The translations under genes were made by a program, and so were the position numbers. From the NCBI RefSeq assembly GCF_000319385.1, contig NC_019566.1, forward strand, positions 1-64,000: 64,000 nt of DNA, read 5' to 3'. Origin of the DNA: Candidatus Endolissoclinum faulkneri L2 (GTDB lineage Bacteria > Pseudomonadota > Alphaproteobacteria > Thalassobaculales > Thalassobaculaceae). This document shows, piece by piece, positions 1-64,000 of this stretch; the stretch's first letter is position 1, and each line of letters opens with the position of its first letter. The notes beneath the pieces were generated by a model. The model saw only the letters and a program-made list of their open reading frames with translations. It was not told the origin of the DNA and made no database searches.

Positions 1-400
1 CAATTTTTTATATTCTTTATTAGTACTACTAGATCAATTGTTAATTGTAGATGTTGTTTTCTCGATGAAAGCTGGGGATTAAATTTTATCCACTACTTAC
101 TAATGCAGTTATTAACAACATAAATTTTTATCGTATTAATGTGAAATAAGTTTATAATAAAAATTGTATGTATTTTAAAAAAATTGTCAATTTATGAATT
201 GAATTATGTTAATTAGGTGGATAGCATTTCTATGTAGAAAATAATTAATGTTATTCTATAGTGTGGACAATTATTATCCACACTAAGATAGATTTGTACA
301 GTGAATAGAGTAAAATTTTATACAAGGTCTAATTAATATTGAATATGCCTGACTTATGCCCGTATTTAAAAGAATTTCCACAAGAGTTCTGTGAATAACT
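1..400. other. putative chromosomal replication origin region
   Basis: Non-coding, AT-rich stretch just upstream of ppsR. It holds DnaA-box-like 9-mers: TTATCCACT at 86-94, TTGTCCACA on the minus strand at 262-270, TTATCCACA at 274-282 and TTATTCACA on the minus strand at 390-398; TTTCCACAA at 375-383 is a weak match. The boxes at 262-282 form an inverted pair. In Caulobacter and Rickettsia the origin lies between hemE and the ppsR-like gene RP001, so the position fits. hemE would lie upstream of base 1 and is not visible. Function is inferred; no GC-skew was computed. Confidence 0.6.
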
Positions 401-1222
401 GTGTCTGATGCTCTTTGCCTACATTTGGTATCTGACGCTACTGGAGAAACTAATTATCAAATAGCCAGATCTTGTTTAGTCCAGTTTGAAGATGTCAAAG
501 TAAAAGAATATGTTTGGTCACTTGTGCGTACTCGTAGTCATCTTGAGAAAGTAATTGCTACAATTAAAGCAAAACCAGGTCCTGTCTTATTCACTTTAGT
601 GGATTCTTGTTTGCGAGAACGACTAGAAGCAGTTTGTCAAAAAGTTAATATACCCTGCTTGCCAGTGCTTGACCCAACGGTTACCGCTTTAGCTAAATAT
701 ATCGGTAGAGATTTTCATCCTCGACCTGGTCTTCAGCATAAAACTGATGCTGCATATTTTAATCGTATGGAAGCTATCAATTACACATTAGCTCATGATG
801 ATGGTAGAAATATTTACGATCTTGATAATGCAGATATAGTAATTATTGGTGTGTCGCGAACTTCTAAAACTCCAACTTCATTGTACCTCGCTAACCGTGG
901 TTATAAAATTGCAAATATACCTATTATTCCTAACGTTTCCCCACCAGATGAATTGTTTCGTTTGAAACGACCTTTTGTAGTTGCTTTTACTGCTGATCCA
1001 ATTCGTTTAGTTGAAATACGTCGCAATCGTATTTTAACAATGAAGCAGTATAAGGAAATTGACTATGTATCAATGGAGGAAGTTCGTAAAGAGGTTGCTA
1101 CAGTTCGACAAATTTTAGCACGGAACAATTGGCCTATTATAGATATTACTTGCCGTTCGATAGAGGAGACTTCTGCAGCTGTATTGCAGCATTTAGATGC
1201 TTGGAAACATAATCATGTTTAA
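401..1222 (+). CDS. ppsR: PpsR/PSRP-family bifunctional kinase-phosphorylase (DUF299)
   Basis: 273 aa, full length for the family of pyruvate,phosphate dikinase or PEP synthase regulatory proteins. These use ADP to phosphorylate, and phosphate to dephosphorylate, a threonine of the target enzyme. The N-terminal HLVSDATGET block is at residues 8-17, and the nucleotide-binding loop GVSRTSKTPTS at 150-160. The start is GTG, with a DnaA-box-like sequence ending two bases upstream. It overlaps the start of maf, so the four genes to dnaQ are probably co-transcribed. The target, PpdK or PpsA, is not in this window, so which enzyme is regulated cannot be told. Confidence 0.93.
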   Translation: MSDALCLHLVSDATGETNYQIARSCLVQFEDVKVKEYVWSLVRTRSHLEKVIATIKAKPGPVLFTLVDSCLRERLEAVCQKVNIPCLPVLDPTVTALAKYIGRDFHPRPGLQHKTDAAYFNRMEAINYTLAHDDGRNIYDLDNADIVIIGVSRTSKTPTSLYLANRGYKIANIPIIPNVSPPDELFRLKRPFVVAFTADPIRLVEIRRNRILTMKQYKEIDYVSMEEVRKEVATVRQILARNNWPIIDITCRSIEETSAAVLQHLDAWKHNHV

Positions 1223-1856
1223 CACTAGAGCTATTTATCCTTTGGCTAATGACAATTGCTCAAGATCCGTGATTTTAGCGTCTAATAGCCATTCGCGTGC
1301 ACGACTGTTACGTAATGCTGGTGTGCCTTTTATTATAAAAGTACCTAATATTGCTGAAAAATCTTTGCTACAATCTCTGCAGAAAAAACAGACGAAAACA
1401 GAGGAAGCTGCTATATTTTTAGCAGAACTAAAGGCTATCTATGTTTCGCATAAATATCCGAATGCTCTGGTTATTGGATCCGACCAGATATTGGATTGCG
1501 TTGGTTCCTGGCTTACTAAACCAGTGGATAGAGTTAATGCAGAGCTAACGTTAAGATATTTATCGGGTAAATCCCATCGTTTAGTTACAGCTGTTGTTGC
1601 TGCTAAGGCGGGAGAGAAAATTTGGCAGACGATTGATGTTGTTACTATATCAATGCGAGCAATGTCAGAATCATTTATCGATCGATACTTAGATGCTGTC
1701 GGCGATGAAATTTATACTTCAGTTGGCGCATATCAGCTTGAAAGTTATGGTAGTCAACTTTTTACTAAATTGGATGGTGACTATTTTACGGCACTTGGTT
1801 TGCCTTTGTTTCAAGTATTGGAGTTTTTACGTATTCATGGTGTTTTAGTAAGATGA
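1215..1856 (+). CDS. maf: Maf-family nucleotide pyrophosphatase
   Basis: 213 aa from the ATG at 1215; an in-frame ATG at 1197 would add six residues. Maf proteins hydrolyse non-canonical or modified nucleoside triphosphates. The signature ASNSHSRARLL lies at about residues 22-32, GSDQIL in the middle with the catalytic-type Asp, and the usual KPVD...LSGKSHRL block after it. About 18 residues precede the first beta strand, longer than typical, so the start is uncertain. It overlaps ppsR by 8 bases, and its stop overlaps the coaE start as ATGA. In many alphaproteobacteria aroE sits between maf and coaE; here it is absent. Confidence 0.88.
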   Translation: MFNTRAIYPLANDNCSRSVILASNSHSRARLLRNAGVPFIIKVPNIAEKSLLQSLQKKQTKTEEAAIFLAELKAIYVSHKYPNALVIGSDQILDCVGSWLTKPVDRVNAELTLRYLSGKSHRLVTAVVAAKAGEKIWQTIDVVTISMRAMSESFIDRYLDAVGDEIYTSVGAYQLESYGSQLFTKLDGDYFTALGLPLFQVLEFLRIHGVLVR

Positions 1857-2518
1857 TCGTTGTTGGTTTAACTGGCTCCATCGGCATGGGAAAGACTACA
1901 ACAGCTAGAATGTTTCGTCGACTTGGCATTCCGCTATATGATTCCGATATCGCAGTTCATGGAATGATGTGTCAAGGCGGTGAAGCGGTAGCTTGTATTG
2001 ATAGAGCATTTCCTGGGGTGGTGAAGCATGGTGTTGTTAATCGCAATGTTTTAAGCTCCTTGGTTTTTAAAAATCCTGAAGCTTTACTTTTGCTTGAATC
2101 TATAGTTCATCCACTGGTTGCTAATCAAATTACTCTCTTTCTAAGAAACTGTCAGCTTCTTCGTTGTCCGATTGTTATGTTGGATATTCCGCTATTGTTA
2201 GAAACAAATTTTCACTACATTTGTGACTTGGTTGTAGTAGTTAGTGCACCTAACTTTATCCAACAGCAGCGTGTGCTGGCACGTCCAGAAATTACACAAG
2301 AGCTTTTGGTAAAAATTTTATCGAAACAAATATCGGATTACAAAAAGCGTCAATTGTCTGATCAAATTATTTATACTGGGCTTGGTAAAAGTTATACTAT
2401 GCGCTTAGTTAAGCAAAAGTTGGTTAAGATTTGGCGAAATAAGTGTAAAAGAAAGATTAAAAATTATAAGAGAAGTAAATGCGAGAAATTGTACTTGATA
2501 CCGAAACAACGGGGTTAA
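1853..2518 (+). CDS. coaE: dephospho-CoA kinase
   Basis: 221 aa. CoaE phosphorylates the 3'-hydroxyl of dephospho-CoA, the last step of CoA synthesis. The P-loop GLTGSIGMGKT is at residues 5-15, DSD of the substrate site at about 31-33, and DIPLLLET in the CoA domain. The protein runs about 20 residues beyond the usual length, with a very basic tail (KCKRKIKNYKRSKC), and its last 40 bases overlap dnaQ in another frame. The tail may be run-on past a lost stop codon. The core looks intact. Confidence 0.93.
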   Translation: MIVVGLTGSIGMGKTTTARMFRRLGIPLYDSDIAVHGMMCQGGEAVACIDRAFPGVVKHGVVNRNVLSSLVFKNPEALLLLESIVHPLVANQITLFLRNCQLLRCPIVMLDIPLLLETNFHYICDLVVVVSAPNFIQQQRVLARPEITQELLVKILSKQISDYKKRQLSDQIIYTGLGKSYTMRLVKQKLVKIWRNKCKRKIKNYKRSKCEKLYLIPKQRG

Positions 2519-3177
2519 ACCCAGAAAATGGGGATCGAATCGTTGAGATAGGTTGTTTAGAGCTGATTAATCATATTCCTAGCGGGCATACCCTACATTA
2601 TTACTTTAATCCAGAACGCGATATTCCAGAGGAAACGTTTCGCGTTCATGGTTTGTCTTCTGACTTTTTAGTCGAATATCCAGTTTTTGCGAAATTAGCT
2701 GATAAAATTCTAGATTTTTTAGGTGATGCAATATTGATTATGCATAATGCAAGTTTTGACATGAAATTTTTAAACAATGAATTGCGGCTTGTGGGTATTC
2801 CACAAATACCGATAAGTCGAGCGCTGGATACTTGTGCTATGGCTAGGAGAAAATATCCTGGTGCTCATGTTAGCTTAGATGCTTTGTGTCGTCGTTTTGA
2901 CATTGACAATTCAAACCGTGATTATCATGGCGCTTTAATTGATGCAAATCTTTTAGCTTCTGTTTATTTAGAATTGATTGGTGGAAGTCAGCCAGATTTG
3001 ATTGCAAACTTATCTAATAAATCTAGTAATTTATCTACAACTTCTAATACTCCAGAACTTATTGAAAAAAATAACGTTGTTCATCGAAATCCTCGTCCTC
3101 ATATTCCAAGTGGTGATGAGATAACAGCGCATAATGCATTTTTACAGCGAATCAAAAACCCTATTTGGACAAATTAA
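2479..3177 (+). CDS. dnaQ: DNA polymerase III epsilon subunit (3'-5' proofreading exonuclease)
   Basis: 232 aa, normal for the family. Proofreading subunit of the replicative polymerase. Exo I is DTETTG near residues 7-12 with the metal-binding Asp and Glu, Exo II is HNASFD, and Exo III is HGALIDA with the His-x5-Asp pair. All acidic residues expected for catalysis are present, so proofreading looks functional despite the AT bias. The C-terminal part is low in conserved residues, as is usual where it contacts the alpha subunit. Its start lies inside the end of coaE, and it converges on secB with a 12-base gap. Confidence 0.94.
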   Translation: MREIVLDTETTGLNPENGDRIVEIGCLELINHIPSGHTLHYYFNPERDIPEETFRVHGLSSDFLVEYPVFAKLADKILDFLGDAILIMHNASFDMKFLNNELRLVGIPQIPISRALDTCAMARRKYPGAHVSLDALCRRFDIDNSNRDYHGALIDANLLASVYLELIGGSQPDLIANLSNKSSNLSTTSNTPELIEKNNVVHRNPRPHIPSGDEITAHNAFLQRIKNPIWTN

Positions 3178-3188
3178 TATTGTTGATT

Positions 3189-3665
3189 TTAGGGAGAGGG
3201 AATTGATATATCGATCGCTTGTGCTTTTTTTTGCCGATATATTGTAGCAAAATCTATTGGCTGTATCACCAATGGCGGAAAGCCTCCATTACTGGTAGTA
3301 CTAGCTAGTATTTCTCTCGCAAATGGGAATAATAAACGTGGGCATTCTATCAAAAGAATGGTTTTAGTATATCTTTTATCAATTTTTTGAAGTTTAAATA
3401 GCCCAGCATAAGATAAATCAGCTAAAAATAGAGAATTTTTGGATGTTTTAGCAGTAGCTCTTATTTTTAAGATAACTTCAAATGTCTCTTCATTATTGTA
3501 AACCTTACTAGCCTCCACATCAATATTCACTTTAATACTTGGCTGCAAGGTTTCCAACCTTAAACTAGTAGGTGCGTGGGGATTTTCAAAAGAAAAGTCC
3601 TTAATGTATTGTGCAATAATATGCAATTGCATTACTTGATTAGGGGGGATGAATGATTCATACAT
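3189..3665 (-). CDS. secB: protein-export chaperone SecB
   Basis: 158 aa. Tetrameric cytosolic chaperone that keeps preproteins unfolded and delivers them to SecA. The N-terminal block HIIAQYIKDFSFENPHAP, with the peptide-binding groove residues, is typical, as is the central LLIECPRLLFPFAREILA block followed by GGFPPL. It follows dnaQ in the canonical alphaproteobacterial position but in the opposite orientation. Together with yajC and secDF further on, it shows that the general export route is kept. The start is ATG, with only weak ribosome-binding sequence. Confidence 0.95.
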   Translation of the reverse strand: MYESFIPPNQVMQLHIIAQYIKDFSFENPHAPTSLRLETLQPSIKVNIDVEASKVYNNEETFEVILKIRATAKTSKNSLFLADLSYAGLFKLQKIDKRYTKTILLIECPRLLFPFAREILASTTSNGGFPPLVIQPIDFATIYRQKKAQAIDISIPSP

Positions 3666-5040
3666 TAAAAAATCCCTTTTATTAAAAGTAATTGTACAGA
3701 TATTGCTAATTTTAATAACTTATTTGTTTAATGATTATTAGATAGTAAATATTATAATTTTAGCAAAATTTTTACTATGAATTTACTTGGAATAATTTAA
3801 TAATTAGTTAATTAATAAATTATTAAAACGTTTTATATAATAATGATTTACAATTGTAAGATTACTAGTGTATAAATTATACCATCTTCTGATGTATTTG
3901 ATATTTTATATGATGTAGTATATTTATTATTTTATTTAACTATGCATTAACTACAATGTAAGTAAGTTTTACTTATGGCAAGCATGCTGTAACAATAGTA
4001 GGAATAATTTTTATAAAACATTATAGTCTTCTTATTCCAGACTTAAAAAGTATGTATATGATACAAAAGTATACATAAAATCTTTTTTTTTTAAAATTGT
4101 TTTATGTAATAAAATTTTTTAAGAAGTAATTAACTATTTAATGGGTATTAGTATTCAATTAATAATCCTAATACTTGCTTGATAATTAATATCTTTTAGT
4201 TTACTAATTTAATTTAGTAGTTTTTTACATTTATACTTTTATAAAAAAAATTTTTCTCTTAAAAGGGTAGTATGTAGTATGCATACATTATTATTATTGT
4301 TGTTAAAATTTTATTAAATTAAATTATACTTAAGAGTGTTAAGTAAATTTTATTTAATAACGACAATGTAATTATCTTCTATAGAAGATCCTGAAAAAAG
4401 ATTTTATAAAATAATTTTATTAATTATTATGTTTATTCAGTAGCTTTAGTAAACAATACATGATCAAATATTTCTAAAGGTCTAAATTAGAAAAGTTAGA
4501 GATATCTATTTTTGCAAACTAGAATAGGTTAGAAAAATATTTCTTTTAAATTATTAAATAATGATAAATCATATTATTGTAATCTTACTATACTTATTAT
4601 TTATTAATAATTTAGTCTAAATTTTGATATAAAAAAACAATTATTTAAGTGTTTTAGTTTTAACCTAAAAAGTTATGTTTATTTTAGGCAATAATATATT
4701 GGATTAAAATATTCCTCTGAGTATATTACAGAATATTAGCTTCGTAAGTATTTTATTGTAATTATTAATATATGATGAAATCATTTTCGGTAATTTTAAC
4801 TAAGCCACATTAACTTTTATAGTTTTTATTATTAAGTACGAGGTTATATTGTTAATATTTTTTTCAAAAGCAAAAATAAAATAAAATAAATTTTTACGTT
4901 TTATTAATTTAAATCAATTTAATTTTGGGTTTAATTAGTAATTCATAAATAGCTGGATTTTAATCTTTTGTAGATTTTTTTCTTATGTATTAATTTGTTA
5001 TCGTTATGAAATTCAAGTGGAATCACTTTAAGGAGAGTAG
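3666..5040. other. long AT-rich spacer, no gene seen
   Basis: 1,375 bases between secB and lysA, which diverge. No reading frame with recognisable protein sequence and no RNA gene seen. A 16-base palindrome lies at 4374-4389 (ATCTTCTA arm). The last 12 bases carry the lysA ribosome-binding site. Confidence 0.6.
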
Positions 5041-6321
5041 ATGCTAGATGTTTCAGATTTTATTACTTCAGCAGTTAGCCCTAACAAAGGTCTATTGATG
5101 ACAACTCTGGCAATAAAATTAGGTACACCATTTTGGCTTTACGATGCATCTATAGTAAGACGGCAGATTAAGCGTTTGCAAGGATTTGATATTATTCGTT
5201 ATGCTCAAAAGGCTAATGGTAATATTAATTTGCTAAAAATTATCCGTCGCAATGGAGTAAAAATTGATGCTGTCTCTAATGGGGAAATTGCTCGCGCTTT
5301 AGCTGCTGGTTATCGAGCTGGAAGTAATGATCTTGTATTTGTATCTGATGTATTTGATCAAACAACTTTAAAGCAAGTAGTAGAGCTGTGCATTCCAGTT
5401 AATTGCGGTTCAACTGACATGATAGATCAGCTTGCTATGCTTAGTCCCGGTCATCAAATATGGTTAAGAATTAATCCTGGTTTTGGCCATGGACATAGTA
5501 AGAAAACTAATACTGGCGGACCATTATCTAAGCATGGTATTTGGCACGAACAACTTTCAGAACTTGGTCGTAAAATTAAATCAAGTAAACTTAATTTAGT
5601 TGGATTACATATGCATATTGGGTCTGACGTAGACTATAAACATTTGGGAAAAGTGTGTAATGCTATGATAGAGGCTTATATGAAACTTGGAATGCAAATT
5701 AGAGCAGTATCTGCTGGAGGAGGCTTGTCAATTCCTTATCACAGCGATTGTAAGAATGTTGCTATAGATTACTATGCCCAGCAATGGAATGTTGCTCGTT
5801 TGAAAATTCAGGACAGTCAAACAATACCGGTGCAAATTGAGATTGAGCCTGGTCGATTTTTAGTTGCTGAGGCAGGATATTTGATTGCTGAAGTACGAGC
5901 CGTTAAAAAGGTAGCAGAGAGGTATTTTGTTATCGTAGACGCTGGATTTAATGATTTAGTTCGTCCCGCTATGTACGGCAGTTATCATCACATTTGCTTC
6001 ATCGATCCTGCTGCTAATCTAGTTATTGGTGCCTTGCATCAGGTAGCAGTTGCTGGTCCACTGTGTGAAGCTGGTGATGTCTTTACTCAAAATAAAGACG
6101 GTACAATTGAATTTAAAAATTTACCGTTGCCTAAGATTGGTGATTTTTGCATCTTTGCTGATGCTGGCGCTTATGGCTCAACGATGTCCTCTAACTATAA
6201 TTCCCGACCATTAATTCCTGAAGTTATTGTCGATGGTTCGGATATTCGTCTTGTTAGGAGACGACAAACTATTAAAGAGATGTTATCTCTTGAAAATGAT
6301 GATCATTTGTTAGAGAACTAA
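5041..6321 (+). CDS. lysA: diaminopimelate decarboxylase
   Basis: 426 aa. PLP enzyme that decarboxylates meso-diaminopimelate to L-lysine. The PLP lysine is K57 in YAQKANGN. HMHIGSD, the Gly-rich AGGGLSIP loop, EIEPGR, CEAGD and ADAGAYGSTMSSNYNSRP follow in the expected order for fold-type III decarboxylases. A clear ribosome-binding site, AAGGAGAG, supports the ATG at 5041 over the in-frame ATG at 5098. It stands alone between long spacers. With asd further on, the DAP/lysine route seems kept. The related ornithine or carboxynorspermidine decarboxylases are less likely given the PLSKHGIW block and length. Confidence 0.85.
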   Translation: MLDVSDFITSAVSPNKGLLMTTLAIKLGTPFWLYDASIVRRQIKRLQGFDIIRYAQKANGNINLLKIIRRNGVKIDAVSNGEIARALAAGYRAGSNDLVFVSDVFDQTTLKQVVELCIPVNCGSTDMIDQLAMLSPGHQIWLRINPGFGHGHSKKTNTGGPLSKHGIWHEQLSELGRKIKSSKLNLVGLHMHIGSDVDYKHLGKVCNAMIEAYMKLGMQIRAVSAGGGLSIPYHSDCKNVAIDYYAQQWNVARLKIQDSQTIPVQIEIEPGRFLVAEAGYLIAEVRAVKKVAERYFVIVDAGFNDLVRPAMYGSYHHICFIDPAANLVIGALHQVAVAGPLCEAGDVFTQNKDGTIEFKNLPLPKIGDFCIFADAGAYGSTMSSNYNSRPLIPEVIVDGSDIRLVRRRQTIKEMLSLENDDHLLEN

Positions 6322-6584
6322 TTATCCCGACTTATCTTTTAGTATAAAATTTAGTAACTATCTAGTACAATAACTAATATTATACGATAATTTTCTTTAC
6401 AATGTTAAAGCTAGATTATTATTTTTTTTAACAGAGCATGTAACTATTACTAAATAGGTATTTATTTAAAAATAAATTTATTCAATTGCTATTTTGCGGC
6501 TTTTATACACTAGATATATGCTACTTGTTGTCAAAAAAAAAACAATTAATACTCACGTAAAAGTAATTAAAAAAAATAAACATA

Positions 6585-9479
6585 CTATTCTTTATCTTTA
6601 TTTTGATAACTTTCAATCGTAGGACAGCAACAATAAACGTTACGATCACCATATACGTTATCAATGCGCGATACTGAAGGCCAATATTTAGACATTTCCA
6701 TTCCTTTTAGCGGAAAGGCTGCTTGGCGACGACTATACGGTTTATCCCAAATATTTTCCATCAAGTTATAACTAGTATGTGGTGCATGGCGTAAAGCTGA
6801 GGATTCGAGATCCATGATACCTTCCTCAATTGCTTGAATTTCTTTACGTATTGAGATCATCGAATCACAGAAACGATCAATTTCTGTTTGGCTTTCGCTT
6901 TCAGTTGGTTCTATCATTAAAGTTCCTTCTACCGGAAATTCTATAGTTGGAGCATGAAATCCATAATCAATTAATCTTTTAGCAACGTCGTCAACGCTAA
7001 CGCCGCAGCTATCCTTAAAAGGACGCAAGTCTATAATACATTCATGGGCTACAAGCCCGTTTGGCCCTGAATAAAGTATTTTGTAGTAATCAGATAGCAA
7101 TTTTGCTATATAATTCGCGTTTAGAATAGCGACTTGAGTTGCTTTTTTTAAACCGTAAGCTCCCATCATACGTATATATGTCCAGCTGATCGGAAGAATA
7201 CCGGCGCTACCATAAGGAGCAGATGAAACAGCACCGATAGATTGATCATTACGTTTGTATTTTTCTGTAGTAGGCAAAAATTTGATTAGATGTTGAGCTA
7301 CACCAATTGGTCCGACCCCAGGCCCTCCTCCACCATGCGGAATACAGAAAGTTTTGTGTAGGTTCATGTGGCTAATATCAGAGCCAAATTCATGTGGCTT
7401 GCATAGGCCGAGGAGGGCGTTTAGATTAGCACCATCGGTATAAACTTGACCGCCATTTTCGTGAATAATTTGGCAAATTTCCTTAATCTTAATTTCAAAT
7501 ACACCATGAGTAGATGGGTATGTTATCATTAAAGCAGCTAAATTGTTGGAATATGTTTCTGCTTTATTTTTCAGGTCATTAATGTCGACATTACCTTTAT
7601 CATCACATCTAACTACAACCACACTCATGCCTGCCATTGCGGCTGAAGCTGGGTTGGTACCGTGAGCTGAGGAAGGTATTAAACATATATTACGATGTGC
7701 TTCACCTCGCGAACGATGATAAGCACGAATTACTAACATGCCAGCATATTCTCCTTGAGCGCCGGAATTAGGCTGAACGGAGACAGTTGAATATCCAGTT
7801 GCATTTGCAAGCATTTGTTCAAGCTCACCGATCAAACGCAAATATCCTTGCGTTTGATCGGTGGGGGCAAAAGGATGAATATTAGCAAATTTTGGCCAAG
7901 TAATCGCTGTCATTTCTGTGCTAGCATTTAGCTTCATGGTGCATGATCCAAGAGGAATCATTGAACGATCAAGCGCAATATCTTTATCTGATAGTCGGCG
8001 CAAATAGCGTAGCATATCGGTTTCAGACCTATGCTGCTTAAATATAGAATGTGTTAAGAACTCTGATTTGCGGCGTAATTCAACGGGAATAGTATCATTG
8101 CTAATTGCATCGATCTGATCAAAGGTAAATTTGGCTTTGTAATTTTGACAAAAACAAGACCATATACGTTCAACTGCGTTTTGGTCTGAGGTTTCGTCTA
8201 AGCTAATTCCAACGGCATTTTTCAATAAGCGTAGGTTTAAAGCCTCAGATCTAGCCTTTTCCCAGATAGTAATAGCATGATGCTCCGTCGCATTAACTGT
8301 TATAGTGTCAAATAGGGTATTACTGTCTAGTTTGCAGTCGAGCTGTTTAAGTCCTGCGACTAAGATTGTAGCAAGTCGATTTATTCTTTTAGCAATTCGA
8401 GTTAGACCCTCAGCGCCATGATAAACTGCGTACATAGATGAAATAATTGCTAACAACACTTGAGAAGTGCATATGTTAGAGGTTGCCTTTTCGCGACGAA
8501 TATGTTGTTCACGAGTTTGTAGTGTGAGGCGGTATGCAGGGCGACCATTGGCATCGATTGATACTCCAACGAGACGTCCAGGTATTTTACGTTTATATAT
8601 ATCACGAGTAGCAAAATAAGCAGCATGTGGGCCGCCAAAAAACATTGGTACTCCAAAGCGCTGAGTAGTACCAATGGCTATGTCGGCATTCCATTCTCCT
8701 GGTGGAGTGATTAAAGTCAAAGCCAAAAGATCGGAAGCAACTACTACGATAGCTTTTTGATCATGAACTTGTTGGACAAATTCTCGGTAGTCCTCTATCG
8801 CCCCACGGGTTGTCGGATATTGCAGTAAATAACCAAATGCTTTGGCAGGTAATTCAGCGAATTCATTTCCAACTTCTATATCTATTCCGATTGGCTCAGC
8901 TCGATTGCGAAGTACGGCAATAGTTTGTGGATGAACTCCACTAGAGACAAAAAATACTGTGCTATGAGATTCTGCTGCTAATTTATATGCAAGCACCATG
9001 GCTTCTGCTGCTGCCGTACCTTCGTCGAGCAGAGAAGCATTCGCAATATCCATACCAGTTAGGTCGGTTATCATGGTTTGAAAATTTAGCAATGCCTCAA
9101 GTCGGCCTTGACTAATTTCTGCTTGGTATGGGGTATATGCAGTATACCAAGATGGATTTTCTAATACATTTCTCTTAATCACTTCAGGGGTAATCGTATT
9201 GTAGTATCCCATTCCGATTAATGAGGTTGCGATTTTGTTAAGTGATGCTATTTCAGCCAATTCGTTAATAGTTTCATATTCTCCCTTAGGAGAATCAAGG
9301 TCGAGGGATTCTGTTAAATGTATTGATTGAGGTAGAGCAGCAGTAATCAATGAGTCCAGACTATCATATCCTAGGAATGATAACATCTGAGAGATTTCTT
9401 TTTTGCTAAGGCCAATATGCCGTCTAATGAATGCACTTTGCTCATACAAATGGTCAATCTTTTTTCTGTAATCGGTCAT
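6585..9479 (-). CDS. gcvP: glycine dehydrogenase (decarboxylating), P-protein
   Basis: 964 aa, the single-chain form with N- and C-terminal PLP-fold halves. It decarboxylates glycine and passes the aminomethyl group to the lipoyl arm of GcvH. The PLP lysine is K709 in [41 protein letters not shown] and YPSTHG precede it in the C-terminal half. It is the last gene of gcvT-gcvH-gcvP, starting 39 bases after gcvH. Bases 7826-7863 of the gene form a perfect 16-bp inverted repeat, which encodes [13 protein letters not shown], a variable-looking stretch of an otherwise conserved region. Confidence 0.97.
7826..7863. repeat. 16-bp perfect inverted repeat inside gcvP
   Basis: Arms CACCGATCAAACGCAA (7826-7841) and complement (7848-7863), loop ATATCC. 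Contains many G and C, so chance is unlikely. Lies within the coding sequence of the P-protein. Confidence 0.93.
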
Positions 9480-9518
9480 AATTTGCTCTCTGCGGTAGCG
9501 GGGATTGATGGAAGCAAA

Positions 9519-9884
9519 TTAGCTTGTAAAATTTCTATAAGCAATTTCGTCCATTAGAGTGTTGATTTCTTCTGTATTTGACATCTTAATCTTAAATATC
9601 CAACCTTCGTATAATGGATCCATGTTAATTATGCTTGGTGTATTGCCTAATATTTCATTGATCTCAATGATCTCACCACTAACTGGAGCATAGATTTCAC
9701 TAGCTACCTTTACAGATTCAATCACACAAGCTTCATCGCCCTTGGCAATTATCTTATATAAATTAGGTAGTTCTACGAACACGATATCCCCCAAATGTTT
9801 TTGGGCATGATCAGTAATGCCAATAGTACCAATGTCATTATTGATAGAAATCCACTCGTGGTCTTTAGTATATTTTACAAACAT
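9519..9884 (-). CDS. gcvH: glycine cleavage system H-protein
   Basis: 121 aa. Small lipoyl-domain carrier that shuttles the aminomethyl group between GcvP, GcvT and the lipoamide dehydrogenase. The lipoylated lysine is K59 in ESVKVASEIYAP; the N-terminal HEWI and DHAQKHLGDIVFVELP blocks are standard. The ribosome-binding site AGGAAAG lies five bases before the ATG. Second gene of the operon, 24 bases after gcvT. Lipoylation enzymes are not in this window. Confidence 0.97.
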   Translation of the reverse strand: MFVKYTKDHEWISINNDIGTIGITDHAQKHLGDIVFVELPNLYKIIAKGDEACVIESVKVASEIYAPVSGEIIEINEILGNTPSIINMDPLYEGWIFKIKMSNTEEINTLMDEIAYRNFTS

Positions 9885-9908
9885 AATACTTTCCTAAAGT
9901 AATTTGTT

Positions 9909-11006
9909 TTAGCGTTTATACCCAGGAGTGATAAAAGGCAGTTTAACTATATTCGCCGGTACTAAGTTATCGCGTATCATTAAGAATACGACTGTATTTG
10001 CTGCGGCATATTCTCTAACAACATAACCCATGGCGACAGGGCTTTGGACGCTTGGGCCAAAGCAGCCGCTAGTTATTTTCCCTATAATATTGCCATTTTC
10101 ATCAAGAATTTTGCAACCTCGACGAGCTAAGGCGGGACCTTTCGTTTTTATACCTACTCTTTGGCGCAAAGTACCTTCGATAATTTCTTTCTGGATACGA
10201 CTTGCTCCAGGAAAATCAGCATTTTTACGACGGTGTTTACCGATAGACCAAAGCAAAGATGCTTCTACTGGTGAGGTACTAATGTCGATATCTTGGCCAT
10301 ACAGACATAATCCTGCTTCCAACCGCAAGGAATCACGAGCGCCCAGCCCGATAGCCTCTACTTCAGTATAATTTAATAATTCGCGTGCCAAGCATTCTGC
10401 ATTCTCTGCTGGGACTGAGATTTCATATCCATCCTCTCCAGTATAGCCTGAACGGGTTACAAAGCAATGAAATCCCCCTACATCCATTGATGCACCGGTC
10501 ATGAATGTTAGATTAGCAGCTTTTGGCGCTAAGTTAACAAGCACATTAACCGCTATAGGCCCTTGGAGGGCTAATAACGCGCGATTATCTAGTATTTTTA
10601 GTCCTTCGCCGAAAGCGGATTCCATAATTGCAATATCCTGTTCTTTACAGGCTGCATTAACCACAACGAATAGATGATCAACTGCATTGGTTATTATCAA
10701 GTCATCAAGAATGCCTCCATTACTGTTAGTAAACTGCGTATAACGCATACATCCCCTATTTAATCCCCTGATATTACCTGGCACTAATGTTTCAAAAATT
10801 TTTGCCCGATCTTTTCCATAGATTTGTACTTGTCCCATATGAGATACATCAAACAATCCGGCTTTAGCACGTGTATGTCTGTGCTCTTTAAGCACTCCCA
10901 GAGGAAATTGCATAGGCATATCATAATCGACAAACGCCACCATTGTGGCGCCAAGCTCTCGGTGAAGATGATTAAGGGGGGTAGTTTTTAGCTTAGCATC
11001 GCTCAT
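9909..11006 (-). CDS. gcvT: aminomethyltransferase, glycine cleavage T-protein
   Basis: 365 aa. Transfers the methylene group from aminomethyl-lipoyl GcvH to tetrahydrofolate, releasing ammonia. Family blocks seen: FDVSHMGQ near the N-terminus, YTQFTNSNGGILDD, GYTGEDGYEI with the substrate Glu-Asp, and GLGARDSLRLEAGL. First gene of the operon. The upstream 858-base spacer showed no glycine-riboswitch consensus. The start is ATG with a weak upstream CGGAAT. Confidence 0.96.
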   Translation of the reverse strand: MSDAKLKTTPLNHLHRELGATMVAFVDYDMPMQFPLGVLKEHRHTRAKAGLFDVSHMGQVQIYGKDRAKIFETLVPGNIRGLNRGCMRYTQFTNSNGGILDDLIITNAVDHLFVVVNAACKEQDIAIMESAFGEGLKILDNRALLALQGPIAVNVLVNLAPKAANLTFMTGASMDVGGFHCFVTRSGYTGEDGYEISVPAENAECLARELLNYTEVEAIGLGARDSLRLEAGLCLYGQDIDISTSPVEASLLWSIGKHRRKNADFPGASRIQKEIIEGTLRQRVGIKTKGPALARRGCKILDENGNIIGKITSGCFGPSVQSPVAMGYVVREYAAANTVVFLMIRDNLVPANIVKLPFITPGYKR

Positions 11007-11864
11007 CGATATTCCGTAATGGATTACGTGTACGTCTAGAGATTTAGACTTAACCTAATTTGGTGCCTCAATATTAAAATACTAACTTAATATAATGTTA
11101 TTTTTTTTTCGATCTATAGCGAAAGTAATTACCATCACTTCCAGGACGAAGACAAATTTTAGTTTGTTACCTAATATTTTTAAGATTCATAGAATACCTG
11201 AACAAATTAGAGTAGGCAAACTATTAGTATGCCTAAACTAATATCTTATAAAAATGGTGTTATAGAGTAGCGATTCGCTAAATGTAATTTTTATCAATTT
11301 AAATATATACTTAGTGAGATAATAAGTATTGGTATTTATAAAAATCTTTATATTCATAAACTGCACTTTAACTCTTATTCTCCTTATTACTCTGCATACT
11401 AAATTTTTTTTACGAACAGGTTAATTCAAAAAATAAAATTTCTTATTTGAATTAAGTGCCCAGTATTTATTAAATAAATTAGTTTTTTTTTACATCCAAT
11501 AAAATTATAAATCGTTAACTACATTTGGATCTTTTTTACTTAACATTAATTTCGTTAGTTATAGTATTGACTGTCATTCTGAATACAAAAATCTAATGTG
11601 AAGCAAGCTAAACATTAAAAATTAATATTATAAAATACTTATTGTGTTCAAAATCCACATATTTTATAGCTATAGTACAATATTTAAGTAATTTTTTAAT
11701 ATTCAGAAGTAAGGCAGAAATTTTACGATCCTAATTAATGATTGCAGTTTTTAAATAAACTTTTTTCGTTTATTCCGACAGATGTCTTTTATGACGGCTA
11801 AGAATACTATTGTTACTAATTTCATTTTAGAAAATTCGATTTTGCTACAAAGGAAGATTCAGAT
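11007..11864. other. spacer upstream of gcvT and ispH
   Basis: 858 bases between divergent gcvT and ispH, so both promoters should be here; none can be named with confidence. No gene seen. The stretch near 11115-11175 is a little less AT-rich than the rest and is open for about 40 codons on the plus strand, but its translation is not recognisable. A 9-bp inverted repeat (TAATTCAAA arm) lies near 11421-11456. Confidence 0.5.
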
Positions 11865-12821
11865 ATGATTGCATTATGCCAAAAGCAACCAATAACTGTG
11901 CTGCTTGCTTCTCCCAGGGGTTTTTGTGCTGGTGTTCAGCGCGCGATTAATATTGTTCAACAGGCATTAAGCAAATGGGGTGCTCCGATTTATGTTCGTC
12001 ATTGGATTGTACATAACCAATGTGTTGTAGAAAATCTTGAAGCTCAAGGAGCTGTCTTTGTCAAAGAGCTTGATCAGTGCCCTGTTGATCGACCAGTTAT
12101 GTTTAGTGCTCATGGTGTGCCACAATCGGTAATTTCTGAAGCAGAGCGACGCCAGATTACGTATATTGACGCTACTTGTCCACTAGTTAGCAAAGTGCAT
12201 CTGAAAGCTAAGCGCTATTATCGCTTAGGTAGTCACGTAATTCTAATTGGACATGCTGGCCACCCGGAGGTAATAGGAACCATTGGTCAACTGCCTGACG
12301 GAGCAGTTAGTTTAGTAGAAGACGAAACACAAGCAGAAAAGTTTACCCAACCAGAGTCGAGTAAGAGTCTCGCCTTAATCACCCAAACTACTCTTTCGAT
12401 AGACCATACCGCTCGCCTTGTTGCGATATTGCAACGACGTTTTCCAGCAATTTTTGCCCCTAAGAATGAAGATATCTGCTATGCAACCACCAACCGACAG
12501 AATGCTGTAAAAGCTATAGCATCAAATTGTGATGCGATCTTAGTAATCGGCGCGCAAAACTCATCTAATTCTAGACGTTTAGTTGAAGTTGCTAAAGCCT
12601 GTGGTTGTGAAAAATCTCGGTTGATTCAGAGAGCATCAGATTTAGATATAGCATGGTTGATTGGAGTACATCGGCTTGGTATTACTGCTGGTGCTTCTGC
12701 ACCAGAGCATCTGGTAGAGCAGTTGATTGCTTTTTGTCGTTTGCATTATACAGTAACTTTGGAGGAGGTAGAGGTTGTTCAAGAAGATATTCGTTTTAAA
12801 CTACCACCTTTAATCGCATAA
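11865..12821 (+). CDS. ispH: 4-hydroxy-3-methylbut-2-enyl diphosphate reductase
   Basis: 318 aa. Last enzyme of the MEP isoprenoid pathway; reduces HMBPP to IPP and DMAPP with a [4Fe-4S] cluster. The three cluster cysteines are C21 (PRGFCAGV), C105 (DATCPLV) and C205 (ICYATTNRQ). Substrate histidines H50, H83 (SAHGV) and H133 (GHAGHPE) are present, as is the C-terminal [10 protein letters not shown] block. The ribosome-binding site AAGGAAG precedes the ATG. In many alphaproteobacteria ispH-thrB-rnhA is the order; here rnhA follows after a 608-base gap and thrB is missing. Confidence 0.97.
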
Positions 12822-13429
12822 AATTATGATAAAAATAGCACTTTATTCTAACTTATAGTTATTATAATAATTTGATAGTGAGTTTGTTTTCAACAAATGA
12901 ATCTAATTAACATTCACTAACTTTAACTTTTTATAAAAAATTAATTTCATTTTTTTCTCGTCAATCATGAGTTTTCTAATTTATAAAAAACATGAAGAAT
13001 AGCGATATTTCTATTCTGAAAATAATCTAGTTAAATTGATGCAATCTTAAAATTTAAATGTGTTGTTGTTTATTTTTTATTTTAAATTAATTCATCAATG
13101 TTCTCAGCTTTTAAAGCTAAGATTTAATTATAAGACAAGCTTAGTTTTTATCTTAAAAATTAGACTTGTTTTTATATTATGTTGTTTCAGGTTAACTAAA
13201 AAATTAATAACTTTAGAAATACTAAAATAAATTGCTCTTTTGGTTATAAGAAACACAATTTTCCCAATTATAGCATTAGCAGAGTGATATTTATACTATA
13301 TGTTTAGTATAATTGACTTAAGTTATTCTGAATGAATATTCAATAATTATCCAAACAATTTTAGTAGATAATAATGAGGTTTGCTTTTATTAGGATTTTA
13401 GATATTCTGCTCGTTAGGGGCTGTAGTGA
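12822..13429. other. spacer where thrB would be expected
   Basis: 608 bases between ispH and rnhA, at the place homoserine kinase usually occupies in this neighbourhood. I see no frame resembling ThrB and no RNA gene; the gap is also shorter than an intact thrB of roughly 950 bases. Small imperfect inverted repeats only. Confidence 0.5.
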
Positions 13430-13867
13430 ATGGAGAATAAAGTTGAAATGTTTACGGATGGCGCTTGCATTGGCAACCCTGGGCCAGGAGGCTGGGCTGC
13501 TATTTTACGTTGGCGCGGAAAGGTAAAAGAGTTATCTGGGTATGAAGTTAAAACTACTAATAATCGCATGGAGTTGATGGCAGTAATCTCTGCTCTAACA
13601 GCATTGAATAGGTGCATGGCAGTCGATCTAACTACAGACAGCACCTATGTACGTAATGGAATTACTAAATGGATAACTCTTTGGAAGCTTGGTGGTTGGA
13701 AAACAGTCAATCAGAGACCTGTAAAAAATCGTGATCTTTGGGAAATCCTTGATCTTGCTGTTCATCGTCATGTTGTAGAATGGCATTGGGTTAAGGGGCA
13801 TACTGGTTGTACTGAAAACGAACGTTGTGATGAGCTCGCTCGCGCAGCTATAAAGGATATAAGTTAA
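13430..13867 (+). CDS. rnhA: ribonuclease HI
   Basis: 145 aa, full length. Endonuclease that cuts RNA in RNA-DNA hybrids, removing R-loops and primers. All four catalytic acids are visible: D10 ([15 protein letters not shown]), E48 (NRMELMA), D70 (TTDSTYV) and D134 (RCDELA), with the histidine of KGHTG in place. The ATG follows GTAGTGA with no strong ribosome-binding site. Probably once co-transcribed with ispH. Confidence 0.97.
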
Positions 13868-14662
13868 AGATAATCTTTAAACCAAAGTCTGGAGAACTTG
13901 CTATTTATGTCACTTAAATTTATTTCTCGCATTGTTTAGTGGATAGAGTAAATTTTTTTAATATTTGATCTAAATATTGTACTGTTGTATATATCAATTT
14001 ATTCAAGTACAAAAGTAAATTTTGAAAGATGTTGCTAAATATTTTTGAAAGTTTGATTGATTAGGCTGAAGTTATTCAAAAGAATTGGAATATAATTATT
14101 TTACTTATGATAATTTTGCTTTAGATTATTTGATAATATAAAGTTGTAACCTTCTCTAAAGAGATTGTAATATATTTTATTGTTAGATAATTAATTATTT
14201 TATTACTTTGAACCTCGATGAGATAAAAACTAGCTAGCAAAATGCATCAAGTAAATATTGATAATGATAAAATAGTTAAGTAAATAATCCAAATCAATCG
14301 TATTTTACAAGTTAGGTAATAATTTTCATAGCTAAATTGCATTTATTTATTGTATTTTTATATTAGTTACTAGCATTTTCAATGCTTCTCTTTTAGAGAA
14401 GATAACATGAATTGTTTTGTATTTGGAATATATGAACTCGATTAATAATAAAATTTGGGATTATATGTGTTTAGAATCTTTACAATCTTGCTAAAATTAC
14501 AAGAATGACAACCGTTAGTTATATAAGGTTATTTATAATGCATCGTTAAAAATTGTTTTAATAAATTTAATTTTAATCTAGATTTTTTCTGACAATTGAT
14601 TCGGCAATTATAATGACAGGTGTTTTATAGCATTTCTGTTTTAAATATTGTGTAATATATTT
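13868..14662. other. spacer between convergent rnhA and UbiH-family gene
   Basis: 795 bases with no recognisable gene. A short hairpin (CTTCTCT arm, 7 bp) lies near 14384-14401. No terminator with a GC-rich stem and T-run was found. Confidence 0.5.
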
Positions 14663-15865
14663 TTATATTGTCTTTCCATTTAACAGCTTGGGCAGGATAC
14701 CAAGCATCCCCATGGCATGTAACATAGTAATATTTTTTAGTGGTTTAATATTATTCATGGCGAACAATCCAAAACAACGAATTGTTTTTAATGTAATAAA
14801 ATCATTAGAGAATAGCCGGGTTAGCATATCAGTAGCAGCTCCCATAGTCATAATGTCGAATCTTCGCTGACGCTGATATTTTTTCAGAACTGGAGTACTG
14901 CCAATGTCTAATCCTAGCCTTCCTGCATCCACAATTAGCTCTGCGAGCACAGCAATATCTCGTACACTTATGTTAAAGCCTTGGCCTGCTATAGGATGTA
15001 AACAATGAAATGAATCACCAATCAGCGCTACTCTCTTGGAAATTCCTGACTGCGCTACAGTTATTGCTAAACGATATACTGCCCTTGGTCCTATTGACTT
15101 TAGGATACCTCTGGAATCACCAAATCGTTCTTTTAGTGCTGTAGAAAAAAATTCGTCATCTAGATTAGCAATTCTTTTGGCTACGGCAGTTCGCTCAGAC
15201 CAAACCATAGCAGAGTGATTTTCTTGTAATGGCAGTAAGGCTAGAGGACCACCTGGAAGGAAGCGCTCATGTGCTAAATTATGATGTCTTTTTGAATGTT
15301 GAATGGTATCAACGATGGCGCTCTGGTGATAATCTAGAGTGGTATGCTGGATATCAGCTAGAGTTCTTATGCGGGAATCACGTCCATCGGCAGCAATTAC
15401 AAGTTTGGATACAATCACTTTTCCATCATCAAGAGTCAGTAAAGCTTGTTCTTTTCTGATCTCTAAAGCTATAACTGATCGGTTGTCAATAAAACTAACA
15501 AAATCTGAGTATTTTTCTAATTGACTTAATAAAGATTTTTTTAGGGCATTATTATTAATAATATGCCCCATTGGTTCTTGGCCGATAGTTCGGGAATCGT
15601 AATGTAGAATGCTCTCCGAGCCAGCTTCAGAAACCAATATATCATGTATAGGATAAGCGTTATCAGCGATCTTTTGCCATACGCCCAGTACAGTGAATAA
15701 GCGTCGTGAGGATAAGGATATAGCTGTGGTACGTATATCGTTTTTTTTTGCTACGGCTGCATGTGGACTAATTTTGTCGACTAGAAGACTAGGTAATCCG
15801 GCTTTAGCTAAGGCTAAAGCTAATGTTAGTCCAGACAAACCAGCTCCAACAATAGTTACATCCAT
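14663..15865 (-). CDS. UbiH/UbiF/COQ6-family FAD-dependent hydroxylase
   Basis: 400 aa flavoprotein monooxygenase of the ubiquinone-hydroxylase family. The Rossmann FAD motif VGAGLSGL is at residues 6-13, the middle VIAADGRDSRIR is the DG motif, and GDSFHCLHPIAGQGFN near residue 290 is the second FAD-binding motif. It is likely one of the ring hydroxylations of ubiquinone synthesis. Which carbon is hydroxylated cannot be decided from sequence alone, because alphaproteobacterial members (UbiH, UbiF, UbiL, UbiM) overlap. Neighbour of the Trm112-like gene, a pairing I recall from other alphaproteobacteria. Confidence 0.88.
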   Translation of the reverse strand: MDVTIVGAGLSGLTLALALAKAGLPSLLVDKISPHAAVAKKNDIRTTAISLSSRRLFTVLGVWQKIADNAYPIHDILVSEAGSESILHYDSRTIGQEPMGHIINNNALKKSLLSQLEKYSDFVSFIDNRSVIALEIRKEQALLTLDDGKVIVSKLVIAADGRDSRIRTLADIQHTTLDYHQSAIVDTIQHSKRHHNLAHERFLPGGPLALLPLQENHSAMVWSERTAVAKRIANLDDEFFSTALKERFGDSRGILKSIGPRAVYRLAITVAQSGISKRVALIGDSFHCLHPIAGQGFNISVRDIAVLAELIVDAGRLGLDIGSTPVLKKYQRQRRFDIMTMGAATDMLTRLFSNDFITLKTIRCFGLFAMNNIKPLKNITMLHAMGMLGILPKLLNGKTI

Positions 15866-16176
15866 AGCTGCTTAATCCGTTCTGATTGAATACCAAATCA
15901 TAGTTTTTATTATAAAATATTAATTTTATAAAATTAAAACAATAGCTAAATGTTGTTCCGATTTTAACTTAACTAGTAAGTAATTTAGCCCTCTAAATAC
16001 ACTTTATTATGTATTTTTGATATTAATAACGACATAATATTAGCATACAAGCAATTTATTTGTGATATTAGTCAGTTAATATCCTCAATGTATATTATAT
16101 TTTTTAATACAATTCATAGCAAATTAGTACCTGATTATTTTTTTGATAGTAGCAGATCATCTTCGTAGTTTTTATA
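15866..16176. other. spacer
   Basis: 311 bases between two minus-strand genes; very AT-rich, nothing recognisable seen. Confidence 0.5.
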
Positions 16177-16392
16177 TCACACAATATTTCTTGCATCTTC
16201 TACTAACATGATCGGAATACCATTCCGAATTGGAAAAGCAAGTCCTGCATGTTCGCTGATAAGTTCTTGCTTTACTTTATCATATACTAAAGCTTGCTTT
16301 GTGACGGGGCATACAAGAATTTTTAATAGCCTATGATCAAGTTCTATGGTATCGTATTGTTTGACTAATACTGGAACATCGGAGTTGTTCAT
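16177..16392 (-). CDS. Trm112-like small protein (UPF0434/YcaR type)
   Basis: 71 aa. Matches the small Trm112-domain family: [16 protein letters not shown], then [23 protein letters not shown], which is close to the alphaproteobacterial consensus. Only one of the zinc-type cysteines of eukaryotic Trm112 is present, as is usual in these bacterial proteins. Function in bacteria is poorly known; eukaryotic Trm112 is an activator of methyltransferases. About 10 residues at the N-terminus precede the domain. Same strand as the UbiH-family gene, 311 bases upstream of it. Confidence 0.85.
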
Positions 16393-17030
16393 AAATGTTG
16401 CCCCTTAACAATATACGCCAAATAATGTTAAACTTAGATAAGAACAACCATCGCTGAGAAATGTTGATAGATATCAACTAGTGCAATAATTTAAAGTTTA
16501 ATACAATGATCGTTTTTTTATTGGCCATTACTTAATCTAAAAAATAATTTTAAAAATATTTCAGTGAGCTGCTTTTTAGCTTATATTATCTTTGGTTGCT
16601 TTCAAGTAGATTGCTATACAATTACAGTTATTCTTGGTGCAATAAGAACACAAATTTTATTTTAAGTAGACTTATGCCCAACTGTATTCTTGCTGTTCAT
16701 CAAAGCGATTAATAGCAAAGTATATTTATCTTGTCAAATATCGCTTCATAATATTAATAAAAACAAATCTTTCCGATGTTATGAGATACTTTTCTAAGTT
16801 TAATTAACTAAAGGTATTTTAGAATACTAAAAATCATCTTTTTATTTAACACAATCAGTGCGATGTAAAAGTTTTTAATTAACTTGAATTGCCCCAAATC
16901 TAATTTTTACGCCTAACTTCAGCATATTTAACGAGTTAAGTATAAATGGTTTTATTAAAAAGATACAATTATCTTTATTTTAATATTTTAGGAAAATCAT
17001 ATCGTTGATCATCATATTAATCAATTGGTT
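16393..17030. other. spacer between divergent genes
   Basis: 638 bases upstream of both the Trm112-like gene and murJ. No gene, RNA or strong inverted repeat recognised. Confidence 0.5.
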
Positions 17031-18578
17031 ATGAATTTTGTACGCACTATTGCCGCCGTTGGCGGCTATACCATGATAAGTAGAGCAACAGGTTTTTTGC
17101 GCGACATGCTGATAGCTTCGATTGGAGGTGCTGGGCCGACTGCGGATGCATTTTTTGTAGCTTTTCAAATTCCAAATTTTTTTCGTCGCTTGACAGGTGA
17201 AGGTGCGTTAACAGTTGCTTTTGTTCCAATGTTTGCAGAAATGATTGAGTCTCGAAACAACTATTTAGCTATTACCTTTGCAGGTCAAGTGCAATCTATA
17301 TTGCTACTATTTCTGCTAATTTTGTTAGCCTTAGCTGAGTTTGCCACGCCTAATTTAATCATGTTATTCGCTCCTGGTTTTATTGGAGATGATAATCGCT
17401 GCAGCATTGCCATTGAATTAACTAAAATCATTTTTCCTTATTTAGTACTGATTTCACTTGTGGCGTTGTGGGGTGGTATGCTGAACAGTATAGGCAAATT
17501 TTCGGCGATGGCAGCAGCACCTATACTGTTAAATTTAATTATGATAGCTTCCCTGCTAATCACTCCTGGAATTTTAGAAACTCCAAGCCACGCATTGGCT
17601 TGGTCTGTTACTGTTGCTGGTATTGTCCAAGCATTTTTTTTAGCTGTAGCCTGTCATCAAGAAGGCATATTACCCCCATTGGTTTTTCCACACTTGACGC
17701 CTGAAGTAAAGCGATTACTAGTATTAATTAGCCCAGCTGCTCTTGGAGCTGGTGTAATTCAATTAAACGCTTTTATTGGCATCTGGTTAGCTTCATTGCT
17801 ACCAACTGGATCTATTTCCTACATCTATTATGCTGATCGAATTATTCAACTGCCATTGGGTGTTGTTGGTGTAGCGATTGGTACCGCTATATTGCCTATG
17901 CTGGCTCGCCAAATACGTGCTAAGGAAGCTGAAACAGCCTTGCTAACCCAACATAAAGCTATGGAAATTGGATTATTTTTGACTGTTCCTATTGCTATAC
18001 TTTTCTACTTGCTCGCTGATCCACTAATAGCTTTGCTATTTCAACGTGGTGCTTTTTCAGTTATAGATAGCGAAAAAACTGCTAGCATTCTTGCTACTTA
18101 TGCAGCTGGTTTACCTGCTTTCGTCCTAATCAAAATACTGCAGCCAGGTTTTTTTGCTCGTCAAGACACATCTACTCCTGTTAAGATTGCAATTGTGATT
18201 GTGATTGTTAATGTTTTTTGTAGCATTATGTTTTTACCTATATTTGATCAAATCAGCATTGCTGTTGCGAGTGTAATATCTTCCTGGCTAAACGCGGTTA
18301 TGCTCGCTACCCTGCTTTATAGACGTAGACATATTATGATAGATAAGCGCTTGTTTATTATGACGCTGAAAATATTTCTATCAGCCACAGCGATGGCTTC
18401 TGGAGTTAGTTTTTTGATGAATAAAATTAATCATTGGCTTATTGGCGATAAGTTTGAGCAAGCTATAGCTGTTCTCTGTTTATCTGTATGCGGTACCGTA
18501 CTATACATTATCGCTTGCTTAATGATGAAAATAATCTATCTAAGAAATTATGCCATCGTGTGGCGCAATTACAGATAA
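17031..18578 (+). CDS. murJ: lipid II flippase MurJ (MviN)
   Basis: About 515 aa. Multi-pass inner-membrane protein of the MOP superfamily that flips lipid II for peptidoglycan synthesis. The N-terminal SRATGFLRDM and FRRLTGEGALTVAFVPMF blocks are diagnostic; hydrophobic segments recur along the whole length, consistent with the usual 14 helices. The ATG at 17031 is chosen; a TTG two codons earlier (17025) is also in frame. Retention points to a cell that still makes peptidoglycan, in line with lysA, asd and ftsK. trpS follows, as in other alphaproteobacteria, but after a 1-kb gap. Confidence 0.95.
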   Translation: MNFVRTIAAVGGYTMISRATGFLRDMLIASIGGAGPTADAFFVAFQIPNFFRRLTGEGALTVAFVPMFAEMIESRNNYLAITFAGQVQSILLLFLLILLALAEFATPNLIMLFAPGFIGDDNRCSIAIELTKIIFPYLVLISLVALWGGMLNSIGKFSAMAAAPILLNLIMIASLLITPGILETPSHALAWSVTVAGIVQAFFLAVACHQEGILPPLVFPHLTPEVKRLLVLISPAALGAGVIQLNAFIGIWLASLLPTGSISYIYYADRIIQLPLGVVGVAIGTAILPMLARQIRAKEAETALLTQHKAMEIGLFLTVPIAILFYLLADPLIALLFQRGAFSVIDSEKTASILATYAAGLPAFVLIKILQPGFFARQDTSTPVKIAIVIVIVNVFCSIMFLPIFDQISIAVASVISSWLNAVMLATLLYRRRHIMIDKRLFIMTLKIFLSATAMASGVSFLMNKINHWLIGDKFEQAIAVLCLSVCGTVLYIIACLMMKIIYLRNYAIVWRNYR

Positions 18579-19582
18579 TTTTTAGTTTTATTAATGATCG
18601 TTAAAAATTCTCTTTAAACTTTAAAATAAGTGAAGTCTCAGTGGTTAATTTTGGTTCATCTTGAGAATAGAATGTTAACTAGGTATTTTCTCTTCGGCTA
18701 TGGGGTTACTTTTTATCCAGTAATCAGCTAACATAGCTACTAAACCACATGGGTGAATTTTCAGCTCAGTATAGTTTTAGTTGCTTTACCTGACATCCAT
18801 AACTAAAATGTTGCTTTTATAGCTGTTATTATTTGTAATAAAAGTAGGTAATTTATTATTTAGTGTAATAAAATGTAAACTTACATTGGATAAGTTAGGT
18901 AAAGCTAATTATGCCCTAGACTAAAATTGTTTAATTGACTATCAAAGTTATTTTGCTTGACTGTTGTATTAGTTTTTAAAAAAAACATTATTGTAAATAG
19001 TGTTTTTTAGTATTTATATTCTAAACGTTCTGTATTACCTAGTGTCTATTGCTTTTTCTATTAAAATTTAAATAGATGTTTTTGCTTTCTTTATTATAGA
19101 GCATGGTTTAGGATTTTATCTGTTTGTTTTTTTTATAAGTGATTTTAGTAGTTATTTCCTAGCTAAAAATGCTATCGGGTAATAGATAATTTTAGTATGC
19201 CTTAGACAGTTTTATTTAGTTTCGTAAAGCCAACCTACACTTTATGGAGCTGTAGATTGAAGATATAGTATCTTTCTTTTTATGATTATAGGCTTCTTCA
19301 TTAGAAGAGGGGAAATAAAGTTTGATAAGAAGTAATATATTAATGTCAAAATGCCTTAAATACTTAATTAACTAGTATAAAATCTGATAGATTTTAAGTT
19401 TTAGGCACAGGTTTTATTAGATTAACTGCAGCTTTTCTTTTTTTATTGTTGTACTGTAGATATATCTTTTCAAAATAGTAAATTTAAATATTAGCATATT
19501 GTGACAATTTAATTGTCGATGATTCTCAAATGTATTTATTGAATAATATAATTGAATATTAGCACCTAGTCCTTTTTGATTT
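18579..19582. other. spacer between murJ and trpS
   Basis: 1,004 bases. No gene recognised. A weak terminator-like hairpin with A-rich and T-rich arms lies at about 18977-19010, too imperfect to call. Confidence 0.5.
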
Positions 19583-20587
19583 ATGAAACGTATATTCTCT
19601 GGTATTCAGCCGACTGGCAATGTAACTTTGGGCAATTATCTCGGAGCTATTAAGAACTGGGTGGCACTACAAAATGAAGCATCATGCGACTGTATTTTTT
19701 GTGTAGTTGATCAGCATGCAATTACCGTTCAAAAGAATATAGGTGCGTTAAAACGATCAACCCAGGAGACAGCAGCTTGCTTGATATCAGCTGGTATCGA
19801 CCCAGTGAATAGCATATTGTTCAACCAGTCACAAGTTGAAGAACATATGAAACTTGCTTGGGTTCTTGGATGCTTGACGAGGGTTGGTTGGTTGAATCGC
19901 ATGATTCAGTTCAAAGATAAGGCTAATCAAGATAAGGATAATGCAAGCGCTGGTTTGTGGTGGTATCCAGTTATGATGGCCGCTGATATTTTGGCCTATA
20001 AAGGCACACATGTGCCAGTCGGCGATGATCAGAAACAGCATATAGAGCTTGCCAGAGATATAGCTCGTTCCTATAACTTTGCGTTCGGCGTTGAGTTTTT
20101 TCCTTTACCGCAAGCACAAATTTTAAGTAAATCATTTCGTATAATGAGCTTGTGTGATGGAAAAAAGAAAATGAGCAAATCAGATTCCTCTGATATGTCA
20201 CGCATTAACATAACTGATAATGCTGATACTATTGCTCATAAAATTAAAAAGGCTAAGACTGATTCATATTCTTTGCCAAGCGAAACAGGTGGTTTAGTTG
20301 GAAGAGCTGAAGCGCAAAACTTGATTACTATCTATGCTGCTTTATCAAACAAAAGTGTAGAGGTAGCTTTATTAGAATATGGTGGCTGTGGTTTTGGCCG
20401 ACTTAAGCGAGACCTAGCTGAATTAGCAATAGAGGTAATAAGGCCAATACGCATGGAGGTACATAGGCTTATGTCCGATATTAAGTATATCGATAATGTG
20501 CTTAAAAAAGGTAGTGCACGGGCTAGCGCACTTTCCAAGCCAATTGTTAAGGAAGTTTATGATACTATTGGTTTCTTATCTACATAA
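19583..20587 (+). CDS. trpS: tryptophanyl-tRNA synthetase
   Basis: 334 aa, normal for bacterial TrpRS (class Ic). Charges tRNA-Trp. The HIGH-type motif lies in PTGNVTLGNYLGA (residues 10-22), the tryptophan pocket in the following VVDQHAIT block, and the KMSKS loop at residues 196-200. GDDQKQHIELARDIA is also typical. It follows murJ on the same strand. No ribosome-binding site stands out before the ATG. Confidence 0.97.
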   Translation: MKRIFSGIQPTGNVTLGNYLGAIKNWVALQNEASCDCIFCVVDQHAITVQKNIGALKRSTQETAACLISAGIDPVNSILFNQSQVEEHMKLAWVLGCLTRVGWLNRMIQFKDKANQDKDNASAGLWWYPVMMAADILAYKGTHVPVGDDQKQHIELARDIARSYNFAFGVEFFPLPQAQILSKSFRIMSLCDGKKKMSKSDSSDMSRINITDNADTIAHKIKKAKTDSYSLPSETGGLVGRAEAQNLITIYAALSNKSVEVALLEYGGCGFGRLKRDLAELAIEVIRPIRMEVHRLMSDIKYIDNVLKKGSARASALSKPIVKEVYDTIGFLST

Positions 20588-22118
20588 ACCTTATCTATTT
20601 AACTTAGATTATATCAACGTATATTGATCATTTTTATAGATGATTACTAAATTGGTTAGATAAGTTAAGTGAACTATAAATCTGAGTAAAGCTTGGTTTA
20701 TTTTTGCTAGTTATTGTTAAATAAGCTGTTTTATGATAGCAGAGCTTGCAAGCGCTATTTCTATTTCAGATTACAATTAAATGTTTTATCAAAAAAGCAA
20801 TGTATATTGATCTGTCGAACAAAATCTTAGCATGCTGAGTGATCTAAACTTGTATCGTCTTGTTGAATATTACATCAGATAGTCGATGGCGGTCGTGCAA
20901 GTGTGGTTTTGCGCTTGGAACATAGGAAAATTATAAATAAATCTAGAATATTACAGCACAGTGATCAACTGTGATAAAGTATGGTCTTTAACTAATCTAT
21001 AGCTTTGCTTATATCTATATTCTGCTATAGTTTATTCGTGATTTAATTATTCGGATTAGTATTAGATAAAATTTATTTTATATTATTTACTTAGCTTTAT
21101 ATTGAATCGATTTAATCTATTCATTTGATACTTAAATATCATAGGCATTTGTTATGCAAATTAAGCTTTGCTTGCTTAATGTTTATATATTCAATATAAT
21201 CTTTAATCTATATGAATTTTATTCAATTGGCGTTTAATAAAACGCTATCGTTTGTAAAAAAATTACAGTTTTTTTTTAAAAAATTCTTTAATTATGCTTT
21301 GTTATACGAGCGTAAGCAAAAAACCACTTCTAGGATTCTATCTTAAAAGAATAACATGTTGTATATTTACCTATTAAACTAAATGAAAAAGCAATTATTG
21401 CTAATATCCATGAATATTAGTTATTTTTACTTTTATTGATTGAATAACAAACATGTATTTTTATCTAGTTAAATTCTTAGTCTAAAAATTTATATGCTAT
21501 ATCATAATTTCTTTCATTAATCAGATAAGTGAGAGTTTGCTTGTATGGTGAGTAATTTAAAAAACTATTAATAGTAGTTTGATAAAATTTTTACAAATGA
21601 AAGCTAGAATAAAATCACTTATATGTTAGCAATAAAACATTAACTTATCGCAGTTAATAGCTGTAGCTTAATGCTGTGTATATTTTAAATACGTACATTA
21701 TTATTGATACTTTATAATGAGTGAGTTGCTATTTCAATGGTTTGAAATAATTCAAATTTATCTTAATAAAATGCTTTGATGTTATGAAACAGATAGTTTG
21801 ATTTATTTAATAAAATCTTTGCTTAAAAAGAATGTTTAAATAGTTAATAATGTAGATAACATCTAAATTAAATTAGCATTTATATAAGATTTATTATTTA
21901 TTTAATACTTTTTTATTATTGGATAAACAGCATAATGGCCGATGCGTTAATTTTTTAAAAAATTTATATTTATATTAATGATGATTATAAACATAGCTTA
22001 GTTACCGTTTAACGGAGTTTATGATATTTGTAATTCATAGTTTTTGCTTTGGCCAGTAAAACGGATTATTGACTTATTAAAATTAGCTTATGTATGAGTT
22101 AGGTATGCGAGGTTTTTT
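20588..22118. other. long spacer with a possible gene remnant
   Basis: 1,531 bases between trpS and the SPFH gene. Around 20867-20971 there is a short GC-richer open stretch whose plus-strand translation, VDGGRASVVLRLEHR onward, looks more protein-like than its surroundings. It has no good start and stops at 20972. It may be the remnant of a lost gene; I cannot name a family. The rest shows nothing. Confidence 0.45.
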
Positions 22119-23111
22119 ATGAACTATATGTTAAATCTCCTCTCCGGAGGAGAGATTACAATTATCTTTTTTGCAATCGTTCTCATCATCTTAGTCATTA
22201 AAGGGATTAGAACTGTACCACAAGGTGAGCAGTGGACAGTGGAGAGGTTTGGTCGGTACGTATATACTTTAGAACCAGGGTTGAGCTTAATCAATCCATT
22301 ATTTAGTCGAATCGGTAATAAAGTTAATATGATGGAAAATGTACTTGATATTCCTGAACAGGATGTTATTACTCAAGACAACGCACCTTGTCGGGTTGAT
22401 GCTATTGTGTTTTATCAAGTAATAGAGGCACGTAGGGCGGTTTATGAGGTTAGGCATTTAAAATCGGCTTTGGTAAATTTAGCTCTAACTAACATCCGAT
22501 CGGTGCTTGGAAGCACTGATCTTGATATAGCTCTATCTTCGCGCGATGAGATGAATAATCATATCTTGAAGGTGATGGACGCGGCTACTGATCCTTGGGG
22601 TACAAAAATCACACGCGTAGAAATTAAAGATATTACTCCACCTAAGGATTTGCTAGATGCAATGGCTAGCCAAATGAAAGCAGAACGTGGGAAAAGAGCA
22701 CAGATCTTAGATGCGGAGGGCTATAGAGCTGCTGCTATTCAGCGTGCTGAGGGTAAAAAGCAGTCTGACATTCTAAATGCTGAAGGTGAGCTAGTTGCTG
22801 CTCAGAGACAAGCAGAAGCCAGAGAGCGATTAGCTAGAGCTGAAGCCGATGCTACTAAGTTTTTGGCTGAAGCAATTGGCTCGACTGGCAATAATGCTGT
22901 AAAATATTTTGTCGCTCAGAAATATATTGAGGCTTTATCGGATTTTGCCAAATCACCAAATCAAAAAACTATCTTTATTCCAATGGAGATGTCTTCAATC
23001 ATTGGCTCTATTGGCGGAATTAAGGAATTGCTAAATACGGTTTCGGCTGGAGCTGAATTATCATCTCCTCCTCCTAACATCCAACAAACTCCACCCAAAA
23101 TGAGTAGTTAA
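22119..23111 (+). CDS. SPFH/Band 7 (stomatin-like, QmcA type) membrane protein
   Basis: 330 aa. One N-terminal membrane segment at about residues 12-28, then an SPFH domain beginning EQWTVERFGRYVYTLEPG, with QDVITQDNAPCRVDAIVFYQV and EIKDITPP. An Ala/Glu-rich stretch at about 190-250, likely coiled coil, and a Pro-rich tail follow. Such proteins form membrane-microdomain scaffolds and often regulate FtsH-type proteases. GAGG before the ATG serves as ribosome-binding site. Immediately followed by an NfeD gene, the standard pairing. Confidence 0.93.
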   Translation: MNYMLNLLSGGEITIIFFAIVLIILVIKGIRTVPQGEQWTVERFGRYVYTLEPGLSLINPLFSRIGNKVNMMENVLDIPEQDVITQDNAPCRVDAIVFYQVIEARRAVYEVRHLKSALVNLALTNIRSVLGSTDLDIALSSRDEMNNHILKVMDAATDPWGTKITRVEIKDITPPKDLLDAMASQMKAERGKRAQILDAEGYRAAAIQRAEGKKQSDILNAEGELVAAQRQAEARERLARAEADATKFLAEAIGSTGNNAVKYFVAQKYIEALSDFAKSPNQKTIFIPMEMSSIIGSIGGIKELLNTVSAGAELSSPPPNIQQTPPKMSS

Positions 23112-23129
23112 TCTTTGGAGTATGTATCC

Positions 23130-23609
23130 TTGAGGATAAATCCAGAAGCTTGGCATTGGACTGCCTTAGGCTTATTATTAATGGCTTTGGAAATTGTGCT
23201 ACCGGGTAGTTTACTTTTATGGTTTGGTTTTTCAGGTGTCGTACTAGGTTTTTTCCTCCTCTTAATTGATGTGACTTTTTCTTACCAAATTGCGCTATTT
23301 AGCTTATTTGCTTTGCTTTCTTATTGGCCAATAAGGTTTTTTACTACTGATCACCAACAGTCTAATGATTGGGCCGCGGCTGCAGATCTTAATCAACGTG
23401 CCTATTCCCTCATTGGCCATCGTGTGAGTGTAAGTGAGGCAGTGATTAATGGTTTTGGTGCCGCCAAAGTAAGTGATTTACGTTGGCAAATTGCTTGTGA
23501 AGAGAATCTTGAAGTTGGATCATTAGTTGAGGTGGTCTCAGTGATTGGTATAACTTTGCAGGTGCGTCGGACTTCTTCTATAATTGATGAAGCTTCCTTC
23601 ACTCGATAA
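23130..23609 (+). CDS. NfeD-family membrane protein
   Basis: 159 aa from a TTG at 23130. Two or three hydrophobic segments occupy residues 10-70 (ALGLLLMALEIVLPGSLLLWFG and on), then a soluble OB-fold domain begins LIGHRVSVSEAVINGFG and ends VEVVSVIGITLQVR. This short NfeD class pairs with SPFH proteins and is thought to anchor or modulate them. GGAG at 23117-23120 is nine bases before this TTG, which favours it over the in-frame TTG at 23115; no suitable ATG exists near the N-terminus. Confidence 0.88.
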   Translation: MRINPEAWHWTALGLLLMALEIVLPGSLLLWFGFSGVVLGFFLLLIDVTFSYQIALFSLFALLSYWPIRFFTTDHQQSNDWAAAADLNQRAYSLIGHRVSVSEAVINGFGAAKVSDLRWQIACEENLEVGSLVEVVSVIGITLQVRRTSSIIDEASFTR

Positions 23610-25196
23610 ATTTATGTTTGTGAACAGGGGAAAATTTTAATTTTTTGTTTTTATACATTAGGTCGATTTATTTACTAGGACTTTGTTGATGTGAATTAGC
23701 TTATTAATTCCTATTAATCATAGATCTTTAGTTATTTTTTATTTATACAACTTATCCAGCACTGTTAAATAATAGGTAAGTATATTTACTCATTTTACCC
23801 TTTTATTTCTATCTTTTGATAGAAGTATTTAAATGTTTTATTTGCGTGTTTTAATTTGTGAGTATCTGACGATATCAGGGTATATGTAAAAAATTCTTTG
23901 GCTATTCATTATTCGATGAGCCGTTTATTAAAATTAATTGGTAGGTTTTTTTTATATTACAGCCAAGACTTTTAGGAATCTTTTAAAGTAACATTAATGA
24001 AGATGTTACTTTTCATATATAAACGTATTATTGATTATAAATATTGTAATATTATCTCCGGATTCGTTTATAAAAAACAAGATTATTTTAGCATTCGCTG
24101 CATATATTGAGCAATATATGGTAAACTGTGGACATTAGAATGAATTAGCTAGTGATTATAAATGATAATTCAATCAATAATTTTTTATTTATAGAAATGA
24201 TTTGGCTGTTTAGCAAAATTTTTTATTTTTTTACTTTATTAATTGCTATTAACAAAGCTTAAGGATAGGCGCGCTTTATTGATTATTTTCAAGAAATAAT
24301 GTTATATCTAATGCCTCTATAGTAGATGATTGTATGAAATGCAACATTATTAATATAATAAAATAAACTAATTATCTATAAGATATAAAATGTTATATAT
24401 GATAACTTAATTATGATTTAATCAATAATTTGTAGTATATTGAAGGTTAGAATATTATTTTTGATTTAATGATATCTAATGGTGAATTATATGTTGATTA
24501 ATTTAATCTTAAGTAATAAAAAAACTTATTAGCTTAATACATTTAAGTTTTAATTATCCTATATTAATACCCTTACACAGCATTGCGGAATAATATCAAA
24601 TTAGGCTTTTTATTTTTTTTTAGAATTAGGAAATTCAACTAAACTAATTAGTGAAGTTACTCACATCACTAATTTCTAGAATTGATCTTACTTAATAAGA
24701 TATAAAATAATATTAAACTATTAATATCAATATTAGTATTAGAATGTCACATTTTTTACTCTATATATGTGAATTTTTATTGCCTATATCTGATCCTCAG
24801 ATCAATTTTATTTTTGCTTATCTAATTTGACTGGTTTCCAAATATAAGACTTGATGAAAAAATATCTTTCATACAAACTTTAGTAAATAATTTATCTTAC
24901 AACCCCGCGTTTATTTTTTCAACATATAAACTTGTTCTACTAATGCTCAATTAAGATACAATCGTAGATTATCTATCTAATACCAGTTTGTAATTATTAG
25001 CGGAGAACAGGATGAGACGATACCTATTGAGATTTACTTTGCCTTACGGCTTATAGATGTTTGGTATAAAATAAGAATCGCTGCATCTTATAAATCTAGG
25101 CTTTATATATTGTCGGAAATAGTCGACATTATTTAATTTTTTATAAAAATCAACAATTTATAATGCTGTTGCTCACTTATTTAAGAAATAAGAACA
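23610..25196. other. long spacer with a possible leader ORF
   Basis: 1,587 bases before hemH. Small inverted repeats at about 23806-23823 (TTCTATC arm) and 24100-24119 (CATATATT arm). At 25012-25056 a 14-codon frame, MRRYLLRFTLPYGL, starts with ATG behind GGAG; it may be a decayed gene start or chance. No other gene seen. Confidence 0.45.
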
Positions 25197-26255
25197 ATGA
25201 TTTATCGCACTGTTTGTCCGACTTCTGATGTACCTAATCATCCTACTCTCAAAATAGGTCTTATCGGGGTTCTATTGGTTAACCTTGGCACTCCAGATTC
25301 AACTGATATCCCCGATGTGCGGCGTTATCTAGCTCAGTTTTTGTCAGATCGTCGTGTGATTGAATTTAATCCGATTTTATGGAAGCTGATTTTGCATTGT
25401 TTTATTCTTCGCACAAGACCACAGAAAACGTCTAAAGCTTACCGCGCTATTTGGATGAAGGAAAGCAAAGAATCTCCTTTACGCCATTATACTCGCGAAG
25501 AGGCAGTTAAGTTAAAACAAAGACTTGATCCGACAGAAACAACATTAATTGTTGATTGGGCTATGCGTTATGGAAGACCTTCTATCGGGGATCGTATGCG
25601 TGCGTTGCAGAAAGAAGGCTGTGATCGAATGTTGATTGTACCGCTTTATCCGCAGTATGCTGCTTCCACAACTGGAACAGTTATTGATGAAGTTGCTCGT
25701 GAGTTGCTAACCATGCGATGGCAACCAGCAATTCGTATTCATCCTGCTTTTTATGACGATCCAGCTTATATCGAAGCAGTTGCTACTTGTGTTGAAAAAC
25801 ATTTATCCACTTTAAAATGGCAACCTGAGGTAATTTTAGCTTCATTTCATGGATTACCTAAAAGGTATCTGCTATCTGGTGATCCGTATCATTGCCATTG
25901 TTTAAAGACTGCACGCTTGTTGCGAGAGCGCTTAAGATTAAACACAAATACATTCCGTCTGGCATTTCAGTCCAGGTTTGGCAAAGAAGAATGGCTACAA
26001 CCTTATACCGATGAGGTTATTGCTGCTTTATCGCAAAATGATGGATTTAAACGTCTTGTCGTAGTGATGCCAGGTTTTATCGCTGATTGTGTAGAGACTT
26101 TAGAGGAGATTGGTATGCAGGGCTGTGAAACTTTTAAAAAAGCTGGCGGCACTCATTTTTCTATTGTTCCTTGTGTTAACTATAGTGACGCTGCAATCAA
26201 TATGTTAGAAACTCTCATTATTAATGAATTATGCGGCTGGTGGAGTAAATGTTAA
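25197..26255 (+). CDS. hemH: ferrochelatase
   Basis: 352 aa. Inserts Fe(II) into protoporphyrin IX, the last step of heme synthesis. LLVNLGTPDST and VRRYLAQFLSDRRVIE open the protein; the metal-site histidine is in ASFHGLPKRY, and the acidic partner is in GFIADCVETLEEIG. DPYHCHCLKTARLL is also typical. Heme synthesis implies retained respiration, in line with the UbiH-family gene. The start could be shortened by some residues; the ATG at 25197 has only a weak AAGAA upstream. Isolated between spacers. Confidence 0.95.
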   Translation: MIYRTVCPTSDVPNHPTLKIGLIGVLLVNLGTPDSTDIPDVRRYLAQFLSDRRVIEFNPILWKLILHCFILRTRPQKTSKAYRAIWMKESKESPLRHYTREEAVKLKQRLDPTETTLIVDWAMRYGRPSIGDRMRALQKEGCDRMLIVPLYPQYAASTTGTVIDEVARELLTMRWQPAIRIHPAFYDDPAYIEAVATCVEKHLSTLKWQPEVILASFHGLPKRYLLSGDPYHCHCLKTARLLRERLRLNTNTFRLAFQSRFGKEEWLQPYTDEVIAALSQNDGFKRLVVVMPGFIADCVETLEEIGMQGCETFKKAGGTHFSIVPCVNYSDAAINMLETLIINELCGWWSKC

Positions 26256-27466
26256 GTATCGATCATATAATTTATAATAAAGTTAAAATTTATAGTTGTT
26301 TGGCTTATTCAATTAATAGAAATCCAATAAAATGCTCATTAAGCCACTGTTAATGAATAATATTGAAGTATTAATAATAGCGATTGTAACTTTTTAAGCA
26401 GACAATTTTGGATTATAATCTTGTTTGTGTTTTGAATAAATTAATGTTTAATTATGCAGTAGATACGTTATATTTCCCTAGGAAAACTGCTAGTCTACTG
26501 ACTAATTATTTTTATTGATATAAGAAAATAATTGTATAAATAATATAATTATTTTATGAGCTATATAGTGTATGTGTATTCAAATTTTGCTACTATGGTA
26601 GGTAATAACATGACTTGTTAGTTTTGATATTCGTATTTTTAATGTTTACTGCAAAAATAGTTATACTAATGAAATGTTTTTTTATTCTAGTTAAAACTAA
26701 TAGATATTTTGTCATTAAAGACTTAAAGATTGCTCATTAGTAGGCATTAGGAATTTTAAGTAAAAAAACCTAATGACGTATAACATAATCTAGTTTTTAT
26801 GTGTAAAAACTAATTTTAATGTATACCAATTTTAAAAAAAATGACGTGTATTTTACTCGATACTTAAGTATATTATTAAAATATGGCGTACTAATATAAT
26901 AAGAAAAATAATAGATTTGAAATTACTTTCTGAACAGTGAATAATTAAAATTGCTTAAGAGATACCAATTTATACCATTATCCAATTGCTATGAGTGTTA
27001 TTTTTATGTGCTAAATTTATTTTATCCTTATTTAAGATATAAAGATTATCCTTGTCATTCACCATGTAGCACTGATTATTAGGCGCTATATATCGTTAAA
27101 GATTATAACAAATCTCTCTTAAGAAGGGTAAATTATTATACAATTTTTCCAATAAGCATACAATATTATTAATGTATCCTACTAGGGAGAAACATTAGGA
27201 GTTATTAACTAATATTTTAAAAAATTATTTAAACATTAATATAAAAGTTTTAGTTTAGCTTTAGATATCCTTGTGGCCTTAATTATTATTAAGCTACTGT
27301 TATTATTATTTTGATTGCGTGTTACGAAGCACAATCTCCTTATCTTAATTATTACTAAATGTTAAATTTATCTGTTAAGCTTGTTTTTTTAAAACAAGCT
27401 TTCTAATTAGCTTATAATAGCTATTATTGTCTTTGTTTTTATTGTTTCAATTATTAATGATCTTCA
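26256..27466. other. long spacer between hemH and hisB
   Basis: 1,211 bases; no gene recognised. Near its end, 27377-27401, lies an 11-bp hairpin with an A/T-rich foot, listed separately. Confidence 0.5.
27377..27401. repeat. 11-bp perfect inverted repeat upstream of hisB
   Basis: Arms AAGCTTGTTTT (27377-27387) and its complement (27391-27401), loop TTT. It ends 65 bases before the hisB ATG. It could be a promoter-distal terminator, an attenuator-like leader hairpin, or one of the window's many inverted repeats. Confidence 0.7.
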
Positions 27467-28066
27467 ATGGCAAGAACTGCTCAAGTTAAACGTATTACTA
27501 ATGAAACGAGTATTTTTGTATCTGTAAATTTAGAAGGTTCTGGGTCTTATGATGTTTCAACAGGCATTGGATTACTTGATCATATGCTAGAACAGCTATC
27601 TTGCCATTCTTTGATTGATTTGATTGTTAATGGATATGGTGATTTACATGTTGATGATCATCATACGATTGAGGATTCTGGCTATGCAATTGGTTCTGCT
27701 GTTGCTCAAGCACTTGGTGAACGACACGGTATTACACGTTATGGTTATTGCGTATTACCAATGGACGATGCGCTCACTCGTGTGGCTATCGATTTATCAG
27801 GTAGACCTTTCTTATCTTGGAGTGTTAGGTTCCCAACACAAAAAATTGGTGCTTTAGATACCGAAATGTTTAAAGAGTGGTTTCGAGCGTTTACACAAAA
27901 TGTTGGCGCTAGTCTACACATAGATAATCTTAAAGGCGAAAATAGCCATCATATAATGGAAACTTGTTTTAAAGGTCTTGCTTACGCCATACGTGCTGCT
28001 GTAGAAATTGATTTACGTAAGTCTAATTCTGTGCCATCGACCAAGGGTAGTTTACAGATAGGTTAA
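27467..28066 (+). CDS. hisB: imidazoleglycerol-phosphate dehydratase
   Basis: 199 aa, the monofunctional form. Sixth step of histidine synthesis. The metal-binding motifs [20 protein letters not shown] and the C-terminal [12 protein letters not shown] are complete, and SGRPFLSW lies between them. hisH follows after 7 bases. In other alphaproteobacteria hisB-hisH is usually followed by hisA and hisF; here a spacer and a tRNA follow, so the pathway must be completed elsewhere or is broken. Confidence 0.97.
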
Positions 28067-28073
28067 AGGATTA

Positions 28074-28733
28074 ATGAACACTATTGCTATTATTGATTAT
28101 GGTGCTGGTAATTTACGTTCAGTAGCGAAAGCTTTTGAACGATCTTCTCGAGATTATGGCATATTAGTTAATATTAAAGTGACTAGTGATATTGGGATCA
28201 TCGCTAAAGCTGATCGCATTGTTTTTCCTGGTGTGGGAGCTTTTCCGGACTGTCGGTCCTGGGTTGATCGAGTGCATGGATTGTATGATGTCTTGGAGAG
28301 GAGAGTAATTCACGATTCAATACCATTTCTTGGTATTTGTGTAGGCATGCAACTGATGGCTAAAGTTGGATTTGAACATATGACTACTAAGGGGTTTTCA
28401 TGGATCGACGGGGAAGTACACCGGATAATTCCGAAAGATAAAGAAAAAAGGCAAATTTACAAAGTACCGCTTATAGGCTGGAGTATGCTTAAATTTTGCA
28501 CTAACTATCATCCAGTACTATTAGGTTTACAAGATGGAGACCATGTATATTTTCTCAACTCTTATGCTATACGCGTTCACGATACCGATCAGCAGCTTGC
28601 AATTACTGATTATGGTGGTTCGATATGCGCAATAGTTGGTCGAAACAACATGATCGGTACGCAGTTTCATCCGGAAAAAAGCCAGGCAATTGGCTTGCGT
28701 CTTATCTATAACTTTATCAAATGGTCACCGTAA
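28074..28733 (+). CDS. hisH: imidazole glycerol phosphate synthase, glutamine amidotransferase subunit
   Basis: 219 aa. Class I glutaminase that passes ammonia to HisF. The catalytic triad is visible: C89 in GICVGMQL, H199 and E201 in QFHPEK. IDYGAGNLRSV and FPGVGAFPDC open the protein. AAAGGA before the ATG is a good ribosome-binding site, close behind hisB. It is only useful with HisF, which is not in this window. Confidence 0.97.
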   Translation: MNTIAIIDYGAGNLRSVAKAFERSSRDYGILVNIKVTSDIGIIAKADRIVFPGVGAFPDCRSWVDRVHGLYDVLERRVIHDSIPFLGICVGMQLMAKVGFEHMTTKGFSWIDGEVHRIIPKDKEKRQIYKVPLIGWSMLKFCTNYHPVLLGLQDGDHVYFLNSYAIRVHDTDQQLAITDYGGSICAIVGRNNMIGTQFHPEKSQAIGLRLIYNFIKWSP

Positions 28734-29563
28734 AATAACTTACTGTACTCCAAAATATTTTAATTAATATATTAATTTGCTATATTGGTAACTCGTGAAG
28801 GTATGCTTTACATGAAATTCACATGAAAAATTGTAACAGTAATTTTAATTAATGCTAGTAGCATATTTAGAGTATATTAATAAAAATATGTTTTGTATTA
28901 GGGTAAAAATTTATTTTTAACTATGATTGCCTAACAGATTTTGATCCCAATTGATATTATATGGTTATAGTTTAACTTTGCCTTGTAAGCTGTAAACCTT
29001 TAAGCAATCATTTTTTTATGCAAGATAAAAAAGATACATATTCTTGTTTTAGAGTAATAAAAGAATAGGGATTTTCTGATTACCTATTGATTTATTATTA
29101 TTAAATTTTTAGTAGATTACTGGCTAATCATTATGCTTTTATAAATCAATTTATTCTTGTACTTTTGTTATTTTAGTGTTCTTATATTAAGAAGTAGTAT
29201 CGATTATGCTGCAATTTATGGGTTATCTAAGAAAAAATTAGAAAACGGATAAAGGATTTTTATGTACGTGATTTATTCTTAATAAGTAAAAATTTTTTTG
29301 CTTTTGTTACACGTATTTTTAGTTTTTTTAACTAACTTGTAATGAAAAATTTATGCTATAAATGTGAGTAGCATTGCTTTCTTAGATTCAAATGTTAATT
29401 TGAAATTAAATTACATCTGCAGTCTACGTAAACTAATAAATAATATTAATAATTATTAAGTAATAAAATTTAGCAAAATTGTTTTTCTAGAAGATATTTA
29501 ATTTATATTAAATATACCTGACAAGCATATTAATATGCTTGTCAGGTATATTCCGCCCTCGGC
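28734..29563. other. spacer where hisA/hisF might be expected
   Basis: 830 bases between hisH and the tRNA gene. No HisA or HisF sequence in any frame. A 16-base AT palindrome (AATTAATA arm) lies near 28757-28772, and a 42-base perfect palindrome at 29511-29552, listed separately. Confidence 0.5.
29511..29552. repeat. 42-base perfect palindrome just upstream of tRNA-Ser
   Basis: Two 21-base arms with no spacer; each arm includes ACCTGACAAGC or its complement. It ends 11 bases before the tRNA 5' end. Fully symmetric, so it could form a cruciform. A role as tRNA promoter or upstream terminator is possible but not shown. Confidence 0.9.
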
Positions 29564-29654
29564 GGAGGGGTGGCCGAGAGGCTGAAGGCGACGGTTTGCT
29601 AAACCGTTTTAGGGTTAACTCCTAACGTGGGTTCGAATCCCATCCCCTCCGCCA
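29564..29654 (+). tRNA. tRNA-Ser (anticodon GCT)
   Basis: Cloverleaf read by eye: acceptor GGAGGGG (29564-29570) pairs with CCCCTCC (29644-29650). The anticodon stem ACGGT/ACCGT encloses loop TTGCTAA, with anticodon GCT at 29598-29600. A long variable arm typical of tRNA-Ser follows, then the T-arm with TTCGAAT. Discriminator G at 29651, and CCA is encoded at 29652-29654. Decodes AGC and AGU. Leader bases GGC at 29561-29563 could pair with the discriminator and CC of the tail, extending the helix in the precursor. Confidence 0.97.
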
Positions 29655-30050
29655 TTTTTTTATAGCAGTTCGTATATTAATAAATTTTTTGGTTTGATTT
29701 TGGGATTTTTATAAGTTTAACATAAGCCAATAATAGTAAATTAGATTTATTATTACGGTAAAAAAATCAAATAATTAATAAAGAATAGAAACAATGTAAT
29801 ATAATTACTTACAGTAAAAATATTATAACAGTAGGTGATTAATAAAAGTTTATCTTATCGATAACAATTGATTCGTACGTCAGTGAGTATTTTAGTGCAG
29901 CATATTATGTCGCTTAAGAAATTGTTCTTGATTTATTTTAAATAACTAAAAGCTATTTTCTCAATCTCAAGATTAAAAAATATGAAGAAAATATTTTATA
30001 CTATTACTTTATATTTTTTCTCTGTTCTTTTTAGTAAAGAATTATGTTAT
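29655..30050. other. spacer
   Basis: 396 bases between tRNA-Ser and the convergent ychF; a short T-run follows the tRNA. Nothing else recognised. Confidence 0.5.
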
Positions 30051-31154
30051 TCATATATTAAAACGAAAATAAAATATATCACCTTCTTGTACAATATATT
30101 CAGCACCTTCGATTCGCATTTTTCCTGCTTCTTTAGCTGCTTGTTCTCCACCTGCCTCTGCGAAGTCAGCGAAAGATATGGTTTCTGCACGGATAAAACC
30201 ACGCTGGAAATCGCTATGAATTTTGCCAGCTGCTTCTACTACCTTAGTACCGTGGCGTAAAGTCCACGCGCGTGTTTCTTTAGATCCAACTGTAAAGAAT
30301 GTCAGTAAATTTAACAGTTTGTAGCAACTGCTAATTAGCTTAGTTAGACGAAATTCATCAAGATTTAAACTATATAAAAATTCTTTTTTTTCCTCTGCAT
30401 TAGAAATTTGTGCGATCTCCGCTTCAATAGCAGCCGAAATTACGAGAGTCTTAGCATCTTCATCTGCAGCCTTATCTGCCACCCTGGCGGATAGTAGATT
30501 ACCAGATACAGCATTCTCTTCTTCCACATTACATAAGTAAAGCATTGGCTTAGCAGTAAGGAGCTGCAATTGTTTTAGCAGGATGGTTTCTTCACTGGTT
30601 AATGTGGGAAGCATTATCCTAACGGGTTTACCTTCACGGATGAAACTAAGTATTTTTTTCATAAGTGCCATCATGTGAATACTATTCTTATCTTGTCTTC
30701 GGATAGTAGAATCAAGTATCGAAATGCGTTTTTCCAAGTTGTTTAGATCGGCTAATATTAGCTCAGTATCCACTGTTTCTGCATCCCGAATAGGATCAAC
30801 GGATCCATCAACATGAGTAATTTGACCTTCAAAGCATCTAAGCACGTGAATAATCGCGTTAGTATCACGAATATTGGCAAGAAACTGATTGCCAAGACCT
30901 TCACCGCGGAAAGCACCTTTGACTAGGCCAGCTATATCGATAAATTCAATTCTGGTGGGTAAAATTTTAGAAGAATTAGCGATCTTAGCTAAGATATCCA
31001 AACGCGGATCAGTCATAGCTATGCTAGCTGTGTTAGGTTTGATCGTACAGAATGGATAATTTGCTACTTCTGCGTTAGCAGTAGCGGTTAGCGCATTAAA
31101 AAGTGTTGATTTACCCACATTTGGTAATCCAATTATGCCGCAGCTAAATCCCAT
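30051..31154 (-). CDS. ychF: ribosome-binding ATPase YchF (OLA1 family)
   Basis: 367 aa, full length. Obg-family P-loop NTPase that prefers ATP and binds the ribosome. G1 is GLPNVGKSTL near the N-terminus, the G3 region is DIAGLVKGAFRGEGLGNQFL, and the G4-type NVEEENA replaces NKxD, as is normal for YchF. The C-terminal TGS domain ends in FADFAEAGGEQAAKEAGKMRIEGAEYIVQEGDI. Last gene of prs-rplY-pth-ychF, 51 bases after pth. Confidence 0.97.
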   Translation of the reverse strand: MGFSCGIIGLPNVGKSTLFNALTATANAEVANYPFCTIKPNTASIAMTDPRLDILAKIANSSKILPTRIEFIDIAGLVKGAFRGEGLGNQFLANIRDTNAIIHVLRCFEGQITHVDGSVDPIRDAETVDTELILADLNNLEKRISILDSTIRRQDKNSIHMMALMKKILSFIREGKPVRIMLPTLTSEETILLKQLQLLTAKPMLYLCNVEEENAVSGNLLSARVADKAADEDAKTLVISAAIEAEIAQISNAEEKKEFLYSLNLDEFRLTKLISSCYKLLNLLTFFTVGSKETRAWTLRHGTKVVEAAGKIHSDFQRGFIRAETISFADFAEAGGEQAAKEAGKMRIEGAEYIVQEGDIFYFRFNI

Positions 31155-31205
31155 CGTTTTATGCTCAATTTATTGACTCAAATGTCTTTTTTTTTGGATT
31201 AATCA

Positions 31206-31817
31206 CTAACTTACTGTAAGTCTAAGATCAGATAGATTCAGTAGTCGAGGAAATACTGCATTGGAAACTTTACTCATAAAGTTAATGTCTTCGTCATGTA
31301 TAAGCATCTCTAGTTCATTAGCCACGGTATCAATAAGAGTAGTTAACCAAGCATTTTTTTCTGCTTTGGAAAAGTTTGACAGCACATAATTGTTAACTTT
31401 GCTCTTATCACCAGGGTGGCCAATACCAAGCCGAATTCGGCGATAGTTGTTTTTGATGTGCCGATTGATATTATTTATACCGTTATGGCCGCCGCTACTA
31501 CCTCCGCGTTTTAGTCGTATTTTGCCCGGGGATAAATCTAATTCGTCATAAAAAACTGAAATGTTCTCTGAAGGTAATTTAAATAACCTAACTGCTTCAC
31601 CAACCGAGCAACCACTCCGATTCATAAATGTCATTGGTTTTAAAATTATTATCTGTTCACCAGCAATTATACCTTCACTGGTAATACTTTTGCAATGAGT
31701 TTTCCATGAACCAAAATTATAGCGATCGAGAATCTTGTCAATTACCATAAAGCCAATGTTATGGCGATTGTATTTGAATTGTAAACCAGGATTGCCTAAA
31801 CCTACAAATAGTTTCAT
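31206..31817 (-). CDS. pth: peptidyl-tRNA hydrolase
   Basis: 203 aa from the ATG at 31817; upstream in-frame starts would add ten residues not seen in the family. Releases tRNA from prematurely dropped peptidyl-tRNA. KLFVGLGNPG with N9, the catalytic His in YNRHNIGF (H19), and YDELDLSPGKIRLKRGGSSGGHNGI are all present. No clear ribosome-binding site. It lies between rplY and ychF in the canonical order. Confidence 0.96.
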   Translation of the reverse strand: MKLFVGLGNPGLQFKYNRHNIGFMVIDKILDRYNFGSWKTHCKSITSEGIIAGEQIIILKPMTFMNRSGCSVGEAVRLFKLPSENISVFYDELDLSPGKIRLKRGGSSGGHNGINNINRHIKNNYRRIRLGIGHPGDKSKVNNYVLSNFSKAEKNAWLTTLIDTVANELEMLIHDEDINFMSKVSNAVFPRLLNLSDLRLTVS

Positions 31818-31933
31818 TATTAATACCATATTATAAATATATAGCAAATGATGCGATAAACTAAATATTTTTGTCGATCATTGATGATTACGCCATACAT
31901 CTTCAAATTTTGATGTTACTAGGATATTCTAAT

Positions 31934-32551
31934 TTAGAATTTTTCACTTTCTCCTTGAGATTCTTCTACATTAATATCAGTAAGTAAGATTGGTGGAACA
32001 ATGGTCGCAATAGTAAAGTAGCGATCGTTAATCGTATGCTTTACATTATTGGGCAAAGAAATTGAAGAAACATATATAGATTCACCGAGTTTAGCATCAC
32101 TTAAATCAATGGTAAGCTTATCTGGAATATTTTCTACTTGACAATAAACCTCAATTGAATGACGCATAACGTTTAAAACTCCACCACTTTTTACGCCTGG
32201 AGATATATTTTTATTGATAAATTCTATGGGAACTGCAACCGTTAGAACAGCAGAAGCTGAAACGCGTAAGAAATCTATATTCCATGGTAAATCGCTAACT
32301 GGATGTCTTTGCAGATCACGCGGCAAAACACGATAATTTTCTGTACCAACTTTTAAGAAAATCAAGCGTGAAAAAAAACCAGGCCTATTCAAAATTTTAT
32401 CAAGTTCTCGCCGAAGCACTTGGACTGCAATTGGAGTTTTTTTTTCACCATAAATAATAGCCGGCACAAAACCTTGACGACGTGCTGCGCGAGCTGATCC
32501 TTTACCTAATCTTTCTCGTACGCTGGCATTTAAAATAGCAACTTTGCTCAT
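31934..32551 (-). CDS. rplY: 50S ribosomal protein bL25 (long, CTC form)
   Basis: 205 aa from the ATG at 32551, which follows GAGGAAGAG as ribosome-binding site; the open frame continues 12 codons upstream but without support. The N-terminal 5S-rRNA-binding domain reads LGKGSARAARRQGFVPAIIYG and continues to RDLQRHPVSDLPWNIDFLRV. The C-terminal TL5-type domain contains IEVYCQVENIPDKLTIDLS. Second gene of the prs operon. Confidence 0.95.
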   Translation of the reverse strand: MSKVAILNASVRERLGKGSARAARRQGFVPAIIYGEKKTPIAVQVLRRELDKILNRPGFFSRLIFLKVGTENYRVLPRDLQRHPVSDLPWNIDFLRVSASAVLTVAVPIEFINKNISPGVKSGGVLNVMRHSIEVYCQVENIPDKLTIDLSDAKLGESIYVSSISLPNNVKHTINDRYFTIATIVPPILLTDINVEESQGESEKF

Positions 32552-32672
32552 TTGCTCTTCCTCTAGATAAAATAATGTATTTTCCAAATGAAGGAATCGT
32601 AAAGATTACGATTAAATCTCTAAAAAATTATTTATATAATGTCTTATAACATAAGCTGGTTAACGATTAAGT

Positions 32673-33623
32673 TCAGATAAATAGACTGGATACTGAGCGT
32701 TCTTCGCTAATACGATGGATCGCTTCACCAAGTAGTGGGGCAATTGTCAACTGCTGGATGTTGTGCGCTACTCGAATAGCTTCAGTGGCTTGTATAGAAT
32801 CTGTGGTCAGAAGAGATTTTAGTGGTGATGATGTTACGCGCGCTATAGCATCACCAGACAGAACACCATGAGTAACGTACGCGTCAACGGAAATTGCACC
32901 TTCATCTATCAGCGCTTCAGCTGCTTTGCAAAGTGTACAACCGCTATCGACGATGTCATCAACCAGCAAACAACGGCGACTATTCACTTTTCCTATAATC
33001 TGCACCACCTCAGATACGCCAGCGCGATCGCGGCGCTTATCTATAATAGCAAGATCTGCATGGATTTGTTTAGCGATTGCGCGTGCACGTACTACACCGC
33101 CAATATCTGGAGATATGACGATTAAAGGATCATCCTTTTCGTAGCGTTTCTTAATTTTATCGATAAATACCGGAGCCGCGAATAAATTGTCTGTTGGGAT
33201 ATCAAAGAAGCCCTGTATTTGTCCAGCATGTAGGTCGATAGTTAGGATCCGATCAGAACCTGCTTTAGTAATAAGATTGGCAACTAGTTTAGCGGAGATC
33301 GGTGTGCGAGAACCAGACTTTCGATCTTGACGGGCATAACCGTAATAAGGAATCACTGAAGTGATACGGCGAGCTGAGCTACGGCGCAGAGCGTCTAAAG
33401 TAACTAACAATTCCATTAAGTTATCATTAGCTGGATAGCTAGTAGATTGTACTACAAAAACATCTTTACCGCGTATATTTTCTTGAATTTCAACAAAAAC
33501 TTCCATATCGGAGAAGCGTAATATGTTGGCTTTAGTCAAAGGTAAATTTAAATAAACAGAAATTGCTTCAGCCAATGGTAGATTAGAGTTGCAGGATAAT
33601 ATTTTTATAGAAGATTTGGACAT
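32673..33623 (-). CDS. prs: ribose-phosphate pyrophosphokinase (PRPP synthase)
   Basis: 316 aa from the ATG at 33623; a TTG four codons upstream is in frame. Makes PRPP for nucleotide, histidine and tryptophan synthesis. [20 protein letters not shown], the metal-binding [11 protein letters not shown], and the PRPP loop [10 protein letters not shown] are intact. First gene of the four-gene operon, 121 bases ahead of rplY. Confidence 0.97.
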
Positions 33624-34286
33624 AAAATCACCCAAAAAAAATAATAAAAAGATAAAATCTAGCTAAAATAGTAGTATGTAATAATTTTTTATTATTTTAA
33701 ATTAGAAATTTTAACACAATACTTTATTACTACTAAACTAGCTCTTAATTTATTTAAGATTATATTGGCTTTATTCATAATCTTTATTTTAAATATAATG
33801 CTGCTAATATTTACGAATTATGCTTACTATTAGTTTTTAGTCTGCTGTATCCAGGTATCCAAAATTTTCAAATGCTAGAGCTAAAATACCATTAATTCCC
33901 ATATTGCTAAACATTCCTCAATTAACAAAAAAGTTTTTATTTAATATTTTAAAGTAAGCATAAATTTCTTTCACTTGTGAAGGTATAGTTATATGTTAGT
34001 TTAATTTAAATAGCTCAATATATCAGCGCTAATATAGAACTTAGCACTACCGGCATATTAAATTTTGTAATAAATAATATCCAGTGTAATGACTAATAGT
34101 TTGACTGCATGCATCAATAATTTAGATCTAATTTATTCCTATAATAGATTACCTTATTATTTGTCATTTTCCCCAAATAATACGATAGACAAAATCATTG
34201 CTAATCTTTCTTGCAGAAAATCAAATTTTCTTTTCGCAAAAAGAAGAATTTTTTGTTTGCTAAAATTTTTAATATAAAAAACTATA
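33624..34286. other. spacer
   Basis: 663 bases between proC and prs, both on the minus strand. A 62-codon frame at 34089-34277 has low-complexity, Asn/Phe-rich sequence and no ribosome-binding site, so it is not called. Nothing else seen. Confidence 0.5.
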
Positions 34287-35126
34287 CTAACAAGTAAGAG
34301 CTTTTGAACGTTCAGTAGCTGCAGCAAGAGCAGCATTAAATATTGGCTGAATACCAGTATGATCGTCCATTAGTACTTTTAACGCCTCTGCTGTCGTGCC
34401 GCCTTGACTAGTGACGTTAAGACGAAGTTGTGAAACTTCTTGAGATGGATATCGTGTTAATAGCTCACAAGAACCAATAACTGTCGTGCGTGCTAATTTC
34501 ATAGCTACTTTTTCTGGTAAACCTGATTTTATACCAGCTTTTGCAAGGGTTTCGATTAACAAAAAGACATAGGCCGGTCCACCGCCTGACAGAGCAGTGA
34601 CAGCATTAATCTGCTCTTCGTTATCAACTTCGATCGCTTCACCAATGGTTTCAAGTAATTGGTGAATGTGAATTTTTTGATCACCTACCACATTACAATT
34701 AGCAAAATAAGCTGTTATTCCATGCCCAACAGCAGAAGCAATATTTGGCATGGCACGCACAATCGGTACAGTATTGCCAAGCTTGTTTTCGAAATAACTA
34801 ATAGTGCTACTGGCTGCTATGGAAAGAAAACAGGTTCCGAAATGACTAAACCTAGACACTGATACGATTGCTTTATTCATCATTTGTGGTTTCACAGCTA
34901 TGACCACAATAATGGGGACAAGATGTTGAGGCATTGCTTCAACTTGATCATAAATTTTTACGCCATACTGCTGAGATATAGCCTTCGTATTCTGAATATT
35001 AGGATCAACAATATGAATACTGTCAGCTTCTAAACCATTTTCTAGCCAACCAATCACCAATGCTTTTCCTATTTTGCCACAGCCAATGAGCAATAATGGA
35101 TTAAATATTTTATTTAGTGAATACAT
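34287..35126 (-). CDS. proC: pyrroline-5-carboxylate reductase
   Basis: 279 aa. Reduces pyrroline-5-carboxylate to proline with NAD(P)H. N-terminal Rossmann motif LIGCGKIGKAL, then IAVKPQ, the conserved MPNIASAVGHGITAY, and the C-terminal dimer and substrate block ALSGGGPAYVFLLIETLA with SQGGTTAEAL. All blocks are intact. Alone between spacers. Confidence 0.96.
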   Translation of the reverse strand: MYSLNKIFNPLLLIGCGKIGKALVIGWLENGLEADSIHIVDPNIQNTKAISQQYGVKIYDQVEAMPQHLVPIIVVIAVKPQMMNKAIVSVSRFSHFGTCFLSIAASSTISYFENKLGNTVPIVRAMPNIASAVGHGITAYFANCNVVGDQKIHIHQLLETIGEAIEVDNEEQINAVTALSGGGPAYVFLLIETLAKAGIKSGLPEKVAMKLARTTVIGSCELLTRYPSQEVSQLRLNVTSQGGTTAEALKVLMDDHTGIQPIFNAALAAATERSKALTC

Positions 35127-36046
35127 GGATGAAACTGTTATGTGACAAACTGAATATATATTGAGTAATAAATATATGAAGTATGAGTTTAATTTGATTA
35201 AAATTAATAAATTTGACTATCGACTCCTGTTTTATTATTATTTCATAAGATGCGTAATTTCTACGCTAAACTGTATAGATAGTTTAATTAATAAAATTAT
35301 AAATTTAGTATCAAGATAAAACCTTACAGATAAAGAATTATAATTCTTTTATATCAGATTAACAATCCATTTTTTTTAGAATAAATTGCTGATTTATTCT
35401 TTTTTAAGAAAAGAGTCAATGATATTACAAATGAGAAAAATTTCTAAATCTTAATGTAATGTAGTCAAAAAAAATCCTCAGTTGATTTAACTCTGATTTT
35501 TGACAAAAAAACGATAGCGCCTGTGTTTCAATAAAAAAAAAGATCGTAAAATTATTTAAAGATGAATGTTAATATAAAGTATTGATTTAGGCTCAATAAA
35601 TTATTTCTTGTATCATGCGGTTTTAATATTTCGAATGAACTAGTAGTTTCAATTATTGCTTAATACTTTAAGCAATAATGCTTTAATTATAATTAGTAGT
35701 TTAAGATGAGTTAGTTATTTATAGCTAAGACAATGATTTAATTGGAATAAGCTCATAAGCTTAATTAACTTCTACTATGGCGTTAAAGGTGTGATTTCAG
35801 ATTGTGCATGAACAGAAGAAAGAAATTAGGAAAAAATTATTAACTGGTTTATAATGTAAAAATTATTATATTGAATATTGATGCCAATGATTTTTCCATA
35901 ACATTGTGCATGTAGTCTTGTTTCAATAGATAATAATGAACAGCAATTTAGTCATCGCATAGCAGTAAGATTATTGCTAGTTAGCTGTAAGCCATAATTG
36001 CATTTTAAACTGATGGCTATTTTAACATTAAGATAAAATCTTCTTT
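35127..36046. other. spacer between divergent proC and rarA
   Basis: 920 bases without a recognisable gene. Holds an 18-base perfect palindrome at 35332-35349 (AAAGAATTA arm) and a 12-bp hairpin at 35652-35679. Confidence 0.5.
35652..35679. repeat. 12-bp perfect inverted repeat
   Basis: Arms ATTATTGCTTAA (35652-35663) and complement (35668-35679), loop TACT. In the spacer upstream of rarA, about 370 bases from its start. Confidence 0.8.
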
Positions 36047-37348
36047 ATGGACCTCTTTAAAAATCAATTTATTTGTTCGCTTGCTGATCGATTGCGGCCA
36101 AAACAACTAGATGAAGTGGTTGGTCAGGATCATCTACTGGGTCAATCAGGTCTAATTAGCAGCATGTTAGCTAAAAGGCGGTTGGCATCAATGATTATGT
36201 GGGGGCCGCCAGGATGTGGAAAAACGACAATTGGTTTGTTACTTTCGAAAAAAGTTGGATTGGAATTTATGTCACTATCAGCTGTGTTTTCTGGTATTTC
36301 CGACATAAAGAAAGTGTTTGCGAAGTCTCGAGTATTGCATGCTGTTGGCAACAAAGGCATTTTACTATTTATTGATGAAATTCATCGCTTTAATAGAGTT
36401 CAGCAGGACTCTTTACTTCCCGTAATAGAAGATGGTAGAGTGATCCTAGTTGGGGCTACAACAGAAAACCCTAGTTTTGAACTTAGTGCATCGCTTCTTT
36501 CTCGTGTTCAAATTTTTGTACTTCGTCGACTTGATGACACAGCTTTAGATCTACTGCTCAGCCGTGCTATTGAAAAGGAGGGAAGGGAACTACCTGTAAC
36601 TGAGGATGGTAAAGCTACTTTACGAGAGATCGCTGATGGTGATGGACGTTGTTTATTGAAGATGGCCGAGGAAGTATTTGATCTTTCTCCGAATCAACCC
36701 CTAGATTCCTCTGGAATTATATCAAGAATGCAATCTCATGCTGCAACTAATTATAAAAAAAATCGAGAAGAAAAGTACAATTTAATCAGCGCGTTGCATA
36801 AGTCAATGCGTGGATCAGATCCAGATGCGGCATTGTATTGGTTAGCACGTATGCTTAATAGCGGTAAGGATCCAACATATATTTTACGTAGACTTACTCG
36901 CTTCGCTGTGGAGGATGTCGGTATGGCTGATCCTACAGCTATTACCACTGCTATTGCTTGTTGGGAAGCGTATAAGCGACTTGGCTCTCCAGAAGGAGAC
37001 TTAGTGATTAGTTATCTTGTTATACATCTTGCGACCGCAAATAAATCAAATGCTACGTATAAAGCTCACGAAGCTGCTAAGCATTTGGCAAAAAAAACAC
37101 ATTCGCTAATGCCTCCAAACCATCTTCTTAATTCACCTACCAGGTCAATGGAAAAATTATCGTATGGATTAGATTATTCTTATCATGATGAAATAGATAA
37201 TTCCTTTTCTGGTCAAAATTTCTTTCCAGATAGAATGGTTCGCCAGCGTTTCTATAATCCCGTAAAAGTTGGCTTTGAGCTAGAGATTAGTAATAGACTA
37301 GCTTATTTTGATAGCCTGCGTTGCAAGCGTCGGAACGAGCGAACTTAA
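36047..37348 (+). CDS. rarA: replication-associated recombination protein RarA (MgsA), AAA+ ATPase
   Basis: 433 aa, full length. AAA+ clamp-loader relative that acts at stalled forks. Walker A GPPGCGKTT at residues 53-61, Walker B FIDEIHRF around 109-115, sensor 1 VGATTENPSFE, and the C-terminal MgsA tetramerisation region including GSDPDAALYWLARML and NSPTRSMEKLSYG. Its retention is notable beside the many palindromes, but no causal link can be read from sequence. The RluC-family gene follows; crcB, which I recall between them in relatives, is absent. Confidence 0.95.
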   Translation: MDLFKNQFICSLADRLRPKQLDEVVGQDHLLGQSGLISSMLAKRRLASMIMWGPPGCGKTTIGLLLSKKVGLEFMSLSAVFSGISDIKKVFAKSRVLHAVGNKGILLFIDEIHRFNRVQQDSLLPVIEDGRVILVGATTENPSFELSASLLSRVQIFVLRRLDDTALDLLLSRAIEKEGRELPVTEDGKATLREIADGDGRCLLKMAEEVFDLSPNQPLDSSGIISRMQSHAATNYKKNREEKYNLISALHKSMRGSDPDAALYWLARMLNSGKDPTYILRRLTRFAVEDVGMADPTAITTAIACWEAYKRLGSPEGDLVISYLVIHLATANKSNATYKAHEAAKHLAKKTHSLMPPNHLLNSPTRSMEKLSYGLDYSYHDEIDNSFSGQNFFPDRMVRQRFYNPVKVGFELEISNRLAYFDSLRCKRRNERT

Positions 37349-37972
37349 GACCATGTTAATTTAAACAAATAACTATAAAACTATTGCCTGACCTTAGAGG
37401 AGTTTTCCACAATAGGTTAATTAAGACTTGAATTTTAGCAGCGAGCAAAGCATTAGCGCAAGATAAGTTTACAAATAATGGTTGATCTTAAAATTGTTTA
37501 GCGCTTTTAGGGGAAATAGGTCTCTGTCAATGCTCTATTATATATTTAAGTTTTCTGATTAACTTTATAGATTAATTGTTTTTTCCGATTAATTAAAATT
37601 TAGTGTTTTGATTTCTTCAAATAAGTTAGCTATCCTCGTTAAATTTTTAATACTACATGATATTATTCCAGCACCAGTTATTCTTAAAGCGTTAAGTTAT
37701 GTAAAATAAATATAAGATGATATTTTAGGTAATTACGGTAAAGTGTTATTGTATATTAACAAACAAGATAAGTAAAATTACTTGTGCTTATAATAACTAA
37801 AATAGATTATTCACTAGCAGTAAATAATCTATTTTAGTTATTATAACTTTATGTGTGATTGTCTATAACAATAAGCATTTTTTGGTAAGGAGTTTGGTAT
37901 AATGTATGATCCCTTTTTACACCTTTGATAAATTTACTTTTTAAGTTAATCATCACAAAGCAAATTATTTTT
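37349..37972. other. spacer between rarA and rluC
   Basis: 624 bases. No gene recognised, including no CrcB-like membrane frame. Contains the 24-bp inverted repeat at 37788-37846. Confidence 0.5.
37788..37846. repeat. 24-bp perfect inverted repeat
   Basis: Arms 37788-37811 and 37823-37846, centred on AATAACTAAAATAGATT and its complement; loop of 11 bases. It lies 126 bases upstream of the rluC start. No GC-rich stem and no clear T-run, so it is not a standard terminator. Confidence 0.9.
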
Positions 37973-38971
37973 ATGAGTGGGTATGTAAAAAGTCGTATAG
38001 TAGCTATTGATGAAGTCGGTCAGCGATTAGATCATTGGTTTAATAAGCATTTCCCTGCTATTAGACATGGTCAAATTTCTAAACTATTACGTACAGGTCA
38101 AGTTCGTGTTGATGGTAAGCGCGTTAAAATAAACTGTCGTTTGATATTGGGCCAAACAATACGTGTACCACCATTATGTAATAATTTAATATACAAAAAT
38201 AATTTTATTAAATCATATCAACAGGATACTAAAACTGGAAATAAACTAATTAAATCGATCTTGTATCGTGATAAAGAAATAATTGTAATCAATAAACCAG
38301 CCGGGCTTGCAGTACAGGGTGGCTCAGGACTAACTAAGCATGTAGATGGAGCACTTGATAGTCTTCGTTTCGAAGCAAGCGAAAGGCCACGGCTAGTTCA
38401 TCGTTTAGATAAGCACACCTCAGGTGTGCTTATCTTGGCTCGTCAACAAAGCTCCGCTAGAAGATTAATCAATGCTTTTCGTGCTAAATCAGCGGTAAAA
38501 ATTTATTTAGCCTTAGTGATCGGAGAACCCAAGCCTGCAATTGGTCAAATTAATTTACCTATTGCTAAAGTAGCAAACAAAGTGAGTGAGAAGATGATGG
38601 TAGATTACGAAAATGGAAAACACGCCCTTACTCGTTATTCTACTTTAGAAAAATTAAGTTGCCATATAACTCTTGTTGCTCTTTTTCCTGTCACAGGTCG
38701 TACCCATCAGCTTAGAGTGCATATGGCAGGCATAGGTACACCAATTCTTGGAGACAGTAAGTATGGAGGTGTAAAAGCTTTCTTGAAAGGTCAATTGGTG
38801 AGTAAAAATATGCATTTGCATGCCTGTGCTATTCGTATTCCAAGTTATAGCGGAGATGATTTAGAAGTAACTGCTCCTTTGAGAGATCATATGATTAAGT
38901 CTTTTCGCTTTTTTGGGGTAAAACCAGAGAGGTATGAATTACCATTCAGGTTTTTTGATCATATAAGTTAA
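37973..38971 (+). CDS. rluC: 23S rRNA pseudouridine synthase, RluC/RluD family
   Basis: 332 aa from the ATG at 37973; an upstream TTG at 37925 is in frame but adds a sequence unlike the family. N-terminal S4 RNA-binding domain (SKLLRTGQVRVDGKRVK), then the RluA-type catalytic domain: NKPAGLAVQGG, HRLDKHTSGVLILAR with catalytic D146, and GRTHQLRVHMAGIGTPILGD. The residue after Lys in the motif is His (H148), where Asp, Asn or similar is common. This codon lies in a perfect palindrome at 38407-38435. RluC versus RluD is not certain. Confidence 0.92.
   Translation: MSGYVKSRIVAIDEVGQRLDHWFNKHFPAIRHGQISKLLRTGQVRVDGKRVKINCRLILGQTIRVPPLCNNLIYKNNFIKSYQQDTKTGNKLIKSILYRDKEIIVINKPAGLAVQGGSGLTKHVDGALDSLRFEASERPRLVHRLDKHTSGVLILARQQSSARRLINAFRAKSAVKIYLALVIGEPKPAIGQINLPIAKVANKVSEKMMVDYENGKHALTRYSTLEKLSCHITLVALFPVTGRTHQLRVHMAGIGTPILGDSKYGGVKAFLKGQLVSKNMHLHACAIRIPSYSGDDLEVTAPLRDHMIKSFRFFGVKPERYELPFRFFDHIS
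38407..38435. repeat. 14-bp palindrome inside the rluC catalytic motif
   Basis: Arms 38407-38420 (AGATAAGCACACCT) and 38422-38435 with a single central base. It covers the codons for DKHTSGVLIL, directly at the catalytic Asp. Confidence 0.9.
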
Positions 38972-39352
38972 TTTTAGCAACATTGGGTAAAAATATTCTT
39001 ACACTAATTAATTAATACAATTAGTTATTTTAATTAGTGTATGAAGGTGTTATTTATTTGACTTAATAGAAAATGACAACAAAGGATCGGACGTATTGTT
39101 GTGCTAGTAAATGAATAGATTTTGTTTATCTAGATTAGTAGAGACTGTGATCATTAATCAATGATCATCTGAGCGAATATTAAAACTAGGAATTTAATAA
39201 TACCTTTGTTTTTTCTTTGGTAAAGGGCTGTATAAATTATTACAATTTAGATCGGTTACTTTGTAAAAAAACTTAAATTAGTGAATAACTAATTTAAGTT
39301 TTTTGTTCTTGATATAATTAACAAAATAAAAATTTATATTCGTGGAGCTAAC
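38972..39352. other. spacer upstream of pdxJ
   Basis: 381 bases. Holds a 12-bp inverted repeat with an 18-base loop (39000-39011 and 39030-39041, TACACTAATTAA arm), which may end rluC transcription, and the 17-bp hairpin at 39266-39304. Confidence 0.55.
39266..39304 (+). terminator. 17-bp hairpin with T-rich foot, terminator or attenuator candidate
   Basis: Arms 39266-39282 (AAAAAACTTAAATTAGT) and 39288-39304, loop GAATA. The right arm ends in six T. It ends 48 bases before the pdxJ ATG, so it is either the rluC terminator at a distance or a leader hairpin of pdxJ. The stem is almost free of GC, which makes it weak. Confidence 0.5.
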
Positions 39353-40099
39353 ATGATTGCACTTAGTGTTAACCTTAACAAGGTAGCTACCCTTCGTAAT
39401 ACTCGCACATATAATTACCCATCCGTAGTGCGTGCGGCTCGTACAGTTCTAGATGCGGGAGCCGCTGGGATTACTATCCATCCACGGCCTGATGCACGCC
39501 ACATTCTTGAGGAAGATGTGCTAGATTTGGCTGAATTAATGAAAGAACCATCATACAGTAAAAGGGAGTTTAACATAGAGGGATATCCAGATGCGCGTTT
39601 TTTAGCTCTTGTTAAACGAATTAAACCAAATCAAGTCACTTTGGTACCTGATACGCCTAGTCAATTAACATCAGACCATGGTTGGAATTTACTAGATCAA
39701 AATAGCTTTCTCTTTCCTATAGTAGCTGAACTAAAAAGTATAGGCTGCCGGGTTTCACTATTTTCTGACGCTGAGCCAGATTTTATTGAGGAAATAGCTA
39801 AGATAGGTTCCGATCGGATCGAAATTTATACTGGTTATTATTTTAATACATTCGATACACCGCAAAATGCATTAGTTCTTAAGAAAATTGCCGATACTGC
39901 CAAAGCTGCACGTAATTTTGGTCTTGGTATTAATGCGGGACATGATTTAACACTAAAAAATTTGCCTACTTTAGTAAAGTCAATACCATGGATAGATGAA
40001 GTTTCTATAGGCCACCATTTTATTGGTGAAGCATTATGGATGGGTCTAGAAGAGGCTGTATGGGCTTACAATGCTAAACTTGTATTAAAAGGTACATAG
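39353..40099 (+). CDS. pdxJ: pyridoxine 5'-phosphate synthase
   Basis: 248 aa. TIM-barrel enzyme that condenses 1-deoxyxylulose 5-phosphate with aminoacetone phosphate derivative to pyridoxine phosphate. Visible blocks: SVNLNKVATLRNTR at the start, GAAGITIHPRPDARHI, FNIEGYP, TLVPDTPSQLTSDHGW, EIYTGYY, and GINAGHDLTLKNL near the C-terminus. GGAG seven bases before the ATG. acpS, usually next in alphaproteobacteria, is not there. It supplies PLP for gcvP and lysA. Confidence 0.97.
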   Translation: MIALSVNLNKVATLRNTRTYNYPSVVRAARTVLDAGAAGITIHPRPDARHILEEDVLDLAELMKEPSYSKREFNIEGYPDARFLALVKRIKPNQVTLVPDTPSQLTSDHGWNLLDQNSFLFPIVAELKSIGCRVSLFSDAEPDFIEEIAKIGSDRIEIYTGYYFNTFDTPQNALVLKKIADTAKAARNFGLGINAGHDLTLKNLPTLVKSIPWIDEVSIGHHFIGEALWMGLEEAVWAYNAKLVLKGT

Positions 40100-40982
40100 T
40101 ATAAATACATTAGCATTACGTTAAATAGGATATGAAATCAATTATTTATTTATTTAACAAGTATCATGAAATTTATTTTAATTTCTTGTCAATATCGCTT
40201 TAAGCCAATAGTTGTAAATTTAAAAGAATGCTTGAATTTGCACATGTTTTATTTACTTTAGATTAATTTGCTTTGTAGTTTAAATACACATGATTACTTA
40301 AAAAAGTAATAGTAAAATTACTACAATGACTAACTTTCCACTAACGAAATTACATTACTTCATACTGCTTTGTAGCAGTAATTAAATTTTATAAATTAAA
40401 ATAATAAGTAATTTTTGTTACTAATTGTGACCATTACTAATTTAATCGACAACTGAAGGGATAGTGTTGATTTTTATCACTTTTCTAGAAAAAAGAATGC
40501 TGCAATCGAAAATAACAGTAAATGCTTTATTGCCTACATAAGCATCACAATGCTAATGGATAAATACAAACAGCAAATTAATTAATTTTAGTATTATATA
40601 ATAACAAAGATAAATAATGTATAATGTAAAGATGATTATTGTTGTTCAATGTGCTGGTTTGTTTTTTTTGTTAGAGTGTAACAGTACATAGTAAATTTCC
40701 GCATATTATGAACTATATTTGTTTGCCGCACTAACTAAATTTTTTAAAATTAAAATCCTTAGTAGTTACATTTTAGATAGTGCTATGTTACTGAATATGG
40801 TTGTTAGTGAGAACTGAGGTCACCTTAATAACATTATATTTTAGGCATTGCCCAAACGAATGAGATTACATAACTAGCAATAAAAGTTTCTACTAGTGGT
40901 TGTGAGATTAAAGCTAATCAAGGTTAAAAAATTGTTATGGATAAATCATATATGTTTTTTTATTTTATCTAGCATTTCTCCT
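40100..40982. other. spacer between convergent pdxJ and flavin-reductase-like gene
   Basis: 883 bases. No AcpS-like frame, no RNA gene. Only short inverted repeats, such as ACTGCT/AGCAGT near 40365-40380. Confidence 0.5.
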
Positions 40983-41597
40983 TTATTGACGAAGCATTTC
41001 AAATACTTCAGTAATTGTAGCATAGTCATAATAACCTAGCCGTGAAACTGGTTGCCATAAAGTTACATCTGCTTTGCCGTTGACGATTACCTTTTCGGAA
41101 ACATGAATACCGACGACTGTACCAATTAGCGCGTAGTTTCTTTGTGCACTATCCCAACTTTCCAAGTCGATTGTTTGGCGATAGACGCATTCAAATGCGA
41201 TCGGTGCTTTAGCAACCCAAAGCGGGTTTATAAGGTACGAAGCTGCACCCTCGATCCCGACCGATTCAAACTCGCTTTCGCCATGAGCCAAGGCAATAGA
41301 AGTAGCATTCATTTCTTCTTTAAGTGCATGGCCAACAATACTGAGTGTGAACTGACCTGTATCTTCTATATTGCGTTGGCTATCTTTTTTGCTGCCATCC
41401 GGTCGACTACCACTACCAAATATTATTTGGGGAGGATTTGAAGCCATAGCATTAAAAAAGCTGTATGGGGCAAGATTTGTACGATGATGATTGTCGATCG
41501 AACCAATCCACCCGATTGGTCGCGGGCTGCAAAAAGCTTTAAATGGATCTTGACTAAATCCATGTTCTTTGTGTTGTCCCGGTTCGTAAAAAATCAT
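40983..41597 (-). CDS. flavin reductase-like (DIM6/NTAB) FMN-binding protein
   Basis: 204 aa from the ATG at 41597, which has AGGAAA eight bases upstream; an ATG at 41615 lacks one. Split-barrel flavin reductase-like domain: SPRPIGWIGSIDNHHRTNLAPYSFFNAMASNPPQIIFG is diagnostic, followed by EDTGQFTLSIV and EEMNATS. Substrate is unknown; family members bind FMN and reduce flavin or act on small molecules. It is one of few accessory enzymes in the window. Confidence 0.88.
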   Translation of the reverse strand: MIFYEPGQHKEHGFSQDPFKAFCSPRPIGWIGSIDNHHRTNLAPYSFFNAMASNPPQIIFGSGSRPDGSKKDSQRNIEDTGQFTLSIVGHALKEEMNATSIALAHGESEFESVGIEGAASYLINPLWVAKAPIAFECVYRQTIDLESWDSAQRNYALIGTVVGIHVSEKVIVNGKADVTLWQPVSRLGYYDYATITEVFEMLRQ

Positions 41598-42009
41598 GTT
41601 TGTTTTTCCTAGCATAATCTATACTGCGTTTTTCTATTATTTAGCGCATGTTATTTGATAACATGAAAGTAAAAATAATTTATTAAACAATTTAGTTGAT
41701 TACCACGAAGATAGCAGAAATCAGTTATAGCACGGAGTAGCTAATTGTCTATTGGAAAGGTAATTTATTGTTAGTTTACTGTTATCAAAAAAATTTTAAT
41801 TTATTATTTATTGACGGCAGCACAATATAATCTTTATTTAATAAGCTAAATACTGTGCTATTCATTAGCAGAAATACTCGCCTTTTGAAGAAATCACGGC
41901 AAAATTATTTTTATTAAGTTGCTTATATATTGATTTTTTTATACATATTGGATGTGCTAAGCGCTACAATCAACTAATTAGAATTTATTAATGAAAACTA
42001 ATATTCTTC

Positions 42010-42039
42010 GACAACATTATAGTTGACAACATTATAGTT
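42010..42039. repeat. 15-base tandem direct repeat, two copies
   Basis: GACAACATTATAGTT occurs twice without a gap. Looks like a recent slippage or duplication event. Confidence 0.95.
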
Positions 42040-42977
42040 TTATTTTACTAGCACTTATTTTAGATAGCTATGCTCGAATGCGCTTGTTTTAATCGTAGCT
42101 ATTTCCTAATAAAAAAATCTTGACATTACGAATATTCTAGTTAATCAGTAAGATTATTTCTATTACGCATTCTATAATCTCAGGCTAGTCTAAAATCTAT
42201 ATTGACAATAATGTAAAATAGTTAACATCAACGAAGATGCTACTTTATAAAAGTAAATAAATCCTACTTATTCCTAATAATTTATTATAAAGGATAAAAT
42301 ATAATGCCAAAAAACACCTAGTTTACTACTAATAAACTTATTTTTACATGCATCTCATTGATAAAGTTACTAAAACATGACGAAACTAAACCAGGGAATT
42401 GACATCGATAATTAAAATTGATTAATACAATTAAATCACATAATATCTTACCGTAAATACATAACTAATAATCGTCTAAATATGTGCTATACGAAATGAT
42501 TTTCAATTATAGCATCAATACTTTCGATTATATTTAAAACTTTATACTAACTAGTAGAGCTACTTTGTAGCCTTGCTAGGGTAAAATCATTTGGATACTT
42601 AATTTTTATAGTAAAATACAGATTTAAGTTTATGAATTTTAATAGTCTATTTCATGTGTGCTGTAAGGAAAAAACACTCACAGGTTTAATGCAAGCTTCC
42701 TAAGTATCAAGTTGTTGCTTTAAAAGTTAAATTTAGATTTAATCGCTGCAGGATATCAATATAAATGGGATGATTATTGTTAAGTCTAAAAAATAGTTAA
42801 TTTGTTAATACAACACAAAAATATAATTTGTTAGTTAACCATAGTCTATGAATAATGAATATATATATTTCACAGAACAACTCATCATTAGGCGTATTTG
42901 TTACTGAGAATTAAATCGTTTCAAACTATTGCATCGTTATTTTTTTATGTCGCTACAACTTAATTTCAGCAATTTTA

Positions 42978-43011
42978 TTCCCGTCTTGTTATGTGCTGGA
43001 ATAGACGGGAA
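42978..43011 (+). promoter_or_regulatory. leader hairpin upstream of yajC
   Basis: Arms TTCCCGTCT (42978-42986) and AGACGGGAA (43003-43011), loop of 16 bases. It ends 11 bases before the GAGGAG ribosome-binding site of yajC. It is GC-rich relative to surroundings, so it could be a functional RNA structure; role unknown. Confidence 0.4.
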
Positions 43012-43037
43012 GAATGCAGTTTGAGGAGAATCTCTAT

Positions 43038-43454
43038 ATGCTTATCTCGATAGCTTACGCACATTCTTTCGATGGTAGTGTTTCATATGTTATCCAAATT
43101 CTACCTCTAATTGTTATTTTTGCGATATTTTATTTTTTATTGATTCGCCCGCAGCAAAAACGTATTAAACAGCACAAGGAAATGGTTGAAAATGTGCATC
43201 GCGGAGATCAGGTGGTTAGCAATGGTGGTCTTATTGGTATAATTACTAAGGTTCATGTTAAAAGCGATATGCTAACCGTCGAAATTGCCCATGGTGTGCG
43301 TGTACAGATTTTACGTTCAATGCTTGCAGAAGTGCGAGGAAAAAATAATTTAGCGAATAGCCATACTGACAAAGATGCAATTAATGCTAAAGCTACAGCA
43401 AAAGTAAATGAAGCTGATGTACTTCCACCGATGATTGATGGAAATAAAATTTAA
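43038..43454 (+). CDS. yajC: Sec translocase accessory subunit YajC
   Basis: 138 aa from the ATG at 43038. GAGGAG at 43023-43028 lies nine bases before it, which rules against the in-frame ATG at 43014. One membrane helix near residues 17-36 (IQILPLIVIFAIFYFLLIR), then PQQKR and a small cytosolic domain with GDQVVSNGGLIGIITKV. Forms a complex with SecD and SecF, which follow. The last 30 residues are not conserved. Confidence 0.95.
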   Translation: MLISIAYAHSFDGSVSYVIQILPLIVIFAIFYFLLIRPQQKRIKQHKEMVENVHRGDQVVSNGGLIGIITKVHVKSDMLTVEIAHGVRVQILRSMLAEVRGKNNLANSHTDKDAINAKATAKVNEADVLPPMIDGNKI

Positions 43455-43504
43455 TAATTTGCCTGATGTCATACATCATTAAAAGATTATTGTAGAATTT
43501 TCCC

Positions 43505-45046
43505 ATGATGCAGTTCAAAACTTGGAATGCGATCATTAATATATTTGTTTGTCTGATTGGAATTGTTTACGCAATTCCTAACGTTTTAGATAAAACAATT
43601 GCTGATGAGTGGCCGATAGGTTTTCCAGGCAAGCAGATTAGTCTTGGACTTGATCTTCGAGGGGGAGCACACTTACTACTGGAAGTTGATGCTAATGTTC
43701 TCATTCAAGAGCGATTAGAATCTGTCCTGGGATCTGTTCGTAAAGCTTTGCGTGAAGCAAAAGTTGGTTATGTTGGTTTGGGAATACGTGGTGATGTTGT
43801 TAGTTTTACTTTGCTTAGTCAGATAGATAAAACAATTGTGGAAAAAATTGTGAGTAGTTTCGGTAGTGAATTGGTAATCGATAGGAATAGTAATATCATT
43901 TTATTATCGATACAGGAGAAAGCAATTCGCCAAATTAAGACTAACGCGACTCAGAATGCCATTGAAATTTTACGTCGTCGAATAGATGAAACAGGCACGC
44001 GCGAGCCTTTGATTCAGCGTCAGGGTGTTAATAGAATACTTATTCAAGTGCCTGGTATAAATGATCCACAAAGAATCAAGAACTTAATCGGTAAGACAGC
44101 TAAGCTAACTTTTCATTTAGTTACTAACGCCCCTGAAATTAATCAGCAATTTTCAAATGTGCTTACTCTTCCAATGTTAGAAGGCGGTAGTATCTCAATA
44201 GATCGTCGATCTTTGGTTAGCGGTGAAAATTTATTAGATGCTCGGACTTCTTTTGATGAAAATCATCAATCGGCTGTTACTATACGTTTTGATACTCTTG
44301 GTAGTTATAATTTTGCTCGGGCGACGACAGAAAATGTAGGAAAGTCATTTGCTATAGTACTAGATCGGAAAGTGATCTCCGCACCTGTGATACGCGAGCC
44401 GATTCTTGGTGGTTCTGCCCAAATCAGTGGTCGTTTTACAGTTCAGGAAGCAAATGATCTTGCGCTATTATTACGCTCGGGCGCGTTGCCTGCACCACTG
44501 AAAGTACTAGAAGAGCGCTCAATTGGACCTGGGTTGGGTAAGGATTCAGTTAATGCAGGTTGTATGGCCGCTGTAATTAGTTTAATTTTAATTATCAGTT
44601 TTATGATAGCTTTTTATGGTTTATTTGGATTATTTGCCAATGCTGCCCTATTTGTTAATATTATTTTAATCTTAGGTGCGTTGTCAGCTTTACAAGCTAC
44701 TCTAACGCTGCCTGGTATAGTAGGTATCGTGCTGACTATTGGCATGGCAGTGGATGCTAATGTGCTTATTTTTGAACGAATGCGCGATGAATACAAAGCT
44801 GGTCGGCAACTGCTCCAAGCTTTGGATGCTGGCTACAGGCGTGCTTTAAAAACCATTGTAGACAGCAATGTAACAACTTTGTTGGCTGCTTTGTTTCTCT
44901 TTGTACTTGGATCAGGTACAATAAGAGGATTCGCCGTGACTTTAACTATCGGTATCGTTACATCGATGTTTACAGCTATTATGATTACCCGAATGTTTGT
45001 TGTTTGTTGGCTGCGATATTATAAGCCTACTAGGTTACCTATTTGA
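43505..45046 (+). CDS. secD: protein translocase subunit SecD
   Basis: 513 aa. RND-family membrane protein that uses proton motive force to complete secretion. First helix at the N-terminus, then GLDLRGGAHLLLEVD (D1 motif), a periplasmic domain with RRRIDETGTREPLIQRQG, and the C-terminal five-helix bundle with GMAVDANVLIFERMRDE and GSGTIRGFAVTLTIG. Two adjacent ATG codons at 43505 and 43508. Fifty bases after yajC and six before secF. Confidence 0.97.
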   Translation: MMQFKTWNAIINIFVCLIGIVYAIPNVLDKTIADEWPIGFPGKQISLGLDLRGGAHLLLEVDANVLIQERLESVLGSVRKALREAKVGYVGLGIRGDVVSFTLLSQIDKTIVEKIVSSFGSELVIDRNSNIILLSIQEKAIRQIKTNATQNAIEILRRRIDETGTREPLIQRQGVNRILIQVPGINDPQRIKNLIGKTAKLTFHLVTNAPEINQQFSNVLTLPMLEGGSISIDRRSLVSGENLLDARTSFDENHQSAVTIRFDTLGSYNFARATTENVGKSFAIVLDRKVISAPVIREPILGGSAQISGRFTVQEANDLALLLRSGALPAPLKVLEERSIGPGLGKDSVNAGCMAAVISLILIISFMIAFYGLFGLFANAALFVNIILILGALSALQATLTLPGIVGIVLTIGMAVDANVLIFERMRDEYKAGRQLLQALDAGYRRALKTIVDSNVTTLLAALFLFVLGSGTIRGFAVTLTIGIVTSMFTAIMITRMFVVCWLRYYKPTRLPI

Positions 45047-45052
45047 CTGTAA

Positions 45053-45961
45053 ATGAAATTACTTCATCTCGTCCCTCCGAACTCCAATATTCCATTTATT
45101 AAATACCATTTAATTACTTTTTTATTTTCGGCTTTGATGCTAATTGGCTCAATTTTTGCTATATTTAGCATTGGGCTGAGTTTTGGCATCGACTTCAAGG
45201 GTGGAGTGGTAATCGAAGTACAAACTAACGCTTCAACCGATATCGCTCGGCTTCGTTCAGACTTGAATAAACTTGGATTAGGTGAAGTTATTTTGCAGGA
45301 GTTCAGCGAAGACAGCGCGATATTAATTCGCGTGGGTTGTCAAGAAAACGATCAAAATAAACAGATAAATATTATCAAAGAAATACGTCAGGTTATTCCA
45401 TCTAATATTAAATTTCGACGAACTGAGTTTGTGGGTCCAACTGTCGGTAAAGAGATGATTAATGCTGCTGTATTGGCGATAGTTTTGGCTTTGTTATCAA
45501 TCATGATTTATATATGGTTTTGCTTTGAATGGCAATTCGGTCTATGCGCTATTTTGGCATTGATTCATGATATAATTTTGACTATAGGTCTGTTTTCTTT
45601 GATTGAACACGAATTTAATACAGCAACTGTTGCAGCATTATTGGCGATAGCTGGTTCCTCTGTCAATGATACTGTAGTGATTTATGACCGAGTCCGAGAA
45701 AATCTACAGCGATATAAAAATATGTTATTAACTAAATTGCTAGAATTATCTATTAATGAAACATTATCACGAACTACTATAACTTCACTTACTACATTAT
45801 TAGCACTGGCAGGGGTGTATTTTTTTGGAGGTGCTGGATTAACAGATTTCGCGCTTGCAATGATTTGGGGGATATTGGTTGGTACTTATTCATCCATCTT
45901 CATAGCTGTGCCACTACTTTTATACACTGGTGTGCGGGATAAAAGAATACTCACTAGCTAG
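45053..45961 (+). CDS. secF: protein translocase subunit SecF
   Basis: 302 aa. Partner of SecD. GLSFGIDFKGGVVIEV after the first helix, FVGPTVGKEMINAAV, then the six-helix part with SSVNDTVVIYDRVREN and LSRTTITSLTTLLALAGVYFFGGAGLTDFALAMIWGILVGTYSSIFIA. All standard motifs intact. Close behind secD, so co-translated or at least co-transcribed. Confidence 0.97.
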   Translation: MKLLHLVPPNSNIPFIKYHLITFLFSALMLIGSIFAIFSIGLSFGIDFKGGVVIEVQTNASTDIARLRSDLNKLGLGEVILQEFSEDSAILIRVGCQENDQNKQINIIKEIRQVIPSNIKFRRTEFVGPTVGKEMINAAVLAIVLALLSIMIYIWFCFEWQFGLCAILALIHDIILTIGLFSLIEHEFNTATVAALLAIAGSSVNDTVVIYDRVRENLQRYKNMLLTKLLELSINETLSRTTITSLTTLLALAGVYFFGGAGLTDFALAMIWGILVGTYSSIFIAVPLLLYTGVRDKRILTS

Positions 45962-45989
45962 ATACTTGAAAGTAAAAAGAAAGAAGACA

Positions 45990-46394
45990 ATGGTTAATGT
46001 CACTCCTATGCTAACTGATAACATGCAAGTTATTCAATGCTATGATAAAAGTAGGTTTACTATTAAAGACATTAATTATACTGGCCCTATTCTAGTAGAT
46101 CAGGAGAATATTCGGCACTGGGATATAGAGAGTAATGTTTTATGGTCAAAGTTTGATCTTTTAACTTTAGAACCAATTTTTGAGGCTAAACAGAAATATG
46201 ACATTCTTCTCATCGGTAGTGGCAGTAGGCAGATTTTTTTTCCACCTTCTCTGCGCTTGCGCATTCGAGAGCAAGGTCCTGTTGTCGAAGTTATGAGCAC
46301 TGCAGCGGCTTGTCGTACTTTTTCATTATTACTGGCCGAAGGGCGACGGGTAGCAGCAGCTTTGTTGCCGATTGGTTGGTTGATAGAGGCTTAA
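45990..46394 (+). CDS. Mth938-like domain protein (DUF498)
   Basis: 134 aa from the ATG at 45990 with AAGAAG upstream; the frame stays open back into secF, but those residues are not family-like. The Mth938/NDUFAF3-type fold shows as YDILLIGSGSRQIFFPPSLRLRIREQG, then MSTAAACRTFSLLLAEGRRVAAALLPI. Mitochondrial relative NDUFAF3 helps assemble respiratory complex I. In alphaproteobacteria it follows secF, as here, and it shares this neighbourhood with an NDUFAF6-like gene, which supports a complex I role. Confidence 0.9.
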   Translation: MVNVTPMLTDNMQVIQCYDKSRFTIKDINYTGPILVDQENIRHWDIESNVLWSKFDLLTLEPIFEAKQKYDILLIGSGSRQIFFPPSLRLRIREQGPVVEVMSTAAACRTFSLLLAEGRRVAAALLPIGWLIEA

Positions 46395-46602
46395 CCATTT
46401 AAATTCATTGCTATTTTATTTATGGCTAGATTATTTTTAATTCACTGACCAATTTATTCAACTCAATAATCAGCTATTATTCTCTAGAATAATAATTACA
46501 ATTTTGGAAAATTATCCTTTTGCAGTCTTTCTTGTGTATATTACTTTCATATGACCTTAGTGAATCATCATTTCACCCAACACATTTTACGCGCTAGGAA
46601 AA

Positions 46603-47754
46603 TTGACCAAGTATCATTATAACACTCACTCCTATTGGAACAACTCAATAAGCGGTATTATGCCATATCAGGAGATAAAGCGAATGATTGAAGAAGGTCA
46701 AATCAGGTGTGCTACCGCTGTTGATTCTTCGCAAATTCAGCCAGCTAGCTTAGATTTGCGTCTTGGTAGATTAGCCTATCAAATGCGTGCAAGCTTTTTG
46801 CCTGGTTTAAGCAGTGCGGTTATGGATAAGATCGATCAACTAGACGGAGATCTAGTATTGGATTTACTTAATGGCGCCTTACTAGAACGTGGTTGTGTGT
46901 ATATTATTGAAATATTAGAAACTCTTAATTTGCCACATGATGTCGAAGCGTTAGCTAATACGAAAAGCTCGATTGGCCGCCTTGACATATTGACACGCTT
47001 GATTACTGATGGATGTACAGCTTTTGATCGGATTGATAAAGGCTATAAAGGTAGACTATTTCTGGAGATAGTATCATTATCATTCAATGTAGTTGTTAGT
47101 TATAGATCTAGCTTAAATCAGCTACGTTTTCAACGTGGCGAAAGTAAGATTTCTTCTAAGGAGATGCGCAAACGCCACGCTCTTGGTCATTTTGCCAAGG
47201 TTGCTGATGGTGATATACTAATATCGCCGCGCGGTACGCTATTACCATGCTCGATCGACTTGCAAGGATCAGGAAAAGGAACGATAGTAGGATATAAAGC
47301 TAAAAAAAATACGTGTAAAATTGATATCGAGCGTAAATACACTTATCCCGTTAGTGAATTTTGGGAGCAGCTTTATTGGGATCATGGGCAATTGATATTG
47401 GAAAAGGATGAGTTTTATATTCTCGGTACGCGTGAAGAATTAGCTGTACCACCTGATCTAGCTGCTGAAATGCTTCCTTTCAACAATCAATCTGGAGAGT
47501 TTCGAGTGCATTACGCTGGCTTTTTTGATCCTGGTTTTGGTTGGGTTAATGGTCAAGCTCAAGGAAGTCGAGCTGTACTTGAGGTGCGATCTTATGGTGC
47601 TCCTTTTGTCTTAGAGCATGGACAAATCGTTGGCTGGTTACATTATCTTCGTATTGCTAGCGGTCAAACTGACATTATTTATGGTGCAGCAGTAAACTCT
47701 AATTATCAAGGTCAAAAAATAGCTCTTGCTAGGCATTTTGTCATCGATACTTAA
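46603..47754 (+). CDS. 2'-deoxycytidine 5'-triphosphate deaminase, two-domain form
   Basis: 383 aa. Tandem Dcd/dUTPase-like protein (DCD N-terminal family, COG0717 relatives) typical of alphaproteobacteria. IQPASLDLRLG and ANTKSSIGRLDILTRLITDG lie in the first half; the second has NQSGEFRVHYAGFFDPGFGW and LEVRSYGAPFVLEHGQIVGWLHY. Expected to deaminate dCTP to dUTP for thymidylate synthesis. The start is uncertain: TTG at 46603 has AGGAA too close (2 bases), while the ATG at 46660 would cut residues that seem to align with relatives. Confidence 0.88.
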   Translation: MTKYHYNTHSYWNNSISGIMPYQEIKRMIEEGQIRCATAVDSSQIQPASLDLRLGRLAYQMRASFLPGLSSAVMDKIDQLDGDLVLDLLNGALLERGCVYIIEILETLNLPHDVEALANTKSSIGRLDILTRLITDGCTAFDRIDKGYKGRLFLEIVSLSFNVVVSYRSSLNQLRFQRGESKISSKEMRKRHALGHFAKVADGDILISPRGTLLPCSIDLQGSGKGTIVGYKAKKNTCKIDIERKYTYPVSEFWEQLYWDHGQLILEKDEFYILGTREELAVPPDLAAEMLPFNNQSGEFRVHYAGFFDPGFGWVNGQAQGSRAVLEVRSYGAPFVLEHGQIVGWLHYLRIASGQTDIIYGAAVNSNYQGQKIALARHFVIDT

Positions 47755-47795
47755 TATTAAGTTGATTTAGTAGATTAAAAATTGACGATTTTATC

Positions 47796-48638
47796 ATGAG
47801 AGATATTACAGAATGTGCAAGAATTGTGCGACGCTATGATCGCGAGCGATATCTTGTATCTCTTTTCGCACAACCGGAGATGTGTGAAGATTTATTTACT
47901 GTACTCGCTGTTAATCATGAGATCACTAAAATTGTTGATGTAGTAAGCGATCCATTAATTGGCTTTGTTCGTCTGCAGTGGTGGCAAGAATCATTTGATG
48001 CAATTGAATTAGGCACTCCTAGTTCTTATGAGGTAGTTTTGTCATTAGCTAGACTAGCTGAACGCCATCCGGCAGTTTTGGACGATTTGCGTAGAGTTGT
48101 CAATGCGCATGAAGCAGATTTCTCAGATAGATTATTGCCAGATTTAGAATCACTTGAAAATTATGCTGCTATGACGGAAGGATTGATAACTAACTCTATG
48201 GCGCATATTCTTGGTGCGCAATTGAAAAATTCCAGAGAGCTTGGCACGGCTTGGTCACTTATTAATTTAGTGCGCACGCTGCCAGTAATAAATAAAAGAA
48301 GAAAATTCATGATACCAGAGTCGATCCTTGATAAAAGCGGCATTAAAGCATCTAGCTTAATAGATCATCCTTTTTCATTCAATTTTATTTCGCTATGTAA
48401 GCCAATCATTGAACTTAGTAGAATTCGTTTGGATGCCGCTTTGTCAGGTTCTGCACTAATGCAGAAATCAGCCCATGTAATGTGGCTGTTGGCGGCACGA
48501 ACAGATGATATATCGCGCAACATTGAAAGTGCCTACTATAATCCGCGAAGTTTCCCTATCGCCGAGATTCCTACAGGCCTTATTTGGCGCCATGTCATGA
48601 GATCAGTTTGGTTTTGTTTGCGTTCACAGTTTCAATAA
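47796..48638 (+). CDS. squalene/phytoene synthase-family protein, NDUFAF6-like
   Basis: 280 aa. Trans-isoprenyl synthase fold (CARIVRRYDRERYLVSLFAQPE, then VSDPLIGFVRLQWWQESFDAI, and GLITNSMAHILGAQLK). The two Asp-rich DxxxD motifs needed for catalysis in squalene and phytoene synthases are not seen. This fits the NDUFAF6 group, a complex I assembly factor in mitochondria, rather than a carotenoid or hopanoid enzyme. Neighbourhood with the Mth938 protein agrees. Confidence 0.85.
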   Translation: MRDITECARIVRRYDRERYLVSLFAQPEMCEDLFTVLAVNHEITKIVDVVSDPLIGFVRLQWWQESFDAIELGTPSSYEVVLSLARLAERHPAVLDDLRRVVNAHEADFSDRLLPDLESLENYAAMTEGLITNSMAHILGAQLKNSRELGTAWSLINLVRTLPVINKRRKFMIPESILDKSGIKASSLIDHPFSFNFISLCKPIIELSRIRLDAALSGSALMQKSAHVMWLLAARTDDISRNIESAYYNPRSFPIAEIPTGLIWRHVMRSVWFCLRSQFQ

Positions 48639-49318
48639 TCGATATATAAGCGCTACGCTCGCATATTTTGTAATATGTGCAAAAATTATCCAAATTGTTA
48701 TGTTATAGTAACTTAGCAGATTTACTATTATGTAATATTATGTAGTTTAAATGTAGATTATAAATTTTAGTAGATTATGATTAACTTCGATTTTGTATAT
48801 AAATTATCCTTGGCACAATACTCAAAAAGCAAAGATTTTTTATTATTCGTACTTGAATAACTATACTACAGAGATTAATATTTTTATGTTCTAACATGAC
48901 CGTTTGTATGTGCTTTTCTACAATATACCATATATTTAAAGTTTGATTATTTGTTAATTTTATATTAGAAATTATATTAATTAATATAAAATTAACTGAG
49001 AAATAAGTAATTATTTTTTATTTATTTTTCGTTAATATTAATCTTCGAAATATTTTAATAACAAGCTTAGTGCTGCAGATTAGTTTTTTTGATTTCTAGG
49101 TAGATTGATCTTACAGTAATAATATTGCTGTATTTAAATCAGATTAAAATTGTTAGTCATAAATTTTGTATTTTTGTATTTATAAAATATACTACTGAAT
49201 ATTTTTCTATCTTCACCAGTAGCTTTTAATATTTTTTTATACTTAATTATCAACAGCTTATTTTTATATACATTTTCCTTAATATATGTATAATAACCTT
49301 AAGGGAGGGTTATAATGC
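48639..49318. other. spacer between NDUFAF6-like gene and ftsK
   Basis: 680 bases; no gene recognised. A 15-bp inverted repeat with a 14-base loop at 48953-48996. The ftsK ribosome-binding site AAGGGAGGG lies at 49301-49309. Confidence 0.55.
48953..48996. repeat. 15-bp perfect inverted repeat
   Basis: Arms GTTAATTTTATATTA (48953-48967) and complement (48982-48996), loop 14 bases. AT-only apart from the outer G-C pair. Confidence 0.8.
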
Positions 49319-51724
49319 ATGGCACGCGCGTCTTGCAGCCATCAGAAAAGCACGATTTTGCGTGTTAAGTTAGTCAGGTACTTGCGACGACGTGGAGAAG
49401 AAGCGTGCGGTTTGACGTTGATTGTAGTTGCTGGGATATTGGCAATTATTATAGGAGGATATAATAATGCTAGTTCATTACTCAACAACAATAATCGAAA
49501 TAATAAGATTTATCAGCATTTTGATTATGCCAGTGCCTTGATTGCAGATCTTCTGCTTCAGTCGTTAGGGGTAGCGAGTGCTGGCCTTATAATTATCCCC
49601 TTAATCTGGGGTTGTCGCATCTTTCAGCACAAGCAGATTAGCAGTTACATTCTGCGTATTGTTTTCCTATTTTTATCCATACTTTTTACTGCTGCAGCCT
49701 GTGCTGCAATCACTCCGCCCAAGGCTTGGTTACTGCACTATGGATTAGGTGGAAGATTAGGGCTAATTGTTTTGTCATCTTCTATAGTATTAATTAGCTA
49801 TTTTACACCAATTGACGAATTGTTACCTATTGTTGTTGTGTACAGTTTGTTGGCTTTATTTTTTGGCATTTCTTCGATTGGTATAAACTTTTTAAAAGCT
49901 AAACGTAGAATAATCTATTTGTTTAGCTATACCTTTCTTACTATTTTTAGAGCAATAACTAGGAGAAAAAATACTGACCCATGCTTAGAGATACATCATA
50001 AGAAGCGGTTTACAAGTAAAGTAGATGATTATCTTAACAAAGATAATGGTTCCTTCTGCAAAGAAGAAAGAGGAGAGTTTGAGTTACCACGTAGGATGGA
50101 TCATATTTCTAAATCTAACCATAAATACTTTCCTCGATTTAAAAAAATGTTAAATATTTTTAGTATTTATAAGCTAAAACAACGCCAATTTTCTGGCAAT
50201 ATACATAAAGAAAATGTCTCTCCTCAGACAAGCTTGTTAAATGATAGATCAAAATTTATCAAAAAAGAAGAAGAGAATAGTCTAACAAATAGTATACGCT
50301 TGCTAGAGTCTGTGTTGAGTGATTTCGGTATAAAAGGTACTATTAGTAAAGTGCGCTATGGACCATTTGTCAATCTATACGAATTCGAGCCTGCTCCTGG
50401 TACAAAGCTATCACGTGTTATAAGACTATCTGATGATATTGCTCGCTATATGAGCGCGGTTTCAGTTCGCGTTGCTGTAATCACAGGCCGCAATGTGATC
50501 GGCATTGAAATACCAAATCCTCAACGTAAAACTGTATATTTTCGCGATGTTATAGAATCCAGTGCTATGAAGTCCTCGGCACACAAGTTAGCTATTGCAC
50601 TTGGTAAGGATATAGGAGGCGCACCAATCGTAGTTGATCTTGCTAGTATGCCACATCTTTTGATTGCTGGGACTACTGGATCAGGAAAATCTATGGCAAT
50701 TCGTACAATGATATTGTCATTACTTTACCGTTTATCTCCTGAGCGTTGTCGTTTGATCATGATTGATCCAAAAATGCTAGAATTATTAGTCTATGACGGC
50801 ATACCTCATCTTTTATCACCGGTGGTTACGGAGTCTAATAAAGCGATTGTCGCATTAAAATGGACCATTCGAGAAATGGAAAATCGCTATGTCATTATGT
50901 CCAAGCTTGGTGTAAGGAATATCGAAGGTTATAATGCCTTAATTGCTGATGCGATAAAAAAAGATTACTCATTAAAGCCTTCGTCACAAGCAAGATTGGT
51001 GATAGATAGAAATAATCCATTATTTGAGAAAGAAATCTCCGATTTAGTAGCGCTTCCGTATATTGTTGTAGTCATTGACGAAGTTGCCGATTTAATGATG
51101 ATTGCTGGTAAAGCAATTGAGGGTGCTGTTCAGCGTCTTGCTCAGATGGCGCGTGCTGCTGGTATTCACGTTATTATGGCAACCCAGCGCCCATCGGTTG
51201 ATGTCATTACTGGTATTATAAAGGCTAATTTTCCTGCTCGTATTTCATTTCGTGTTGCTTCAAAAATTGATAGCCGCACCATTTTAGGTGAATCTGGTGC
51301 TGAACAGCTTTTGGGAATGGGTGATATGCTTTATATGTCATGTGGAGGACGAATTACTCGAGTGCATAGTCCATTTTGTTCCGATAAAGAAGTAAAAGAT
51401 ATAGTCCGTCAAATAAAACGCAATGTTGGCAGTCCTAAATACGAAAAAACTATTATCAACGAATATAATTTATTATCGAATGGATCAGAATTATTTGAAG
51501 ATAGAGAAGCTAATTGTTCTTTGGAAGATAAATTGTACAGTCAGGCTGTTGATATTGTTTTACGCGATGGCAAAGTATCCAATAGCTTAATACAACGCCA
51601 GCTAAACATTGGGTACCGACGAGCCACTGCGCTTATCAAATGCATGGAGTATAAAGGAGTAGTCAGCGAAGCTAATCATGTAGGCAAGCGTCAGGTCTTA
51701 GTTGATAAATCCTTACTTTATTAA
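49319..51724 (+). CDS. ftsK: DNA translocase FtsK
   Basis: 801 aa. Septum-anchored translocase that moves sister chromosomes and activates XerCD at dif. Four or five hydrophobic segments lie in residues 28-180, then a basic linker. The RecA-like motor has Walker A GTTGSGKS at 451-458, Walker B VVVIDEVADL, and MIDPKMLELLVYDGIPHLLSPVVTE. The C-terminal gamma winged helix is intact (LYSQAVDIVLRDGKVSNSLIQRQLNIGYRRA). ATG at 49319 fits AAGGGAGGG; an ATG four bases earlier is out of frame. lolA follows, as in relatives. Confidence 0.97.
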   Translation: MARASCSHQKSTILRVKLVRYLRRRGEEACGLTLIVVAGILAIIIGGYNNASSLLNNNNRNNKIYQHFDYASALIADLLLQSLGVASAGLIIIPLIWGCRIFQHKQISSYILRIVFLFLSILFTAAACAAITPPKAWLLHYGLGGRLGLIVLSSSIVLISYFTPIDELLPIVVVYSLLALFFGISSIGINFLKAKRRIIYLFSYTFLTIFRAITRRKNTDPCLEIHHKKRFTSKVDDYLNKDNGSFCKEERGEFELPRRMDHISKSNHKYFPRFKKMLNIFSIYKLKQRQFSGNIHKENVSPQTSLLNDRSKFIKKEEENSLTNSIRLLESVLSDFGIKGTISKVRYGPFVNLYEFEPAPGTKLSRVIRLSDDIARYMSAVSVRVAVITGRNVIGIEIPNPQRKTVYFRDVIESSAMKSSAHKLAIALGKDIGGAPIVVDLASMPHLLIAGTTGSGKSMAIRTMILSLLYRLSPERCRLIMIDPKMLELLVYDGIPHLLSPVVTESNKAIVALKWTIREMENRYVIMSKLGVRNIEGYNALIADAIKKDYSLKPSSQARLVIDRNNPLFEKEISDLVALPYIVVVIDEVADLMMIAGKAIEGAVQRLAQMARAAGIHVIMATQRPSVDVITGIIKANFPARISFRVASKIDSRTILGESGAEQLLGMGDMLYMSCGGRITRVHSPFCSDKEVKDIVRQIKRNVGSPKYEKTIINEYNLLSNGSELFEDREANCSLEDKLYSQAVDIVLRDGKVSNSLIQRQLNIGYRRATALIKCMEYKGVVSEANHVGKRQVLVDKSLLY

Positions 51725-51794
51725 CAATTAAAGATATTGACAGTATATGTTCTATCTTGAAATGGTAATTTTATTATGATTATTCTTATTTATT

Positions 51795-51838
51795 ATCTGC
51801 TTGACATAAAAATTATTTAATTTTTATGTCAAGCAGAT
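51795..51838. repeat. 21-bp inverted repeat covering the lolA start codon
   Basis: Arms 51795-51815 and 51818-51838 with a two-base loop; each arm holds CTGCTTGACAT or its complement. The lolA ATG at 51826-51828 is inside the right arm. In mRNA it would hide the start codon in a long helix. Confidence 0.92.
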
Positions 51839-52461
51839 TTTATTGTTTTTTTGCTATTTTTTTTATTGTAGTTACAGGAAATCCTATTTCTGCTTTTGGC
51901 CATGTATTGAAGGTCATACAAAAGGATGATATTCAGCGTATTGAAGATTATTTCAATCAAATTATTACTATACACTCAGATTTTTTACAGATTAATTCTG
52001 CTGGTTTAATTTCTCGTGGCGTGATGTGGATTGAGCGGCCAGGTAAAATGCGTTTTGAATATGCTCCGCCATCTTCAGTTTTGCTTACCTCTGACGGTAT
52101 TTGGTTAACTTATCAAGATAATGAGCTAAAACAAACCACTCAGATTCCGTTAATAAGTTCACCATTTTCTGTGTTACTTTCTAAATATATTAGCTTTACG
52201 GACGATTTGGTGGTACAAACCTTGAACAAAAGTTGTGAAATGTTGCTTGTACAACTTTATCAACGTGACGATCCGACTCAAGGTAAGATAATACTTGCTT
52301 TCCAAGATAATCCGTTATCATTAACGCAATGGAGTATAATTGATAATAACGGCTCAGAAGTTAAAGTGGTTTTGCTTAATCCCGTCTTTGATCTAAAATT
52401 TCCTTCTAAGCTTTGGCGTCCGAAAGACTTTGGTCAAAAATTTGGTGCGCTAGAACGCTAG
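51826..52461 (+). CDS. lolA: outer-membrane lipoprotein carrier protein LolA
   Basis: 211 aa. Periplasmic carrier that moves lipoproteins from LolCDE to LolB. Residues 1-24 form a signal peptide (hydrophobic FFAIFFIVVTG core, likely cut after SAFG). Then IEDYFNQIITIHSDFLQI, GVMWIERPGKMRFEYAPPSSVLL and DGIWLTYQDNELKQTTQIPL, as in the family. No ribosome-binding site is visible and the ATG lies in the 51795-51838 inverted repeat. There is no alternative in-frame start nearby. xthA, often next in alphaproteobacteria, is missing. Confidence 0.92.
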   Translation: MSSRFYCFFAIFFIVVTGNPISAFGHVLKVIQKDDIQRIEDYFNQIITIHSDFLQINSAGLISRGVMWIERPGKMRFEYAPPSSVLLTSDGIWLTYQDNELKQTTQIPLISSPFSVLLSKYISFTDDLVVQTLNKSCEMLLVQLYQRDDPTQGKIILAFQDNPLSLTQWSIIDNNGSEVKVVLLNPVFDLKFPSKLWRPKDFGQKFGALER

Positions 52462-53740
52462 CAAATAAACTTATTATTGTACGATAATGATGTATTGACA
52501 ATTATTATTTTTTTAATTTTTTATTTAATATTTTGAAAGATTAATGAATGTTAAATGTTAATTTTAAGCATAGTATTACTCCATTATATCTGAATATAGT
52601 TCAAGGCCGAACGATAAAACAACGCAGTAAAATTATTTTTAGTTTACTTTATTAAATAAAATTGGTCTAAATGAAACTCATTGCATTATTTTTTGTAGTT
52701 TAATCAAGTGTTGTATAAACTAACTAGATCATTAGAATTAATTTTAAAAATTCATTAAAATAATATTCATAGTATTTCATATGTTTTCGTATCATCAAAT
52801 TAACTTAAAAAATAGTATTTGTTGTTTAATTTTAACAAATTATAACGAAATTATTTTTAACATTAGTGGTGTATACTTAGTATTTTTAATACATAGCACA
52901 TTAGCTAAGTTAAAATAATTAATCTTATAATAAAGAAATTATTTTGCTATTTTCATCGACTTATTTACCGATATAAAATCGGTATGGGAGTATATTATTT
53001 TGTAGCAGTTATTTCCTTAAAAGGTATCAACTACAATAGATATGAATAATTATATCTAAATAGCTATATAATAGCTTGAGTAAAATTTATACAATTTGAT
53101 TTAGGATATAAGGTGTAAAGTTCTATAGTATTAGCACTGAATTAATACAACAAACATAGCGTACTATGCGATAAAATCCTCAGAAATCATCAATTCAACC
53201 TTTAGCTGATATTTTGTCTGAAGTCTTTTTGTAAGATTTTACAAATAAGAATAATTACATAATATAAACGATTAATTATTAGTCGATTAGCGATATATTA
53301 TTTTACTATTTTGATTTTTGAAGAAATATTTTTCTATTAGTAATTTTTATCTATCCTAGCCAAGAGAATACTAGCGTTATAATATTCTCTTGGCTAGGAT
53401 AGATAAAAATTAAGAAAAAAGATTTGAAAACTGTTAATAAATAATATTATTCTCTATAGAGAACTTACCTTTTAGTCGGAAAGAAATATTAAACTATATT
53501 TACTACAATTGTCGAATTGCTGAAGACATCTAAAGTTATATTAGATAGTATTGTTCATTCAGTTGCCAAACAACTGAATAATTTATCGTTAATACAATAT
53601 CACTACTTAAAAAGTCAATCTACTAGATATTTTAGATTAATTTATATAAAAATATTTAATGTATTAAACAGCAAAATTAATCATCCTTCTACTGATTACA
53701 CTAGTTTAAATTAATAATAAAAATATGTCAGAAATAAAAA
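52462..53740. other. spacer between convergent lolA and M16 peptidase
   Basis: 1,279 bases. No exodeoxyribonuclease III frame. Contains a 7-bp hairpin TACCGAT near 52967-52985 and the 30-bp inverted repeat at 53341-53412. A 65-codon frame at 53517-53714 has no recognisable sequence and a TTG start; not called. Confidence 0.5.
53341..53412. repeat. 30-bp perfect inverted repeat
   Basis: Arms 53341-53370 and 53383-53412, loop of 12 bases. The arm includes CTATCCTAGCCAAGAGAATA. Longest perfect stem in the window. It lies between convergent genes, so a bidirectional terminator is possible. Confidence 0.93.
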
Positions 53741-55015
53741 CTAACTCAGTCGAGCACAAATCTTATCGTAATCTTCAAGTGTTTTTGTAAAACCAATTGA
53801 AGTAAGGGTTGGGGGATTTTTAAGCAATCTTCCTACCATTCGACGTATTGAAGATTGATCTACCGCCTCAACGTTATCAATAATTTTTGTTAAATTAGGA
53901 ACTTTACCATGTATAATAAAATGATTTGCCAAATGCTCACTACGTGAGCTAGTACTTTCTCGGCTCATTAGCAATGATGACTTAATCTGAACCTTAGCCC
54001 TAGCAAGCTCGCTTTCATTTAAAGTATCTGGAATTAACATAAGCTGCTCACAAACAATTGGAATTGCATCAACCACTTCTTTAACACCGGTGCCTAGATA
54101 GACACCAAATAAACCATCGTCTAAATACGCAGAAGTAAAAGAATAAATAGAATAGGCAAGACCTCTTTTCTCTCGTACTTCTTGAAACAAACGAGAAGAC
54201 ATACCACCGCCGTAAATTACTGATAAAACTTGAATAGTATAAAAATCTGGATCAAAAAAAGAAGTTCCTCTAAATCCAAGGATAATGTGAAGCTGCTCTA
54301 ATTCACGTTCGACTCTTATTTCGCCGCCAACATAATGGCAAAAGTCCACTTCTTTCATAGTGCCTTTCGGCAAGGTATTAAAGCGCTTGGCTACTATATT
54401 AACCAATTGTTCATGATCTACTAGACCGGCTACTGCTAAAACACAAGATTCCGCCTGATACATCCGCGTTATATAATTTACTAGAGACTGGCGTTCTATT
54501 GAACGTACTACTTCTACATTACCAAGTACAGAACGTCCCAAAGTTTGATTAGGGAATGCTGCTGCCTGAAAATAATCGAAAATAACATCGTCAGGCGTAT
54601 CGTTAATCTGAGCTATTTCCCGTACGATAACTGATCGCTCGCAGTCAAGCTCTGATGTGTCAAAAACAGAATTTTGTACTATATCAGCCAATAGCTCGAT
54701 CGCTAACGGCAAATCATCGGATAGCACTTTTGCATAGTAAGCAGTTTGTTCGCGCGCAGTATAAGCGTTCATATGACCGCCTACATTTTCAATCTCACGC
54801 GCAATAGTAATCGCATCGCGCTTGACTGTACCCTTAAATAACATATGCTCAATCAAATGAGCTAAGCCATTTTCAGATAATTTTTCATGACGCGTCCCTA
54901 CACCAATCCATAAACCGACAGACGCAGTATCTACGGATACCATAGCATCACTAGCTACAGTCAGCTTGTTATCAAGTGTAGTTAGATGAATGTTAGATAA
55001 CGAAAGTTTTTTCAA
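53741..55015 (-). CDS. M16-family zinc peptidase (mitochondrial processing peptidase-like)
   Basis: 424 aa from a TTG at 55015, which has GAGAAGGA seven bases upstream; the frame continues to an ATG at 55048 and a TTG at 55069. Zinc-binding inverted motif HLIEH (H53, E56, H57), followed by the distal acidic residues in ELDCERSVIVREI. The C-terminal half holds RGLAYSIYSF, typical of the Arg/Tyr substrate-binding block. Homologues are close to the mitochondrial processing peptidase beta subunit. In relatives thrC lies directly upstream; here a 2.2-kb spacer does. Confidence 0.92.
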   Translation of the reverse strand: MKKLSLSNIHLTTLDNKLTVASDAMVSVDTASVGLWIGVGTRHEKLSENGLAHLIEHMLFKGTVKRDAITIAREIENVGGHMNAYTAREQTAYYAKVLSDDLPLAIELLADIVQNSVFDTSELDCERSVIVREIAQINDTPDDVIFDYFQAAAFPNQTLGRSVLGNVEVVRSIERQSLVNYITRMYQAESCVLAVAGLVDHEQLVNIVAKRFNTLPKGTMKEVDFCHYVGGEIRVERELEQLHIILGFRGTSFFDPDFYTIQVLSVIYGGGMSSRLFQEVREKRGLAYSIYSFTSAYLDDGLFGVYLGTGVKEVVDAIPIVCEQLMLIPDTLNESELARAKVQIKSSLLMSRESTSSRSEHLANHFIIHGKVPNLTKIIDNVEAVDQSSIRRMVGRLLKNPPTLTSIGFTKTLEDYDKICARLS

Positions 55016-55570
55016 ATTGCTATCCTTCTCACCACTCAATTGACACATCAAGGCACAAGATCCAACCAAGATTTTAAATGCACTAATTATACGATGTAAT
55101 TATCATTACAAGTGGCATACGATTAATATCACGCTTGGTTTAATAAGTAAATATATTCACCTATCTTTTAGCCTATTCATCAAACTTATCGCACATATAC
55201 AAGTGAAAAATAACTAATTTACATCAAAGCGTACAATTCACATGATATTTCATTATACAAATTCAAAATACCGAATACATTTACGAAGAGCTTATAACTT
55301 TGTAAGTAAATATTAGAGAAATTATGCAAATTAACATCTTCTTTAAATTGATTATCAAACATATAAAATAAGAATTATAGTATTGGATAATTAGAAAGAA
55401 GAATTAATTTTTCTAACGGATATATCACAATCAACTTAATCAATTAATCATTGCATTAAACTAACGAGTGTCTTAAAGCTATTAGAATACCCGTTATACT
55501 AGATTAAATATAAAAGTTTACACATCACACAAATTTTTAATTAGATAAGAGAATATACTGCGAACAATAA

Positions 55571-55608
55571 ATGCAGAATACATTCTCGTATGAGGATGTA
55601 TTCTGCAT
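55571..55608. repeat. 13-bp inverted repeat (17 bp with one wobble)
   Basis: Arms ATGCAGAATACAT (55571-55583) and complement (55596-55608). Inside, after a T-G mismatch, CTC/GAG pair again, giving a four-base loop. The only one with a clear one-position imperfection. Confidence 0.85.
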
Positions 55609-56077
55609 AGAACTACGTTTTGTTAGCATAATATCTTATAGAAAAGAAGAACAGAATATAGTTCAATCAATCAAAATTATCACATAATAATTTAGAGTAT
55701 TTATAGTTAATACCTGCTGTTATACTAGTTAATTAAATTAATGAATCACAAAATGTAAATTAGTATTAGTATATACAAAATATACTGTAGCATTAATGGT
55801 TATTAGCATCGATTGCTACAATACCGCCCCTCAGTTAATTGTTTAAGTCAAGAATCAATAATAAATTTATCATTTAACAATTAACACTAAACGCAATAAG
55901 TTTAACTTAATTAAAGAGAAAATCAATAATCTTTACTATATAATATTTGCAAGTTTGCAATAAATGATCAAAAAAATCTATCATATGCACAATCCTATTT
56001 ATGCTAGCACATAAAAAACAAATCATTATGCGATAAACAGCTGTTCAAAACAATTATGACTACTTAAGTGCAATCAA

Positions 56078-56126
56078 ATGTCAGATATGTTAATTGTATC
56101 TACACAACAATTAACATATCTGACAT
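56078..56126. repeat. 20-bp perfect inverted repeat
   Basis: Arms ATGTCAGATATGTTAATTGT (56078-56097) and complement (56107-56126), loop of nine bases. Confidence 0.92.
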
Positions 56127-56214
56127 AATTGTTACATTTAATTAAAATATACTATAATATTCTACAATAAATCTTCTTTATATTTATAAACAAAAGCATA
56201 AACAATAAACAAGC

Positions 56215-56244
56215 AATAAATGCTGCTATTAAGCAGCATTTATT
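56215..56244. repeat. 13-bp perfect inverted repeat
   Basis: Arms AATAAATGCTGCT (56215-56227) and complement (56232-56244), loop ATTA. The GC part is at the loop end. Confidence 0.88.
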
Positions 56245-56741
56245 ATTAATTCCTGTTTTAATGAAAAACCTAACAACATTACACATAGTATTTAACTATG
56301 TGCTAGTAAAGTAGCAAATATCAGTTACATCGTAATAATAGATAATAAAAAAGAAGTACTTTATCATATTAATAATAAAAGTAGTATGTAATAATAAAAA
56401 AATTTTATTGGCTCAAGTAAACAGTTAAAATACATCGTCTGCGTAATAAAGATTATTAAATTACATTCTGCGACCTAACGCCTTAGGAAAAAAGATAAAA
56501 AGCAATTGCGCGAAAGTTAATTACCAGAAAATACATTAAAAAAACTATATCTGTCAGTTGTTCCAACAGATCGAACACCATTGTTTAATAAACAAATCAC
56601 AGACTTAATGTTGATTTTCACTGTTATATATAATCGACCTTTTATCGATTACCATCGAAAATTCTTACATGTGTATTTTCGTATATGATATCAATTGATG
56701 ATTGTTATCTATGTTGATCTATTGAATAATTTGTTTTTTTT

Positions 56742-56787
56742 GATATATACATATAGTTATGTTATAACATAACTATATGTATATATC
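56742..56787. repeat. 46-base perfect palindrome
   Basis: Two 23-base arms without a spacer (56742-56764 and 56765-56787), AT-rich, with ATATAGTTATG in the left arm. Cruciform-prone. Confidence 0.93.
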
Positions 56788-57274
56788 TCTTATTAAAAAG
56801 CCAGAATAATTGGCAATTTCTACTGTAATTAGTGTTTATGTGTTTAAATTTACCTTAGGGATTTTTATGTCTTTTTTGACTATAATTTTTAAAAATAATT
56901 TTATTATATGATAATTATAACTAAAGATATTAGCACAGAAAAGTAATTGTGTATATTGTTAATAATGCATAATAATTTGCGTATTTTTCTATTTAGACAA
57001 TTAGTTGCAATTGGCTTAGCCGATATAATAATATTAAATTATTTATTCATATTTCTTTAGAAGAAAACTGACAATTATATTTGTAATATCTACATAATAG
57101 TTAAGCACTTTTAAAAGTTTTTCTAGTTAGTATTATAAATACCTGTTCTTTTGTTTTCGTAGATTAATTTTTATAATTTTATATCGATAAAGATTCTGCG
57201 AATACTAATGCGGTTATTAATTATATCCTTTAATTATTATGAATTTCGCTTAACAGAAACTAAACTAAAGCAAA

Positions 57275-58300
57275 TTAAGCAATTTTTTTAAAAAAGTTAG
57301 CTATCAGATTTTCAGCAATCTGTACAGCGTTTAGTGCAGCACCCTTTCGGAGATTATCACTAACACACCAAAGCACTAGTCCATTATTTACAGTGGGATC
57401 GCGGCGCAAACGACTGACATAAACTGCATCCTCGCCTGCAATGTCTAACGGAGTAGAATAGCTTTCTTTTGCTGGGTCATCAACTACTACTAAACCAGGA
57501 AAAGATTGCATAGCTTGACGAGCTAATTGAGCAGTAATTGGTTTTTTAGTTTCGATGAAAATAGCTTCGGAATGGCCAATAAAAACCGGAACACGAACGC
57601 AGTGAGCAACAACTTCAATATCTTGATCAAGGATTTTTTTGGTCTCAAACGTCATTTTCCATTCTTCTTTAGTGAATCCGTTATCCATAAAATTATCGAT
57701 GTGAGGAATGACATTAAAAGCAATTTTTTTGGTGAAAGTTTTACACTTAATTGGCTTATCTACATAAATTGAGTGAGATTGTTTAAATAATTCATCTATT
57801 CCATCATTACCAGCACCTGATACTGATTGGTAAGTAGCAACAGTTACCCTTTTTATACAAAAAGAGTCGTGTAGTGGTTTTAATGCTACGACCATTTGAG
57901 CTGTAGAGCAATTCGGATTAGCTATTATGTTCTTCTTTTCGTAAGCAGTCATTGCAGCAAGATTTACTTCTGGTACTATCAATGGTACTTCTGGGTCCAT
58001 TCGAAATGCAGAGCTGTTGTCAATTACAACACAACCAGATCGACTAGCCTTTGGTACATATTCAAGTGCAATTTGCTTGCCTGTAGAGAATAACGCAATA
58101 TCTATTTTAGAAAAGTCAAATTTTGCCAATTTTTTTACAACTAAAGTTTTATTATCTCCATAAGATACTAGATTTCCAGCAGAATAGTCTGAAGCAAGGG
58201 CGATAACTTCTTGGGTAGGAAAATTGCGTCTAGCTAGTGTGCTTAGCATTTCACGACCCACAGCGCCCGTAGCACCTACAACAGCAATTCTATAACTCAT
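57275..58300 (-). CDS. asd: aspartate-semialdehyde dehydrogenase
   Basis: 341 aa from the ATG at 58300, with AAAGGA six bases upstream; an upstream ATG would add 13 residues without family match. Reduces aspartyl phosphate to the semialdehyde, common precursor of DAP/lysine, threonine and methionine. GATGAVGREML, SSAFRMDPEVPLIVPEVN, catalytic C131 in ANPNCSTAQM, YQSVSGAG and CVRVPVFIGHSEA are intact. It probably feeds lysA; threonine-specific genes are not seen beside it. Confidence 0.97.
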   Translation of the reverse strand: MSYRIAVVGATGAVGREMLSTLARRNFPTQEVIALASDYSAGNLVSYGDNKTLVVKKLAKFDFSKIDIALFSTGKQIALEYVPKASRSGCVVIDNSSAFRMDPEVPLIVPEVNLAAMTAYEKKNIIANPNCSTAQMVVALKPLHDSFCIKRVTVATYQSVSGAGNDGIDELFKQSHSIYVDKPIKCKTFTKKIAFNVIPHIDNFMDNGFTKEEWKMTFETKKILDQDIEVVAHCVRVPVFIGHSEAIFIETKKPITAQLARQAMQSFPGLVVVDDPAKESYSTPLDIAGEDAVYVSRLRRDPTVNNGLVLWCVSDNLRKGAALNAVQIAENLIANFFKKIA

Positions 58301-59441
58301 TTTGTTTCCTTTATTATATCCACGAGCAGCCTTGCGCAAGGAGTATTAATTTTTTGATTATATTTTTTTTGCATCCTGATGCCGGAACGAAGGGAAAATA
58401 ATTTTATTATTATATGCGTTTTAGAATTGTAAACGTAAAAATATTGTTTATTAAAGCAAATAATACAGCACAAGAATTATTTTGTTAAATTAATGAAAAT
58501 CTAAAAAATGTTATGTTACTTTAAAAGATTTTTGCAATAAATACATAATACATTATTTCAATTCTTCGCTTGTAAAAAATTAGTAGTCAAATTTTTGATT
58601 TTAGTTAATTAGTATACCTACATATAGGTTGTATACGTTAAAATCCTAAACAAATTAAATTAAAAAAAATTAATTACATATAAAAACATCGTTATACTGG
58701 TTTTTTATTAAAAAAATATTAGCATTAATATTAATTAATAATAATTTTTATATTAACTATAAACATATAATCAACTTTTTATAAATACTAATAATTAACT
58801 ATATTTTATGTATAGTCTGATTAATAAAATTAAATTATTGAGCCAAAAAGATTTATTGTCGCAGTTTTTTTTAATTTATAAGTGTTGTGATAAAATAATA
58901 GCGATGTTTAATTAACTCATTGATTGGTCTATGCGATGTGGATAGTATAATAGCCTATGTCGATCAGGAGAAAGTTTACCGTTATATTAATTAATACTTT
59001 ACAACCTACAAGCAACTTACTTTGAAATGCAAAATTAAGATAATGTCCAATTAAAATCCACTAAAAGTTTTAATTAAATCAATTACTTCTGCTAATTGAT
59101 CAGAAGTGATAATAAAAAGTATTTTTAAAATTATTGAATAGGTACAAATTTGACGTTAGAGAATATAGCCATTGTGACTAAAAGATAATTTAGTATTATC
59201 TACATTAAATATAGAAAATGTTACTTATTTATGTAATATTTAGCGTTTGTTAGTAAAATAAATATTTTAAGCAAAATAAATTTTATGTTGCGATTAATAT
59301 TAATTAATTTTTTTAAGAAATTATTGGCCCCTTTACTTAAAAAGTATTAGTAATAGCTATATATAGCATATTTTTATACATTATCTCCTTAATAAGTTGT
59401 TGAAAATTATTCAACTTGTTATGTATTATCAATACAATTGT

Positions 59442-59469
59442 TTTATAAATAATTTTAATTATTTATAAA
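59442..59469. repeat. 13-bp AT inverted repeat
   Basis: Arms TTTATAAATAATT (59442-59454) and complement (59457-59469), loop TT. No G or C; chance is more likely for this one than for the others. Confidence 0.7.
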
Positions 59470-59827
59470 TAAGTTATACAGCTTTTATTGCTTAATAAAG
59501 CCTGTATTAAATTTTAAAAAGAAGTTACTAGTATAATGTTAAATACATTAACTAATAATAACAATTGATTTTATCATCTACTTGATTTAATTATATAGCT
59601 TAATTGATATATCTTAAATAAATTAACTTTGTTAACGCTATTTTAATGCATTTTAACAATAAAAATTATTTTTTTTTGCATACTTAGCAAGTTTGCTATA
59701 TATCTATGTTATTAATATAATAGAATATAATTTACTATTTTAAGATTGATTATTATTCAATTAATTAAATAACTGTTATAGCTTTAATTTAGAATTGTTA
59801 ATTATACTTAATTGATAAATTGTGTTT

Positions 59828-59874
59828 TATTAACTAATTAAATATCAAAGCAACTGATATTTAATTAGTTAATA
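59828..59874. repeat. 20-bp perfect inverted repeat
   Basis: Arms TATTAACTAATTAAATATCA (59828-59847) and complement (59855-59874), loop AAGCAAC. Confidence 0.92.
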
Positions 59875-60204
59875 GTTTGATACAACAAAGAATACAACAA
59901 TATATCACTGGATAAGTGATTTTATGATGGAATTTTGAATTAAGATTGTTTTATAGAAGTTATAATAATTTAAAAATTATTGATTTCTTTATTCAATAAC
60001 AGATAGTTAAACAAAATGTAGACTTTTGTCTAACGAAGAATATTAGTAAATTAGCAATTTACATGTTTCATATAAACTAATTTTATTATTGCTATTAATT
60101 ATATTAGCAACACTATAACTTGTATTATTCAAGAGTATTTGATACTACTAATAGATATAATTTTACGTATTATTACATCGATTTTCCTAAAATAATCTCA
60201 CTAT

Positions 60205-60744
60205 CTATGAATAATTTTTACGGCTAGCTAATTTAATCCCATCCATTATCAATGTAAAAGCTTCTTCCACTCCTTCCCAGCGATCCATCCTTACCCACTT
60301 GCCAGGCTCAAGGTCTTTGTAGTGGGTAAAAAAATGCTTGATTTGGCCCGTTAAAATCATTGGCAAGTCTGTCCATGAGGTTACATCTTTGTAATATGGA
60401 TATAATTTATCCGTCGGTACAGCTAGGATTTTTTCATCCATACCTTCTTGATCTTCCATGATTAATAGACCAATCGGACGAACATTGATTATTGCTTTTG
60501 GTATAATTGGGCTATTAGTTACTACCATTACATCTATAGGATCTTTATCATTAGATAAAGTATGTGGTACAAAACCATAATTACATGGATAGTTCATTGC
60601 TGTATGTAGGAAGCGATCAACGAATAAAGCGCCGCTTTCTTTATTAAACTCATATTTTACAGGGTAGGAGCCAAGAGAGATCTCAATTAATACGTTTATA
60701 TCGTGAGGTGGGTTTGTACCAATAGGAATCTGCGATATATCCAT
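60205..60744 (-). CDS. ppa: inorganic pyrophosphatase
   Basis: 179 aa, family I soluble enzyme. Hydrolyses pyrophosphate and so drives polymer synthesis. KYEFNKESGALFVDRFL, NYPCNYGFVPHTLSNDKDPIDVMV with the metal-binding Asp residues, and GMDEKILAVP follow in order. GGAG eight bases before the ATG. Alone between spacers. Confidence 0.97.
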   Translation of the reverse strand: MDISQIPIGTNPPHDINVLIEISLGSYPVKYEFNKESGALFVDRFLHTAMNYPCNYGFVPHTLSNDKDPIDVMVVTNSPIIPKAIINVRPIGLLIMEDQEGMDEKILAVPTDKLYPYYKDVTSWTDLPMILTGQIKHFFTHYKDLEPGKWVRMDRWEGVEEAFTLIMDGIKLASRKNYS

Positions 60745-61375
60745 AGTTCATTCTCCAAAATAAATCAAGATTTAACTAGTCAAAGTTACTCATAATAGTC
60801 TAAGAATAGTATTAATAGCTATAGTTCACAATATTTCGTACATTAATTTTTTATTTTGTATTAAATAAGTATAATAATGTTTAAAATTAATTTCGAACTA
60901 TTATTCAGCATAGTGTAAGTCAACAAATCATTGATTTATAATATCAGTACAAATAGTTAATCAACTGTGTTGATTCTTATACTTTAATCAAAGAACAGTA
61001 TTTTTGTTAAAAAATCCACTAAATAAAAATATCAATTTCTAATGTTATTTTATAGAAAAACATAAAAATACGTTACTTTATGATTGTAGGCCAGCACAAT
61101 ACCTAAGATAATAGAAGATAGACCTTAGGGTTCAACTAAAAACATAGATTAATAACATGTGTATATTTTCTATATAGATAGAAATTGGATAAAATTTACT
61201 CTTTGAGTACTTTCTTCTTGTAGCGCATTTACCAATGAATCAAACTATAAACTGCAAAATAAAATTATGATTATAAACTATAATAGTTTTTTGTACAGAT
61301 AAATATGCCGCCATGGCGCAGCATTATATATTATTTCAGTGCTGCGCGTTTATTTCCTGCTTAGATTATAAATGA
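60745..61375. other. spacer downstream of pnp
   Basis: 631 bases between pnp and ppa, both minus strand. No gene seen. A GC-rich hairpin close to the pnp stop is listed separately. Confidence 0.55.
61316..61347 (-). terminator. GC-rich hairpin after pnp
   Basis: Arms GCGCAGCA (61316-61323) and TGCTGCGC (61340-61347), loop of 16 bases, 28 bases after the pnp stop. The stem is strikingly GC-rich for this window, so selection for it is likely. No T-run follows, so it may be an RNA-stabilising 3' hairpin rather than an intrinsic terminator. Confidence 0.5.
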
Positions 61376-63490
61376 TTATTTAATAATAGCCCCTAAATCA
61401 TTACCAGTATCCTGGTCTATAACTTTCATTGATAGTTTAACTTTGCCGCGATCGTCAAAGCCAATAACCTTAACCTTAACTTTGTCACCTTCTTTAACTA
61501 CTTCGGAAACAGTTTCAGGACGTTTTCCTCGCGTTAGCTGGCTGATATGAACAAGACCATCCTTTGAACCAAAAAAGTTTACAAAAGCACCAAAATCAAG
61601 TGTTTTAACTACTTTACCATCATAGATTTTACCTATCTCTGGCTCAGAGATAAGTGAATAGATCCAGTTATGCGCAGACTCAAGTGCCTCCTTATCTACA
61701 GCAACAATTTTAACACTACCATCGTCTTCAACATCGATTTTAGCACCGGTAGTATCGCAAATTTCGCGTATCACTTTGCCGCGTGAACCAATGACGTCGC
61801 GTATTTTATTTACTGGAATTTTAATTGATATCATTTTTGGTGCAGTTTGAGCTATATGCTCACGAGCAACCGATAGCACCTTATTCATCTCGTTGAGAAT
61901 GTATAACCTACCTTTTTTTGCCTGCTCTAGTGCAATCTTGATTATCTCTATTGTTATTGAGGTAATTTTGATGTCCATTTGTAGGGCAGTTATGCCTTGG
62001 TCAGTACCGGCAACTTTAAAATCCATATCACCCAATTGATCTTCGTCGCCTAATATGTCAGATAAAACAGCAAATTCGTTACCCTCTTTTATTAGACCCA
62101 TGGCTATCCCAGCTACAGGACGTTCTAAGGGCACACCAGCATCCATGAGAGATAACGATGTACCGCAAACAGTTGCCATAGAAGATGAGCCATTTGCTTC
62201 AGTAATTTCAGATACAACTCGCAAGGTATATGGAAAACGTTCTTTGTTAGGCAGTAAAGGTTTTAGAGAGCGCCAAGCTAATTTACCGTGACCAATTTCA
62301 CGACGCCCAGGAGCACCAATGCGTCCTGCTTCGTTGACTGAAAACGGTGAGAAATTATAATGAAGTAAAAAGTGCTCTCGATATTCTCCTTCTAAGGAGT
62401 CGACTATCTGTTCATCTTGACCAGTACCCAAGGTGGTAACTACCATAGCTTGCGTTTCGCCACGAGTGAACAGAGCGGATCCGTGAAGTGGTGGAAACAA
62501 TCCAATTTCAGCTGCTATTGGGCGTACAGTGGTTGTATTACGCTCATCGATACGCTTGCCGGTATTTAATATGCGACTGCGTACGATATCAGCTTCTAGA
62601 TCTTTCAATAAACTATTTGCTATTTCCTGTTCTAGCAAATCATCAATTGATTCAATGGCTTTTTTCTTAGCGGCTGCAATTTTATTTTGTCGTTTAATCT
62701 TGTTAGGTTCTTCGTAGGCAGTTTCCATTACGGTCTTGCCGGAAGCTTCCAGTTTTCTCCGTATTGCTTTGATGTCTAGCGTGATTTCCGGTATATCCAT
62801 AGGATCTTTTGCACAGGCTTCCGCAAGTTCTATTATTGCGCTGATCACTGGCTGAAAACTTTTATGGCCAAAATTGACAGCATTAAGCATTACTTCCTCA
62901 GACAATTCATATGCCATAGATTCTACCATGAGCACCCCTTCTTGAGTGCCGGCAACCACTAAATCAAGTTCACTTTCCTTAGCGGTATTTATCGTTGGGT
63001 TTAAAATATATTGACCATCATTGTATCCGACACGAGCTGCCCCAATTGGACCTAAAAAAGGCGCACCTGATAGACACAAAGCGGCAGAGGTGCCGATTAT
63101 TGCAACAATATCTGGATCATTTTCTAGATCATGAGCAAGAACTGTACAGATAACTTGCACTTCATTCTTGAATCCATTAACAAATAATGGACGTATTGGT
63201 CGGTCAATTAGGCGTGATGTGAGTATTTCTTTCTCGTTTGGGCGTGATTCTCGCTTGAAGAAGCCCCCGGGAATTTTACCAGCAGCATAAGTCTTTTCTT
63301 GATAATGCACTGATAACGGGAAAAAATCTACATCAGAGCGTTGGGTTTTATTTATGACCACAGTACATAGAACTGCAGTATCTCCATAGCGAGCAATGAC
63401 TGCACCATCGGCTTGGCGTGCAATTTTGCCTGTCTCAAAGGAAAACGTTCGACCGCCCCATTCGATTTCCTTACGATATACTTCAAACAT
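61376..63490 (-). CDS. pnp: polyribonucleotide nucleotidyltransferase (PNPase)
   Basis: 704 aa from the ATG at 63490; AAAGGA lies nine bases before it, and the ATG at 63499 overlaps that site. Phosphorolytic 3'-5' exoribonuclease of the RNA degradosome. Two RNase PH domains (first [14 protein letters not shown]; second [36 protein letters not shown]), then a KH domain ([26 protein letters not shown] cut short here) and an S1 domain ([21 protein letters not shown]). It follows rpsO, the universal order. Confidence 0.97.
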
Positions 63491-63885
63491 ACTTGTCATC
63501 CTTTAGTTTCAAATCTGCATATACAACATTTTACCGCTCTTCGCGTTTCTTGCTAGAAAAAACCGTGTCGGATGAATGCTAGTAAGCAAAGTAGCCAAGA
63601 AAACTCAACTCCATGCTACGCATAACATAGCTAAAGGAGATTTGAGAATAAATTTGCGATAAAGCAAAAAAAGATAGAATCCTCTTACGCCATAATGTAG
63701 AAATTGCAGCTTGTAAGATATTATATTTTTTAGTTTCTGCATGCGTACTTTTGAAAAGGATGTCAATTTAGTCAATAGATGCTAGACAGCCAAACATAAA
63801 TTTTCTATAATTATTTATGTTAACCTAAATATTACTTTTACTGTGCTTCTGACAATTTACCATCTTGACATATCCTTATATTCTA
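63491..63885. other. rpsO-pnp intergenic region
   Basis: 395 bases, longer than the usual rpsO-pnp gap. In other bacteria this leader carries an RNase III hairpin for pnp autoregulation; I see no long stem here. AAAGGA for pnp is the only clear signal. Confidence 0.5.
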
Positions 63886-64000
63886 TTAGCGTCTTAATCC
63901 TAAGGCATTGATTAATGTTAAGTAACGATTATTAGATTTCTCTTTTAGATAATTCAGCAGTCGGCGGCGCTTACCTACCATCATCATCAACCCACGACGT
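63886..64000 (-). CDS. rpsO: 30S ribosomal protein uS15, C-terminal part
   Basis: Only the last 37 codons and the stop fall in the window; the gene runs on beyond base 64000. The translation [19 protein letters not shown], then [13 protein letters not shown], matches the conserved end of S15, which binds 16S rRNA helix 22. Upstream of pnp on the same strand, as in nearly all bacteria. Confidence 0.95.

Follow-up and report, generated by a model that had tools for sequence, protein, structure and literature searches.

Quasipalindrome mutation by template switching, through which an imperfect inverted repeat is made perfect, has been studied with reporters in Escherichia coli (PMC7202029). In Saccharomyces cerevisiae, template switching within coding genes homogenises short intragenic inverted repeats and results in nonsynonymous substitutions, and multi-nucleotide events of this type have been polarised on the strain tree (PMC8604942). 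Template switching also makes and maintains RNA hairpins, whose perfect stems and compensatory changes arise from one DNA-level process (PMC8794818). The mitochondrial genomes of hairworms carry long inverted repeats genome-wide, embedded in coding sequences (PMC10380579). The bacteria considered here are much reduced. 'Candidatus Endolissoclinum faulkneri' L2 and L5 are tunicate symbionts with genomes of 1.48 and 1.51 Mbp, of which 56-57% is coding and whose noncoding DNA has a GC content of 24.7-25.9%; they separated 6-31 million years ago, and the loss of recA and mutSLH has been reported for them (PMC3851785). No earlier description of an excess of palindromes in this species was found in the literature searched, the genome paper (PMC3851785) using neither 'palindrome' nor 'inverted repeat', and a literature search for inverted repeats and template switching in reduced symbionts gave no match.

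The locus analysed here is found in a window of 64,000 nucleotides, which corresponds to positions 1 to 64,000 of the L2 genome (G000 in the genome set, a single contig of 1,481,191 bases). The open reading frame and profile matches define a coding sequence for an RluA-family pseudouridine synthase of 332 amino acids at 37973-38971 on the forward strand (ATG at 37973, from which residues are counted; stop codon at 38969-38971), the open frame reaching up to a TTG at 37925. The protein scores 222 bits against TIGR00005, above the cut-off of 192.7, and 117 bits against PF00849. The nearest solved structures are those of RluC (1xpi and 1v9k), and the score against the RluC equivalog (23S rRNA Psi955/2504/2580) is 195 bits, under its cut-off of 378. 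The original prediction, made from the letters of the window, had spoken of an RluC-family synthase; the RluA subfamily is well supported, and RluC is therefore a loose label. It was right that the catalytic aspartate is kept: this residue of the HRLD motif is invariant in the homologues aligned and is present in the window as Asp146 (GAT, 38408-38410).

A 29-nucleotide inverted repeat at 38407-38435 spans the catalytic motif HRLDKHTSGVLIL (codons 145-155). It comprises a left arm of 14 bp, AGATAAGCACACCT (38407-38420, forward strand), and a right arm of 14 bp, AGGTGTGCTTATCT (38422-38435, forward strand), which are 100% complementary and are separated by a single nucleotide, the C at 38421, the middle base of the Ser150 codon TCA. 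The codons run GAT (38408-38410, Asp146), AAG, CAC (38414-38416, His148), ACC, TCA, GGT, GTG (38426-38428, Val152), CTT and ATC, so that the catalytic Asp146 codon pairs with that of Ile154, and C38414, the first base of the His148 codon, pairs with G38428, the wobble base of Val152. The perfect 14-bp palindrome and the pairing of CAC with GTG had both been noticed before, with GTG placed three codons on; it is four codons on. Since its 27-bp core occurs once per genome, the palindrome, a single-copy sequence, was rejected as a repeat element or member of a binding-site family. An insertion was also rejected, given that the sequences of relatives align across the palindrome without gaps. An assembly artefact is unlikely, the palindrome being found in two separately assembled sister genomes with different bases. 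A terminator was rejected as well: the palindrome sits within a gene, and of the intergenic hairpins inspected, most are separated from the closest conserved gene by hundreds of bases.

Residue 148, which follows the lysine of the motif, is acidic in 97 of 101 homologues (D in 91, E in 6), the others having N (1), H (2) or Y (1). The statement that Asp or Asn is frequent at this position is thus correct for Asp but not for Asn, and the histidine of the window is as unusual as had been suggested. Apart from the window, histidine is carried by one free-living member of the family (L024), so that it is not common in free-living relatives, and the tyrosine belongs to the sister genome described below. 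The free-living carrier has CAT...GTC and no palindrome; His148 is therefore tolerable in itself. Perfect arms reach 14 bp in both symbionts and no more than 6 bp in the 99 relatives. All four free-living congeners have Asp at this position, encoded as GAC or GAT and accompanied by GTC in three of them and by GTT in the other. According to the original prediction, a change from GAC to CAC would have perfected the palindrome. As GAC...GTC is already complementary, the details of this step are probably incorrect: the ancestor probably had a G.C pair here, which a lone change from G to C would have broken.

The sister genome (G001), of the same genus and 1,518,636 bases long, is colinear with the L2 genome around the synthase gene. 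Its site reads AGATAAGTACACCTCAGGTGTACTTATCT, and the 14-bp arms are again perfect. Thirteen pairs of the stem are identical, while the remaining one has changed on both arms, from C.G to T.A, giving TAC (Tyr148)...GTA where the window has CAC (His148)...GTG; the change at Val152 is silent. In this comparison, which the original prediction had proposed, the sister thus does not have the same codons, and neither of the two observations named as refuting the prediction was made. By a hand calculation, two differences among 28 arm positions would land on the same pair and be complementary with a probability of about 0.012 (1/27 x 1/3). Coding sequences of the two strains differ at 13.4% of sites, and at 24% of third positions. 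These results speak for part of the earlier idea of templated mutation, since the palindrome is non-random and the paired change leaves the arms perfect, as templating predicts, while the route from GAC to CAC is unsupported as it was worded.

Perfect hairpins were also counted across sampled stretches (about 58% of the L2 genome and 53% of the sister), with arms of at least 14 bp and loops of at most 20 nucleotides. The L2 genome has 114 in 864 kb (13 per 100 kb) and the sister 142 in 800 kb (18 per 100 kb), compared with 21 across the 1,425 kb examined from 80 named relatives, or 1.5 per 100 kb; in these stretches, the density in the symbionts is 9-12 times that of the relatives. The controls, among them a genome of 31% GC, gave 0-1 hairpins per sample; a single hairpin was counted in 120 kb from a free-living congener, and likewise in 160 kb from an AT-rich alphaproteobacterium whose genome is 1.4 Mb long. 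Random sequence from a first-order Markov model, which preserves the dinucleotide frequencies, gave 0 to 0.2 per stretch. Within the window alone, 21 perfect inverted repeats are found (arms of at least 10 bp, loops of at most 20 nucleotides), with arms of up to 30 bp. For instance, intergenic hairpins lie at 29511-29552 (21-bp arms, no loop), 51795-51838 (21-bp arms, 2-nucleotide loop), 53341-53412 (30-bp arms and a 12-nucleotide loop, the longest of the window) and 56742-56787 (23-bp arms, no loop). Perfect intergenic hairpins occur on both flanks of the synthase gene, just upstream at 37788-37846 (24-bp arms, 11-nucleotide loop) and downstream at 39000-39041 and 39266-39304 (arms of 12 and 17 bp). 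Most perfect hairpins of both symbionts are located in decayed intergenic DNA, at positions that are generally not common to the two sisters, which makes function an unlikely explanation for them; forced alignments of one sister against the other were mostly unreliable for these hairpins and were left out. In coding DNA, 7 palindromes with arms of at least 14 bp were counted over 393 kb of conserved coding sequence of the L2 genome, against 0.17 in synonymous-codon shuffles, and 10 in the sister, against 0. The abundance of perfect palindromes throughout the genome is a larger finding than the single site.

The mismatch content of the stems is also informative. When stems are 20 bp or longer, few have one internal mismatch: 3 such stems stand against 32 perfect ones in the L2 genome, and 6 against 48 in the sister. 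From 13 bp upwards, the ratios of perfect to one-mismatch stems are 119:48 and 150:45 in the symbionts, against 28:30 in the relatives. Simple decay would be expected to give a one-mismatch class about as large as the perfect class. Nor are there many stems with G-T or A-C mismatches, which RNA pairing could accommodate on one strand. The scarcity of mismatches is better explained by their removal at the DNA level, or by perfect palindromes that arise and vanish quickly, than by selection on RNA structure.

The evidence from paired changes is less clear. Over all coding hairpins with arms of at least 12 bp, 6 paired changes were observed against 1.9 (sd 1.3) in a transplant null, and 7 against 3.6 (sd 2.0), an excess that is modest and not convincing and that comes partly from a noncoding hairpin upstream of mutM. 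This hairpin, at 719118 of the L2 genome and initially taken as coding, was dropped as evidence of coding covariation, since outgroups place it upstream of the mutM start. It is a 17-18 bp hairpin (719118-719151; L046:19118-19151) just upstream of a mutM-like start, near-perfect in both strains and with two paired changes, and it may be a functional noncoding stem. Differences in coding hairpins did not cluster in one arm as a class (p about 0.6-0.8), and amino-acid departures in the hairpin-bearing lineages were not above those of their sisters (7 vs 9). Individual cases nonetheless resemble footprints of templating. The first is a hairpin at 7826-7863 (16-bp arms, 6-nucleotide loop) within a conserved coding sequence on the reverse strand, presumably of a glycine dehydrogenase-like protein: three sister differences all fall in one arm, one of them replacing Ser by Thr, and they disrupt or shorten the stem in the sister. 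In the sister's sucD-like gene (orthologue of that at 1343195 of the L2 genome), an Asp invariant among congeners has become Gln through a change from GAT to CAG, and the new codon fits the other arm of a 15-bp stem. Both cases were picked by eye and are suggestive. Likewise, the sister orthologue of the gene at 28074-28733 of the window, which we take to be HisH-like, contains a 13-bp loopless palindrome, TGCAAGCTGCTGA/TCAGCAGCTTGCA, that accompanies SLQAA in place of the RVHDT of the L2 genome, all five arm differences being in one arm.

It might be that a palindrome-prone motif and AT drift produced the stem over the catalytic motif by chance and that His or Tyr at position 148 is ordinary drift under relaxed selection. 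In this sense, the motif is indeed prone to pairing: in relatives, a mean of 6.7 of the 14 positions pair there, compared with 3.8 around randomly chosen centres, and the value reaches 11 of 14 in one free-living congener; the occurrence of His148 once elsewhere without a palindrome and the unclear overall excess of paired changes in coding stems point in the same direction. Nonetheless, given the peptide and the codon usage of the genome, the probability of perfect 14-bp arms is 5.0e-6 for the window and 1.1e-5 for the sister's peptide, and chance is also disfavoured by the codon shuffles, by the genome-wide excess and by the presence of the palindrome in the sister with a compensated pair. 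The seed of the palindrome thus comes from the protein motif, but its perfection does not, and we regard chance with protein constraint as an unlikely account. It is even less probable that the palindrome was formed once in the ancestor of the symbionts and has had no time to decay, its single pair change being luck. The 13 identical pairs would agree with such an age, as would three other coding palindromes with arms of 14-15 bp (in L2 genes at 107383, 286493 and 1305159) whose arms are identical in both strains; however, about 4 differences are expected over the 28 arm positions, and the two observed are both on one pair.

If selection acted on a hairpin in RNA or DNA, for instance through mRNA pausing, stability or processing, the change from C.G to T.A would be a compensatory one that passed through a G-U intermediate. 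The predicted RNA fold is strong on both strands (-22.3 kcal/mol, z -6.6, and -20.3 kcal/mol, z -6.5) and remains so in the sister (-20.6 kcal/mol, z -6.2), and the pair change is of the type used to infer conserved stems. On the contrary, the stem is absent from the 99 relatives, so that it does not behave as a conserved RNA stem, and it accompanies the replacement of a residue that is otherwise acidic in nearly all homologues. It is also one among hundreds of like stems, mostly in decayed intergenic DNA and at sites not common to the sister, and the dominance of perfect stems over those with one mismatch extends to the mismatches that RNA would tolerate. Such selection is accordingly judged rather improbable, although not quite as improbable as an old and undecayed palindrome.

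The leading explanation, which we consider somewhat more probable than all others together, is that hairpin-templated mutation of the template-switch or quasipalindrome type acts on the DNA and maintains the identity of the arms. Near-perfect arms, a short spacer and complementarity kept between relatives are all found at the site. In this mechanism the nascent strand would fold back, one arm serving as the template for the other, and copying would either wipe out mismatches or transfer a new base to the opposite arm. The codons of DKxTSGVLI, being prone to form a palindrome, would have provided the seed, and the stem would then have been perfected over 14 bp within the symbiont lineage. A silent change at the wobble base of Val152 could then have been transferred to the first position of codon 148, where it would have replaced the family's Asp by His in the window (C.G) and by Tyr in the sister (T.A). 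The copying mechanism and, with two symbiont strains compared, this order of events are inferred; drift at the Val wobble base first is the likelier order. The same process may fill both symbiont genomes with perfect hairpins.

The repair genes of the symbionts may bear on this mechanism. In E. coli, quasipalindrome mutation is held in check by exonucleases I and VII, and the loss of exonuclease VII raises it. Searches for recA and xseA, the latter encoding the large subunit of exonuclease VII, found neither in the two symbionts and both in all four free-living congeners, while recJ is retained. These losses might be linked to the excess of hairpins, the absence of xseA being a correlation only. 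SbcCD gave no match in the symbionts; its loss is uninformative as a cause, since the free-living congeners give only weak matches to sbcC and sbcD, below the cut-off. An AAA ATPase gene (36047-37348), presumably RarA/MgsA-like, is retained in this recA-less genome. More broadly, and with a confidence that falls short of even, hairpin copying might be a major mutational force in a lineage that lacks recA, mismatch repair and exonuclease VII, one that generates and preserves perfect palindromes by the hundred and turns silent changes in one arm into amino-acid replacements in the other, even in the catalytic motif of a conserved enzyme. If this is true, an amino-acid change in a symbiont that resembles relaxed selection or adaptation would be a by-product of DNA geometry, and covariation of base pairs, the usual proof of a functional RNA stem, could occur without RNA function. 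The two genomes would then constitute a natural experiment on how palindromes behave when recA, mismatch repair and exonuclease VII have been missing for millions of years.

With respect to the described systems, the site has the same predicted mechanism and context as the E. coli quasipalindromes, although that work used reporters while the present evidence comes from genome comparison (PMC7202029). The coding genes of S. cerevisiae likewise contain short intragenic inverted repeats with nonsynonymous consequences, but the yeast events are polarised and involve several nucleotides, whereas here there is one compensated pair between two bacterial sisters and no polarised single-arm footprint (PMC8604942). 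Perfect stems with compensatory changes are likewise shared with the RNA hairpins attributed to template switching, which nevertheless belong to RNA genes under selection for structure and not, as here, to coding and decayed intergenic DNA (PMC8794818). Finally, the inverted repeats of hairworms are similarly spread over whole genomes, but that report describes them as exclusive to the phylum, and they reside in animal mitochondria, while those of the symbionts are on a bacterial chromosome and are mostly intergenic (PMC10380579).
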